Shown here: positions 1-64,000 of the stretch, piece by piece
How positions within the stretch are numbered: position 1 is the first letter of the stretch
How the letters are laid out: the number at the start of each line of letters is the position of its first letter
Assembly (NCBI GenBank): GCA_016234485.1
Contig: JACRBL010000036.1
Span: forward strand, 147,799-211,798
Length of the DNA stretch: 64,000 nt
Reading direction: 5' to 3'
Source of the DNA: Chloroflexota bacterium
GTDB taxonomy: Bacteria; Chloroflexota; Anaerolineae; Anaerolineales; Villigracilaceae
The notes under the pieces: model-generated
Database searches by the model: none
Seen by the model: only the letters and a program-made list of their open reading frames with translations
What the model was told of the DNA's origin: nothing
Program-made: the position numbers and the translations under genes

Positions 1-973
1 CGAGACGGAGGGCCATCGCGCCATCCGCAAGCGTGCAAATCGGCTCCGCCTTCCCCGCGGCGGACGCGACAAAATGACGCGTTTGCGCCAGAAATAGCTG
101 GTTCCGCTCAAACCCCTCGGGCGGCGCGAACGTCTCGACGACGGGCGCGGGCGGGTTGTCGCTAAATGTCCCGAACGCGGCGGGCATCTTGTAGAAATGC
201 AGGATACCGTCGGCGTTGTCCCAGCGGAGAGTCCCGTCCGTGCCGACGATCTCCAGCCGATGCGTGGGCGGACGTTGCACGTAATTCAAATGCACGCCGC
301 CAATCGCGCCGCTCGCGAACTTTAATCCGATCTCGGCCATGTCTTCCACGTCCATTTCCAGCGAGGAGATGTGTCCATTGAACGACCACAGTGAATCCAC
401 TTCCCCGATGAGATAACGCAAATAATCCAACGGATGCGTGAGCGTGCGGATGACGCCCCCGCCCAAGTCCGCTCGGGCCGCGTAACTCTGACGGTAATCC
501 TCCCACGGATGCCACTGCGGCACATACTCGCCCCAATGCGCGTGGACGGTTAACACTTTGCCGACCGCGCCTGCCCGAATCAGTTCACGCGCCTTGTTGA
601 GTGTGGGATGATAACGAAATTGGAATCCCACCAAAATTTTGCTTCCGCTTTTTTCAGCGGCCTTTTGCAAAACATCGAGTCGATCCAACGAATCAGAAAC
701 TGGCTTCTCCAGCAGAATCGCGCGACCCGCCTCCGCGGCAGGGATGGCGACATCGAGATGCAACGCGGTCGGGTTCGCCACAATCACAGCGTCGGGCTTG
801 TGCTTCGTCAACGCGGCGTGGATGTCTGTCTCGACAGGGTAGCCCGCGAGTTCGTCATCGGGCAAGGTGGCACGATGGCTTCGCAAAAGCACGATGTCTT
901 TTTCGCCCAACGCAATCAAGTTGCGGAAATGTCGTCGTCCGATGGAGCCGAGGCCAGCAATGAGGAATTTCAT
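1..973 (-). CDS. Gfo/Idh/MocA-family oxidoreductase (C-terminus beyond the window edge)
   Basis: Reverse-strand frame open to the window edge, starts MKFLIAGLGSIGRRHFRNLIALGEKDIVLLRSH (Rossmann GxGxxG) and contains ILLEKPVSDS. Absent from the ORF track because it has no stop in the window. Confidence 0.88.
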   Translation of the reverse strand, partial: MKFLIAGLGSIGRRHFRNLIALGEKDIVLLRSHRATLPDDELAGYPVETDIHAALTKHKPDAVIVANPTALHLDVAIPAAEAGRAILLEKPVSDSLDRLDVLQKAAEKSGSKILVGFQFRYHPTLNKARELIRAGAVGKVLTVHAHWGEYVPQWHPWEDYRQSYAARADLGGGVIRTLTHPLDYLRYLIGEVDSLWSFNGHISSLEMDVEDMAEIGLKFASGAIGGVHLNYVQRPPTHRLEIVGTDGTLRWDNADGILHFYKMPAAFGTFSDNPPAPVVETFAPPEGFERNQLFLAQTRHFVASAAGKAEPICTLADGAMALRL

Positions 974-989
974 ATCCAAAACCTTTTTG

Positions 990-1057
990 GACACGGATTT
1001 ACACGGATAACAAAAAGAAAATCCGTGTCCGTCCGCGTAATCCGTGAAATCCGTGTA
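990..1057. repeat. 9-10-bp inverted array (CACGGATTT / ATCCGTGAA)
   Basis: ACACGGATTT|ACACGGATAA ... GTCCGCGTA|ATCCGTGAA|ATCCGTGTA. Confidence 0.83.
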
Positions 1058-1067
1058 CCGAATTAAC

Positions 1068-2096
1068 CTACCAGTTCAAATCCTTCTCGTACTTCCACTT
1101 CACCAACATCTCACCCGCGACCTCTTTGAAGACGGCCTTATCGCGCGCGGTGAAGAGACGTGACCAGTTGCCAGCCTGTCCCTTCGGGAGGAAGGAGGAG
1201 ATGTCGCCGTTGCGTTGGGCCTGCCACTCCTCGTCGGGATTGGAGGACATTTCGGCCTGGATATCGTTCGCCAGCGATTTGCTGATTTTCTTCGCGCCGA
1301 GGAACGTCCAGAGTTTGGTCATCTCATCGAAGGGCGTCGAGAGCAAGTCTTCGTAGCGCATGCCGAAATAGTATTCGCCAAACAGTCGGCGGGCTTCGTC
1401 TTCGGTTTCGTGCAGGTTGGCAACCCAGCCCGAGGCGACGCGGCGGATGAAGGTCTCGGTGAAGATGGAGCGGCGGCCGTCGCTGAAGGGGGCCGAGTCC
1501 GTCCGAAGGTCCGAGAGGATGCGTTTGTCGTCGGCGGTCAGAAACTTGGATTCCTCCACGAAGTTGCGGAAGCGTTCCGAGGTCAGCACGTCGCGTCCGT
1601 CGCGGACGATGTAAACCAGTTTCGCGTCGGGGTAGACGGCGTGCATGTCGCGCACGGCCTGACCGTGGATGGTGGACGAGGGGCTTTTGTCGCCGACGAT
1701 GCTTTTGCCTTCGCGGGCGGCGTCGCGTTCGAGGATCACATCCGCGGCGGCGCGCAGGACGAGGGGCGAGAGGTCGCGTCCCTGATTCCAGCGGTTGGAC
1801 TTGCGCGTCAACCACTCCTCCGCGTCGGGCGTGTTGACCAGCGATTTGAGGAGGGGGTGGCGCGTGAAGAAGTGCGCCTGATAGTTGCAATGCACATCGG
1901 GGTGCAGGCGGACGAGGCGCATGAGGAGCGTTGTTCCCGAACGGGCGTGGCCGAAGATGAAGAATTTTTCGCGCGGGAAGAACTGCTTGATCTCCGCAAC
2001 TTCCTCGTCTGTAATGGCGGGGATGGGGTTGCGGTGTTTCTTTTTGGGGTCGCCCTTGAGGAGGATGCGGGCGGCGGATTTGAGACGGGAAAACAT
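1068..2096 (-). CDS. Sulfotransferase family protein
   Basis: FIFGHARSGTTLLMRLVRLHPDV (PAPS-binding P-loop type) and VYIVRDGRDVLTSE motif. Confidence 0.87.
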   Translation of the reverse strand: MFSRLKSAARILLKGDPKKKHRNPIPAITDEEVAEIKQFFPREKFFIFGHARSGTTLLMRLVRLHPDVHCNYQAHFFTRHPLLKSLVNTPDAEEWLTRKSNRWNQGRDLSPLVLRAAADVILERDAAREGKSIVGDKSPSSTIHGQAVRDMHAVYPDAKLVYIVRDGRDVLTSERFRNFVEESKFLTADDKRILSDLRTDSAPFSDGRRSIFTETFIRRVASGWVANLHETEDEARRLFGEYYFGMRYEDLLSTPFDEMTKLWTFLGAKKISKSLANDIQAEMSSNPDEEWQAQRNGDISSFLPKGQAGNWSRLFTARDKAVFKEVAGEMLVKWKYEKDLNW

Positions 2097-2137
2097 TCAA
2101 TTTGCTCCAAAATTGTGGTGGCAGATTTATATCACAT

Positions 2138-3118
2138 TCAAATTTCATTCAACGGTTCAAATAAACAGATGTCACGAAGGTCCCCTTCAAACGATTTCTT
2201 GTTTGTCAAAGTAGCGCGATAATATTCAAAAAAGGTGTCTCTTCTTTTATGAGAAAGGCTATTCCAAAACGCAGGAGACAAAACAAAATTATCAGTAAAA
2301 CCAACGATCTTTTCAGATAATAGCCATAAACGGCGCTTGAGGGAAGAATTTAAGATGGCTTGCGTCTCCGGGCTTAGAAATTTTGCGTCCTCCGTTAGAT
2401 AAGAAAAAACAACATGGGTTTCGTTCTTTGATGGAATAACGTTCAAGGCTATCCAAGGAATTTGATTGCGCTCAGGTATCAAAATTTCTAGCCAGTAAAG
2501 CGAACTAACGGCAACTGTTGGTTTGTGATGCCTAAAAGAAAATTTCTCATGCGACAAAATATCATATCGTTTGGCTAAATAGGCTTCATCATATACTGCC
2601 TTGTATTGATGAAGTATCCATGTTCGCATTAGCGATTGCATTACGAGATCCATAGCGGAATCGCCTGGTTGATGACTGGCTCTGCCAAATTCCACTAGAC
2701 TTTCATACATTTTCTGAAGTCTCGTGGCCTCCGAAACCATTTCATGGAATCTTTTAACCGTCGCCCTATATCCAAACAGGAAAAGTTGTTGCGGATTATC
2801 AAGTTCAACTTCAAAATCTTCGATCGGCGAGAATATTTCATTATCATGTGTTGCGCACAATCCTTTAAAAATAGTTGCGTCTTTTCTCCCAACTTTTTTA
2901 AATTCCACTATTGGAGCGCCATCTTTTCCATCAAAGCGTAATTGTGGCATTATTACGTGATCATTCAAGCATAGAACATCTAGAACTCGCTTATCTTGAA
3001 TAGAATGTGCCCTGATAGGCACAGAGTTGCAATTACCTCCAGGAGCCCAACAATGATCTTTGGAAGCCTTGAGATTTTTAAAAAAAGCATTACGCAGGGA
3101 ATTATCGGTATCCAACAT
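2138..3118 (-). CDS. Hypothetical protein with putative HNH/treble-clef-like Cys/His motif
   Basis: 326 aa ORF; CWAPGGNCNSVPIRAHSIQ followed by LCATHDNEIF. Clearly AT-richer than flanks. Confidence 0.65.
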   Translation of the reverse strand: MLDTDNSLRNAFFKNLKASKDHCWAPGGNCNSVPIRAHSIQDKRVLDVLCLNDHVIMPQLRFDGKDGAPIVEFKKVGRKDATIFKGLCATHDNEIFSPIEDFEVELDNPQQLFLFGYRATVKRFHEMVSEATRLQKMYESLVEFGRASHQPGDSAMDLVMQSLMRTWILHQYKAVYDEAYLAKRYDILSHEKFSFRHHKPTVAVSSLYWLEILIPERNQIPWIALNVIPSKNETHVVFSYLTEDAKFLSPETQAILNSSLKRRLWLLSEKIVGFTDNFVLSPAFWNSLSHKRRDTFFEYYRATLTNKKSFEGDLRDICLFEPLNEI

Positions 3119-3128
3119 TTGCTTGTTA

Positions 3129-3560
3129 TTATCTTTTCCAGTTCAACATGACCAACCCGACCAGACAAACGAAAATCCCAGCGATATTGACCCACGAGAT
3201 CTTGTCCTTGAAAAGGAGAATCGCGATCGGGACGAGGATCAGCGCGGCTGTCACTGTGACCAGCGGGGCGGCGATGCCCAGGTTCCAGCCGGCGCGGTAC
3301 ATGAGCAGGTAGCCAAATTCGATGCCAACGACCGCGGCGGAGAGTCCGAGGCTGGCCCAATTGAGTTTGCCGAGTTCGGTCGCGAGGCTGTTTTGAATGG
3401 GGAAGAAAAAGAAGGTGAGCAGGGTGACGATGAACGCGACAGCATAGGTCACCAAAAGGGAGACGGTGAAATTCACGTCCTCGGGTGTGCTTTTGGCGAC
3501 GAAATGATATAGCGCGCTGGACGCGATGGCAAGGGCGATGGAGAAGTAGAACAAAAACAT
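3129..3560 (-). CDS. EamA/DMT-type small membrane transporter
   Basis: Four hydrophobic helices, LGIAAPLVTVTAALILVPIAILLFKDKISWVNIAGIFVCLVGLVML (EamA-like). Start chosen at MFLFYFS. Confidence 0.72.
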   Translation of the reverse strand: MFLFYFSIALAIASSALYHFVAKSTPEDVNFTVSLLVTYAVAFIVTLLTFFFFPIQNSLATELGKLNWASLGLSAAVVGIEFGYLLMYRAGWNLGIAAPLVTVTAALILVPIAILLFKDKISWVNIAGIFVCLVGLVMLNWKR

Positions 3561-3568
3561 GTTGTTTA

Positions 3569-3611
3569 GTCGCATAGTTTGATGGTCTGATAGTCTCATA
3601 GTCCATCCGTC
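3569..3611. repeat. 8-bp tandem array O1 (GTCNNATA)
   Basis: GTCGCATA|GTTTGATG|GTCTGATA|GTCTCATA|GTCCATCC|GTC, phase runs into palindromic repeat A. Confidence 0.88.
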
Positions 3612-3697
3612 ATTGCGAGGATGATCTTCCCGAAGCAATCTCCTCTCGCGGCGCGGGGATTGCTTCGTCGGGAAGAGCGCCCTCCTCGCAATGACGG
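3607..3697. repeat. CGTCATTGCGAG palindromic repeat, copy A
   Basis: CCGTCATTGCGAGG...GAAGCAATCTCC...GGGGATTGCTTC...CCTCGCAATGACGG. Confidence 0.92.
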
Positions 3698-3727
3698 AAT
3701 ACGCTAGAGAAGGTGAATCAAAAACCT

Positions 3728-5251
3728 TTAGGGTCTTTGATCGTTTACCAGAGCGATCTGGGCGAGCAATTCTTCTTTCAGCGCTTTGGCTTTGGACGAA
3801 ACGTCCATCAGGTTGGTCATTTCTTCGGGGTCGTGATCGAGGTCGTACAGTTCAAAGCCTTCGGGGTGATCGCCATAGGATGTGTTGTAGATCAATTTAT
3901 CCTTGCCCTTAAGGAGCATGAAGGTGGCGTGCGTGAGCGGCTGGAAGGCGGAGTTGGTTTTGGCCTCCACAGCGTAGATCCCGCGCGAGGGGTCCGCGTC
4001 CGCTCCCAGTCCAGGGAGGAGGCGACCTTCGGTCCACGAGGGGATGTCCGCGCCAGCGAGGTGAAGGATCGTGGGCAGGATGTCCACATTGGAGGTGGGC
4101 GTGAAGTAATCCTGGCGGGAGGTTTGCCCGGGCGAGGAAACGATCAACGGGATGTGAACCAGCGTCTCGTAGAGCAGGGGCGTGATGTGGGTGTCTACGC
4201 CGCGCTCGAAAGATTCGCCGTGGTCGGAGGTGACGATGATGTGGGAGGTATCGAGGAGACCGCGGCGCTCCCAGGCGTCCATCAGACGGCCGAACTCCGC
4301 GTCCACGTTGGCGATGTAGCGGTCATAGGCCTGACGTCGGAGGGTGAGCGCGCTTTGGGGAATGCCGCTTCCCAACGGATGCAGGGGTTTCTTCGGCGGC
4401 TTCCAACCGTCTTTGAAAAGTTCCGCAAACTCGGGGGTGGGACTATACGGCGCGTGAGGCGCCCATAAATGAAGATAGGCCATGAACGGCTGGGGGAGGC
4501 CCTCGATGGTTTCGCGAATCCCGTCGAACACATCGCTCAGACGAAAGACCATGGAATAATTGGATATGCGCGGCAGGCCGTTGGGATAATCGTGCGCGGC
4601 GTTCTGGGCGATGGCCACCTCGCGTCGGAAAAGCAGACGTTCGAGCGTACCGAACAACAACGAGGCGGGGGTGTCGCTGTTGGAGGTCATAAAGTCGTCG
4701 TAGGCGCGGTAGGCCGCGTTGAGGTCGTTGGGGAACGCGCCGCCCAAGACCTGTTCCGCCGCGCTGAATTTGCCAGGCGCGAGATAGGAATCCAGCGAGT
4801 GGACAAATGGGTTGAGGATGTAATTCGCCCACACGTTTTGAGTGTAGGCAAGACGGAAATAGTCATCGCCGAGCAGGGTGAAAATATTTCGGTCCGCGAA
4901 CGAGGGCGCGACCGAAGATGACATGTTGATGGCGCGGTGCGTCCACGGATAGGTTCCCGTCAGGATGGAGGCTGTGCCTGGGGAGGTAAAATTCCCGCCT
5001 GCGTAGTGGGCGTGATAGACGTTGGCGCGCTCGGCGAAGCGTTCAAAATTTGGCGTGGTCTTGCGATGGTATCCATATAGCGACAGGTCGCGGGCGGTCA
5101 TGGCATCCAGGATCAGGAGGATGATGTTTGGTTTGTCGCCACGCAACGCCGCGCGGATGGGACGGACGCGTGAATTTAATGCGGAAAGGACGGCTCCGCC
5201 CGCGCCTGCCAATGTTAGTTTTAAGAAGTCTCTTCGGGAAATATTTTTCAT
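3728..5251 (-). CDS. Sulfatase-fold (alkaline phosphatase superfamily) protein with Tat-like signal
   Basis: N-terminal SRRDFLKLTLAGAGG; NIILLILDAMTARDLSLYGY; VTSDHGESFERG metal-site motif. Confidence 0.85.
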   Translation of the reverse strand: MKNISRRDFLKLTLAGAGGAVLSALNSRVRPIRAALRGDKPNIILLILDAMTARDLSLYGYHRKTTPNFERFAERANVYHAHYAGGNFTSPGTASILTGTYPWTHRAINMSSSVAPSFADRNIFTLLGDDYFRLAYTQNVWANYILNPFVHSLDSYLAPGKFSAAEQVLGGAFPNDLNAAYRAYDDFMTSNSDTPASLLFGTLERLLFRREVAIAQNAAHDYPNGLPRISNYSMVFRLSDVFDGIRETIEGLPQPFMAYLHLWAPHAPYSPTPEFAELFKDGWKPPKKPLHPLGSGIPQSALTLRRQAYDRYIANVDAEFGRLMDAWERRGLLDTSHIIVTSDHGESFERGVDTHITPLLYETLVHIPLIVSSPGQTSRQDYFTPTSNVDILPTILHLAGADIPSWTEGRLLPGLGADADPSRGIYAVEAKTNSAFQPLTHATFMLLKGKDKLIYNTSYGDHPEGFELYDLDHDPEEMTNLMDVSSKAKALKEELLAQIALVNDQRP

Positions 5252-5391
5252 GAGTTTAGATACCGTGTTTAGTCAGCAGTTGGACTGCTGACGGCTCGCA
5301 GTACAACTGCTCGCGAACTTTGAAAGGAGGGGGTTGCTTCGGGAAGATCGCCATCGCAACGACAATCATATAACTCATGTTTTTCATAGCC

Positions 5392-5940
5392 TTATCCCAA
5401 ATTCCGCAGGATCATGGTCACGAGGCCAAGGATGCCGAGGGGAAGGAAGATGTAAAGGAAAATGAGAAACCTGTCCGCAAGGGATTCGAGGATGCGGCGG
5501 GCGAGGGGGACGCGTCCCGCGAAGTAGGCCAGCGCGCAAATCCCTGCGAGCGCCCAGGGCGTGATGTTGACCATCGCGGTTGGATAATCGGTCTTCGACT
5601 GAAATTGAAATGCGAAAAACATGACGTAGCCTAGTCCAAGCAGGACGAGGGTCGCGCCGCGGGCGACGAAGGCTTCGCCAAACCAAAGCCTGGGAAGGAT
5701 GGCTGCCAGCAAGACGATTCCAAAAATTACAGCCGCGCTTTCCAAAAAGGTGGTGGCAAAGGAATAGGCCAGAGTCACAAGTAGATCGGACACCCGCTGA
5801 AAATAGACCCACCCAGAGAGTTTCCAGGAGAAATGTCCCAGCATCCAAAAATTCAAAATGGAAAGACCCATTGCATAAACGGGCATCCATTCGCGCGTGG
5901 ACGGAAATCGGTCGCGAACCCAGACGATGAAGCGGCGCAT
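5392..5940 (-). CDS. Integral membrane protein, unknown function
   Basis: 182 aa with several hydrophobic segments; ends at the start codon of the upstream gene (translational coupling likely). Confidence 0.7.
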   Translation of the reverse strand: MRRFIVWVRDRFPSTREWMPVYAMGLSILNFWMLGHFSWKLSGWVYFQRVSDLLVTLAYSFATTFLESAAVIFGIVLLAAILPRLWFGEAFVARGATLVLLGLGYVMFFAFQFQSKTDYPTAMVNITPWALAGICALAYFAGRVPLARRILESLADRFLIFLYIFLPLGILGLVTMILRNLG

Positions 5941-7391
5941 TATCCGAGAACCTTAAGGATGAATTCCGCCGTGCGTTTGCCAGCGCTTGCATCGGTGAAT
6001 GTAATTTCATCTTCCACGAATTTGCGGCGTTCTTTTGAATCGACGGTTCGATCTTTGAGATAAAGATTCAAAGCATCGCGCAATTCGTTCTCGTCTTTGG
6101 CCACGCGTCCCGCTTGGGCGAGACGGAAGCGTTGATGCGTCGGCCAGTCGCCGATCTCTTTGAGGGAGAGGGAGAATTTCCTCGGCTTGTTCCACCCGCC
6201 GGGGACGTCGATCGTCGCGGCGATCATCGGCGTATCGTGGACGGCGGTCTCGACCAGCATCGTCGAGTAGACGGTCACCACCACGTCGGAATATGCCATC
6301 ATCGAAGACTTCTCGTCCATGTCTTCGCCGCCGTAGTAGCCGAGCGATCCGCCCAACGCCACGGGCTGGACAACGTGGACGTGGGGATATTTTTTCTCAA
6401 GCTCGAAGACGCGCTGACGTTCGTCTGCAAAGATTTTCGGCTTATCTTGAAAATGACTCGGATGCAGGCGGATCAACAACTGCGAAGGTTCCGCCAGCGC
6501 ATCAGACGAGACCAGTTTCGCCAGCGCTTCGATGTTGGGATAGTTCGGCGCAAAGTGGACGAAACTGCTGGCGTAGGAAATTAACTTCCGTTGCGGGTCG
6601 AGGCCGTGTAGTTTGAAATACTCGTCGCGCGGCATGAGCCACTGCTTGCGGAAATACCCATCGTAGGAGGGGATGCCGCCGATGTGGACGCGTTCCGGAT
6701 TCCAGTCCGAGCCGAGGACCAACTCGTCCTTTTGCAGTTGCGACCAGCACGTTGCCCACTGTACGTCCGCGCCGCTGATGTTGTACGAGGAGGAATTGTC
6801 CCAGCCGACGATGACGGTCATATTCGGGATGCCGCGTCGGGCGGACTCGCGCAGGAGATAGCGGTCCATGCGCCAACCTGGAGTCGAAGCGATGACGAGG
6901 TCGGGTTGGTATTTGTCGAAGAGGTCGGCGTAGAGATTCGGCGTGAAGCGATTTTGTGCCTTGACCAAATATTTGCGCGCCCACGAAAAATTCCGCAGGA
7001 GGAAGGTCGCGAGCGCCGCGGGAATCCAAACGCCAAGGCGGAACTTCCAGCCGTTCTCGGCCCAGACCTCCCAGATGTGGCTGTCCATGGCTTCGGTGTT
7101 GATGCGGCGCGAGCCTCCGATGCGGCGCAGGTAGGCGAGGAGCCATTGGAGGCGGGGGGAGACTTTTTTGGCGTAGTCGTTGGCTTGGGTGAGGCGGAGG
7201 CTTTCAAAGGTGATCTGATTATTGCGTATTGCGTATTGCGTAAAACGTGCGGCAAGTTTTTCGACAAGCGCGTCGTCGGTGAGGAGGATGATGTCAATGT
7301 CCGCGTTGAGAAGCGTCGGGATGACGTCGCTTTGGAGGAAGTAGATGATTGCCATGCCGTGGTCGGCGGAGATGAAGATGCGTTTGGTCAT
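5940..7391 (-). CDS. Capsule/CDP-glycerol-type glycosyltransferase-like protein
   Basis: MTKRIFISADHGMAIIYFLQSDVIPTLL; VIVGWDNSSSYN; LLIRLHPSH; DVVVTVYSTMLVETAVHDTPMIA, typical of GT-B capsule/teichoic-type enzymes. Confidence 0.7.
   Translation of the reverse strand: MTKRIFISADHGMAIIYFLQSDVIPTLLNADIDIILLTDDALVEKLAARFTQYAIRNNQITFESLRLTQANDYAKKVSPRLQWLLAYLRRIGGSRRINTEAMDSHIWEVWAENGWKFRLGVWIPAALATFLLRNFSWARKYLVKAQNRFTPNLYADLFDKYQPDLVIASTPGWRMDRYLLRESARRGIPNMTVIVGWDNSSSYNISGADVQWATCWSQLQKDELVLGSDWNPERVHIGGIPSYDGYFRKQWLMPRDEYFKLHGLDPQRKLISYASSFVHFAPNYPNIEALAKLVSSDALAEPSQLLIRLHPSHFQDKPKIFADERQRVFELEKKYPHVHVVQPVALGGSLGYYGGEDMDEKSSMMAYSDVVVTVYSTMLVETAVHDTPMIAATIDVPGGWNKPRKFSLSLKEIGDWPTHQRFRLAQAGRVAKDENELRDALNLYLKDRTVDSKERRKFVEDEITFTDASAGKRTAEFILKVLG
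7221..7248. repeat. Intragenic 7-bp array (ATTGCGT)
   Basis: ATTGCGT x3 then AAAACGT, inside the glycosyltransferase-like CDS. Confidence 0.85.
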
Positions 7392-7434
7392 TTGGTCGGG
7401 TGGTCTTGTGGTCGGGTGGTCTTGTGGTCGCTAT
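7387..7434. repeat. 8-bp tandem array O2
   Basis: GTCATTTG|GTCGGGTG|GTCTTGTG|GTCGGGTG|GTCTTGTG|GTCGCTAT. Confidence 0.93.
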
Positions 7435-7919
7435 CGCATTACACCAAAATAAAACGCCAAACCCAACGCGACGAAAATCAACAGCCAGGTTCTCGCGCTC
7501 GCAAGCAGGCGTCTCCATTCCTCTTTGTTGAAGATCAGGATTCGCAAAACGGCCTTGAAGTTGTTGACAAGGCTCGTCAACAGCAGGCTGACGACTGCAA
7601 GCGAGATGACCACGCCCCAGGCCGCGGCTGAGCGGACCATTTCCAATTGCAGGTCTATGAAAGTACGCAGAGCCGGGACGGTAAAGACGGGGATACCGAG
7701 CATCCGAACCATGTGCCCATTGCAAAACATGGGATCCAAGCCAAGTTGGTTGAGGATCAGGTAATCGCAGGTGGCATAGAATTTAAATGCCTGTGCAAGG
7801 ATCGGGGCGAAAACAAAATAGACCGCCACGGAAAGGATGACAATCATGATGAGAGGGCGATTCCACACAAAGAGAACGCCCGACCAGACCCCATTCCCCA
7901 ACCGTTTTAAATTTGACAT
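7431..7919 (-). CDS. Integral membrane protein, unknown function
   Basis: 162 aa, multiple transmembrane stretches; its TAG stop lies in an octamer repeat array. Confidence 0.65.
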   Translation of the reverse strand: MSNLKRLGNGVWSGVLFVWNRPLIMIVILSVAVYFVFAPILAQAFKFYATCDYLILNQLGLDPMFCNGHMVRMLGIPVFTVPALRTFIDLQLEMVRSAAAWGVVISLAVVSLLLTSLVNNFKAVLRILIFNKEEWRRLLASARTWLLIFVALGLAFYFGVMR

Positions 7920-7955
7920 GTTACGACTCCAATGCGTTGTTTCGGCAAGTATATC

Positions 7956-8774
7956 TCAACAACCCGCCGCATCCACTTTCCAGATCAAATATCCCTTCGC
8001 CAGCCATTTCTTTTTCACATCCACCTTGAATCCCTTCGCGGACAGGGCCTCCGCGGCGGCGATGAACCATTGGCGCAGGCCGAAGGTCTTGGCGTGCGCG
8101 GTCTCTGCGGCGGACCGCTTCCAGGCTTCAAAGAAATCGTGGATCGGCTCGCCCGGCACAACGCGGTGGATATAATTCTTGGGCAGGATGGTTTGGAAAT
8201 CCTCGACGTCGAATCCCAGGCGGAAGTTGGTGCTGAAGACCAACGCCTCGCGCGACCACGCGCGGGCCTCCGTCATTCGGACGAGGTTGGCGGCCCACAA
8301 TTGGCCGAACGGCGTGGATGTCCCTTCGATCATCAGCCCGCCGGGCAAAACATATTCCGCAAGTCTCTCATACGCAGGAGTGAAGTCTTTCTCTTCATAT
8401 TGACGCAACACATTGAAGGCGCGGATCAAGCGCACGTGCTCGCCCGCTTTCATCGGCAGGTTGAATCCGCCAAGACGGAAGTGGGTGCGCGCGTCGGCGA
8501 AGGGAAGCGCGGCATCGACGCGTTCCTTGTCAATTTCCACGCCAAGGATGGGGAGATTGGGGTTCACGCGTCGGAAGCGGGCGGCGCTTTCGAGCGTGGT
8601 GCGCGCGTCGAAGCCGTACCCGAGGTCAACGAACAGGGAGGCCGCGAACCGCCCATCGGTCCGAGTGAGAAGCGAAGGTTCGTAAAGTAGGAGAAAGTTA
8701 TCGGCGCGGCGGAGTCGGTTGGATGCGGTCTTGCCGCGGGTGGGCTGTCCCTCTGGTTTTTGGACGCGTGGCAT
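7956..8774 (-). CDS. SAM-dependent methyltransferase-like protein
   Basis: FVDLGYGFDARTTLESA ... PILGVEIDKERVDAAL ... IRAFNVLRQYEE resembles class I methyltransferase motifs. Confidence 0.62.
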   Translation of the reverse strand: MPRVQKPEGQPTRGKTASNRLRRADNFLLLYEPSLLTRTDGRFAASLFVDLGYGFDARTTLESAARFRRVNPNLPILGVEIDKERVDAALPFADARTHFRLGGFNLPMKAGEHVRLIRAFNVLRQYEEKDFTPAYERLAEYVLPGGLMIEGTSTPFGQLWAANLVRMTEARAWSREALVFSTNFRLGFDVEDFQTILPKNYIHRVVPGEPIHDFFEAWKRSAAETAHAKTFGLRQWFIAAAEALSAKGFKVDVKKKWLAKGYLIWKVDAAGC

Positions 8775-8822
8775 GGTTTCAAAATGGGACTCCGGGCCAG
8801 AGGCCCGGAGTCCCGCGTGATG

Positions 8823-9707
8823 TTAGGGTTTGAATTCGATGGTGTGGGTGATGCACTCGCCGAGAAGACCTGGCTTGGTACAGAGTTTGATGGTGGCCTT
8901 GATTTCGTGGTTGTTGGGGTTGTGCGCGAAGGCCGGCCCGCTGAGGATGGTGGATTTGCCCGGCTCGAGGCTGAGGATGATGCTTGAGGAGACGCACCCA
9001 CCCAAGTCGGTGAATCCATCGCCCGCGCCACTGACGGCGATGCCGTTGCTGATGTCTTTGACGACGATGGAATAGGATTTGAAGGCGAAGGGGCCGATAT
9101 TGGTGAGTTTGAATTCAAGCCACCAGCCTACGCAAGAGTCCATACCAGCGTATTTGATCTCAAAGTCGGGCTTGGGCGTGGGTGTGGGCGGAGGGGTGAA
9201 GACCGGCAGGGCCGCGAAGTTGCCGTTGACGGTGGCGTATTGCCCGGTGACCCAGCAGAAAAGGTTGGGGTTTTCGGGCAGGCGGATGTACCAATAATTG
9301 TTGGCGGTATTGCGCCCATAAACTTCGGCGACCTGGCCGATGTAAAGCCCGCCAATATAATCATAGACTCGGCCCGGGCCGACGCGGCAGTTTGTGTCCA
9401 CCGTTACGCTGAGGGTGACCGCCGCGTTGGTGCTGGTGAACGCGGCCGTGGGCGAAAGGGTGAACGTGGGCGAGGCCGTGACCGACGGGGTGGCAGTTTC
9501 CGCGGGCGGGTTGACGGGAGGCGGTTGTTCTTGCTGTCCCTGCGTGGGGGCCAGCGTCTGGTTCACGACCGCGGCGATGGTCTGCGCGGCGGCGGTGAAG
9601 TTGGCGCCCGGGTCTTGCGTGGCGGGTTGGACATATTGCAGGTTACAGGCCAGCGCGGCAATCGTCAACACGGCCACAAACAAAGCGAAGCGATTTCGTT
9701 TTTGCAT
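8823..9707 (-). CDS. Secreted lipoprotein with SH3-like region and Pro/Thr-rich linker
   Basis: Lipobox-like LTIAALACNLQ; PSVTASPTFTLSPT linker; CRVGPGRVYDYIGGLYIGQVAEVYGRN (bacterial SH3-like). Confidence 0.7.
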   Translation of the reverse strand: MQKRNRFALFVAVLTIAALACNLQYVQPATQDPGANFTAAAQTIAAVVNQTLAPTQGQQEQPPPVNPPAETATPSVTASPTFTLSPTAAFTSTNAAVTLSVTVDTNCRVGPGRVYDYIGGLYIGQVAEVYGRNTANNYWYIRLPENPNLFCWVTGQYATVNGNFAALPVFTPPPTPTPKPDFEIKYAGMDSCVGWWLEFKLTNIGPFAFKSYSIVVKDISNGIAVSGAGDGFTDLGGCVSSSIILSLEPGKSTILSGPAFAHNPNNHEIKATIKLCTKPGLLGECITHTIEFKP

Positions 9708-9772
9708 TCTTCCTCCGATAAAGGGTGGCTATTCATATCCAGTATAACCGCGCGGGAAAATTTTGCAAGTAA

Positions 9773-9806
9773 AAAACGAGATGCCCCTTTCGGAGCATCT
9801 CGTTTT
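9773..9806 (-). terminator. Rho-independent terminator downstream of rpoC
   Basis: AAAACGAGATGC/GCATCTCGTTTT stem, loop CCCTTTCGGA, followed by a U-tract on the minus strand, 20 bp after the rpoC stop. Confidence 0.85.
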
Positions 9807-9827
9807 ATCCATGTACGTTTTTGTCGT

Positions 9828-14078
<4,251 letters not shown>

Positions 14079-14104
14079 TGAGTCCTCTCCTCGAGTAAAG
14101 AGTC

Positions 14105-14157
14105 CAGGTTACCGAACCTGTTTGTCCACGCGGCGAATGGAGCGCCATAGAGACAAA
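14105..14157 (-). promoter_or_regulatory. Structured rpoC 5-prime leader (tandem hairpins)
   Basis: CAGGTT-ACCG-AACCTG (14105-14120), then TTTGTC/GACAAA (14121-14157) enclosing GGCG/CGCC. Confidence 0.5.
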
Positions 14158-14162
14158 CAAAG

Positions 14163-14200
14163 GCAAGCGCTTTGAGACCATTTTTATCTCAAGCGCTTGC
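14163..14200 (-). terminator. Strong hairpin between creatininase-family gene and rpoC (terminator or attenuator)
   Basis: GCAAGCGCTTTGAGA ... TCTCAAGCGCTTGC, near-perfect 14-bp stem with a short loop; T-rich on both sides. Confidence 0.6.
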
Positions 14201-14273
14201 TGTTTTTATGTTCGGTTTTCGATTTATCCAACGGGCGATATTATAGCCGCGCGCGGGGATTCGTGCAAGGGGT

Positions 14274-14960
14274 TTAGTTGAAATTCAATAAAAGTAGGAC
14301 ATCCCTCAACGTCGCCTCAAACACCTCGTGCATGATCTCCTCGCTGACGCGATACTTGCCCCCAAACGACCCGTCCCCATAGACCTGACGCGCGGTGGCC
14401 GCGTCCATGATGGCGCTCGGCACGGACGGGGGAGTCTTGTCCGCTTCGGGCAGGTCGCTGACGATGGTGAACGGGAAGGCTTCCAACCAATTGGCGTGTG
14501 TCGGCTTGATGTTGTGTTTGACGGCCACGGCCTCCAGCGAGTGGGACGTCCACCAGTCGTACCAATTGAGTTTGAGGTCGCGCAGGCTGTCGTTGACCTC
14601 GTGCAGGTGGTTGCGCGCGGGCGAGTTGCCGCCGTGTCCGTTCAGGATGAGGATGCGGCGGAATCCGCTTCGATACGCGGAGCGGACAACGTCCTCCACG
14701 GCGGCGATCAGCGTGGAGACGCGCAGGCTGATTGTGCCGGGGTATTCGAGAAAGTAATGAGAGAAGCCAAAATTCAAAGGTGGCGCGACCAACACCCCCG
14801 TCTGTTGCGAGGCGGAATCGGCCAGGGCGAGGGGAATCTTGATGTCGGTCAACAGGCTGAGGTAGCCGTGCTGTTCGCACGCGCCGAGGACGATCATCAG
14901 GCGATCATCCTCTTTGAGGTATTTTTCGACATCCATCCAATTGAGGTCTTCGAGGCGCAT
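14274..14960 (-). CDS. Creatininase-family amidohydrolase
   Basis: VLGACEQHGYLSLLTDIKIPLA; PPLNFGFSHYFLEYPGTISL; ILILNGHGGNSPAR. Confidence 0.88.
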   Translation of the reverse strand: MRLEDLNWMDVEKYLKEDDRLMIVLGACEQHGYLSLLTDIKIPLALADSASQQTGVLVAPPLNFGFSHYFLEYPGTISLRVSTLIAAVEDVVRSAYRSGFRRILILNGHGGNSPARNHLHEVNDSLRDLKLNWYDWWTSHSLEAVAVKHNIKPTHANWLEAFPFTIVSDLPEADKTPPSVPSAIMDAATARQVYGDGSFGGKYRVSEEIMHEVFEATLRDVLLLLNFN

Positions 14961-14980
14961 GAAAGTCTCCAGTAGATTCA

Positions 14981-15098
14981 CCCGTCATTGCGAGGAGGGC
15001 GCTCTTCCCGACGAAGCAATCTCCTGATCGTGCGCGGGGATTGCTCCCTGGCGCCGCCCGCCAGGGCAGGTGTCGCAGCAAACGCTCGCAATGACGGG
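14981..15098. repeat. CGTCATTGCGAG palindromic repeat, copy B (with inserted GC hairpin module)
   Basis: Same termini; 28-bp insert CCCTGGCGCCGCCCGCCAGGGCAGGTGT at 15046-15073. Confidence 0.92.
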
Positions 15099-15139
15099 TG
15101 GTTAGTGTTGGTTGAATCAAACAGTGATAACCAACTAAT

Positions 15140-15330
15140 TTATGTCGGCGTGGCCGTGGGCGTTTCGGTGGGCGTGGGCGAGGGAGTCTCCGTCTCGGTG
15201 GGCGGAATCTCGGTCGGCGTCGGCGTCGGCGTTTCGGTGGGGACGTCCGTCGGTGGGACGGGTGTATCGGTAGGAGGCGGCGGCTTGGTGGGATGATCCG
15301 TCGGTGGGACAGGCGTGCGCGTGGGGCGGC
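15140..15330 (-). repeat. Low-complexity Thr/Pro-rich coding repeat (PBP C-terminal tail)
   Basis: Degenerate GTCGGCGTN/GTSGGTGGG iterations encoding TPTPTE/PPTDTP. Confidence 0.8.
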
Positions 15331-18283
15331 GCGTGGGCTCTTCGGATGGCGGACCGGGAAGTTGCAGATTAAATTGCAAAAGTTTTTCAGCGACCGCGTT
15401 GTTGGGACCCGCCACGCGCAGGCGAAGGAAGATTGTCCCGTTTGGCATACCGCTTAAATCAATAATGGCAAGCGTCCCATCACGGACGGGTTGTCCGCTT
15501 TGGACGACCAGAATCCAATTGCCTGGATCGTCAATAGACGCCATCTCCAGCGCCCAGCCGCGGAACGCCGCGGATGCATCGGCGGAGCCGCGCACTTCGA
15601 TGAGATGCGTTGTGATCACATCTCCATTTCTGATGTTGGTAAATTCCAAAATCGGATGCGGATCGTTGGCGGTGCATTCGCGATCGGGTGCGAAGACGAC
15701 TTCATTCGACGGCAGGTCGTTCGATTCGAGCCAGGCGCGTCCCTGCGCGGTTTCGAGCCACTTGCGCCCCCACGGATCGTCCACGCGGATGGCCATGGTC
15801 TCCTCGGCAAATTCCTCGCCGCAGGCGGGAGAGGCTTCGAGGCCCGACCATAGGTCAATTTTGATTCGGCGGAACAAGTCCTTGCTGGCAGGCAGGGGCG
15901 GTTGATCGGACGCAAAATATTCGGAGCGCTGTCCGCCGCGGCACCATTGCGAGGGTTCCGTTCCCGAAAGCGCGCAGATCACTTTTTCCACGATGCCCGC
16001 GGGCGGCGCGAATCCGCGCAAGTTGCCTCCGCTGACAATCGGCGCGGCGTATTGCATGAACTGACTCCAGATCGGCGCGGCGCCCGAGGAGCCTGTGGTG
16101 TTGGTCATCGGGGTGTAGTCCGCGTTGCCGATCCAGACGCCCACCACCAGGTCGGGGGTGTAGCCGAGCGTCCAGTTGTCGAAGACCAGTTCCGCCGCGT
16201 CCCCGCGCGCTGTCCCGCTGGTGCCGGTCTTCGCGGCGGCGGGGAAGGGCAGATTCAAAACGGAGTTGCGTCCAAACATCCACGAGCGCGCTTCGTTGTC
16301 CGAAAGGATCGAGGAAATGAGAAACGCGTGCTCAGGGCGGATCGTCTGCTCGCCCGCGGGCGTTTTGTATTCGTCAATGATGTTGCCTTCAAAATCGGTG
16401 ACTTTTAAAATCGCGACGGGCGGGACTTTCTTGCCCTCGTTCGCGAACACCGAATAGGCGGACGCCATCTCGATCAGGCTGACCTCGCCCCCGCCGAGCG
16501 TCAACGCGAGACCGTAATCGGGCGCGGTCAGCGACGTGATTCCCAGCCGTTCGGCCATCGCGATCATGCCGTCCTTCTGTGGCGTGGACGGGTCATCGTA
16601 GACGCCGACGAAGTTCAGCGTTTTGACCGCGGGAATGTTAAACGAGTTTGCCAGCGCCACGCGCACCGTGACAGGGCCGTGCGCTTTGCCGTCGTAATTG
16701 GTGGGGATATAGGGCGGGCGCGTGTCAGTGGGCAGGCCAGAGGGAGGAAACTCACTTGGCACGTCCCAGAGGAGAGTCGAGGCTGTCCAACCTTTTTCGA
16801 AGGCGGCCACGTACGCGATGGGTTTAATGGAAGAACCTGGCTGGCGCGTGGGACTGACCGCCATGTTGATCTGTCCGCTGATGGCGTCGTTATTGAAATC
16901 GGGCGAGCCGACCATCGCGAGAATCTCGCCCGTGGACGGTTTGATCGCGACCAGCGCGCCGTTGTGTGCGTTGTTGGGCGCGAGCGCCGCGACCTGTTCG
17001 GTGACGATGCGCTGGGCTTCATCCTGCAATTGCGGGTCGAGCGTTGTCCAAACCGTGAAGCCAGAGCGGTAGATGGTCTGCGCGTCGTAGTTGGTTTCGA
17101 GGATGCTCCGCACGTAGTTGACCCAATGCGGATAGCGCATGTTGTATTCTGGCACGGGGAAAGTGAAATTGCGAATCTCGTCCGCAGCGAGGGTGGCGGA
17201 GGTCGCGTCCACGCAGACGGGTTCTTCGGGGCGATTGCTAACCTCGATACAATTCTGCTCCGCGCTGATGGTGAACATCAAAACGAGTACCTGCTCGTGG
17301 CGGATCAACGTGTCTTCGGGATTGGTGTAAATATCGTAGATCGCGGGCGATTGCGGAAGCCCCGCAATGAAGGTGGCCTGTGCGAGAGTCAACTTGTCGG
17401 CGGTGGTGTGGAAGTAGGTCTCGGCCGCGGCTTCGATGCCGTAGGCGAGATTGCCGTAATAAATTTCGTTGAGATAGAGTTCGAGGATTTCGTCTTTGGA
17501 ATAGCGGCGCGTGATTTCCGCGGCGAGGACGATCTCACGCGCCTTGCGCGAGACGGTGCGCTGGGCGCGTTCTTCGGGCGTGAGCAAAAGGGCGCGCGCC
17601 AATTGTTGCGTGATCGTGGACGCGCCGCCGCCCTCCCCGCCTGTGCGATAGTTTTCCCACAAGGCACGCACGATCGCCCAAAAGTCGAAGCCTGGGTGGT
17701 TGTAAAAATCCTGGTCTTCGGTGGCGATGGTGGCCGCGACCGCGTAGGGAGAAATTTTATCGAGGGGGACGTAGGTGCGACGTCCCGCGTTGGGATCGAG
17801 TATTTCGTAGAGCGGCGCGCCGTTTCGGTCGAGGATGCGCGTGGTCTCGAATTGCGAAGCGCGCGAGCGTAGGTCGTCCACGGAGGGGAGAGTCCGCGCG
17901 ATGGAGTAGTAACTTAAGACCGCAATCGTGACGGCAATCAACGCAAAGACCACGCCCGCGAAGAACAGACCGATGATGCCATACACGGCGCATCCCCACA
18001 ACTTTTGCGGATCGATCGAAGACGGCGGGGGAGCCTGTCGGCGCGCCGCGGCGGGACGGACGGGTTGCGAGGGCGTCTTGTACGCGGCGGGCGTGACGCG
18101 CGTGCCTTCGGTGTCGATCTCGTCCACGCGGCGGGGGAGGGGCATGTTGTCGGCGTCGAGGCGCGGGCGGGAGATCTGCCCTTCGTAGACGCGCGGCCGC
18201 TGTCCCGTGGCGCGATGCGGGGTGATGTCGTTTTGGGTGAAGGCTTCAGAGTCCAGGAGTCGCTTGCGGTCGTCTTCGGTCAT
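15140..18283 (-). CDS. Class A penicillin-binding protein (PBP1A-type) with Thr/Pro-rich tail
   Basis: ATIATEDQDFYNHPGFD (GT51), STITQQLARALL, RQPGSSIKPIAYVAAFE (SxxK), AAKTGTSGTARGD (KTG), C-terminal TPTPTEIPPTETETPSPTPTETP. Confidence 0.96.
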   Translation of the reverse strand: MTEDDRKRLLDSEAFTQNDITPHRATGQRPRVYEGQISRPRLDADNMPLPRRVDEIDTEGTRVTPAAYKTPSQPVRPAAARRQAPPPSSIDPQKLWGCAVYGIIGLFFAGVVFALIAVTIAVLSYYSIARTLPSVDDLRSRASQFETTRILDRNGAPLYEILDPNAGRRTYVPLDKISPYAVAATIATEDQDFYNHPGFDFWAIVRALWENYRTGGEGGGASTITQQLARALLLTPEERAQRTVSRKAREIVLAAEITRRYSKDEILELYLNEIYYGNLAYGIEAAAETYFHTTADKLTLAQATFIAGLPQSPAIYDIYTNPEDTLIRHEQVLVLMFTISAEQNCIEVSNRPEEPVCVDATSATLAADEIRNFTFPVPEYNMRYPHWVNYVRSILETNYDAQTIYRSGFTVWTTLDPQLQDEAQRIVTEQVAALAPNNAHNGALVAIKPSTGEILAMVGSPDFNNDAISGQINMAVSPTRQPGSSIKPIAYVAAFEKGWTASTLLWDVPSEFPPSGLPTDTRPPYIPTNYDGKAHGPVTVRVALANSFNIPAVKTLNFVGVYDDPSTPQKDGMIAMAERLGITSLTAPDYGLALTLGGGEVSLIEMASAYSVFANEGKKVPPVAILKVTDFEGNIIDEYKTPAGEQTIRPEHAFLISSILSDNEARSWMFGRNSVLNLPFPAAAKTGTSGTARGDAAELVFDNWTLGYTPDLVVGVWIGNADYTPMTNTTGSSGAAPIWSQFMQYAAPIVSGGNLRGFAPPAGIVEKVICALSGTEPSQWCRGGQRSEYFASDQPPLPASKDLFRRIKIDLWSGLEASPACGEEFAEETMAIRVDDPWGRKWLETAQGRAWLESNDLPSNEVVFAPDRECTANDPHPILEFTNIRNGDVITTHLIEVRGSADASAAFRGWALEMASIDDPGNWILVVQSGQPVRDGTLAIIDLSGMPNGTIFLRLRVAGPNNAVAEKLLQFNLQLPGPPSEEPTRRPTRTPVPPTDHPTKPPPPTDTPVPPTDVPTETPTPTPTEIPPTETETPSPTPTETPTATPT

Positions 18284-18297
18284 AAATTACCTTTGAA

Positions 18298-18363
18298 CCG
18301 CGAAGACCGCTAAGAGCGCGAAGAAAATCAAAAATGCTTTGCGGACTTTGCGTGCTTAGCGGT
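18298..18363. repeat. 9-bp inverted array (CCGCGAAGA / CTTTGCGGA)
   Basis: CCGCGAAGA|CCGCTAAGA|GCGCGAAGA ... CTTTGCGGA|CTTTGCGTG|CTTAGCGGT. Confidence 0.9.
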
Positions 18364-18372
18364 AAGTTGAAT

Positions 18373-18819
18373 TTAAGGTTTAGACGCCACCAGGACGGCG
18401 AGAGTTCCGCGCATGAGGGTTTCGTCTTTTTGATTTTTCACTTCGAGCGCGACCCAAGCCTGTCCGCCGCCGATGCGCGGCATGGCCTTGAGCTCTTTGG
18501 CTTCCATTTCCACGTGGATGGTGTCGCCGATGAAGACGGGCTTGATGAATTTCCATTCCACGATCTCGCGGAAGGCGAGGACTGTGCCTTCGAGGACGCC
18601 CGTCCGCATGAGCAAGCCCACGCCGATGGACAGGCCGAGCAGTCCGTGCGCGATGCGCTGACCGAACTGCGTCCCCGCCGCGAAGGCCGCGTCGGTGTGG
18701 ATCTGATTGTAATCGCCCGTCAGCCCCGCGAAGGACATAATATCGCCTTCGGTGACGGTGCGACCGACGCTGGTGATCTTTTGTCCAACAACAAATTCTT
18801 CAAAATACATACCTGGCAT
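18373..18819 (-). CDS. MaoC-like dehydratase
   Basis: MYFEEFVVGQKITSVGRTVTEGDIMSFAGLTGDYNQIHTDAAFA hot-dog fold signature. Confidence 0.92.
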   Translation of the reverse strand: MPGMYFEEFVVGQKITSVGRTVTEGDIMSFAGLTGDYNQIHTDAAFAAGTQFGQRIAHGLLGLSIGVGLLMRTGVLEGTVLAFREIVEWKFIKPVFIGDTIHVEMEAKELKAMPRIGGGQAWVALEVKNQKDETLMRGTLAVLVASKP

Positions 18820-18855
18820 GATGAATCTCCTTATTGTTTATTCGTTTGTTTGATT

Positions 18856-18945
18856 CCGTCATTGCGAGGAGGGCGTTTTTCCCGACGAAGCAATCTCCTC
18901 AACGTGGTAAGGGATTGCTTCGGGAAAATCACCCTCGCAATGACG
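18856..18945. repeat. CGTCATTGCGAG palindromic repeat, copy C
   Basis: CCGTCATTGCGAGGAGGGCG...GAAGCAATCTCC...GGGATTGCTTC...CCTCGCAATGACG. Confidence 0.92.
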
Positions 18946-18965
18946 AACAAGAGGAACTCCGAATA

Positions 18966-19892
18966 TCAGTAATCCTTTCGATACACAAGCACATCCTGGA
19001 TCACTTGAAAATCGAACGACTCATACAACCGAAACGCGGTGTTTCGATAACTGTCCGTTTCCAAAAAGATATTGTGCGCGCCGAGCGCTTGGAGTCTGCG
19101 CAAACCTTCAGAAAAGGCAACGCGTCCCAACGCGTATTGGCGGAAATCCTTGTGACAGCCCAGCGGCTCCACGTGTCCTTCCTTCGTTGCATCGTCGAAC
19201 CAGCAAATGCAGAACGCGACCAGTTGTCCGCTGGGAGATTCGATCACCAGATCCAGTTCGGGCTTGTAGTCGGGATGTTGAATCGTCCGCCTGCGCCAAT
19301 CCAGGGTCATGTTCTTGCTTCCAAAGACAGAGCGGTGCAACTCAACATACTGCTCCGCTTCCTTCTCTCCCGCCAGTGGACGGACGGTGAACCCCGCGGG
19401 CGGTTGATACACTTTGACGGGCGCGTCCCCCGAACGTCGCATCAAAACCTTTGACCACGGATCTTCGGCTACATTCGATTGATCTTGAAACCCCGCCCGC
19501 TCCAACGCGCGCATGCGCTCGGCCTGTCCTGAAAACGTGCAGAAGAACCAGCAAGAGTGTCCATGCTCCGTGCCCAAAATCCGATTGGCGTGTTGGTCTG
19601 TCCAATCAAGGATCTCTGGGAACACAGCCGATTCCGCTTCTGCGTGGCAGGCATAGTCAATCGTCCAAAACGGGGTGTTAAACACAACCCAGGCCAGCAT
19701 CTGTCCATGCTCATCAAACCATAGGCGGACGTTTTCGGGATCGTCCAGCGCCCACGAGCTGAAGCGATAGGGGAGATCGATCACATGGAGGTTGTTTTCT
19801 GCGAACTGGCGCGCAAGCGCCGACATGAGCGCCTTGTCCTGCTTGCCAGAATAATTGCGTTGAGTGATTTTCATTAGAATCCTTTTTGTCAA
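18966..19892 (-). CDS. GNAT-family N-acetyltransferase
   Basis: EGHVEPLGCHKDFRQYALGRVAFSEGLRRLQALGAHNIFLET ... YESFDFQ GNAT C-terminal motif. Confidence 0.8.
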   Translation of the reverse strand: MTKRILMKITQRNYSGKQDKALMSALARQFAENNLHVIDLPYRFSSWALDDPENVRLWFDEHGQMLAWVVFNTPFWTIDYACHAEAESAVFPEILDWTDQHANRILGTEHGHSCWFFCTFSGQAERMRALERAGFQDQSNVAEDPWSKVLMRRSGDAPVKVYQPPAGFTVRPLAGEKEAEQYVELHRSVFGSKNMTLDWRRRTIQHPDYKPELDLVIESPSGQLVAFCICWFDDATKEGHVEPLGCHKDFRQYALGRVAFSEGLRRLQALGAHNIFLETDSYRNTAFRLYESFDFQVIQDVLVYRKDY

Positions 19893-19893
19893 A

Positions 19894-20040
19894 TTCAGTA
19901 AATCACAGATTCCTCGTCATTGCGAGGAGGGTGATCTTCCCGACGAAGCAATCTCCGCGCCGTGGGAGGGGATTGCTTCGCAAAAAGCGCTCGCAATGAC
20001 GGGCTGTCAGTGGTGTTTGAATCAAACCGTGATTTACTGA
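19894..20040. repeat. CGTCATTGCGAG palindromic repeat, copy D, with outer TCAGTAAATCAC/GTGATTTACTGA inverted repeat
   Basis: Core 19915-20003 plus outer arms TCAGTAAATCAC and GTGATTTACTGA (perfect 12-bp inverted repeat). Confidence 0.9.
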
Positions 20041-20080
20041 AACTACCAGACTACGCGACCACTTGACTATCGGACTAAAT
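20041..20080. repeat. 8-bp tandem array O3
   Basis: AACTACCA|GACTACGC|GACCACTT|GACTATCG|GACTAAAT. Confidence 0.85.
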
Positions 20081-20101
20081 TATATCTGCTAAAATACAGC
20101 C

Positions 20102-22471
20102 ATGCGCGACTGGAATCTAACATCAGGCGACCCACTCCATCTAACCCTCGCGGCGGACTTTCGCTTCGGCGGCGTGGACTATCTCAACGACCAAATCTGG
20201 GAACTCGACTTCGCTTCGGGCGAGCCACGCTCCCTTTCGCTTCGCACCACCTTCGGCCTGCGCGCCCGTTCGATGCGCGTCTTCCCCCGTTTCGGCGAGG
20301 GACGCGGCATCGTGACCGACCCCGCCAAATTCGTGCGCGCGCCGCGGCTCAAAAAGTTTTATCCCAACTTCCTCGAACTCGATTTCTCCCCGCTCGAAAA
20401 TCTCGACGTGACCGCCGAATTTTGGGCGGCTGGCTCGCAGGTGATCGCGGGGCGTTACACCCTCGTCAATTGCGGCCCGAAGGCGCGCAAGATCCGCCTC
20501 GAGCTGTGCGCCATCCTTGCTCCGCTCGATGGACAGGCCTTCTTCGCCGCGCAATCGCAGATGGTCAACGTGGTGACAGGGACAACGGGCGGACTCGCCC
20601 CGCTTCTTTACATGACGGGAGGGCCGAACTCCATTACCGCGCCGTATCCTGCGCTGACGGTGGAACTCGACCTCGCGCCCAACGCCTCGCGATCGATCGC
20701 GTGGGCGCTGGCCGCGCTCGCCGCCTCGGGACCTTCCTACGAGTTGGCGCGCAAGACCGTGGCGCGCAACTGGGACGCCGAAAAAGCCCGCATCGAAATG
20801 TCCGCCGAGTCGCAGACGATGGAAATCGAAACAGGCGACCCCGATTGGGACGCGGCCTTCGCATTTACTCAGACCGCCGCGTTGCGTTCCTTCCTCCCTG
20901 CCAGCGAGACGCTCCCCAACCCATCCTTCGTGCTGACGCGCGCGCCCGATCACGGCTTCTCGCGCAAAGGCGACGGAGCCGATTACCCCCTCGGTTGGGC
21001 GGGACAGAGTCCGCTCGAGGCGTACGCGCTGGCGAGTCTCCTCCCTGGCGCGCCGCAATACGCCAAAGGCCTGCTCCGAAATTTTCTCTCCACGCAAAAT
21101 GAAGATGGTTTTGTGGATCTGCGTCCTGGCCTGGCGGGTCAACGCGCCAAGATGCTGGCCGCGCCGTTGCTCGCATCCCTCGCGTGGCAAACCTATCAAG
21201 CCTCCAACGACGACGCCTTCCTCGCCGAAGTTTTCCCCTCGCTCTTAAAATTTTTCTGGAACTGGTTCTCGCCCGCCCACGACCGCGACCGCGACGGCCT
21301 GCCCGAATGGGATCACCTCCTGCAAACGGGCTGGGATGAGAATCCGCTCTTCGATGTCTGGAATCCCTGGTCGCAGGGCATGGACATCGGCGCGGCGGAG
21401 AATCCGAGTCTCTACGCGATGCTGGCGCGCGAAGCGGCCTGTCTCATTTTGATCGCGGAAAAACTTGGCCGCGGCAACGAAGTGACGCTCGTCCAACATC
21501 AAGCCGAACTGCTCGATAACGCCGTCGCTGCGAGTTGGGATGAATCCGCCGCGCTGTATTCGTATCGCGACCTCGTCACACGTCTCAGCCTGGCGGGTCA
21601 GGTCGTGGCGAAGGGCAAAGGCCGCGCCGCGCTCAAGCCGAAGAAAGAGTTCGAACGTCCCGTCCGCCTGCTGATCGAGATTCAGTCCAAAAGTCCCGCG
21701 GCGAAGCGGCCTGAGATCCGTCTGGCAGAAATGGCGACGAAGGAACCTGTCGAGGTCATCGCACCCGAACAGTTCGTGTGGCGAAGCGGCGGTCTCGTCG
21801 CGACCACGCGCAACGTCTATGAAAAACTCGGCCGCGTGGATGTGATCGGTCTCGACGCGGCGGACAAGATCGTCGTCCGCGCCATTGACCTGACCGCGCA
21901 GGATCACACGCTCCTGCTCCCGCTCTGGGCGGGCCTGCCCGACCAGCAACGCGCACAGACCATGATCGGACGCGCCCTGCTCGACGCCTCGCGCTTCGAC
22001 AAACCGTTTGGCCTGCCCGCGCTCGCCTCCTGCCCGACCGAGAAAGCGGACGCGGTTTGCTCGAGCGTTCACCTACGCTTCAACCAACTCATCGGCGAGG
22101 GACTGCTCGCCTACGGATTCCACACCGAGGCCGCGCGCCTGGTGGAACACATCATGGCCGCGGTCGTGAAGAATCTCAAAGAGACGCGCGCCTTCCACCA
22201 GCGTCATCACGCCGAAACGGGCGCGCCCATCGGCGAGCGTCACGCGCTGACAGGTCTCGCGCCGCTCGGACTCTTTTTGCAAACGCTGAGTGTCACGATC
22301 CACTCCGCGACGCGCGTTCGGCTCGAAGGCAAGAACCCCTTCCCCTGGCCTGTGACGATCCGCTATCGAGGCCTGACGGTGAAGCGCGGACTCGAATCCA
22401 CCGAAGTGATTTTCGCGAATGGCAAATCCGTGATGGTAATGGATTCAAAGCCGTGCATCGTCGCGTTATAA
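20102..22471 (+). CDS. Glycoside hydrolase, GH63/MGH1-like or amylo-alpha-1,6-glucosidase-like
   Basis: 789 aa; FLSTQNEDGFVDLRPG, DRDRDGLPEWDHLLQTGWDENPLFD (alpha/alpha barrel glycosidase-like). Confidence 0.72.
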   Translation: MRDWNLTSGDPLHLTLAADFRFGGVDYLNDQIWELDFASGEPRSLSLRTTFGLRARSMRVFPRFGEGRGIVTDPAKFVRAPRLKKFYPNFLELDFSPLENLDVTAEFWAAGSQVIAGRYTLVNCGPKARKIRLELCAILAPLDGQAFFAAQSQMVNVVTGTTGGLAPLLYMTGGPNSITAPYPALTVELDLAPNASRSIAWALAALAASGPSYELARKTVARNWDAEKARIEMSAESQTMEIETGDPDWDAAFAFTQTAALRSFLPASETLPNPSFVLTRAPDHGFSRKGDGADYPLGWAGQSPLEAYALASLLPGAPQYAKGLLRNFLSTQNEDGFVDLRPGLAGQRAKMLAAPLLASLAWQTYQASNDDAFLAEVFPSLLKFFWNWFSPAHDRDRDGLPEWDHLLQTGWDENPLFDVWNPWSQGMDIGAAENPSLYAMLAREAACLILIAEKLGRGNEVTLVQHQAELLDNAVAASWDESAALYSYRDLVTRLSLAGQVVAKGKGRAALKPKKEFERPVRLLIEIQSKSPAAKRPEIRLAEMATKEPVEVIAPEQFVWRSGGLVATTRNVYEKLGRVDVIGLDAADKIVVRAIDLTAQDHTLLLPLWAGLPDQQRAQTMIGRALLDASRFDKPFGLPALASCPTEKADAVCSSVHLRFNQLIGEGLLAYGFHTEAARLVEHIMAAVVKNLKETRAFHQRHHAETGAPIGERHALTGLAPLGLFLQTLSVTIHSATRVRLEGKNPFPWPVTIRYRGLTVKRGLESTEVIFANGKSVMVMDSKPCIVAL

Positions 22472-22530
22472 CATGCGATAGCGCTTGTCTTTCGCGGGGA
22501 CTACGGTAAAATTTCTCCGAGAGAAAACAT

Positions 22531-23625
22531 ATGGCAATAACCATTCTTATTTTCATCGCCGGACTCATCCTGCTCATCCTCGGCGCGGACCTGTTGGTAC
22601 GCGGCGCATCGCGTCTCGCGTCTGCGTTCGGGGTCTCGCCGCTTGCCATCGGCCTGACCATTGTCGCCATCGGCACGGCCTCGCCTGAAATTGCCGTGTC
22701 GCTGCGCGCCGCCGCGACAGGCCAGGGCGACCTGACATTGGGCAACGTGCTCGGCTCGAACATCTTCAACATCCTCTTCATCCTCGGTCTCACCGCCATC
22801 GTCGCGCCGATCGTCATCGCCGAGCAACTCATCCGCAAGGATGCGCCGATCATGCTGGGCGTGTCTCTGCTGGCGTTCGGCCTCGCGTTCGATAAAAATC
22901 TCGGCATGTTGGACGGCGCGATCCTCGTCGTGGGCGTGATCGCGTACACCGTTTTCGCGCTGAAACAGAGTCGCGCCGAAAGCATGGATGTGCAAAACGA
23001 GTTCGCGCAGGAGTTCGCGCAGAAACAGCCGCGCACAACAAAGAATACGATCACCAATATTGTATTCATCATCATCGGATTGGGACTGCTCGTGTTCGGC
23101 TCGAACTGGCTTGTCGATTCGGCCGTGACCATCGCCCAGTCTCTCGGCGTGAGCGAACTCGTCATTGGCCTGACCATCGTCGCGGCGGGTACCTCCCTGC
23201 CAGAGGTGGCGACCTCGATTATCGCCGCGCTCAAAAAGGAAAGCGACATCGCCGTGGGCAACGCGGTCGGGAGCAACATCTACAACCTGCTGGGCGTGCT
23301 TGGCATCAGCGGACTGCTCGCCCCGGGCGGGATCGCCGTGGCAGATAGTGTGTTGCGGCTGGATTTTCTGGTAATGGTCTTCGTGGCGCTGGTATCCCTG
23401 CCCATTTTCTACATTGACAATCGCATCTCGCGCCTCGAAGGCGGATTGCTCATCGCATACTACCTCTGCTATGTGGCGTATCTCGTCATGCAGTCCTCGA
23501 ATAGTTCCGCGCTTTCGACTCTCACCCTCTTCATCACCTTTTTTACCCCGCTGACGTTCATCGCGCTGGTCGTTGTCGCGATCCGCTCGGCGCGTGCGAG
23601 ACAAAAAAGAAACGCGGGCGGGTGA
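22531..23625 (+). CDS. Calcium/sodium antiporter (CaCA family)
   Basis: Two alpha repeats: GLTIVAIGTASPEIAVSL and GLTIVAAGTSLPEVATS; LGNVLGSNIFNILF/VGNAVGSNIYNLLG. Confidence 0.94.
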   Translation: MAITILIFIAGLILLILGADLLVRGASRLASAFGVSPLAIGLTIVAIGTASPEIAVSLRAAATGQGDLTLGNVLGSNIFNILFILGLTAIVAPIVIAEQLIRKDAPIMLGVSLLAFGLAFDKNLGMLDGAILVVGVIAYTVFALKQSRAESMDVQNEFAQEFAQKQPRTTKNTITNIVFIIIGLGLLVFGSNWLVDSAVTIAQSLGVSELVIGLTIVAAGTSLPEVATSIIAALKKESDIAVGNAVGSNIYNLLGVLGISGLLAPGGIAVADSVLRLDFLVMVFVALVSLPIFYIDNRISRLEGGLLIAYYLCYVAYLVMQSSNSSALSTLTLFITFFTPLTFIALVVVAIRSARARQKRNAGG

Positions 23626-23656
23626 TTCGAAGCCACGTTAAGGTTTTTTTAATTTC

Positions 23657-23687
23657 AAAGCGATTCCCGTTGGGAGTCGCTTTTTTT
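23657..23687 (+). terminator. Rho-independent terminator after the CaCA antiporter
   Basis: AAAGCGATTCCC-GTTG-GGAGTCGCTTTTTTT. Confidence 0.82.
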
Positions 23688-23758
23688 GTGGTATAAAAAT
23701 CTGGAGGGTTTATCGTTTTCGCATCGAGGGGGGAAGCAGTGACTGGAAAGGAGACGCT

Positions 23759-25399
23759 ATGAAACAAAAAACTGTCATCGCCGCCGCGCTGGGCGAATGT
23801 GTCCACGTCGCAGGGATTTCCAATTTCCTGCGATTGGCCGAGTCCGCGGGATGGAGGACGATCTTCCTCGGACCTGCTGTTCCCATCGAGGAAGTTTTGC
23901 GCGCCGCGCGACGTGAGAATGCGGAACTGGTCGGCGTTTCGTATCGCCTGACTCCCGAAACGGGCGAACGCTTGCTGGGCGATTTCGCCGAAGCCGCGTC
24001 TGAACTGCACGAGCGCGGCGTCCGCTTTGCGTTTGGCGGGACTCCGCCCGTCGTGGAACGCGTCAACGCGTTGGGATTTTTCGAGCGTTCCTTCGATGGC
24101 AGTGAACCCGTCGATGAGATTCTCGCCTACTTGAAAGGTCAACTTGCCGCGGGTTCAGGAGAATTGAATTATCCGCAAACAACCGTCGAACGAATTAAAT
24201 TGAAGTCTCCGTATCCGATCCTGCGCCATCATTTCGGTTTGCCCACGATGGCGGACACGCTGACGGGCATCGAAAAAATCGCGGAGGCCAAAGCGCTGGA
24301 TGTGATTTCGCTCGGCATTGACCAGGACGCGCAGGAAAATTTCTATCACCCCGAACGGCAAGACCCAAGAAGAAAAGGCGCGGGCGGTGTGCCTGTTCGC
24401 TCGGAGGACGATTACCGCGCTCTCTACGCCGCGAGTCGGCGCGGAAATTTTCCGTTGCTTCGCACATATTCGGGAACCGACGATTTCATCCGTCTCGCCG
24501 AAATGTACGCGGACACGATCAACATCGCCTGGTGCGCCATCCCGCTTTTCTGGTTCAACCAGATGGACGGGCGCGGCCCGTGGGATTTGGAAGGCTCGAT
24601 CCGCGAGCATCAGGAAGTGATGCAATGGTACGGCGCGCATAACATCCCCGTCGAACTCAACGAACCGCATCACTGGGGCATGCGCGATTCGTCCGACGCG
24701 GTCTTCGTGGTCTCGGCGTTTCTTTCCGCCTACAATGCGCGCGCCTTCGGCGTGAAAGATTACATCGCGCAGATGATGTTCAACAGCCCGCCAGGATTAT
24801 CCGACGCGATGGATCTCGCAAAGATGCTGACCATACTCGACTTGATCATGCCTCTCGAACACGACGACTTCAAAATCTGGAAGCAAACCCGCATCGGCCT
24901 GCTCTCGCATCCCCTCGACCCCGAAGCGGCGCGCGGCCATCTGGCCGCATCCACCTACTTGCAGATGGCTCTTAAGCCGCACATCTACCACATCGTCGGT
25001 CACACCGAAGCGGATCACGCCGCGACCGCGGACGATGTCATCATCGCCAGTCGCATCGCCCGCCGCGCGCTTGACAACGCGATGGGCGCGCCTGACATGA
25101 CCGCCGACCCCGCCATCGCGCAACGACGCGCGGAACTGTCCGCCGATGTAAACGCGATTTTGGACGCGATCCGCTCCCTGTCCAGACCCGACGCGGGTGA
25201 CCCATTCACCGACGCGTCCGTCCTCGCCCGCGCGGTGACGTCGGGTATCCTCGACGCGCCGCAACTCGTCAACAACAAGTTTGGGCGCGGACAAGTCCGC
25301 ACGCGCATCGTGGATGGCGCGTGCGTCAGCGTGGATGAAAAAGGCAATCCGATTTCCGAGTGCGAACGAATCGCCAAGCTGAACACCAAAGGAGACTGA
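23759..25399 (+). CDS. Cobalamin-binding protein fused to mutase-like (GlmE-like?) barrel
   Basis: N-terminal GECVHVAGISNFLRLAESAGWRTIFLGPAVPIEEVL ... GVSYRLTPETG (B12-binding fold, axial-His-type HxxG); C-terminal EGSIREHQEVMQWYGAHNIPVELNEPHHW. Confidence 0.75.
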   Translation: MKQKTVIAAALGECVHVAGISNFLRLAESAGWRTIFLGPAVPIEEVLRAARRENAELVGVSYRLTPETGERLLGDFAEAASELHERGVRFAFGGTPPVVERVNALGFFERSFDGSEPVDEILAYLKGQLAAGSGELNYPQTTVERIKLKSPYPILRHHFGLPTMADTLTGIEKIAEAKALDVISLGIDQDAQENFYHPERQDPRRKGAGGVPVRSEDDYRALYAASRRGNFPLLRTYSGTDDFIRLAEMYADTINIAWCAIPLFWFNQMDGRGPWDLEGSIREHQEVMQWYGAHNIPVELNEPHHWGMRDSSDAVFVVSAFLSAYNARAFGVKDYIAQMMFNSPPGLSDAMDLAKMLTILDLIMPLEHDDFKIWKQTRIGLLSHPLDPEAARGHLAASTYLQMALKPHIYHIVGHTEADHAATADDVIIASRIARRALDNAMGAPDMTADPAIAQRRAELSADVNAILDAIRSLSRPDAGDPFTDASVLARAVTSGILDAPQLVNNKFGRGQVRTRIVDGACVSVDEKGNPISECERIAKLNTKGD

Positions 25400-25400
25400 C

Positions 25401-26504
25401 ATGACAAAAAAACACACAGTAATAGGCGCAGGGCACGGCGGCAAAGCCATGGCCGCGCATTTGGCGTTGATGGGATTTTCCGTCACACTGTACAACCGCA
25501 CCGCGTCGCACATCGAGATCATCAAAAAACGCGGCGGCATCGAATTGGACAGCCAGGAGGAAGGCGGCCCGCATGGGTTTGGCAAACTGGCAAAAGTCAC
25601 CTCGGATATCGGCGAAGCAATCAAGCACGCCGAGATTATCCAGGTTGTTCTTCCTTCGTCCGCGCACGCGGACATTGCCGCGGCGGCCGCGCCGCATTTC
25701 AAGGATGGGCAGATTGTCATCCTGCACCCGGGGCGGACGTGCGGAGCGCTCGAATTCGTCAAGGTGATGCGCGACAACGGCTGTAAAGCGGATGTGACCG
25801 TTGCCGAGGCGGAGACCTTCATCTACGCCTCCCGCTCCGACGGTCCCGCGCAGGCGCGTATCTTCCGCATCAAGGAGGCGGTCCCATTGGCCGCGCTTCC
25901 CGCCATCCGAACCGAGAAGGTTTTGGAAGTCATCAACGAAGCCTACCCCCAATTCATTGATGGCGTGAATGTGCTGAACACGGGGCTGAACAACATGGGC
26001 GCCATCTTCCACCCGGCGCTTACCATGCTCAACATGGGTTGGATCGAGGCCACACACGGCGATTACCAGTTTTACATTGACGGGGTGACTCCCTCCGTCG
26101 CGCGTATGTTGGAGGTGATGGACCGCGAGCGCGTGACGGTGGCCTCGGCGCTCGGCATCCGCGCCCGCACCGCGCTGGAATGGCTGAAACTGGCCTACGA
26201 CACGGACGGCGAGGACCTGCACGATGCCGTCCATAATCAGCAGGGATATTACGGCATCAAAGCGCCGCCCACGTTGAACCACCGTTACATTTTCGAAGAT
26301 GTGCCGATGAGTCTCGTGCCAATCGCCTCGCTGGGCAAACGCTACGGCGTTTCAGTCATGGCAATGGAAAGCATCATCAAGATCGGGAGCATCATCCACC
26401 GCACCGATTACTGGCGGCGCGGACGGACGGTGGAAAAACTCGGCCTCGAACAATGGAGCGTGAGCGAGTTGACGCGTTTCGTGCAGGAAGGCGTGATCGA
26501 ATAA
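25401..26504 (+). CDS. NAD/NADP octopine/nopaline (opine) dehydrogenase-family protein
   Basis: VIGAGHGGKAMAAHLALMG Rossmann motif; YYGIKAPPTLNHRYIFEDVPMSLVPIASLGKRYGV opine-DH signature region. Confidence 0.87.
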   Translation: MTKKHTVIGAGHGGKAMAAHLALMGFSVTLYNRTASHIEIIKKRGGIELDSQEEGGPHGFGKLAKVTSDIGEAIKHAEIIQVVLPSSAHADIAAAAAPHFKDGQIVILHPGRTCGALEFVKVMRDNGCKADVTVAEAETFIYASRSDGPAQARIFRIKEAVPLAALPAIRTEKVLEVINEAYPQFIDGVNVLNTGLNNMGAIFHPALTMLNMGWIEATHGDYQFYIDGVTPSVARMLEVMDRERVTVASALGIRARTALEWLKLAYDTDGEDLHDAVHNQQGYYGIKAPPTLNHRYIFEDVPMSLVPIASLGKRYGVSVMAMESIIKIGSIIHRTDYWRRGRTVEKLGLEQWSVSELTRFVQEGVIE

Positions 26505-26522
26505 CGGTAAAGGAGAAACAAC

Positions 26523-28016
<1,494 letters not shown>

Positions 28017-28024
28017 GAGTCGGA

Positions 28025-28597
28025 ATGGAGACATTCGATTGGTACGCCTGGCTCGCCCTGCCCCTTTTGGTTTTCATCGCCCGTCTTGTGGATGTTGCAC
28101 TCGGCACCATCCGCATCATCTTCACCTCGCGCGGCAAAAAACACCTGGCTCCACTGCTCGGCTTCGTGGAAGTCTTTATCTGGGTTAGCGTCATCGCGGA
28201 GATCACGAAAGGCGCGCATAACTTTGCGGCATACCTGGCCTACGCGGGCGGATTTGCCGCCGGTAACTACGTTGGCATGTGGATCGAGGAACGGCTCGCC
28301 ATCGGGAATCTCGTCATCCGCGCCATCCTGCCAGAAAATCGAACCGGCCTGATCGATGACTTGCGCGCGGCAGGGTACGGCGTCACCAGCGTTAATGCCC
28401 ACGGCGCCAAGGGACCTGTGAAACTCGTTTATACTATCGTCAATCGAAAAGACCTGCCAAGCGTGATCGAAACCATTCACAACACGTACCCCAAAACATT
28501 CTTCACAGTTGAGGAATTACGTTCGGTGGAACAGGGCGTTTTCCCCATTCGCACAACGATCCGGCAGGATACATTTTTCGGCAGGAAATCAAAGTAA
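28025..28597 (+). CDS. UPF0316/DUF2179-DUF5698 membrane protein
   Basis: ARLVDVALGTIRIIFTSRGKKHLAPLLGFVEVFIWV ... AAGNYVGMWIEERLAIGN. Confidence 0.87.
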   Translation: METFDWYAWLALPLLVFIARLVDVALGTIRIIFTSRGKKHLAPLLGFVEVFIWVSVIAEITKGAHNFAAYLAYAGGFAAGNYVGMWIEERLAIGNLVIRAILPENRTGLIDDLRAAGYGVTSVNAHGAKGPVKLVYTIVNRKDLPSVIETIHNTYPKTFFTVEELRSVEQGVFPIRTTIRQDTFFGRKSK

Positions 28598-28615
28598 AAA
28601 TCCATTGGAGTTTAT

Positions 28616-29074
28616 ATGACCGTATCCTCTTGCATGAAACGCAATGTCATTTCCATCCATGCCAGCGACACTGTCCGCGCGGCGGCGGCCATCTTTGTCC
28701 AAAAACACATCGGCCTCCTGCCCGTGGTGGACGATGGAAAAAAAGTCATCGGGGTGGTGGGATTGCGCGACCTGCTGACGTTGGAAATGCCCGACTTCGT
28801 ATCCTTCATCGAGGACGTGGATTTCGTCCATGATTTCGGCGCGGTGGAGACCACGCGTCCCGAAGCCGAATCGCTCGACAAGCCCGTCACCTCCATCCTC
28901 AAATCCGTATTCACCGTGGAGGAGGATTGCGGCCTCCTGCGCGCCTACGCCTTGATGTTGCAACATAACCTGCATGATATGCCCGTGGTCAACAAGAAGG
29001 GCGAACTGGTCGGCATCACTTCGCGCGTGGATATCGGCGTGAAGATCCTGTCTTCATGGTCGGCTGTGGAGTAG
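28616..29074 (+). CDS. CBS-domain pair protein
   Basis: MKRNVISIHASDTVRAAAAIFVQKHIGLLPVVDDGKKVIGVVGLRDLL and second CBS copy HDMPVVNKKGELVGITSRVDIGVKIL. Confidence 0.92.
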   Translation: MTVSSCMKRNVISIHASDTVRAAAAIFVQKHIGLLPVVDDGKKVIGVVGLRDLLTLEMPDFVSFIEDVDFVHDFGAVETTRPEAESLDKPVTSILKSVFTVEEDCGLLRAYALMLQHNLHDMPVVNKKGELVGITSRVDIGVKILSSWSAVE

Positions 29075-29077
29075 AAG

Positions 29078-30361
29078 ATGCTGGCGGGAATCATCACAGT
29101 CGTCATCTTCTTCGGCAGCCTGTATCTCATCTTCACCGAGAAACTCAACCGCACCATCACCGCGCTGGCAGGTTCCATGCTCACCATCGTGGTCGGCAGG
29201 ATCATGGGTTTTTATTCGGAAGAAAAAGCCCTCGAGGCCATTGACTTCAACACGCTCGGCCTTCTGCTCGGCATGATGATCCTCGTCGCCATGCTCGAAC
29301 CGACGGGCTTCTTTCAATATCTGGCCGTTCTCGCGGCGCGCTCATCCAAGGGGAATCCCAAACGTCTCTTCTTTTTACTGGCCGTTATCACCACCGTTCT
29401 TTCGATGTTTTTGGACAACGTCACGACCGTGGTCTTGATCGCGCCCGTCACCCTGCTCATCTGCGAAATTCTCGGCATTTCCTCGCTTCCCTTCCTCATC
29501 ACCGAGGCGCTCATCTCGAACATCGGCGGCGTGGCGACCCTGGTCGGCGACCCGCCCAACGTGTTGATCGCCTCCGCCGCACCGTTGTCGTTCAACGATT
29601 TCCTCATCCACTCCCTGCCGATCGTGCTGGTGGTGTGGGTCGGTGTGATGTACCTTTTGCTCTATCTATTTCGCGCCGAACTCTCGGTTCAGCCGCGCAA
29701 GGCCAAAGCGGTGATGGAACTCAACCCCGCCGAGACACTCAACCATCCCGTCACAGCGCGTCAACTCTTGATCGTGCTGGGCGCGGCCGTCCTGTTCTTT
29801 TTCGTCCATCATTTCCTCCACGTGGACCCTTCGCTGGTGGCGTTGACCGCGGCGGCTGTGGCGCTGGTGTGGGTGCGTCCCGACATCAACCAGACGTTGA
29901 AACACGTGGAATGGAGCGTGCTGGTCTTCTTCGGCGCGTTGTTCGTGATGGTTGGGGGATTGGAAGCGTCGGGGGTGTTGGACGCGCTCATCGGTCTGCT
30001 TGAACCGCTTGCGTCCATGCCGCCGATCCTGTTTGGGGTCGGGATGATCTGGATCGTGGCCGCGCTATCCGCTGTGGTGGATAACGTCCCGATCACGATC
30101 GCGCTGATCCCCGTGGTGCACGGACTCGGCGCCTCGGGCATGGACGTCCAGCCGCTGTGGTGGGCGTTGGCGTTTGGCGCGGGCTTCGGCGGCACAGGCA
30201 CGATCATCGGCTCGACCGCCAACATCATCGTCGCCAATCTATCCGAGCGGACGCGGCACCCCATCACGCCCGCCATCTGGAACAAGCGCGGCCCGTTGGT
30301 GTTGGTCACAACTTGCGTTATCAGCAGTGTTTTATACGCTATACTATATTCGACGTTCTAA
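29078..30361 (+). CDS. ArsB/NhaD (SLC13/P-protein-like) ion transporter
   Basis: SMFLDNVTTVVLIAPVTLLI, GGVATLVGDPPNVLIASAA, VVDNVPITIALIPV, GFGGTGTIIGSTANIIVANL. Confidence 0.92.
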   Translation: MLAGIITVVIFFGSLYLIFTEKLNRTITALAGSMLTIVVGRIMGFYSEEKALEAIDFNTLGLLLGMMILVAMLEPTGFFQYLAVLAARSSKGNPKRLFFLLAVITTVLSMFLDNVTTVVLIAPVTLLICEILGISSLPFLITEALISNIGGVATLVGDPPNVLIASAAPLSFNDFLIHSLPIVLVVWVGVMYLLLYLFRAELSVQPRKAKAVMELNPAETLNHPVTARQLLIVLGAAVLFFFVHHFLHVDPSLVALTAAAVALVWVRPDINQTLKHVEWSVLVFFGALFVMVGGLEASGVLDALIGLLEPLASMPPILFGVGMIWIVAALSAVVDNVPITIALIPVVHGLGASGMDVQPLWWALAFGAGFGGTGTIIGSTANIIVANLSERTRHPITPAIWNKRGPLVLVTTCVISSVLYAILYSTF

Positions 30362-30425
30362 TTTCGCGAGAGCGTGGCGCGGGATGGAATCCCGCAGGAG
30401 CCACCAAAAAGGAAAGCGAGGAACG

Positions 30426-30761
30426 ATGACCCAATCCATTCAACATTTACTACTGGCGGTGGTGCAGGAACAGGATTTGGACGCGGCCACCCGCGCGTTG
30501 ACGGAGGTCGGCGCGCCCGTGACTTACCTTTCGAGCGCGGGAGGTTTTCTCGGACGACGCAACGCAACGCTGTTGATCGGCCTGCCCGCGGAAAACGAGG
30601 AGCGCGCCCTCGAGTCGCTTCGCCAAACCTGCCGTCAGCGCGTGGAATATTTGACGTTGCCCATGGAAGGCACGCCCCTGCCGTTGCCCGCGCCCGTCCC
30701 CGTGACGGTGGGCGGCGCGACCGTGCTGGCTTTGCCTGTGGAGAGGTATGAGGAGATTTAA
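30426..30761 (+). CDS. Cyclic-di-AMP receptor-like (PstA/DarA, P-II-like) protein
   Basis: HLLLAVVQEQDLDAATRALTEVGAPVTYLSSAGGFLGRRNATLLIGL ... VPVTVGGATVLALPVERYEEI, strong resemblance to DarA/PstA. Confidence 0.85.
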   Translation: MTQSIQHLLLAVVQEQDLDAATRALTEVGAPVTYLSSAGGFLGRRNATLLIGLPAENEERALESLRQTCRQRVEYLTLPMEGTPLPLPAPVPVTVGGATVLALPVERYEEI

Positions 30762-30773
30762 GGAGACGCAACC

Positions 30774-31037
30774 ATGAAAATGATCATCGTCATTGTCAAA
30801 GACCACGACGCCGACCCTGTGACACAGGCGCTGACCAGCGAGAATTTTCGCGTGACGCGCATCGCCTCCACGGGCGGATTTATGCGCGCGGGCGTCGCCA
30901 CCCTGCTGATCGGCGTGGACGACGCAGACGTGGACGCGGCCATCCGTGTGATGCGCGCCAGCCTCGGCGAGAGCAAACCAGGCGAGAAGCGCGCCACGCT
31001 GTTTGTGGTGCCTGTGGAAAAGTACGAGCAGGTGTAA
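30774..31037 (+). CDS. Short PstA/DarA-like protein (loop-deleted paralogue)
   Basis: MKMIIVIVKDHDADPVTQALTSENFRVTRIASTGGFMRAGVATLLIGVDD ... ATLFVVPVEKYEQV. Confidence 0.82.
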   Translation: MKMIIVIVKDHDADPVTQALTSENFRVTRIASTGGFMRAGVATLLIGVDDADVDAAIRVMRASLGESKPGEKRATLFVVPVEKYEQV

Positions 31038-31041
31038 ACGC

Positions 31042-31114
31042 GGGACGCGGAGGACGCGGATCGAACGGAAAACGCGGAAAGAAAATTTCCGTGCCATCCG
31101 CTTGAATCCGCGTT
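31042..31114. repeat. 9-bp inverted array (NNNACGCGG / CCGCGTTC)
   Basis: GGGACGCGG|AGGACGCGG|ATCGAACGG|AAAACGCGG ... CCGTGCCAT|CCGCTTGAAT|CCGCGTTC. Confidence 0.87.
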
Positions 31115-31241
31115 CTTCATGACCAATTAACCGTCCTGCTTATTCAGTTCGCGAGGGAATGCGTTGAAACTATAATAACTGAAAGACAAAAGTTTGCCAA
31201 AGTGTCACTGGCAATCTCTTAAAAAAATTTGGGAGAAAAAC

Positions 31242-31793
31242 ATGTCATCATCCAAACTATTGACCTGTCCCAACTGCGGCGAAGGACTCGAAAAGCGCTG
31301 GCAATACTGTCCCATCTGCGGACTGGATCTCGCGGAGGCGGACGCCGCTCCCCGCCACCGAACGGAATATAAAACCGAGGCGGGGCGATTGGCGGAATAT
31401 ACCGAACTCTTCGGAAGCGCGCAGGAAACGCTGGAAGCGCCGGACGGCGACCTCGAAGGCGCCCTGTCCGAATGCGAGGCCGCCCTCGAACTCAGTCCAA
31501 ACTCGGCCGAGGCGCACAACCTGCGCGGCTTGATTCTCGATCTGCTCGAAAGACCCGACGAAGCCATCCAAGCGTATCGCGAGGCCGTTCGGCTGGATCC
31601 CAACTTCGAGGATGCGCGCGCCAACCTGGCCGATTCACAGCAGGAGCAGCGCGAAACTCCAATTCAAATGGTTGGCTTGGATGTCTCCGATCCAGAGAAC
31701 GAGGGCGAGAAAAAATTTGCATCCACAATAATAGCCGCCATGATCATGCTCCTGACTCTTGCAATTGCGGCCGCGTTGATGAACGGAAGATAG
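31242..31793 (+). CDS. Zinc-ribbon/TPR protein with C-terminal TM helix
   Basis: CPNCGEGLEKRWQYCPICG, TPR-like SPNSAEAHNLRGLILDLLERPDEAIQAYREAVRLDPNFEDARANL, hydrophobic C-terminus. Confidence 0.75.
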   Translation: MSSSKLLTCPNCGEGLEKRWQYCPICGLDLAEADAAPRHRTEYKTEAGRLAEYTELFGSAQETLEAPDGDLEGALSECEAALELSPNSAEAHNLRGLILDLLERPDEAIQAYREAVRLDPNFEDARANLADSQQEQRETPIQMVGLDVSDPENEGEKKFASTIIAAMIMLLTLAIAAALMNGR

Positions 31794-31811
31794 ATTATTT
31801 TTGGAGTGAAC

Positions 31812-32456
31812 ATGAAAAACAAAGATGCGCCCCATTCAAACGTAACCGCGTCTCTTTCCAGATTTGATGAAAGGATAGCGTTTTGGTTTAAATGGGTTCT
31901 CGCAAATGTTTTCGGCCTGCTCACAGGACGCTATATCGGCGGAATTATTCATGAACTATTGTGGCCGCCGCTACCACTTCCCCCCAATGCCTTTCCTCCT
32001 CTTCAGTTCATTGACCCTGCCCCAAGAATACTAGTCGTTGGTTTGTTAGTCGGAATGTTCATAGGCATTTTTGAAATGCTCTTGTTGAGGAGTGTGGTAT
32101 CCATTCCAAATTGGAAATGGGTGGCATCAAGCGCTTTGGCTTGCACCATTTTCCCAAGAATCCCTCATTTGTCATACACATTGAATGAGCTTATTCCTGA
32201 TTTTATCATCGCGCTTACAAGCGGATTTTTTCTAGGCATTATGCAGTGGAGTATTTTACGAAAGACGTTCACTTATGCAGGTTTATGGATTCTGACGAAA
32301 GAATTTACTTTTCCCTTGATTTTCTGGTCAATTTCGCCATCTATTTACTATCAGTCTGGTCACATTATTGTCGGGCTATTGGTTGGCGGTATAACTGGTG
32401 GAGTAATGCTGTATTTATTACAACACCCCATTACTTCTGAAAACATTCTTTCGTGA
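31812..32456 (+). CDS. Integral membrane protein, unknown function, AT-rich
   Basis: About 214 aa with repeated hydrophobic and glycine-zipper-like segments (GLLVGMFIGIFEML, LTSGFFLGIMQW, IVGLLVGGITGGVMLYLL). Confidence 0.68.
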   Translation: MKNKDAPHSNVTASLSRFDERIAFWFKWVLANVFGLLTGRYIGGIIHELLWPPLPLPPNAFPPLQFIDPAPRILVVGLLVGMFIGIFEMLLLRSVVSIPNWKWVASSALACTIFPRIPHLSYTLNELIPDFIIALTSGFFLGIMQWSILRKTFTYAGLWILTKEFTFPLIFWSISPSIYYQSGHIIVGLLVGGITGGVMLYLLQHPITSENILS

Positions 32457-32504
32457 CGTGATATTGGTTTTACGTATCGCGCCCAACGTCTACTAAAATT
32501 CACA

Positions 32505-32537
32505 AAGCCCCTGAAGGCTCATCACCCTCAGGGGCTT
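32505..32537. terminator. Hairpin between convergent genes (possible bidirectional terminator)
   Basis: AAGCCCCTGA ... TCAGGGGCTT perfect 10-bp stem. Confidence 0.6.
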
Positions 32538-32538
32538 C

Positions 32539-32598
32539 AATTACCAATTACCAATCTCCAATTACCGATCTTCAGACTATCCGACCACCCAACTACCT
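32539..32598. repeat. 7-bp array (AATTACC) passing into 8-bp array O4 (GACTATCC)
   Basis: AATTACC|AATTACC|AATCTCC|AATTACC then GATCTTCA|GACTATCC|GACCACCC|AACTACCT. Confidence 0.87.
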
Positions 32599-33426
32599 CC
32601 ACGCCTTCTTCATCCGCAGCGCGTCCTCTTCCATCACGGGGCTTTCGCACAAAATCCGCCCACCGCAACCGAACTTCTTCAAGGCCTTGAACAGGTCTTT
32701 CCATTTCAGATCGGCCTCTTCGAGCGGCAAGTGATTCTTCTCGCCCTTCGGCCCATACTCGATGCCCGAAAGGTGGATGTGCAGACTCGTCAACGCCTGC
32801 GCTCCCAGCGCCTCGGCATAGGCCTCCAGCAGGCGCGACCACTCGTCCACGCTGTTGACGGTCCCGTCACCGGGGCGCGCGTGCAAATGCGCGAAATCCA
32901 AACACGGCTGAACTCCCGCCACCTGCCGCGACATCTCCAGCGCGTCATCGAACGAGCCCAGCATGGCCGACTTGCCCATCGTCTCCGGGCGGAGCGTGAC
33001 CGGGTTCCCAGCCTTCCGCAACTCGACGACGCACTTTTCCAAACGGGGCAACGCCACTTTCATGACCTCGCGCGGGGCGCGGCCAAAATAGGATCCCGGG
33101 TGGAAAATGATATCCGTCGCCCCCGCCAGGTGGCCGTACTTGGCCGCGTCCATGAGACGTTTGCGCGACTTGGGCCACTCGTCCTTCTCGGCGTTTAAGT
33201 TGATGTAATACGGCGCGTGGACGCTGAGCGCGACTCCCTGCTCGCTGGCGGTCTTCTTGATCGCCGCGCAGGTCTCCTCGCTGACACGCACCGCCTGCAC
33301 CCAGCCCAACTCCAGCGCGTCCAGCCCGATGGATTTGCTAAACTCAATCGCGCCGACCGATCCGCCCGGCTTCTTGGGCGTTCCCATCGGCGAACCGACC
33401 GTCCCGAATTTAAACGATAAAGTCAT
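32593..33426 (-). CDS. TIM-barrel protein, endonuclease IV/xylose isomerase-like
   Basis: GTPKKPGGSVGAIEFSKSIGLDALELGWVQ, SVHAPYYINLNAE, DIIFHPGSYFG, CLDFAHLHAR, LHIHLSGIEYG metal-site His motifs. Confidence 0.82.
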   Translation of the reverse strand: MTLSFKFGTVGSPMGTPKKPGGSVGAIEFSKSIGLDALELGWVQAVRVSEETCAAIKKTASEQGVALSVHAPYYINLNAEKDEWPKSRKRLMDAAKYGHLAGATDIIFHPGSYFGRAPREVMKVALPRLEKCVVELRKAGNPVTLRPETMGKSAMLGSFDDALEMSRQVAGVQPCLDFAHLHARPGDGTVNSVDEWSRLLEAYAEALGAQALTSLHIHLSGIEYGPKGEKNHLPLEEADLKWKDLFKALKKFGCGGRILCESPVMEEDALRMKKAWR

Positions 33427-33441
33427 GGTTACTCCTATCAG

Positions 33442-41529: not shown

Positions 41530-44009
41530 CGTTCCAACAGTCTTTCGGCCTCCTCGTACGCGACTTTGTACTTGTACTCTCCGCCATCGCAGTACGCCAA
41601 CTTCAACGCCTCCTGCGCATGGAAAATCGCAGCCTCTTTATCGCTCAATTGACCTTCGACCTTCGACCTGTGACCATTCATCGCAAGTTCCGCGAGGAAC
41701 AGATTCACATCCGCCCCCTGCAACACATACCCGCTCCTCTCCGTGATCATCAGCGCCTCGGACGCTTTTTCCTGCGCGTCCTTGAAATCGCCTTGGGCGT
41801 AACGCAAGCGGGCAACATCAAGCAGGATGTCGGCTTCCGCGTCAACCGAATTGATTTGCCGACAGAGATCGAGCGCTTTGGACAGGTTTTCTTCTGCCAG
41901 AGTCAAATCGTTATTCATACGATTTGCTGCGCCAAGAAACCGATAAGCGTCAACATAGTCGCGAGGAGTTGGCGCGTCCGTTCTTGCGTCTTCATCCGCA
42001 AATTCAAGGGCGCGTTGGGCACATTCGATTGCCGATATTCGATATTCGATATTCGACTTTCGAGTATCGAGTATTGCTTCTTCCCTTGCCATGAGCAGGA
42101 AACGCAGGGCGCGATATGACCAAACATTTCCTTCTGCTTGAATTGCAGATAATTTCTTAAAGATAGGTAGCGCGTGGTCTTGCTCCTGTTCTGCGTCCTG
42201 CCATTTTCCACAATAAGATAAGATACGCGCTAACTCATGATGACCGACGGCTTCTCTGAATTCATCCGCAATCTCGAGGGACAGGTCAATGCGGCGGCGC
42301 AGGTTGCGCTCCGCGGCGCTCAACTCGCCAATGACCAGTTGCTGTTGCGCCACGTTCCCCAGGTCAATGGCGAGATTTTTCTTGTCTCCATCACTTCCAT
42401 CCAATTTCGCTGAAATCAAAAATAGCCTTACTGCATTTGCGGGTTGTCCTGAAAGAGAGTAAGAGTTAGCAAGTCCGTTTGCCGTCCAAGATTGTGAACG
42501 TTTTGTATTTACTTTGGGCGGTTTGTCTTCGCCGTCGAGAAATAAAGCGCGTAAAAGTTCAATGCGTAATTGATATGCGCCAAATTGATAATAAGTTGGC
42601 TGGTTAATTCGGTCATAAAACAACTTCAATGCCTCATCCAAATTCCCCGCTCCAACCATGTGATGATACAGTTCGATAACGGGCGCGAGATCTTCCAATG
42701 CTTTCACCCTCGTGTTCGTCACGGGCATGTTGTCGCCAAAATACTTGGCAAGTCCGACGTGCGCCTCTTTGCGCCGCTTCTCGTCAGTGAAGTGGTCATA
42801 CGCATAATGCCGCACGATCGGGTGCATATCGTAGCGTTGGTTCTCGCCCGCAAATTGCAAGAGTCCGCGCTTGCGCAGGTCGAGCAGGGCTTTATCCAGG
42901 TCGGGGCTGGGGAACACCTTTTTGAGCACGGCGTATTCCATCGAGCCGCGAAAGCAGGAAATCTTGCTCAGCAAGTCCCTGCGCTCGGTGGCTAAACTTT
43001 CATACGCGCGTTGCAAAACGTGATGTCGTCTGGCTCTCACATCCTCGAAGATTTCCAGATTCTTCACCGCCGCAATATCGCCCCGATGCGCGTGGTCTTC
43101 GTTGATCAAACCGACCAGCAGGCTCAAACTCAACGGGTGATAGCCGTACGCTGCACACACTTCGATGATCTCCGCGCGTGTGGCTTTTATGCCTTCGTTG
43201 TGGAAGTACGTCACCGCGTCCTCGGGCGAGAAGGCGGAGAGCGACTCATCGCGGCAGCCTTTGAGCAGTTTGCCGTCGGCGCTCTCCAAGGCGCGCGGAC
43301 ACAGGCGCGTGGTCATCAAGACTTTGGACTTCGTGACCGCGCCGCTCAAGCCGCGCAGGAAGGTTTCCGTCAGCGGGGAGGAGCAATCGCGCTGGGAGGG
43401 GTCAATGTCGGCATCCTCATCGTCGGATTGAAGCGCCGCATCCATCCGACCGTATTGCCTCAGCAACCGCTCGAAGCCGTCCAGCGCTATCAGGATGTTC
43501 GTCCCGCGCATGGCTTCCAGCAGATCATTGACCTGCTGCCGCGCGGACTCTTTGACCTCCACGCCGAGATGTTTCAGCGTTTCGGAAAGAAAACTCTCAA
43601 AGCCCGATTCCTTTTCGTAGAACGACCACCAGACCGCCGTCGGCCACTGAGCGCGATCCACGCGGTTGAACCACGTCCACGCCAGCGCGGATTTGCCAAA
43701 TCCGCCCAACGCGCGCAGCATCAGCAGGTTGTCTTTGTCATTGCCCAACCATTCATCGAGAATCTTGAGTTCCGTTTCTCGTCCAGTGAATGTCGCCAGA
43801 TCACCGTAGCGATGACCGTAAAACCACTTCGATGTTGAAGGTTGAACGTTGAAGGTTGCAGGTTTGGCTTCGTCAGCCGCGTGAATATTGATGACTGCGT
43901 GATCGCCAGTGACGATAACGCTCTTGTCCACGTTTCCCCCAACGGCAACTCCTCCCGCCGAAACGGACTGCGAAACTTTTGTCTCTTCAGGTTTCTTCGT
44001 CTTTGCCAT
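41517..44009 (-). CDS. STAND (NB-ARC-like) ATPase with TPR C-terminus
   Basis: FTGRETELKILDEWL, LLMLRALGGFGKSALAWTWF P-loop, ILIALDGFERLLRQYG Walker B, many TPR-like helices; N-terminal GGVAVGGNVDKSVIVTGDHAVINIH. Confidence 0.88.
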   Translation of the reverse strand: MAKTKKPEETKVSQSVSAGGVAVGGNVDKSVIVTGDHAVINIHAADEAKPATFNVQPSTSKWFYGHRYGDLATFTGRETELKILDEWLGNDKDNLLMLRALGGFGKSALAWTWFNRVDRAQWPTAVWWSFYEKESGFESFLSETLKHLGVEVKESARQQVNDLLEAMRGTNILIALDGFERLLRQYGRMDAALQSDDEDADIDPSQRDCSSPLTETFLRGLSGAVTKSKVLMTTRLCPRALESADGKLLKGCRDESLSAFSPEDAVTYFHNEGIKATRAEIIEVCAAYGYHPLSLSLLVGLINEDHAHRGDIAAVKNLEIFEDVRARRHHVLQRAYESLATERRDLLSKISCFRGSMEYAVLKKVFPSPDLDKALLDLRKRGLLQFAGENQRYDMHPIVRHYAYDHFTDEKRRKEAHVGLAKYFGDNMPVTNTRVKALEDLAPVIELYHHMVGAGNLDEALKLFYDRINQPTYYQFGAYQLRIELLRALFLDGEDKPPKVNTKRSQSWTANGLANSYSLSGQPANAVRLFLISAKLDGSDGDKKNLAIDLGNVAQQQLVIGELSAAERNLRRRIDLSLEIADEFREAVGHHELARILSYCGKWQDAEQEQDHALPIFKKLSAIQAEGNVWSYRALRFLLMAREEAILDTRKSNIEYRISAIECAQRALEFADEDARTDAPTPRDYVDAYRFLGAANRMNNDLTLAEENLSKALDLCRQINSVDAEADILLDVARLRYAQGDFKDAQEKASEALMITERSGYVLQGADVNLFLAELAMNGHRSKVEGQLSDKEAAIFHAQEALKLAYCDGGEYKYKVAYEEAERLLERLKR
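41651..41678. repeat. Intragenic 7-bp array (GACCTTC)
   Basis: GACCTTC|GACCTTC|GACCTGT|GACCATT in STAND CDS. Confidence 0.8.
42027..42075. repeat. Intragenic 7-bp array (GATATTC)
   Basis: GATTGCC|GATATTC|GATATTC|GATATTC|GACTTTC|GAGTATC|GAGTATT in STAND CDS. Confidence 0.92.
43835..43862. repeat. Intragenic 7-bp array (TTGAACG/TTGAAGG)
   Basis: TTGAAGG|TTGAACG|TTGAAGG|TTGCAGG in STAND CDS. Confidence 0.87.
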
Positions 44010-44025
44010 ACTCCACCTCCATCTC

Positions 44026-44065
44026 GACTACGCGACTATGTGACTATCTGACTATGAGACGATCA
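44026..44065. repeat. 8-bp tandem array O6
   Basis: GACTACGC|GACTATGT|GACTATCT|GACTATGA|GACGATCA. Confidence 0.9.
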
Positions 44066-44090
44066 AACTTTCCAACTTTAGCACAAAATT

Positions 44091-45089
44091 TCACGGCGCG
44101 GCAAACATCACCGACCAATATCCCTGCAAAGAACTCTCCGCGACGAAGGCATAACCGATACCGATCTCGGTCACCTTTTCGTGCAGGATGGCGCTGCGAT
44201 GGATGAGATCGCTCATCCACCATTGCACGGCAGATTCGGGATTGCCGCCAAATTGCGGAGGCTGACCGAAGATGGTTTCGAGCGCGATGGAGAAGGAATA
44301 GCCCGCCGCGACCACGCGCTCTTTGGCGCTGGAACCGTCCGAGCCGATGTGGCTGAGAAAGTCGTTGCAGGCCATGTCCGCGGCGTGGGCTTGCGCGGCC
44401 GCGCTGAGTTGCGCGTTGACGGTCAGCGCGGACAGGTCACGCGCGGCGCGCTGGGAGTTGATCAGCGCCAGGGTCTGGTTGACGAAGTCGGGGTTGGGGA
44501 TGTACGCGCAGGGCGCGAGGACGGTCGGCGTCGGCGTGGACGTCGCGCCGCCCGCGTGAGTCGCGATGGCGACCACATCGCCCACGATGATCGAGACCCA
44601 GATGTATTTTCCATAATCAATGGCAAATGGTCGGTCAGCGGGGTCGCGAAATTCAAAGTTGCCCACGAACGCGCCGTTGCGATCGGGCGCGACCAAGTCC
44701 ACGGAAATATCGGCGGTTTCGCCGGGCGGGGTGTAGGGCAGTTGGATGACCGCGGGCGCGCCCATCTCTTCGCCGTTGGCGAACGACAGCGTGTATCCCT
44801 GAATCCATCCGCAGGTTCCGTTATTGCGCACGCGCCAAATTTTTGTGAAAGACTCGCCCGCCGCGAAGGGCGTGTTATCTGGCACGGTCACGTCGGATTC
44901 AAACGAGGCGCTGTTTTCGCAATTGGCCGCGTTGGTGGGGATGACCGCGGGCAGGGTGTTCGTGGGCGGCGCGTTCACGGTCGGCGCGGCGATCGTGGCG
45001 GATGGATTCGCGACAGGCGCGGGCGAGGCGTTTCCGCCGCAGGCCGTCAACATCAGAAAAATTAGCAGGACGATGAGCGCTTTTTTCAT
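44091..45089 (-). CDS. CAP/SCP-domain lipoprotein with Ig-like (NBR1-type) domain
   Basis: Lipobox IFLMLTACGG; FTKIWRVRNNGTCGWIQGYTLSF (NBR1 Ig-like); LALINSQRAARDLSALTVNAQLSAAAQAHAADMACNDFLSHIGSDGSS (CAP). Confidence 0.88.
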   Translation of the reverse strand: MKKALIVLLIFLMLTACGGNASPAPVANPSATIAAPTVNAPPTNTLPAVIPTNAANCENSASFESDVTVPDNTPFAAGESFTKIWRVRNNGTCGWIQGYTLSFANGEEMGAPAVIQLPYTPPGETADISVDLVAPDRNGAFVGNFEFRDPADRPFAIDYGKYIWVSIIVGDVVAIATHAGGATSTPTPTVLAPCAYIPNPDFVNQTLALINSQRAARDLSALTVNAQLSAAAQAHAADMACNDFLSHIGSDGSSAKERVVAAGYSFSIALETIFGQPPQFGGNPESAVQWWMSDLIHRSAILHEKVTEIGIGYAFVAESSLQGYWSVMFAAP

Positions 45090-45147
45090 GTTGAAATCCT
45101 TTCCGCAACCAGGGCATTTGATCGCGAGAGGTGAAAGTTCTTTGCCG

Positions 45148-45208
45148 CGAATTTCACGAATTTCGCGAATAAACCTTTGAAAATTCGTTAAATTCGCGAA
45201 ATTCGTGG
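45148..45208. repeat. 9-bp inverted array (CGAATTTCR / AATTCGTNR)
   Basis: CGAATTTCA|CGAATTTCG|CGAATAAAC ... AATTCGTTA|AATTCGCGA|AATTCGTGG. Confidence 0.9.
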
Positions 45209-45234
45209 CCGAGGTTTTAGACTCTGTGGTTACG

Positions 45235-47490
45235 CTAAAACAACCGCAACTGCCCCCTCGCCTGTTGCGCGGGGTCGCCCGCGATTTGCGCTTCAAAGGC
45301 TTGCTGGGTGAGCGTGGGCTGTTCGGCCAGGGCGCGCACAGCGCGGAATTTCAACACGCGCAGGCCGTCCAAGCGCGCGGCCAGGGCAGGGTCGCGTCCG
45401 AGTTTGTAGGCCAACAGCGAGGCGCGTCCGCCAGGCACGACCACAAAACTTCGCTCACGCGGATACGGGCTTTCGGCCACCGCCCGCCCCACCACCGCCG
45501 ATGCCTTGATGTGAAACACATACGCCGAAGTCTCGCCCGCCTCCCAAACCAGCGTGCGCTCGTCGAGACGGTTCGTCCCAAAATCGAGACGTTCGCCGAT
45601 GGACTGGAGCATGTCTGCCATTTGACGGATCTCCGCCTTGCGCGCGGACGGCGCGTCCTCGGCTCGCAACTTCCATTGACCGTCCGCGGGCTCGGCGTAG
45701 GAGGCCAACACCTCGCCGACGAGTCCCAGCGAGGGCGTGAGCAAGCCAGGGAAGCGCGTCGAAAGGTCGCGCAGAATCTCCTCCAACGCGCAGGCCGGAT
45801 GCGCGACGAGGAAGTTGACCACCGCCATTTCCACGCGGTCGCTTAACGGTTCGCTGGTTTCGGCTTGCGGACTGAAGTCCAAGCCCCAGAGTCCCGTGTC
45901 TACGTTTTCGCCGCCGCGATAGCGGATGAGAGTCTCGTCGCCGAGCAACGCGTCTTGCACGGCTTTGGCCGCGTCGCGGATGACTTCGTCGGTGGGCTGG
46001 CGCGAGGCCACGAGGGCGCGATCGGCCGTCAGCGCGGACAAGGCCGCGGCGTGCAGAGGCAGGTAGAGGGTCGGTTCGCCGCGGGCCGCGAGATGCGTCC
46101 GAATGGCGGCGCGGACCGAGGTCAGGTTGACGCGTTCGCGCTCGCGGGGCAGTCGCTCGCCGCGCGTCCACGCGAGCTGGGCGGCGTCGTTCTGAGTCCG
46201 CATGGCGAGGGATTGCAGATTGAAGCCGCTCGTTTCGCACGCGGCCAGCGCGGCGGTGAGGAAGGATGGCTCGGGTTCGGGGACGAGCGTGAGGCAGGGC
46301 GCGGCGAGTTTGAGCAGGTCGAAGGTGTGATGGAAGGCGTTTTGCAGGGCTTCGAGATGCCAGCCCCAATCGTAACGGCGGCGGCGGAGGACGAGGTGGA
46401 ACGGCTCGGCGGCTTCGCTGCCCCACAGCCATCCCGCCCACAGCGCGCACAACGTCCAGTAGGCTTGGTTGGGACGCGGCAGCGCGGTCACGACCGCGGC
46501 GATCGGCGCTTCGTTCACGATGGAGGCGAGTTCTGAAATTCGTCCTTCGTAAATAATGATGCCGCCGCTTTCGGGAATCTTTTTAGGCCATTGCACGATG
46601 GGGACTGCCTCGCCTTGCGCGCTCCATTCTGAGATGGCGGCTTCGAGCGCCATCCAGATATTGTTTTCGCGGAACTCGTTCGAGACGGTCAGTTGCTTCG
46701 GGCGCGGGCGTTCGTTATCGGCGCGCCATAAATTGTTGGCGCGGTCGCAGGCCGAGAGGAACAGCGCACTGAGGGCGCGGCGTCGTTCGGGCGTGACGCC
46801 TGGCGCGTCGAGGCGGTTGATCAGCGTGGCGAGCGCGTAGATGGCGCGCGGCTGGTAAACGGCCAGCGCTTCTTCCACAAATTCGCGGTCGGGATCGTTG
46901 GGTTGCGCCACGCGTTCGAGCAGGCGGGCGTGGTGCAGGCCAGCCGTCTCGGCGAATTTGCGAGCGCGGGCCGCGTCCAACTCGGTGACGGATTTCTCGC
47001 CCGCGTCGCCGCAGGCCGCGCACTCGTAGCGCCGTGCGAAGGGCGCGTCTTCTCCCTTGCGCCAAAGGAAGGCGCGGGCGGGCGTGTCTTTTTTGCAGTT
47101 GTCGCATTGTGTGAGATAAAGCGATTGGATGTGCGCTTCGAGTCGTTCGTCCCCTTTTTTGGATACAGCCAGGTCGGCCAGCGCGGCCTTCAATTCGGAT
47201 TCGGTCGGCGGCGCGGCGGTCATTTCAAGCAGGAAGCGGGCGATGGGATTATGCGCGGCCACGAGGACGCGATATCCCGCCCGCGCCATCTCGACGGGGA
47301 GGCGGGGCGCGACGCCGAACGGGTCGAGGACCCAGCTTCCCGGCTTGCCCTGAGCGGCGTCGAAGGGCGAAGCGTGACGCGAGAGCCAATCGGCCGCGAC
47401 GCCATCTTCGAGCGGAGGCAGGAATCGGGCGAGAGGTCCGTCGCGCGAGGGGGAATATCCAATAATGAATGGAGTGTCGAGGATTCCCAT
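45235..47490 (-). CDS. Large DNA-methylase-related (DUF1156/COG1743-like?) protein, possibly catalytically degenerate
   Basis: WVLDPFGVAPRLPVEMARAGYRVLVAAHNPIARFLLEM (SAM-site-like), CxxC zinc ribbon CDNCKK...CAACGD, but no DPPY/NPPY found. Confidence 0.5.
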   Translation of the reverse strand: MGILDTPFIIGYSPSRDGPLARFLPPLEDGVAADWLSRHASPFDAAQGKPGSWVLDPFGVAPRLPVEMARAGYRVLVAAHNPIARFLLEMTAAPPTESELKAALADLAVSKKGDERLEAHIQSLYLTQCDNCKKDTPARAFLWRKGEDAPFARRYECAACGDAGEKSVTELDAARARKFAETAGLHHARLLERVAQPNDPDREFVEEALAVYQPRAIYALATLINRLDAPGVTPERRRALSALFLSACDRANNLWRADNERPRPKQLTVSNEFRENNIWMALEAAISEWSAQGEAVPIVQWPKKIPESGGIIIYEGRISELASIVNEAPIAAVVTALPRPNQAYWTLCALWAGWLWGSEAAEPFHLVLRRRRYDWGWHLEALQNAFHHTFDLLKLAAPCLTLVPEPEPSFLTAALAACETSGFNLQSLAMRTQNDAAQLAWTRGERLPRERERVNLTSVRAAIRTHLAARGEPTLYLPLHAAALSALTADRALVASRQPTDEVIRDAAKAVQDALLGDETLIRYRGGENVDTGLWGLDFSPQAETSEPLSDRVEMAVVNFLVAHPACALEEILRDLSTRFPGLLTPSLGLVGEVLASYAEPADGQWKLRAEDAPSARKAEIRQMADMLQSIGERLDFGTNRLDERTLVWEAGETSAYVFHIKASAVVGRAVAESPYPRERSFVVVPGGRASLLAYKLGRDPALAARLDGLRVLKFRAVRALAEQPTLTQQAFEAQIAGDPAQQARGQLRLF
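47344..47373. repeat. CCCTTCGAC...CTCAGGG-type repeat inside methylase-like CDS
   Basis: CTTGCCCTGAGCGGCGTCGAAGGGCGAAGC; encodes SPFDAAQGKPG. Confidence 0.78.
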
Positions 47491-47626
47491 ATGAACGCTT
47501 TCAAAGTTTGCAAGCAGTTGCTCTGCTGACGAAACATGGAGGTTGTTTTTACGCGGTTGATAAGAAGTATAACGCCCCCGAATAAAAACGCAAGCCTGAA
47601 AGTTGTAGGGGAATTTGTTAAATTCA

Positions 47627-47731
47627 GTAAATCACAGGTTCCTCGTCATTGCGAGGAGGGTGATCTTCCCGACGAAGCAATCTCCACGCCGTGGGAGGGG
47701 ATTGCTTCGCAAAGAGCGCTCGCAATGACGG
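47627..47731. repeat. CGTCATTGCGAG palindromic repeat, copy F, with left outer arm TCAGTAAATCACAG
   Basis: Nearly identical to copy D including the left arm; right outer arm missing. Confidence 0.92.
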
Positions 47732-47739
47732 TGAGCGAC

Positions 47740-49341
47740 CTACATGGGTGAATACAGCGTGACGCGGTTGCGCCCGTTGTCCTTGGATTTGTAGAGCGCC
47801 TGGTCGGCCATGTGGAGGATCGCTTCGCCATCGCGACCGTGCGCGGGGTAGCCTGCCACCCCCGCCGAAAACGTGGCTGTGAGCGATTGCCCAAGATAAA
47901 CGGTGGGCGTGGATTGGTAGAGCGCGCGCCATCCGTCGGCGCGTTCGAAGGCGGTTTCGGGTTTGGTGTTGGGCATCAGGATGACGAATTCCTCGCCGCC
48001 GTAACGGCAGACGATGTCGCCGCCGCGCGTGTTTTTGACGAGGAAATTCGCGAACGATTGGAGAACCTCGTCGCCGCACTTGTGGCCGTAGGTGTCGTTA
48101 AATTTCTTGAACCAATCGAGGTCGAAGATCACCACCGATATGGGGTTGTCTTCACGGGCGGCGCGCGCCACTTCGTTGTCAAGCGACTCGGCGAAGAAGC
48201 GGCGGTTGTACACGCCCGTGAGCGGGTCGCGAATGGCCTGTTCCAGCAGTTGCATACGCAGGGATTCGTTGACGGCCAGTTGGGTGCGGAGGTCGGTTTC
48301 CAGGTACTTGCGCTCGGTCACATCATGCGCCACGATGACGCGCCCCTGCAAAACCTGGGATGCGTTGTAGATCGGCGTGACGACCAGATCAAGTGTGCGC
48401 GGCGGATCATCAACCTCGATCTCGTCGTGCGTCTCATGCGCGGACAGGAAGCGGTTTACCAGTTGCGGCCAGGCGCGGAACACATCCAGCGGATCTTGCC
48501 CGATGATCTCCTTCTCGCTTTTCCCCAGCCATTCGCGCGCCACCGAGTTGGCATCCAGCGCTCGGTCGTGGGCGTCCACCACCACCACCATTTCGGGGAT
48601 GTGTTCCATCACCACGTCGCGGGCGATGGGGAGCAGGTCGAACAATTGAAAGCCGAACACGCCCGCGCCCATCAGCCCCGCGCTGATGGTGAAGGAGATG
48701 GGCGTAAAGTCAATGGGAATGGCGAACGAGGGTTGAAAGGTCAACACACCCTGATAAAAGAGATTGACAAACCACGGGGTAAGGACAGCCGCGGCCAGGA
48801 ATCCCATGCGCCTGCGGTAGATGAAGCGATTCTTGAAAAAGAACCAAAGGAGAATGACCGTGGAGTAAATATAGATCAGGTAACTTTGAATCAACTGCGG
48901 CCAGTACCACAATCCACGCGCAATGACGAGCGGCCCGCCAGCGGGAGAGGCCACATGGACGCTGGCATAATAATAGGAAAGCCAGACATCCGAGAAGAGG
49001 AGGATCAACGTGATGATTGGAACGACGCTGAGCGCGAGTCCCCAGATCCATTTAACCGGCTTGTTGCGCCTGACGTAATTCAATGTGAACATCAACCAGA
49101 AAACGGGCTGGAAGACAATGCCCACATTCTCCATCTTCAGCCAAAAGTATTTCGCCTCCATCGAAGTGGACAGGGTAATCATGGCATAGCAAAACGCCCA
49201 AACTGCGAGCAGAATCAGCGAGATGGCCATTTCCCGACGTCCAGCCGTGGTGCGCGTGCGCGAAAGGAGGGCCGCCAGCGCCAGCGCCAGCAGGGCATTA
49301 AGGATCAGAATGGAAGCGAAAATAGTCCACTGGTTTGGCAC
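47740..49341 (-). CDS. 7TM/PAS/GGDEF diguanylate cyclase
   Basis: N-terminal histidine-kinase-type 7TM region, PAS-like MVVVVDAHDRALDANSVAREWLG, catalytic CRYGGEEFVILMP. Confidence 0.93.
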   Translation of the reverse strand: MPNQWTIFASILILNALLALALAALLSRTRTTAGRREMAISLILLAVWAFCYAMITLSTSMEAKYFWLKMENVGIVFQPVFWLMFTLNYVRRNKPVKWIWGLALSVVPIITLILLFSDVWLSYYYASVHVASPAGGPLVIARGLWYWPQLIQSYLIYIYSTVILLWFFFKNRFIYRRRMGFLAAAVLTPWFVNLFYQGVLTFQPSFAIPIDFTPISFTISAGLMGAGVFGFQLFDLLPIARDVVMEHIPEMVVVVDAHDRALDANSVAREWLGKSEKEIIGQDPLDVFRAWPQLVNRFLSAHETHDEIEVDDPPRTLDLVVTPIYNASQVLQGRVIVAHDVTERKYLETDLRTQLAVNESLRMQLLEQAIRDPLTGVYNRRFFAESLDNEVARAAREDNPISVVIFDLDWFKKFNDTYGHKCGDEVLQSFANFLVKNTRGGDIVCRYGGEEFVILMPNTKPETAFERADGWRALYQSTPTVYLGQSLTATFSAGVAGYPAHGRDGEAILHMADQALYKSKDNGRNRVTLYSPM

Positions 49342-49350
49342 GGTGGGGCC

Positions 49351-50625
49351 TCAAGCCGTCCGATAATACCCCACATCCACCGAATAGACGCGTCCCTTTT
49401 TGATGACCTGCTTGACGAGGTTCGTGCCGTAGCGATAGCCAAGTTGACGGTAGTCGCTGACGGAAAGGATGAGCATATCGGCCTGCTTGCCGACTTCGAT
49501 GGAGCCGACCTTGTCGGCGCGGCGGATGGCGTAAGCGGAGTTAATGGTGGTGGCGGCGATGGCCTGCGCGGGAGTCAGTTTCATGGCGCGGCAGGCGAGC
49601 GCGATGACGAATTGCATGGATTCGTTCCAGGTCGTGCCTGGGTTGCAGTCGGTGGCGAGGGCGAGGTAGGCGTCCGCTTCGATGAGTTTGCGGGCGGGGG
49701 TGTAATCTTTTTCGGCGAGACCGAACGGCGTGCAGGGAAGCGAGACCGCCACCGTTTCGGATTTGCCCAGCGCGGCGATGTCCGTGTCGGAGGTCTTGAC
49801 GAGGTGATCGGCGGAGGCCGCGTCCAACTCCACCGCGAGCGACGCGCCGCCGAGGTTGTCGAACTCGTCGGCGTGGATCTTGAGCGGGAATCCCAGCGAC
49901 CCCGCGCGGGCGAGGACTTGACGCGACTGCTCGAGGGTGAAGGCTTTGTTCTCGCAGAACACGTCCACGAAGGGCAGTTCGTGATGCGGCGCGTGAGTCC
50001 CCCACCAATCTTTGAGCATCGGCAACATTGTGTTGGTCACTTCATCGGCGTAGCCTTGCGGGTTGTCGCGAAATTCGGGCGCGATGGCGTGCGCGCCGAG
50101 GAAGGTGATGGCGAGTTCGAGCGGGCCTTCATCTTCGAGGGTGAGCAAGGCTTTGAGGAGACGGAGTTCGCTGGCGGCGGTGAGGCCGTAGCCCGTCTTC
50201 GCTTCGGCGGTGGTGGTTCCGTGCGAGAACATCTTGAGCAGGCGCGGACGGGTTTGCGCGATCAGCGTCTCGAGGCTGGCGGTGCGCGTGGCCTTGACGG
50301 TGGAGATGATGCCGCCGCCCGCCGCGAGAATGTCGAGATAGGGTGTGCCGCCCATCTTCATCTCGAACTCGTTGGCGCGGTCGCCCGCCCAGATGAGATG
50401 CGTGTGCGGGTCCACGAAGCCGGGCATCACGACGCAGCGCGCCGCGTCGAGGGTGGGTTCATCGGGATAGGCCGCGCGCAGTTCGTCGGTGGCGCCAACC
50501 GCGAGGATTTTTTCATCGCGCACGACGACCGCGCCGTTTTCGATGACGCCGAGCGCGCCGAGGACATGTCCGCGCTGCGGACCGCCCGCGAGGGTGAGAA
50601 GTTGGGAAGCGGAGTGGATGAGCAT
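49351..50625 (-). CDS. hutI: Imidazolonepropionase
   Basis: PGFVDPHTHLIWAGDRANEFEMKMGGTPYLDILAAGGGIISTVKATR; KIHADEFDNLGG; ALATDCNPGT. Confidence 0.95.
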   Translation of the reverse strand: MLIHSASQLLTLAGGPQRGHVLGALGVIENGAVVVRDEKILAVGATDELRAAYPDEPTLDAARCVVMPGFVDPHTHLIWAGDRANEFEMKMGGTPYLDILAAGGGIISTVKATRTASLETLIAQTRPRLLKMFSHGTTTAEAKTGYGLTAASELRLLKALLTLEDEGPLELAITFLGAHAIAPEFRDNPQGYADEVTNTMLPMLKDWWGTHAPHHELPFVDVFCENKAFTLEQSRQVLARAGSLGFPLKIHADEFDNLGGASLAVELDAASADHLVKTSDTDIAALGKSETVAVSLPCTPFGLAEKDYTPARKLIEADAYLALATDCNPGTTWNESMQFVIALACRAMKLTPAQAIAATTINSAYAIRRADKVGSIEVGKQADMLILSVSDYRQLGYRYGTNLVKQVIKKGRVYSVDVGYYRTA

Positions 50626-50650
50626 TTCAGTTACCAGTGATCAGTTTTCA
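50623..50650. repeat. 7-bp array (GTGATCA)
   Basis: CATTTCA|GTTACCA|GTGATCA|GTTTTCA; first unit contains hutI start codon. Confidence 0.87.
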
Positions 50651-50792
50651 GTGGGTTGCGTAACGGTTGTGGGGTTTTTCGAATAGGGGCATTTGTGTTT
50701 CGAGGTGACGAAATTATACATCACGGGCATCACAGACTGGAGTAAAGTTTTGGGGGGTCTCCCGTAATTAACGGGAAGGCAACTAACTTCAG

Positions 50793-50829
50793 CCACAGAT
50801 TTCACAGATTTTTCTGTGAAAATCTGTGG
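50793..50829. repeat. 9-bp inverted array (CACAGATTT)
   Basis: CCACAGATTTCACAGA-tttt-TCTGTGAAAATCTGTGG. Confidence 0.85.
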
Positions 50830-51149
50830 CAAAAGGATCTTTTTTTGCACGGCATCCCGCTAGAAACAGGAGAGCCAGTTTTGGATTCATTGAGAGTGGC
50901 CGTGACTTGCCAGATACGACGCCGATGTCACAAATTTTTCCCCTGTCTTAATCCATTCAACGGGCGTAAAATAACTCCGCCTTAGACAGGCAAGGAATAG
51001 AGATGTACCCCGAAACCGAGAGCAGCGAACTAGATTCCGACGATAAACAGCCGCCCAGTATGGGCGGACGGTACGCATTGAAATGTAACACCCCCATCCC
51101 GTAGGATGCTCGCGCCTCCTGCGCGATGAGACTTTGGCAGGAGGCCGTT

Positions 51150-52088
51150 ATGATCAACTTCTTGAAAACCGCAGAGGGCGGACTCGCGAAACTGGACAGC
51201 GCTGTCACAGGTTCGTGGATCAATGTGGTAGACCCGACTCCCGAAGAGATTAACTTTCTCACCGAGGAGATCGAAATTTTCCCCGACCTCATCAACTACT
51301 CCCTCGACCTCGACGAAATGGCGCGCATCGAACGCGACGAGGACGAGGGCTACACCTTCATTCTGTTACGCATCCCCCACTTTCAGGGCGAAAACGTGGA
51401 CGTGCCATATGCCACCATCCCGCTCGGCATCATCATCGTGGACGGCGTCATCGTCACCATCTGCCGCCACGAGACAGATATTCTCAAACCTCTTTTGAAT
51501 GGCAAATACCGTCACCTGCGCACAGGCAAACGCTACCGCTTCGTTTTATACGTGTTCCTCGAAACCGCCGCGCGCTACCTTGCCCATCTGCGCGACATCA
51601 ACAAACGCACCGAAGCGCTCGAGGATCAACTCCAAAAATCCACGCGCAACCGCGAAGTGCTGGAGCTTGTCAAATATCAAAAGTCCCTCACCTATTTCGC
51701 CACCGCACTGCGCTCAAACGAAGTGATGATGGAACGCGTCCAACGCATGAAACTCTTCAACCAATACAACGAAGACGCCGACCTGCTCGAAGACGTCCTC
51801 ACCGAAAACCAGCAAGCCATCCAGATGACCAGCATCGCCACCGAAATTCTGGCAGGCATGATGGACGCCTTCGCCTCGATCATCTCCAACAACCTCAACG
51901 GCGTGATGAAAGCCCTGGCCGCGCTCACCATCATCCTCAACCTGCCCACCATCGTGGCCTCGTTCTACGGCATGAACGTGGAACTGCCCTTCGCACATTC
52001 GCCCTTCGCCTTCCCCATCGTCTTCGGCATGGCGTTCGCGCTCACCGCCATAGCCGTACTCGTTTTTGTCAAAAGGGATTGGTTCTAA
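51150..52088 (+). CDS. CorA-family magnesium transporter
   Basis: LTIILNLPTIVASFYGMNVELPF, the GMN motif; two C-terminal TMs. Confidence 0.95.
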   Translation: MINFLKTAEGGLAKLDSAVTGSWINVVDPTPEEINFLTEEIEIFPDLINYSLDLDEMARIERDEDEGYTFILLRIPHFQGENVDVPYATIPLGIIIVDGVIVTICRHETDILKPLLNGKYRHLRTGKRYRFVLYVFLETAARYLAHLRDINKRTEALEDQLQKSTRNREVLELVKYQKSLTYFATALRSNEVMMERVQRMKLFNQYNEDADLLEDVLTENQQAIQMTSIATEILAGMMDAFASIISNNLNGVMKALAALTIILNLPTIVASFYGMNVELPFAHSPFAFPIVFGMAFALTAIAVLVFVKRDWF

Positions 52089-52951
52089 TGCAAACTGAAC
52101 TCCTGCTCGATGCCAAAGCCACCCTTGGCGAAGGTCCCGCCTGGGACGCGAAGACCCAAACCCTCTATTGGGTGGACATCCTCGGCAAACGCATCCACGC
52201 CTATCAAGATGGCCGCGACGACTTCACCCAATTGGACGAATACGTCGGATGCCTCGCGCCGCGCCGTAACGGTGGACTCGTCGCCGCGCTCCACGCATCT
52301 TTCTGGACCTTTGAGCGGGGCGCGGCAAAACCGACCTTGCTGGCCCGTGTAGCCGACCCCGCCACCAACCGCTTCAACGACGGCAAATGTGATCCGGCGG
52401 GCCGTCTCCTCGCAGGAACGATGGACATGGGCGAATCGAATCCCAGCGGATTTTTGTACTCGCTCGAAGCGGGCAAATCGCCGCGCAAATTGCTCGATGG
52501 AATCACGAACTCGAACGGCTTGGCGTGGAGTCGCGACTACAAAATTTTCTACTACATTGATACGCCCACGCGCCAGGTCCGCGCGTTCGATTACGACCTG
52601 GATACGGGAGACATCTCCAACCCGCGCGTCGCGGTCGAAGTCCCTGCCGCGATGGGCTGGCCTGATGGGATGACATCCGACATGGAGGGGCGACTCTGGA
52701 TCGCGCTCTGGGGTGGCGCGCGCGTCGCGAGGTGGAATCCACTCAACGGTCGGCTCGAAGCGGAAGTGGCCGTGCCAGCGCTACACTCGTCCGCATGTGT
52801 GTTCGGCGGGCCGCGGCGCGACATCCTGTATGTCACGTCCGCGCGCAAGGGCGTGGACGAGGCCGCGCTCGCGCAGTATCCGCTTTCGGGCGGCGTGTTC
52901 CAGATTCAAACGCAGACCGAGGGCATGCCCACGTTTGAATTTGCAGGGTAA
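52088..52951 (+). CDS. SMP-30/gluconolactonase family protein
   Basis: LGEGPAWDAKTQTLYWVDILGKRIH; RFNDGKCDPAGRLLAGTMD; ITNSNGLAWS; overlaps corA stop (TAATG). Confidence 0.93.
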   Translation: MQTELLLDAKATLGEGPAWDAKTQTLYWVDILGKRIHAYQDGRDDFTQLDEYVGCLAPRRNGGLVAALHASFWTFERGAAKPTLLARVADPATNRFNDGKCDPAGRLLAGTMDMGESNPSGFLYSLEAGKSPRKLLDGITNSNGLAWSRDYKIFYYIDTPTRQVRAFDYDLDTGDISNPRVAVEVPAAMGWPDGMTSDMEGRLWIALWGGARVARWNPLNGRLEAEVAVPALHSSACVFGGPRRDILYVTSARKGVDEAALAQYPLSGGVFQIQTQTEGMPTFEFAG

Positions 52952-52962
52952 CTAATTTCGCC

Positions 52963-53046
52963 CGTCATTGCGAGCGTTCGTTGCGAAGCAATCCCCTCGT
53001 CGTGGGGGATTGCTTCGTCGGAAAGAACATCCTCCTCGCAATGACG
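52963..53046. repeat. CGTCATTGCGAG palindromic repeat, copy G
   Basis: CGTCATTGCGAGCGTTCGTTGCGAAGCAATCCCC...GGGGGATTGCTTCG...CCTCGCAATGACG. Confidence 0.9.
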
Positions 53047-53066
53047 ATGGATGCTAAAATACCCCC

Positions 53067-54173
53067 ATGGAAAAACGCATCGGTTACATTGACATCGCGA
53101 AGGGGCTTGGCATCCTCGTCATCGTGTTGGCGCACAACGACCTGGCGGGCTATCATCCCACCTTGCACAAATTTATTTACGCGTTTCACATCCCGCTATT
53201 TTTCTTTTTGTCGGGCATGTTCTTTCGCCCCGAGCGTGAATTTGGCGAGACGGTGAAGCGGCGCTTCAACACGTTGATGAAGCCGTATTTCTTCGCTCTG
53301 TTCATGATCTATCTTGGCGAGGCGGCCTTCTCGAACATGACCTTCCCCGTCATCGCGGGACGCGTCGCCAAGTCTTTATACGCGACAGGACATTACATTG
53401 ACTGGGTGCAGTTGTGGTTTATCCCGCATCTGTTCGCGGTGGCGGTCTTCGCGTGGCTCGCCTGGCGCTTCGTCTTTGGCCGCATCATAGTGGACTGGCT
53501 TCGCTGGCTGGCAATGTTCGCGATGCTGGCGCTCGGCGTCTTGACGATGATGAGCGGTGCCGATATTGCGCCGCGCTTCTGGCCGTTCACCGCGCCCATC
53601 ATCGGCACGGAATTGTATGGCCTGCCCTTCAGCCTCGATCTTGTTTTCGCGAGTGGATTCTTTTTCCTCGCGGGCTACGAAGTCAATCAACGTCCGCTGG
53701 AAAAATTTTTCGCTTCGCCCCTCGTTCTCGCGTTGACCTTTGGCTTGCTCCTCGCGCTTGTGATTTTTCTGCCTCCCATCCTCGATTTCAACACGCGCGC
53801 CTATCCATCCTTGTGGATCAACACGCTCGAAGCCCTGCTCGGCATCGCCATGACCCTTTCGCTGGCGTGCAATCTCGAAAAATGGTCGGAGCGCGCCGCG
53901 AACGTGTTCCGTTATTTCGGGCGCATCTCGCTCGTCATCCTCATCTTCCACGTCCCGATTCAGGAAACCATGTTCGACAAGTTTTCGCGCCTTGGCATTC
54001 CCAATGACCCGTCCATCGCGCTGGCATTCTTGAGCGGAGTCCTCATCCCCGCGTTGATCTACGAACTGGCAATTCATCGCAATCCCGTTTTGCGTCCGTG
54101 GTTTGGGTTTGCGGCTGAGGAGAAGGCGACTCAAGTCGCCGCTACGCCTGCGAAGTCCACCTCCGTGGACTAG
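53067..54173 (+). CDS. Acyltransferase 3 (fucose 4-O-acetylase-like) membrane protein
   Basis: MEKRIGYIDIAKGLGILVIVLAHN ... FHIPLFFFLSGMFF; about 10 TM. Confidence 0.88.
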   Translation: MEKRIGYIDIAKGLGILVIVLAHNDLAGYHPTLHKFIYAFHIPLFFFLSGMFFRPEREFGETVKRRFNTLMKPYFFALFMIYLGEAAFSNMTFPVIAGRVAKSLYATGHYIDWVQLWFIPHLFAVAVFAWLAWRFVFGRIIVDWLRWLAMFAMLALGVLTMMSGADIAPRFWPFTAPIIGTELYGLPFSLDLVFASGFFFLAGYEVNQRPLEKFFASPLVLALTFGLLLALVIFLPPILDFNTRAYPSLWINTLEALLGIAMTLSLACNLEKWSERAANVFRYFGRISLVILIFHVPIQETMFDKFSRLGIPNDPSIALAFLSGVLIPALIYELAIHRNPVLRPWFGFAAEEKATQVAATPAKSTSVD

Positions 54174-54215
54174 CCGACGGAGGTCGGCTTTGCAAATGTC
54201 GGTGCGATTTAAATC
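54109..54215. repeat. Composite palindromic repeat (GCGACTCAAGTCGC / AGTCCACCTCCGTGGACT / GATTTAAATC)
   Basis: Three adjacent small palindromes; overlaps the acyltransferase 3-prime end. Confidence 0.8.
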
Positions 54216-54227
54216 GCCCAAAAATTC

Positions 54228-54250
54228 AGCCCTCGTCTTTTGGACGAGGG
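54228..54250. terminator. Terminator-like hairpin between convergent genes
   Basis: CAGCCCTCGTC-TTTTG-GACGAGGGCT. Confidence 0.65.
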
Positions 54251-54261
54251 CTATTGATTCG

Positions 54262-54618
54262 CTATCCTTCCGCCTTCAAAGCCCAGCCTGTCCACAGCGC
54301 GCCGAGCAGGTCCACCGCGCCGAGCAGGATCATGATCGGTCCCGCCAGCCCCATGAGGGTAAAGGCCGCGAAGCCGATGAAGACCGCGATGCGGGCAGGG
54401 ACAGTCGCGCGGGCAAACGTCCGCAGGTCCGCGCGGGCGGCGGTGATGTAGTAAAACGCCAATACCAGTGCGAGCAATCCAACCACGTGCGGCCAGACCT
54501 CGTCGGTGGCAGGGAAGCCCAAGATGCCCAAAACCATATTGGGCGCGAATAGCAATCCGAACCCCATGCCAACCAGGTACACGCCAAAGACCAAAAGCGA
54601 AGTGGACGATTTTTTCAT
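54262..54618 (-). CDS. Small 4-TM membrane protein
   Basis: 118 aa hydrophobic ORF MKKSSTSLLVFGVYLVGMGFGLLFAPN, AGGAGAA upstream. Confidence 0.7.
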   Translation of the reverse strand: MKKSSTSLLVFGVYLVGMGFGLLFAPNMVLGILGFPATDEVWPHVVGLLALVLAFYYITAARADLRTFARATVPARIAVFIGFAAFTLMGLAGPIMILLGAVDLLGALWTGWALKAEG

Positions 54619-54708
54619 GTCAGTTCTCCTTTTCTGTTGTCGCCAGTATAGGTTCTACGCGGGGTGGTTGTCACCACACGTTTGTGGGTAAAATGGGGTG
54701 GAATTCAA

Positions 54709-56214
54709 ATGACCGAAGAATCCTGGAAACCCCGCGAACTTGAGATCCTGCAATTGCTCGCGCAGGGACTCACCAACAACGAGATCGCCGCGCGCCTGCA
54801 TCTCTCGCAGGAGACCGTGCGCTGGTACAACAAACAGATCTTCGGCAAACTCGGCGCGGCAAATCGGACACAGGCGGTGCAACGCGCCTCCGAGCAGAAC
54901 ATTCTCAAAGGCGGGGGGCTGAGTCAATCAAAGGGTCAGGAAAGAGGCGCGGCGGGGGAAGTGCGATACGTCTCGAACGACGGCATCCACCTCGCGTACA
55001 GAATCATCGGCGACGGCCCCGTGGATTTGTTATTCATCCACGGCTTCCTTTCCAACATGGAGATCGCGTTCGAAGAGGCCGAATACGCAAATTTTTTCGA
55101 AGCGCTTGGAAAGTTCGCCCGCGTGATCCTGTTCGACAAACGCGGCATGGGACTCTCAGACCGTGTAGGCGGCGCGCCCTCTTTGGAAGACACCATGAGC
55201 GACGCGTTGTGCGTCCTCGATGCCGCCGATTCCACCCGGACCTTTGTGATGGGTACCTCCGAAGGAGGGGCCGCGTCCGTTTTGCTGGCGTCCACCCATC
55301 CCGAACGCGTGCGCGGACTCATCATCTACTCGTCCACGCCGAAACTGGTGAAGACCGACGGCGAACCCGAATGGGCAGACGATGAGGCGACCTTCGAGGG
55401 ATCGCTCGAACGCATCCGCGAACAATGGGGCGGGCCGTGGGCGATTCAAAACTTCTGCCCGTCGCGCGCGCAGAGTGAACCGTTTCGCGCATGGTGGGCG
55501 AAGGTGTTGCGTTCCTCCACCAGCCCGTCGGAGGCGAGCGCCGTCCTGCGCGTGTTACGCGAGATTGACATCCGCCCGCTCCTGCCGCAAGTCCACACGA
55601 GGACGCTGGCGCTGCACAAAGTCCACGACCGCATCGTGGACGTGGGCGCGGGACGATATTTTGCCGCGCACATGCCCAACGTGAAATATGTGGAACTGCC
55701 TGGCGCCGATCACTTCTTCTTTATCGAGAGCAGGCAGATCGTCGAGGAGATCGCGAAATTCGTCCAGGAAGACCCCAACGCTTTATCTGATACGTGGATC
55801 GGGATAACGCTCTATGTAAATTTGCCAGAGATCCAGCGCAAGGAAAAAGCGCTGCGTGTTGAGATGAAAGAGGGTCGCGCCAAAAGCATGTTCTTTGCGC
55901 AGGATGAGGCCGTGGCCGTGTTCGACAGTCCCAGCCGCGCCATCCAATGCGCGCTGAAGTTGCGAGAGATCGTCCGGGATGACGCGTTCCGCGTAAGCCT
56001 GCACGTGGGCGAGTGCGATCTCGAAAGCGGAAAGCCCGCCCCCAGCGTTGTGGATGTGGCTCGCCGCGCCGCGAAGGCCATCCCGCCGGGAAAGGCTGTC
56101 CTTACGCAAACCCTGCGCGATATTCTGGCAGGCTCAGGCGTGGTCTTCGACCTGCGTCAGATCCATGTGGACGAGAAAAAGCCAGACGCGATTTCGCTCT
56201 ACACGTTGACGTGA
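54709..56214 (+). CDS. LuxR-type HTH / alpha-beta hydrolase / nucleotide-cyclase-like fusion
   Basis: PRELEILQLLAQGLTNNEIAARLHLSQETVRWYNKQIFGKLGAANRTQAV (LuxR HTH); LLFIHGFLSNMEIAF..GTSEGGAAS (hydrolase); FRVSLHVGECDLESG..ARRAAKAIPPGKAVLTQTLRDIL (class III cyclase-like). Confidence 0.82.
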   Translation: MTEESWKPRELEILQLLAQGLTNNEIAARLHLSQETVRWYNKQIFGKLGAANRTQAVQRASEQNILKGGGLSQSKGQERGAAGEVRYVSNDGIHLAYRIIGDGPVDLLFIHGFLSNMEIAFEEAEYANFFEALGKFARVILFDKRGMGLSDRVGGAPSLEDTMSDALCVLDAADSTRTFVMGTSEGGAASVLLASTHPERVRGLIIYSSTPKLVKTDGEPEWADDEATFEGSLERIREQWGGPWAIQNFCPSRAQSEPFRAWWAKVLRSSTSPSEASAVLRVLREIDIRPLLPQVHTRTLALHKVHDRIVDVGAGRYFAAHMPNVKYVELPGADHFFFIESRQIVEEIAKFVQEDPNALSDTWIGITLYVNLPEIQRKEKALRVEMKEGRAKSMFFAQDEAVAVFDSPSRAIQCALKLREIVRDDAFRVSLHVGECDLESGKPAPSVVDVARRAAKAIPPGKAVLTQTLRDILAGSGVVFDLRQIHVDEKKPDAISLYTLT

Positions 56215-56337
56215 GAAGCGACGGAATAGCCCCCGTAAAAACATCAAGCGCATACCTTCGAGTTTTGTGGCAGTTGCACTGCCGCATCAGCAGCGCTACT
56301 GCTGGAGGAACAAGCGCTGGAATTTCCACTGAATCAA

Positions 56338-56374
56338 AAATCAGCCCCCGTCTTTTTGACGAGGGCTGATTTTT
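56338..56374. terminator. Rho-independent terminator
   Basis: ATCAGCCCCCGTC-TTTTT-GACGAGGGCTGATTTTTTT. Confidence 0.85.
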
Positions 56375-56857
56375 TTATTTCTCGATTTGTGGTTGGACGG
56401 GAGTGCGCCGTGCCTGGTCTTCTTCCACGGTATGGATCCCGTTCCGCACCTGGTTGGAGAGTCTTTCCAATTCGTTTTGCAGGTGGGTGAGCGCGTCCAC
56501 CACGTAATCGTCCGCTTCGCGGCGGGTGGCCTCGGCGTCCGCGCGCGCCTGCGAGACGATCTGCTCGGCGCGGCGTTGCGCCTCCACCACGATCATATCG
56601 CGATGGACGAGGTCGTCCGCTTTTTGGCGGGCGAGGTCAATCGTGCGATTGGCCTCCTCCTGCGCCTGCGCCATGACGCGATCTTTTTGAACGAGGATCT
56701 GCTGCGCCTTCTTGACCTCTTCGGGGATGGCGATGCGCATCTGGTCAATGATGTCCAGCATTTTATCCTCATCCACCATCACATTGCGGGTGAGGGGAAA
56801 AGGTTTGCTCTGGTTGAAGAGTTCTTCGAGACGGTCAATGAGGTGAAGGATGTCCAT
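56375..56857 (-). CDS. DivIVA/ATP-synthase-b-like coiled-coil protein
   Basis: MDILHLIDRLEELFNQSKPFPLTRNVMVDEDKMLDIIDQMRIAIPEEVKKAQQI plus long coiled coil. Confidence 0.8.
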   Translation of the reverse strand: MDILHLIDRLEELFNQSKPFPLTRNVMVDEDKMLDIIDQMRIAIPEEVKKAQQILVQKDRVMAQAQEEANRTIDLARQKADDLVHRDMIVVEAQRRAEQIVSQARADAEATRREADDYVVDALTHLQNELERLSNQVRNGIHTVEEDQARRTPVQPQIEK

Positions 56858-56936
56858 AAGCGCCTCCGTGAAACGGATGCTGTTATTCTATCGCATTTTG
56901 TTGTGGGACAAATTGGCAATTTGTCCTACATGGGGC

Positions 56937-57025
56937 GACTACATTTACGAAGCCGATCTTCGTCGGCTGGCGATGAGTCCACGAAGGTGGACTTCGTAAG
57001 CGTTGAGGCGATTTGAATCGCCCAG
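56937..57025. repeat. Second copy of the composite palindromic repeat
   Basis: AAGCCGATCTTCGTCGGCT, GAGTCCACGAAGGTGGACTTCG, GGCGATTTGAATCGCC. Confidence 0.8.
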
Positions 57026-57026
57026 G

Positions 57027-57542
57027 CTAATCCCTCAACGAGTTCGGTTGAGGTTGATGATCGCCTGCGCTGATCTTGTGACGCAACGCCTCCGCCACGA
57101 ACGGCGGAACCATCGAAGTCACGTCTCCGCCCAGCATGGCGATCTCTTTGACGGTGCTGGAGGAGAGGAAGGTATGTTGTTCGGCGGTGATGAGGGCGGT
57201 CGTCTCAATGTCCGCGGCGAGACGCTGATTCGCCAAAGCCATGCGGAACTCAAACTCGAAATCGGAGAAGACGCGCAGACCACGGACAACCACATGCGCG
57301 CCGATCTGACGGGCGAATTCCACCGTCAGGCCAGAGTAGCCAGTCACGCTGACTTTGGGATTGTCGGCAAAGGCTTTCTTTACGAGGTCAATGCGCTCTT
57401 CGGGCGAGAACAATAAATTCTTGAGCGGCTTATCGTAAACGGCCATCACGACTTCATCGAACAACCGCGAGGCGCGGCGCGCAATGTCCATGTGGCCATA
57501 GTGGATGGGATCGAAGGTGCCTGGGAAAATTGCTTTAACCAT
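57027..57542 (-). CDS. coaD: Phosphopantetheine adenylyltransferase
   Basis: AIFPGTFDPIHYGHMDIARRASRLFDEVVMAVYDKPLK; TAEQHTFLSSSTVKEIAMLGGDV. Confidence 0.97.
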   Translation of the reverse strand: MVKAIFPGTFDPIHYGHMDIARRASRLFDEVVMAVYDKPLKNLLFSPEERIDLVKKAFADNPKVSVTGYSGLTVEFARQIGAHVVVRGLRVFSDFEFEFRMALANQRLAADIETTALITAEQHTFLSSSTVKEIAMLGGDVTSMVPPFVAEALRHKISAGDHQPQPNSLRD

Positions 57543-57664
57543 TTCGTCTTCTAGTCCTTAGTCTTCTAGTCTACTGGTCAGAGAGTCGGTGAAAGTCTGT
57601 AAGTCGTGATATCGATGAGCAAGCGACTAGCAGACTAGCGGACAAGCCGACTAGCTGACATCTC
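57538..57664. repeat. 8-bp tandem array O7, inverted halves
   Basis: ACCATTTC|GTCTTCTA|GTCCTTA|GTCTTCTA|GTCTACTG|GTCAGAGA...GACTAGCA|GACTAGCG|GACAAGCC|GACTAGCT|GACATCTC; centre irregular. Confidence 0.87.
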
Positions 57665-60272
57665 CCGAACTCTTGCCCCAGAATCTTCCGAGCGCTTCGG
57701 CGAGGAGTTTATGTTCGGGCATTTCCAAATTCGGGTCTTTCTCGAACAGGGACTGCGCCTGGTTGCGCGCTTTTTCGATGAGGGGGATGTCGGTGATGGA
57801 TGCCATTTTCAACACGCCGAAGCCCGCCTGTCTTGTGCCGAGGAATTCGCCTGGGCCGCGTTGTTGCAGGTCGCGGTCGGCCAGGATGAAGCCGTCGTTG
57901 GTTTCGGCCATGGCTTGCAGACGTTCGTTCTCGACCGCGTCTTCGTGGTCGGGGACGAGGAGGCAGTAGGATTGCGCCGCGCCGCGTCCGACGCGGCCGC
58001 GCAGTTGGTGGAGTTGGGCGAGGCCGAAATGGTTCGCGCCCTCCACCAGCATGACCGTCGCGTTCGGAACGTCCACGCCGACTTCGACCACGGTGGTCGA
58101 GACGAGCATGTTGTACTTCTTGTCGCGGAAGTCGGCCATGACGCGGTCTTTTTCGTCGGGCTTCATGCGTCCGTGCAGGAGACCGAGTTTGAGTTCGGGG
58201 AAAATTTCCTTTTGGAGTTTTTCGTGTTCCTCGGTGGCGGCTTTGAGATTATCCATCTTCTCGCTCTCTTCCACGAGCGGATAGATGATGAAGGCCTGGC
58301 GTCCGTCTTTGATTTGCGAGCGGATGAGGGAGAAGGCGCGCTCCAATTCCTGCGGACGGAGGACGTACGTTTCGATGGGCTGACGTCCCGCGGGCATTTC
58401 GTCCATGACGGAGAGGTCGAGGTCGCCGTAGAGGGTGAGGGCGAGCGAACGCGGAATCGGGGTGGCGGTCATCACCAGAAGGTGGGGCGTTGTGCCTTTG
58501 TTGCGGAGCGCGGCGCGCTGTTCGACGCCGAAGCGATGTTGTTCGTCAATCACGACGAACTGCAAATCCTTGAATTGGACGGGGTCTTCGATCAGCGCGT
58601 GCGTGCCGACGACAACTTGAATCGTCCCGTCCGCAAGACCTGCGCGGATTTCGGCTTTCTCCGATTCGGGCGTGTCGCCGACGAGCAGACGAACGTTCGT
58701 GCCAGAAAGCAAATTGGAAAAACTGCGGAAATGTTGGTCAGCCAAAATCGAAGTGGGAGCCATAATGGCGGCTTGCGCGCCCGATTGATTCACCATCGCG
58801 GCGGCGAGCGCGGCGATGACAGTTTTGCCAGAGCCAACGTCGCCTTGCAACAAACGATTCATCGGGCGGCCAGAGTTGAGGTCGCGGCGGATCTCGTCGA
58901 GGGCGCGGGTTTGGGCGCCTGTCAGGGTGAAGGGAAGGCCAGCCACGCGCGCGCCCAGCCACTCGTCGGGGGTTTCGAAGCGGCGTGCGGTCGCGGCTTG
59001 CCAGTCGCGCTTTTGTCCGAGCACTCCCATCTGCAAAAAGAAAATTTCGTCGAAGGCAAGTCGGGCGCGGGCGCGTTTGAGTTCGTCTTGCGAGTCGGGG
59101 AAATGCGCCTGCCCGATGGCGCGGCCGAGCGGGAGCAACCCCGCCGATGTCCGAATCGAATCGGGCAGGTGATCCACGAGCGCGGGCGCCCAGTACGTCA
59201 CCACCTGGTTCATCAGTCCGCGCAGCCACTTTTGCGTGATCTTGGCGGTGAGCGGGTAAATCGGGACGATGCGATTGGTGTGCAGGTGTTCGGCTTCGAC
59301 GGGTTCAAAGTCGGGGTTGGTCATCACGAGGCGGCCAAGGCTTTGCGTGAGTTTTCCCGAAGCGGCAATGTTGTCGCCCACTTTCATGCGGTTGGCGATC
59401 CACGGCTGGTTGAACCACGTGAGCCGCAACGCGCCCGTGCCGTCGGTGATGACGGCTTCGGTGAGTTGCAGTTTGCCGCCCCTCACTGGCCGCGTGCCAA
59501 CCGACTGCACCGCGCCGATGACGGTGACGATTTCGTTGACCCACAAATTTTTGATGGGCTTCAACTGGCTGTAATCTTCGTAGCGACGCGGGAAATAATA
59601 GAGCATGTCGCCGAGCGTGGACATGCCGAGCGCGCCGAGGGTCTGCGCGTGACGAGGTCCGACGCCTTGGAGGACGGTGAGCAGCGCGCCGAGCGCGGCG
59701 GGTGTGGCGGATGTCTTGCCACCTGGCGCGCTCTCGCTTCTTCCTTGACCCTTCGACGGGCTCAGGGCGACGCTTGGGGCGGGTTGCCGTTGCTGTTGCG
59801 GACGCGGCGCTTGAGCCCTCCCTGCCGAAGGCGTCCCCCCCGATGGGGGGGAGACCTTTTCAGGCTCCAGCCACTTGGGCATTTCATCTTGAACCCTCTC
59901 TCCCGTCTCCCCCGAGGGGGGAGGGGCTGGTTGAGGGCGAGGTTGCTGTTGCTGTTGCGAACGGGGTTGCTGCGGTCTCTGTTGCGGACGCGGCTGGCCT
60001 TGCGGTTTTTGCTGGGCTTCGGGATAGGTTTCGCCGAGACGTTTCCACAGTCCCTTGAGCGAGTCGGCGCGACCCTGGGGAGTCAGCGCTTCGTAGCCTT
60101 TAAGTCGCTGGGTCACGGCCTGGACGACGGCTTCGTCCACGCTCTCGGCGCGGGCTTCGCTTTCCCAAAAATCGAGGATCTTGACCAGTCCGCCGATGAT
60201 GGCGGTGTTGTTGTATCCGTTCTCGTGTTCGAGACGGAAGAATTTGCGTAATTTCTCTAATGATGGAAGCAT
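57651..60272 (-). CDS. recG: ATP-dependent DNA helicase RecG
   Basis: RLLQGDVGSGKTVIAALAAAMV, VVIDEQHRFGVEQR, LLVMTATPIPRSLALTLYGDLDLSVMDEMPAGRQPI, HQLRGRVGRGAAQSYCLL; 5-prime part is repeat-rich. Confidence 0.97.
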   Translation of the reverse strand: MLPSLEKLRKFFRLEHENGYNNTAIIGGLVKILDFWESEARAESVDEAVVQAVTQRLKGYEALTPQGRADSLKGLWKRLGETYPEAQQKPQGQPRPQQRPQQPRSQQQQQPRPQPAPPPSGETGERVQDEMPKWLEPEKVSPPSGGTPSAGRAQAPRPQQQRQPAPSVALSPSKGQGRSESAPGGKTSATPAALGALLTVLQGVGPRHAQTLGALGMSTLGDMLYYFPRRYEDYSQLKPIKNLWVNEIVTVIGAVQSVGTRPVRGGKLQLTEAVITDGTGALRLTWFNQPWIANRMKVGDNIAASGKLTQSLGRLVMTNPDFEPVEAEHLHTNRIVPIYPLTAKITQKWLRGLMNQVVTYWAPALVDHLPDSIRTSAGLLPLGRAIGQAHFPDSQDELKRARARLAFDEIFFLQMGVLGQKRDWQAATARRFETPDEWLGARVAGLPFTLTGAQTRALDEIRRDLNSGRPMNRLLQGDVGSGKTVIAALAAAMVNQSGAQAAIMAPTSILADQHFRSFSNLLSGTNVRLLVGDTPESEKAEIRAGLADGTIQVVVGTHALIEDPVQFKDLQFVVIDEQHRFGVEQRAALRNKGTTPHLLVMTATPIPRSLALTLYGDLDLSVMDEMPAGRQPIETYVLRPQELERAFSLIRSQIKDGRQAFIIYPLVEESEKMDNLKAATEEHEKLQKEIFPELKLGLLHGRMKPDEKDRVMADFRDKKYNMLVSTTVVEVGVDVPNATVMLVEGANHFGLAQLHQLRGRVGRGAAQSYCLLVPDHEDAVENERLQAMAETNDGFILADRDLQQRGPGEFLGTRQAGFGVLKMASITDIPLIEKARNQAQSLFEKDPNLEMPEHKLLAEALGRFWGKSSGDVS
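59748..59940. repeat. Cluster of repeat-derived segments within recG coding sequence
   Basis: CCCTTCGACGGGCTCAGGGCG; CCCTCCCTGCCGAAGGCGTCCCCCCCGATGGGGGGGAGACC; CCCTCTCTCCCGTCTCCCCCGAGGGGGGAGGGGCTGG. Confidence 0.8.
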
Positions 60273-60303
60273 GAGACTATTTTATCATGGGGGAGGAGGG
60301 GAA

Positions 60304-60364
60304 GCGTAAAGCGTAAAACGTAATGGGGGATTATGGGACGCGGAGAACGCGGATTTACGCGGAG
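60304..60364. repeat. 7-bp array (GCGTAAA) followed by 9-bp array (NNNACGCGG)
   Basis: GCGTAAA|GCGTAAA|ACGTAAT ... GGGACGCGG|AGAACGCGG|ATTTACGCGG. Confidence 0.82.
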
Positions 60365-60381
60365 ATTCCTTTTGGAGGAGG

Positions 60382-64000: not shown

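Follow-up and report, generated by a model that had tools for sequence, protein, structure and literature searches.

Why do two unrelated genes begin inside the same octamer, and what does the tandem array attached to this octamer do between coding regions? The question arises in a window of 64,000 nucleotides from a bacterium of the Anaerolineales (Chloroflexota), the whole stretch of DNA analyzed here. Two minus-strand genes are involved, an open reading frame for a 162-aa predicted membrane protein (7431-7919) and, downstream, a gene for a 483-aa protein (5940-7391) which is conserved in its family and matches PF04464, CDP-glycerol glycerophosphotransferase (E=3.5e-7). The 39 bp gap between them is filled by an 8-bp array with six cores (7385-7430, minus strand), and positions 7387-7434 read GTCATTTG GTCGGGTG GTCTTGTG GTCGGGTG GTCTTGTG GTCGCTAT. 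The TAG stop codon of the upstream gene (CTA at 7431-7433, minus strand; TAGCGACCA) is located inside the last unit. The ATG of the PF04464 gene (CAT at 7389-7391, minus strand) is located inside GTCATTTG, and the GAC of its ATGACC is in register with the array. The original prediction had described this layout, and it is exact to the base. The start at 7389-7391 is well supported because array-free orthologues, e.g., L005 and L009, also begin with ATGACCAAA. The 162-aa protein has no Pfam match, and its gene was not found adjoining the PF04464 orthologues examined.

The octamer GTCATTTG occurs again at 36600, where it covers the start codon (36602-36604) of a pgpH-like 7TM-HD hydrolase (34499-36604, minus strand; Pfam matches PF07697, PF07698, and PF01966). 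Upstream lies a yqeY-like gene (PF09424; 36698-37150, minus strand), and its TAG stop shares the register of the array (TAGTTGGT TAGTCGAA). The interval between both genes is occupied by an inverted pair of arrays (36600-36692), in gene sense TRGTC+NNN followed by GACYA+NNN up to ATGAC. That one and the same unit carries the PF04464 and the pgpH starts is, within the window, correct. The original prediction had taken this coincidence as a hint that coding boundaries are where arrays are seeded or where their copying ends. As evidence for such a process the shared unit is weak. ATGAC encodes Met-Thr and is native coding sequence. The identity of the unit is cheap because a GAC of ATGAC in register with GACYA+NNN requires a preceding unit which ends in AT; sharing of GTCATTTG by both genes is largely forced, as a native in-register ATGAC leaves the unit with about a single base free to vary. 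The two arrays agree over their first 13 bases and then diverge. Other genes have GACCACAT, GACTACAT, or GACTAATG as start units in place of GTCATTTG. A special, copied seed is rejected because ATGAC is native and other in-register units exist. Further, three copies of GTCATTTG without any array are present on the opposite strand of the window (60636, 54706, 40090), thus the octamer is informative only within an array context. The association of the start-bearing unit with start codons, which the prediction had proposed to search for in the genome, survived: GTCATTTGGTCG is present three times in the 4.46-Mb genome, twice in C18 and once in C30, the latter in L243 where ...ccgaccaa precedes ATGACCAAAGTC, and all three copies are on predicted start codons.

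TRGTC+NNN, or GACYA+NNN on the minus strand, describes the unit better: a core of five fixed bases and a variable triplet. Read as T[GA]GTC+NNN, or GACCA+NNN in gene sense, the array at 7385-7430 has the triplets ATT, GGG, TTG, GGG, and TTG between its six cores, and a 16-bp higher-order period is visible (best TRF score 78 at period 16). Chance is excluded because the three-core pattern TRGTCNNNTRGTCNNNTRGTC matches 211 times in the 4.46-Mb genome versus 0 for a reversed-pattern control, and 18 array chains were found versus 0 in each of five dinucleotide shuffles (464 kb). As a control for periodicity, reversed sequence is unusable since the period is preserved. When arrays were picked by lag-8 periodicity alone, disregarding the motif, columns of lower conservation grouped together in one block, to a modest extent (t=2.6). 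Chain searches located further members of the family in the window, a three-core array of GACYA+NNN (3583-3603, minus strand), four-core arrays between divergent genes (20049-20077, plus strand) and in a co-directional gap (44026-44054, plus strand), and an inverted pair (57552-57660) with a TRGTC arm at 57552-57579 and a GACTAGCN arm at 57625-57660. The distribution among relatives is patchy. Matches of the three-core pattern number 272 in G042 and 277 in G091, but two members of the same genus are nearly devoid of the family (0 in G003, 1 in G004). Matches with a taxonomic name are mostly from Anaerolineales and other Chloroflexota, with scattered occurrences in Bacteroidota, Verrucomicrobiota, Proteobacteria, and others; among viral contigs 39 stretches contain a TRGTC-type pattern.

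The genome statistics rest on about 0.9 Mb of stretches, with genes predicted by a simple home-made codon-usage caller. All 47 arrays examined are in gaps, with a mean overlap with predicted genes of 2.7 bp. Lag-7 segments occur at 71 per 100 kb of intergenic versus 6.7 of coding DNA, lag-8 segments at 30 versus 1.1; at lags 10 and 13 the density is about 1 per 100 kb. Tandem repeats with units of 7-9 bp occur at numerous loci and nearly always outside genes, and separate families of period 7, 8, and 9 occupy the same kind of gap. The gaps are not used evenly. When 7/8-bp arrays of all families are counted, the window's genome has one in 82 of its 376 gaps between co-directional genes and in 6 of the 144 gaps between convergent or divergent genes (p=1.9e-7). 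The bias points the same way, but less strongly, in G002 (26/174 vs 4/72, p=0.05) and G014 (8/155 vs 0/41, p=0.21), and is absent in G057 (21/140 vs 8/69, p=0.67); among these four genomes significance is limited to that of the window. Convergent gaps are array-poor (4/70), and transcription termination as a general role is rejected on this ground.

Other repeats are present in gaps of the window as well. At 33851-33919 heptamer arms, AAACGTAAATCGTAAGAAGTAAAACGTAAAA and TTACGTTTTACGCTTTACGTTTTA, flank an ATATGG center, an inverted pair of another family in the same type of gap. GTTNAAC heptamers are at 33441-33469 and 41501-41525; in the former array the central base is A, G, T, and C over successive units, i.e., variation is confined to one column. 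One short gap (41430-41540) combines ATCAGTN heptamers, a GGACTC...GAGTCC hairpin with a T-run, and adjoining AACGTTNA heptamers. An imperfect palindrome, GTCATTGCGAGGA...TCCTCGCAATGACGG (3605-3705), is beside an octamer array; a similar element, CATTGCGAGGAG...CTCGCAATGAC, is in the PF04464 leader of the relative L013.

Orientation and register tie the arrays to codons. In gene sense, arrays ahead of starts in the window's genome are GACYA rather than TRGTC in a ratio of 16:2, and those after stops are TRGTC rather than GACYA in a ratio of 19:8. At independent loci of other genomes the corresponding ratios are 23:1 and 35:7. Inverted pairs have TRGTC first and GACYA second in 31 of 32 cases. 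Of 19 genes whose stop precedes a TRGTC array, 18 end in TAG, versus 90 of the 453 others (p=1.4e-11); at independent loci the counts are 29 of 35 versus 102 of 438 (p=2e-12). This TAG is exactly the first core in 10/19 and 16/35 cases, respectively; additional units upstream of the in-register stop are rarer (3/19 and 4/35). At starts the enrichment is modest: ATGAC is found at 6 of 15 array-abutting starts versus 54 of 396 elsewhere (p=0.013). The preceding gene has its stop in the TAG of TRGTC, and the GAC of GACYA doubles as the GAC of the following ATGAC start. Arrays, mostly in co-directional gaps, are often flush with coding edges, and their cores keep the register of the codons there. 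The general proposition of a relation between arrays and coding boundaries is supported by TAG register, ATGAC excess, and polarity, while the shared unit, from which it was originally drawn, contributes little. Arrays may grow from the boundary, or may land there by short homology and be retained. For families other than TRGTC in-register stops are weaker genome-wide; in the window's genome the stop trinucleotide is repeated at +7 in 18 genes compared to about 8 at most other offsets.

Could a viability filter alone generate this picture? Arrays would expand or insert anywhere and selection would retain those in operon gaps; gaps of a few bases would make the survivors codon-flush, and an array entering the end of a gene would bring its own TAG. 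The near-absence of arrays from coding DNA agrees with this, as do the few arrays which enter genes and end them by an in-array TAG (offsets -8 and -16) and the yqeY/pgpH gap, which in relatives has just 2 to a few bases. Yet elsewhere in the genome only about 20% of stops are TAG, and 95% TAG is unexpected for native stops. In-array stops should be distributed about equally over units 1, 2, and 3, but 10 of 13 are on the first unit. Convergent gaps should tolerate insertions and are array-poor nonetheless, and at pgk, ccmB, and yqeY the stop positions of orthologues are unchanged. The TAG excess is not predicted by the filter alone, and we consider it rather unlikely as a complete explanation.

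A different perspective emerges when orthologous junctions are compared, each species being represented by a single genome. Five genomes from four genera (G000, G006, G008, G010, G014) have octamer-type arrays at the PF04464 start, all of them keeping register with ATGAC. Their units differ among the five genomes, and these arrays may share one ancestor. Array-free leaders of the PF04464 orthologues L020 and L024 are homologous to those of L014, L017, and L025 and have a GTGTC start instead of ATGACC. In G001, the closest relative, yqeY and pgpH are about 2 bases apart; in G002 and G007 a decayed array between them starts at the TAG stop. In pgk and ccmB nearly all relatives share the aligned position of the stop, and downstream of it the family varies by species, TRGTC, GTACACAN, TAAAACG, TAAATCG, or none. 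The 3' junctions of pgk and ccmB in G005 and G006 (L253, L284, L286) are filled with units of a second family of octamers, GTAMACAN/GTACACAN. In a third gene (L232) the stop shifts by about one codon among relatives, and the arrays are TRRGCAG, TARACAGG, TRGTC, or TGACRAA. The stop trinucleotide belongs to the first unit of TAAAACG in L290, TAAATCG in L292, TRRGCAG in L317, and TGACRAA in L335. Since orthologous junctions accept different 7/8-bp families or none, a gene-specific regulatory or binding site is not favored.

These comparisons bear directly on a possible function as RNA, in which GACYA leader repeats would be the target of a translation factor or prevent structure from forming at the ribosome site, and hairpins of TRGTC with GACYA would set mRNA stability or uncouple translation. 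Strict gene-sense polarity and the preference for co-directional gaps would fit, and so would the precedent of the Beggiatoaceae, in which TAACTGA heptamers face start codons and are proposed translational regulatory sites (PMC4679880). The pgpH leader with its inverted pair (36600-36692) is predicted to fold more stably than all 200 shuffles (z=-6.6). The 7387 leader, however, is unstructured in the same type of prediction, and a search of the window against Rfam 15 gave no match at gathering score. The triplets of the two arms are complementary at 0.48 versus 0.45 by chance, and 40 of 300 shuffles are as high; this likewise rejects the notion that the arms are inverted copies of each other. 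Unrelated families, or nothing, at orthologous junctions and the near-absence of the family in members of the same genus also argue against such a role, and we assign it a low probability.

The fixed core with its variable triplet invites one more proposal. A staggered five-base cut at TRGTC could be filled in, duplicating the core, and an end-joining enzyme would add three untemplated bases per unit; precisely an invariant core of five bases next to a random triplet would result. No Ku homologue (PF02735) was found in the 94%-complete genome, and Ku-dependent end joining is rejected accordingly. In several arrays the triplets alternate in 16-bp periods, which indicates copying and not fresh random addition, and the filler length of three bases is left without a cause. 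This route appears most improbable.

The best explanation, to which we give about an even chance, regards the array as a single member of a dispersed and degenerate satellite of octamers which is anchored at the edges of coding regions and came to lie there by landing or copying via very short homology. The anchoring mechanism is inferred from outcomes. Array DNA would be copied or recombined into operon gaps by very short homology of its core to TAG stops or (AT)GAC starts, and only events leaving both flanking proteins intact would survive. Array length would then change by slippage, for which the 16-bp higher-order repeats may be a trace. A gene-specific function would be unnecessary. The constant core with a variable triplet is accounted for neither by slippage nor by short homology alone. 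As a tentative and less probable option, an array-making process may initiate 7-8 bp arrays on stop or start codons, in register, thereby creating operon spacers, with rapid turnover of families between species. Averaging lag autocorrelation around all stops diluted the signal too far to be of use.

How does this satellite compare to known systems? The STRR of heterocystous cyanobacteria are dispersed, degenerate families of heptanucleotides, mostly intergenic. The TRGTC family shares dispersal, degeneracy, and a mostly intergenic location, yet its period is 8, which sets it apart from the heptanucleotide units of the STRR and TAACTGA type; the STRR are not known to be in register with stop and start codons. 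REP/BIME elements of enterobacteria are intercistronic and form inverted pairs able to fold in mRNA; they are longer, single palindromes linked to a transposase. The TRGTC family resembles them in intercistronic location and inverted pairs and differs in being made of tandem octamers. Further, conserved complementary hairpin arms of the REP/BIME kind are not seen: the cores are complementary, the triplets are not, and many arrays are one-armed. Among described systems the TAACTGA direct repeats of marine Beggiatoaceae (MacGregor, 2015, PMC4679880) come nearest. They agree in several respects, i.e., short tandem intergenic units at many loci which point to starts, as GACYA does here (16:2 and 23:1), patchy phylogeny, and stop codons within the unit. 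The largest class of TAACTGA sets ends 1 nt before the start codon, few sets face stops (12/170), and there is one inverted repeat only (PMC4679880). In contrast to the near-constant unit of period 7 in TAACTGA (PMC4679880), the TRGTC family has period 8, a variable triplet, a two-sided polarity, and frequent inverted pairs. The heptamer satellites (GATAGRA)n of Chloroflexus aurantiacus are alike in having a Chloroflexota host and in being dispersed satellites derived from one short repeat; their unit and period differ, and in the part of that report consulted a link to codon edges is not mentioned (PMC6749651). In the open-access literature searched no description of TRGTC+NNN octamers or of a codon register was found, which is not proof of absence.

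It is an open question how short tandem repeats originate and spread through the compact genomes of bacteria. The TRGTC family, which in many genomes combines a fixed core and a variable triplet with strict polarity and codon register, provides a situation in which slippage, short-homology landing, and selection on RNA predict different outcomes. Gene callers are warned that TAG stops and ATGAC starts are frequently inside repeats. Taken together, the observations suggest that these octamer repeats propagate by attaching to the borders of genes and are not marks of two particular genes.

Follow-up and report, generated by a model that had tools for sequence, protein, structure and literature searches.

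Degenerate tandem repeats with G-rich heptameric units have been described in Xanthomonas (GGGAATC) and Nostoc (GGGGAYT) (Rehm et al. 2015, PMC4692102). According to the portions of that report available to us, these repeats share several properties with the arrays analysed here: they form degenerate 7-nt arrays between aligned genes, with few between divergent genes, they are often located near or over stop codons, and the same gaps carry an array of another length in a relative. The Xanthomonas heptamers also occur as convergent pairs, as in the octamer hairpins described below. Unlike the arrays reported here, however, they constitute a single G-rich family that is rare in coding sequence, and those portions contain no octamer class. 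The class I and class II repeats of the P6b element in the Nostoc trnL intron are likewise built of 7-nt units, and the whole motif has been replaced at one site in independent lineages, but they lie within the stem of a group I intron and their period is constant at 7 (PMC4476775).

The TAACTGA repeats of Beggiatoaceae, Cyanobacteria and Bacteroidetes, which carry stop codons in all frames, resemble the present arrays in being intergenic heptamer arrays that are patchy among taxa, but they consist of one motif and are positioned mostly directly upstream of start codons (PMC4679880). In the same phylum as our genome, the (GATAGRA)n satellites of Chloroflexus aurantiacus are heptamers scattered genome-wide; they form one family, and octamers or mixed arrays were not found in the available part of that source (PMC6749651). 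A polymerase contact length has been proposed as the basis of the 7-nt preference in bacterial short repeats (cited in PMC4679880 and PMC4692102). The open-access papers searched describe neither an octamer class nor orthologous sites at which the period changes. Natural before-and-after pairs for testing the polymerase-contact idea are offered by a clade that has 7- and 8-nt units side by side and seemingly interconverting at orthologous sites.

Results and Discussion

Structure of the mixed array

The array lies in a stretch of 64,000 nucleotides (the window) of a 4.46-Mb Anaerolineales (Chloroflexota) MAG, labelled G000, whose closest named relatives in our search were the MAGs SURF_68 and UBA7227. 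Its parts and neighbours, all on the minus strand, are as follows:

32593..33426, minus strand: TIM-barrel gene (xylose isomerase-like, AP_endonuc_2), 277 aa, gene call with Pfam PF01261 (E 1.6e-32)
32572..32595, minus strand: octamer part, three units TAGTTGGG TGGTCGGA TAGTCTGA of the family TRGTYNNN, with octamer orthologs in G001 and G005
32537..32571, minus strand: heptamer part, five units AGATCGG TAATTGG AGATTGG TAATTGG TAATTGA, from TRF and the lag-7 score
32505..32537, minus strand: terminator-like stem-loop adjoining the array, 14 bp stem, fold of -26.5 kcal/mol, with a similar stem in G001 and G005

On the gene strand the order is TAG(stop)TTGGG TGGTCGGA TAGTCTGA, then AGATCGG TAATTGG AGATTGG TAATTGG TAATTG(A), and then the stem. 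Read in phase on the plus strand, the heptamers are tCAATTA (32537), CCAATTA (32544), CCAATCT (32551), CCAATTA (32558) and CCGATCT (32565), and the octamers are TCAGACTA (32572), TCCGACCA (32580) and CCCAACTA (32588-32595), so that the unit length switches at 32571/32572, between five heptamers and three octamers. The array is single-armed and lacks the two convergent, folding arms of a paired (hairpin) element.

A first-pass annotation had given the sequence and coordinates correctly and had described four copies of AATTACC running directly into four octamers. Three of those copies are exact and one is AATCTCC, with two changes; the supposed fourth octamer, GATCTTCA, falls outside the octamer family and is AGATCGG plus one base. 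The unit length does change as proposed, but the cut into four plus four was one unit off. The TIM-barrel stop TAG (32593-32595, minus strand) lies inside the array, at the outer end of the last octamer, as had been noted.

Abundance of period-7 and period-8 arrays

Arrays were counted in 864 kb of G000, made up of 800 kb of stretches plus the 64-kb window. This sample contained 92 period-7 and 23 period-8 arrays, compared with 1 and 0, respectively, in third-order Markov sequence; periods 4, 5, 10 and 11 yielded just 0-4 arrays, and periods that are multiples of three were also found, chiefly in coding sequence. The window itself holds 11 period-7 and 6 period-8 arrays, and shuffled sequence holds none. 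The heptamer part of the present array scored 14.0 at lag 7; 464 kb of sequence contained 57 period-7 arrays scoring at least 12, and Markov-3 sequence contained none. Judged on lag-8 identity alone, the octamer part is weak. Its family, TRGTYNNN with at least three units, is represented by 26 arrays in the 864 kb, with none in Markov sequence and none in called genes, and the three-unit pattern has 287 overlapping matches genome-wide, as against 12 for the backward pattern.

About half of the period-7 arrays are in called genes, which is more than in Xanthomonas. Intergenic arrays are concentrated in co-directional gaps (68 of 74, where such gaps make up 61% of intergenic bases; p = 3e-9). 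The excess of tandem 7-nt units over chance (92 versus 1) and the location mostly between aligned genes are as in the degenerate bacterial heptanucleotide repeats (long simple sequence repeats); the single period of 7 is not shared, as units of 7 and 8 nt are combined here and in further arrays.

Probable change of repeat length at the orthologous gap

In G001, the nearest relative (93% protein identity), the orthologous gap reads TAGTTGGG TGGTTGGA CGGTTACG TGGTTACG TAGTTGGG TAGT, followed by a stem, and in the more distant genus-mate G005 (83% protein identity) it reads TGA tgt TAGTTGAG TGGTTTGG TAGTTGGG TAGTTTGA TGGTCGAA, again followed by a stem. Both gaps are purely octamer, and no clear array was present at the orthologous gap of G007 or G002. 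The G005 gene retains the usual C-terminus, with the array beginning after the stop; in the window and in G001 the stop is the TAG of the array itself, and most orthologs are longer than these proteins by several residues. Because the gap is all-octamer in both G001 and G005, the heptamers probably arose within an octamer array in the lineage of the window. The comparison suggests that the octamers are older here if G005 split before G001, a branching order taken from protein identity and not from a tree. It also suggests an unusual event, namely an in-place change of the repeat length. Alignment of the window array with its G001 ortholog is ambiguous, with 480 equal alignments.

Across the species compared, each represented by one assembled genome, turnover of units was also seen at other fixed sites:

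L130:285-2813, with orthologs L177-L188: PriA genes with period-7 arrays within the reading frame at four linkers, the units differing between genera
33441..33472, minus strand: heptamer array with GTTNAAC units that covers the kinase stop in the kinase-to-TIM gap

PriA arrays were present in 9 of 12 genomes and clustered at four common linkers, where the units are unrelated and the lengths differ; those of the first linker are CGATATT, CCGTCCC, CGAATTA, GGACGGT and ACAGTGA. At the kinase-to-TIM gap, the GTTNAAC units of the window correspond to CTGATNA units in G007, and G001 has no array there. At PriA linkers and operon gaps, the same sites carry a different array in relatives, as is characteristic of degenerate heptanucleotide repeats. 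Neighbouring heptamer units resemble each other more than distant ones do, with an identity of 0.78 at a unit lag of 1 and 0.65 at a lag of 4. Together with the turnover, this likeness of neighbours points to a mutational process that would act where it is tolerated. Such rapid overwriting of gaps and protein linkers advises caution in reading the arrays or the encoded peptides as conserved functional motifs. The idea that exact unit families are common to genera was rejected, as just 17% of other-genus arrays belong to the top 15 families of G000.

We consider it reasonably probable that the window array is a fast-evolving degenerate short tandem repeat located between the TIM-barrel stop and the terminator-like stem, in which the octamers are older and the heptamers arose by slippage or template switching. 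The terminator side of an older octamer array would have been rewritten to heptamers in the window lineage, with replication slippage or local template switching adding or removing units in a preferred step of 7 and, less often, 8 nt. A small change in a unit could set a new step that later expands; going from TAGTTGGG to TAATTGG, for example, takes one deletion and one substitution. Arrays would persist where they do little harm, namely in operon gaps, gene ends and protein linkers. The position of the stop codon would reflect extension of the array into the final codons of the gene, the TAG being part of the octamer unit. Slippage-like mutation at tolerated sites fits the known degenerate heptanucleotide repeats of Nostoc, Xanthomonas and Chloroflexus. 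An array ending in a stop codon is nothing special, and a stop-codon device was rejected: of the 68 arrays between co-directional genes, 25 overlap the stop codon of the upstream gene, compared with 18 expected from random placement.

Mixed arrays and the distribution of unit families

Adjacent 7/8 pairs numbered six in all sequence examined. The G000 sample had 3-4 mixed pairs, compared with 0.3-0.45 expected under random relocation, a null model that takes no account of arrays clustering in general. A search of 41 genomes for CAATTAC arrays lying no more than 30 nt from two octamer units detected six loci, and 0 in backward controls; one search of G000 for CAATTAC adjoining octamers returned nothing beyond the window's own array. 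The octamer count exceeded the backward control in 12 of the 13 genomes with CAATTAC arrays, although related genomes are not independent. Among the mixed loci, L199 (G023) fills the interval between one gene's stop and the start codon of the following gene and reads AATTACC x3, AACTATC, AGACTATC, AGACCATC, AGACTC, ATG. Another, L201 (G006), follows a gene unrelated to the TIM-barrel gene and shows the order of the window array, with a stop TAG, octamers, heptamers of TAATTGG and a stem.

The first-pass annotation had suggested looking for other mixed-period junctions, which these six pairs and six loci (0 backward) provide, and asking whether the switch always falls at a shared word, which they do not support. 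The mean cyclic edit distance between junction units was 2.3, compared with 4.0 for random pairs, a figure from six junctions that is biased by overlapping calls. Most of a word is common to both units at some junctions, and some, such as L199, pass through bridging units, but the window's own junction shows ordinary similarity (cyclic edit distance of 3). The further proposal that one process makes both classes is supported in part, by the recurrent mixed arrays and by the in-place octamer-to-heptamer change indicated by orthologs.

A possible but unlikely alternative is that two dispersed families are involved, a CAATTAC heptamer and a TRGTYNNN octamer, both of which spread in trans across the genome by conversion or copying before meeting side by side in this gap. 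Unit families do burst in single lineages: overlapping matches of three-unit GTTNAAC number 55 in G000 and 4 in G001, while five further genus-mates have 1-3 each and the genus-mate G003 has none, and CAATTAC has 85 matches in G023. The octamer, moreover, is abundant in some Anaerolineales families and absent from others as well as from G003, and the octamer-heptamer-terminator order recurs at L201. Slippage at each site alone does not predict such one-lineage bursts or the patchy distribution of the octamer. Dispersal is opposed, however, by the octamers at orthologous sites where the window carries heptamers, by the bridging units at some junctions (L199), and by our having seen no conserved element ends or flanks. 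We also regard as rather doubtful a sequence-copying process of the Anaerolineales that would spread particular 7- or 8-nt units in trans to tolerated sites, with the active units being lineage-specific and the sites repeatedly overwritten, even with a new period.

Several other candidates were rejected. Loss of mismatch repair was discarded, as MutS is present in 39 of 41 genomes, including array-rich ones, and reverse-transcriptase templating was discarded, as RVT_1 does not track the arrays (G003 has RVT_1 without arrays, and G010 has arrays without RVT_1). The octamer had appeared to be confined to the genus, based on 661 kb from other genera, but proved to be present in several Anaerolineales families when whole genomes were searched. 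G003, which is of the same genus (L096, L181), has no octamer matches, CAATTAC or GTTNAAC arrays, or PriA arrays, and provides a natural contrast for tracing the cause of the process.

Octamer hairpins and other elements in the window

The window contains a sister array with two arms:

36606..36700, minus strand: octamer array with two convergent arms (hairpin) that fills the gap between yqeY and HD, the yqeY stop being the TAG of the first unit

The yqeY stop (36698-36700) belongs to a unit of the same type as the TIM-barrel stop, TAGTTGGT, in agreement with the first-pass annotation, and the array has the convergent, folding arms of a paired hairpin. Six elements with two octamer arms lying close together were examined, five of them from G000 and one from G002; in every case the arms converge, and the elements fold strongly. 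This arrangement, the near confinement of arrays to gaps between co-directional genes, and the similar roles proposed for TAACTGA repeats (PMC4679880) argue for a selected RNA element, in which the array or octamer hairpin would influence mRNA stability, termination or the translation of the following gene. We nevertheless judge this improbable: hairpin function for the arrays generally was rejected because their fold z-scores are near those of the intergenic control, units are overwritten between relatives, arrays are present within PriA too, G001, G004 and G005 have a short yqeY gap that lacks an array, and the window array has one arm. That a true heptamer array simply adjoins sequence resembling octamers is extremely improbable, for despite the weak lag-8 identity and the misassigned fourth octamer, octamer arrays occupy the orthologous place in G001 and G005, TRGTYNNN arrays are absent from Markov sequence, and octamer matches in G000 far exceed the backward count (287 versus 12).

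Two further elements were observed. A heptamer hairpin, AAACGTA...TACGTTT, is located in the YbeY-to-kinase gap (33832-33919) and is retained in G001. A dispersed palindromic element, about 75-115 bp long and carrying the ends CGTCATTGCGAG, gave 16 end matches, compared with 0.67 expected, and its copies in the window are:

3608-3696: palindromic element copy
14983-15096: palindromic element copy
18857-18945: palindromic element copy
19915-20001: palindromic element copy
34378-34490: palindromic element copy
47644-47730: palindromic element copy
52963-53046: palindromic element copy

The copy at 19915 stands at the position that corresponds to the second octamer arm of the G002 ortholog.

Follow-up and report, generated by a model that had tools for sequence, protein, structure and literature searches.

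Why should one gene carry three in-frame arrays of seven-base repeats, each spelled in a different word, with a fourth array across its stop codon? This window, by which we mean the whole 64,000-nucleotide stretch that was analysed, raised that question at a STAND NTPase gene, for which a preliminary description proposed four independent array events and suggested that genes of the STAND/TPR type tolerate such insertions, or exploit them to vary the length of their sensor rapidly. We think it likely that the three peptides are products of heptamer arrays that have accumulated genome-wide in this bacterial family; the STAND gene has no special role beyond offering several tolerant loops.

The host gene occupies 41517-44009 on the minus strand as a frame of 830 codons without interruption. 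Its product (830 aa) matched TPR_12 in Pfam (6.8e-10) and AAA_16 at 4.7e-4, below the cut-off of that model, and a ColabFold model built from 16 homologues (mean pLDDT 79) matched the folds of the STAND/TPR protein PH0952 (6mfv), MalT, Apaf-1 and Avs3. The protein combines a P-loop NTPase core with a C-terminal TPR superhelix, and on these domain and fold matches the original label of STAND gene stands. PADLOC returned only a TPR model for the host protein, and among the homologues it assigned L003 and L005 an N-terminus of TIR/SEFIR type and L006 one of protease type. The homologues share a common core with swapped N-termini, which are TIR/SEFIR-like, trypsin-like or, as in the host gene, short. 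The family is strongly mosaic when L002-L040 are compared with positions 41517-44009, with N-terminal modules exchanged. Much of the NTPase core of the host gene is 90-99% identical at the DNA level to genes of other genera, and its C-terminal half, the sensor, is mostly 50-85% identical to them.

Four period-7 arrays passed the detection threshold in the window, compared with essentially none in order-3 Markov versions of it. The four arrays described earlier lie within a few bases of where they had been placed, three of them in frame in the STAND gene with three different words and the fourth containing the stop codon. Sites 1 to 3 are all read in frame on the minus strand. Site 1 (43834-43864) consists of GTTGAAG, GTTGAAC and GTTGCAG units and encodes PATFNVQPST (about residues 50-59, in a peptide placed at 50-61) in a disordered N-terminal segment. 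Site 2 (42033-42074) is a compound array of GATATTC (three units), GACTTTC and GAGTATC (1.9 units), encoding ILDTRKSNIEYRIS at residues 648-663, before a TPR helix; it amounts to about seven units of NNTCGAA, of which only three are identical. Site 3 (41651-41669) contains 2.7 units of GACCTTC, or GGTCGAA on the coding strand, and encodes RSKVEG in an inter-helix loop at residues 780-790. Three further arrays, with no strand assigned, lie at the ends of the gene: the GTTNAAC array at the 3' end (41501-41525), which holds the stop codon TAA (41517-41519); an intergenic ATCAGTN array just downstream (41434-41466), which has a 20-bp stretch in common with another array of this genome (L047:19232); and, immediately ahead of the start codon, an octamer array, GACTATNN (44025-44060). 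Elsewhere in the window, nine-base repeats (CGAATTTCA and AAATTCGTG, 45148-45207) form a related period-9 class and encode an IREIREIRG-like peptide in one open frame, and octamer or 16-mer arrays with a constant GGTC core and a variable spacer (TGGTCGGG and TGGTCTTG) lie outside called genes at 7385-7430 and 36606-36661.

In the structural model, site 1 closes a segment whose pLDDT stays under 50 (through residue 54), and site 2 starts in the loop before helix 652-676. Site 3 belongs to the C-terminal half, where a loop predicted with low confidence joins helix 761-776 to helix 789-805. The reading of the three peptides as occupants of variable loops or linkers is thus supported by the predicted fold. 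The last residues of the second peptide, SAIEC, are no insert, however: they form the start of a native TPR helix.

We compared the three sites across 17 homologues. At site 1, the host gene alone has a significant array, and it differs from homologue L028 by exactly 21 bp, in frame (CTTCAACGTTCAACCTTCAAC). Site 2 has significant period 7 in 10 of the 17, all in one register, with TCGAATA-type units in the host gene, its own paralogue L038 and L030 from another genus, and AATCGAA-type units in L002, L003, L031, L039, L029, L004 and L032. The tract around site 2 forms an island of ~90% DNA identity among the host gene, L030 and L038, and recombination or conversion probably moved it among these three; because the tract lies in a mosaic gene, part of this sharing is ordinary gene recombination. 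Site 3 is periodic in about 7 of the 17, with GGTCGAA in the host, GATACGA in L002 and L003, and GTTGAAG/GTTGCAG in L039, L032 and L005; it is a plain linker in L029, L037, L038 and L036. Point mutation with homogenisation of units, instead of replacement, could account for some of the word changes, among them that from GGTTGAA to GGTCGAA at site 3. Close homologues keep the reading frame through the arrays. REP-like hairpins (CCCCTC..GAGGGG type) are present in frame at the array loops of some homologues, at site 3 in L004 and L035 and at site 2 in L005. The STAND 3' end is another place of array recurrence: a heptamer-like sequence, unlike that of the host gene, covers or directly follows the stop codon in L005 and, less clearly, in L003, L028 and L032.

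The 21-bp difference from L028 supports the earlier reading at site 1. Four independent, recent events are not supported, since homologues in other species have arrays at the positions of at least sites 2 and 3. The result named in the preliminary description as refuting it, homologues with the same peptides in non-repetitive codons, was not seen. Lengths at sites 2 and 3 form no ladder of seven-residue steps across the homologues; length differences are various, and many homologues are equal in length but carry another word. The one exact seven-residue case is site 1.

The arrays are not peculiar to the STAND gene. In an 815-kb sample of this draft genome (18%), we counted 109 arrays, including 43 of period 7, 14 of period 14 and 9 of period 8; 464 kb of the genome yielded 25 arrays, compared with none in Markov controls. 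In the first 464 kb sampled, arrays of period 7, 8, 14 or 16 were 7.8 times as dense between genes as within them. Array-bearing genes in this genome and genome G190 are mostly housekeeping genes unrelated to one another and encode, among others, MutL, MutS2, an E2 acyltransferase, a MurD-like ligase, an HRQ1-like helicase, glycosyltransferases, YqeY, an AMP-ligase and a nucleotidyltransferase. In G190, the mismatch-repair genes MutL and MutS2 (L061:7270-9126 and L065:17407-19998) have heptamer arrays in the stretches that separate their domains. G190 and G005 are array-rich, as is the present genome; G014 is an example of an array-poor one. Among 32 coding arrays, only 6 had their midpoints within a Pfam envelope, compared with 14.7 expected (P=1.5e-4). 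Arrays also cluster, with 7 within-gene pairs versus 0.57 expected (P=2.5e-4) and 11 neighbours within 200 bp versus about 1.4 expected, and the probability of three arrays falling in any one sampled gene is about 0.02. The three-in-one-gene pattern is therefore real, yet it is common to the E2 acyltransferase, whose three arrays are placed in its two linkers, and to MutS2, which also has three. After Pfam annotation of these other array-bearing genes, we dropped the idea of a STAND-specific role.

The clearest case of one word standing where another stands in a relative is a glycosyltransferase, found in this genome at L048:2527-3678, whose array encodes residues 190-200 in an interdomain linker, between WGVDLQHF and LFCNRSWE. 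We assembled 112 family orthologues (the L048 gene and 111 in L263-L375) from homology-chosen frames, with one genome per species. The linker is significantly periodic in 74 of the 112, with period 7 in 60 and period 8 in 10, compared with 29 of 448 control windows (6.5%) in the same genes. The 58 clearest arrays use 36 words, which form 19 single-linkage clusters at one mismatch, and there are examples of unrelated words even between glycosyltransferases whose flanks are 89-94% identical in amino acids. The linker measures 12-15 residues in 88 of the 112. It is thus a standing array site at which length is roughly held and the word is exchanged. A nucleotidyltransferase linker has the same pattern on a smaller scale, and STAND sites 2 and 3 are smaller cases. 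For work on word replacement, the glycosyltransferase linker is better suited than the STAND gene.

Words are drawn from a limited set. The 77 period-7 arrays use 38 words, compared with about 74 for random genomic heptamers (minimum 65 in 1000 draws), and 9 of 23 words are shared with a different genus of the family, compared with 0.9 expected. We considered a universal dictionary and rejected it: 9 words were shared with 8-kb loci of other phyla versus 4.3 expected (maximum 12), which is not significant. The words are lineage-specific, since this sharing is no more than chance. Single words do range more widely: GGTCGAA in more than three exact copies is found in many phyla, which makes this type of array a widespread one. 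Four-unit GTTNAAC arrays are present at about 26 places in this genome and at 0-2 in each relative. TCGAATA arrays are found at about 7 loci here, at many in the congener G005 and at 0-1 elsewhere; one G005 run (G005:C5:120271-120345) reaches ~11 perfect units, and other congeners have none or one. Pure GTTGAAG is absent from this genome and has 13 matches in G031.

Identical compound tracts recur at unrelated places. The coding array of a STAND paralogue (L041:10771) and an intergenic array (L089:11057) have unrelated flanks but agree exactly over 34 bp made up of several unlike units, and site 2 has a 25-bp exact match to the same intergenic locus. Across 152 family genomes, units in the order TATTCGA-CTTTCGA-GTATCGA were found 7 times, in STAND genes and at unrelated loci, whereas one permuted order of these units occurs in none of the 152. 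The dictionary and the shared compound tracts favour copying of array tracts over independent slippage.

Variation among units is concentrated at particular positions. The share of variation in the top column averaged 0.52 in this genome (0.435 in matched simulations) and 0.60 in loci from other phyla (0.417 in matched simulations), and in GTTNAAC 47 of 62 mismatches fell on N (8.9 expected), although these tests overstate independence, as arrays that use one word probably have a common origin. The G190 set, a small one, did not show the concentration. A dyad arrangement of the N positions, a further candidate, was found in 7 of 26 GTTNAAC arrays, by estimate not above what marginal frequencies allow, and was set aside. 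GTTNAAC units also form a 28-bp palindrome, GTTGAACGTTTAACGTTAAACGTTCAAC, which is perfect at L088:1986-2013, has one mismatch at L041:7306-7333 and has near copies at ~26 places in this genome.

The explanation that we consider probable is that lineage-specific heptamer arrays are copied between loci, tolerated in loops and overwritten by other words. Each genome holds a limited, lineage-specific set of words. Most of the arrays are intergenic, and those within genes are found chiefly in loops, in interdomain linkers and at protein ends. As 7 and 8 are not multiples of 3, a long enough array encodes the same repeating peptide in all three frames, and a stop-free word would therefore be tolerated wherever a loop can absorb it. 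Short array tracts may spread from locus to locus where their cores share brief homology; candidate routes are template switching directed by microhomology, or conversion, in addition to slippage on the spot. Selection would keep only in-frame, stop-free and roughly length-neutral outcomes, so that an occupied linker could be overwritten repeatedly by other words. In our comparison, which covered one genome per species, no donor-recipient event was caught among closely related strains.

Among the alternatives, local origin is the foremost, although we judge it unlikely. It holds that polymerase slippage at random seven-base seeds makes each array in place, that linkers are the sites where arrays survive, and that species grow different words independently. 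In the majority of bacterial genomes, heptanucleotides are described as the most frequent class of long simple repeat, an excess ascribed to polymerase slippage over ~7 nt, the contact length of the polymerase having been proposed as the reason (Mrazek et al. 2007, in the accounts given by PMC4679880 and PMC4692102). The run of ~11 perfect units in G005 fits local slippage, as does the presence of coding arrays in some orthologues and their absence from others; however, random seeds would give about 74 words where 38 were found, exact compound tracts of several unlike units recur at unrelated loci, and the abundance of individual words differs strongly between congeners. A bolder form of the copying model, which we hold to be similarly improbable, is that a dedicated process writes and overwrites 7-8 bp arrays from a dictionary peculiar to each genome, in whose words, such as GTTNAAC, the core is constant and one position varies, with flexible linkers as conserved landing sites at which words are exchanged without loss of frame.

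It is more doubtful still that the arrays are short mobile elements, palindromic and REP-like or MITE-like and moved by a transposase, whose heptamer substructure is incidental. Some arrays are strong inverted repeats, the perfect palindrome at L088:1986 among them, and REP-like hairpins occupy the same loops in L004, L035 and L005; yet the arrays form a continuum in length and in where they begin and end, we saw no terminal repeat, and only 4 of 61 arrays had inverted symmetry above unit-shuffled controls (p<=0.05). A hairpin had been considered as a general property, because site 2 and several other arrays looked inverted, and was rejected on the same controls (p=0.38 for site 2). Overall, the arrays do not have inverted symmetry beyond that of a periodic word, and we found no general hairpin or transposon signature among them.

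The proposal that STAND/TPR genes use heptamer arrays for rapid in-frame variation of sensor length is very improbable: the clustering of three arrays in one gene and the exact 21-bp step at site 1 speak for it, but unrelated genes such as those for the E2 acyltransferase and MutS2 also carry three, the homologues form no seven-residue ladder and often keep the same length with a different word, the glycosyltransferase linker holds its length while its word changes, and the STAND arrays are probably stable because they are short and imperfect.

The copying and overwriting of arrays that we propose bears on a wider problem, as neither the origin nor the consequence of the long-known heptanucleotide excess of bacteria has been well accounted for. 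The glycosyltransferase linker, at which most of 112 species carry a 7- or 8-base array, in ~36 words among the clearest, is a natural experiment that separates selection on length and frame from selection on sequence and opens the spread of arrays to direct test. Such word replacement is unexpected, family-wide and located at the flexible joints of many ordinary proteins. It suggests that protein linkers may be continually rewritable by a process at the DNA level, which affects how linker evolution, ortholog alignments and "novel" peptides in environmental genomes are read.

Arrays of this kind are themselves known, and word replacement at fixed linker sites appears to be undescribed in the literature that we searched. 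Rickettsia palindromic elements and REP-like inserts, as the present arrays do, place short repeats in frame in unrelated housekeeping genes, but they are fixed palindromic elements, whereas the heptamer arrays have no fixed element. The tandem heptanucleotides of the cyanobacterium Calothrix have been described as intergenic. Like the present arrays, they comprise several words per genome, as cited in PMC4692102. Tandem repeats in the ORFs of archaeal Borgs also add disordered segments to proteins, but their units are divisible by three, perfect and recent (PMC9879509), whereas units here measure 7-8 nt, with 7 or 8 in coding arrays, and are often imperfect. The direct repeats of the word TAACTGA in marine Beggiatoaceae and in cyanobacteria (MacGregor 2015, PMC4679880) resemble the present arrays in being heptamers, mostly intergenic, sometimes overlapping stop codons or lying at the protein periphery, and suspected of mobility without a known mechanism; they have one dominant word with related heptamers rare, whereas dozens of words coexist here and differ between species at one site. 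The closest likeness is to the long simple sequence repeats (LSSR) with units of 5-11 nt, heptanucleotides being dominant (Mrazek et al. 2007, following PMC4679880 and PMC4692102). The present arrays are likewise tandem units longer than chance, with period 7 dominant and Markov controls near zero, and, so far as these accounts describe LSSR, both are overrepresented, phylogenetically scattered and commoner between genes; the present arrays differ in their lineage-specific dictionary of many words, their place in in-frame interdomain linkers and the replacement of one word by another at orthologous sites.
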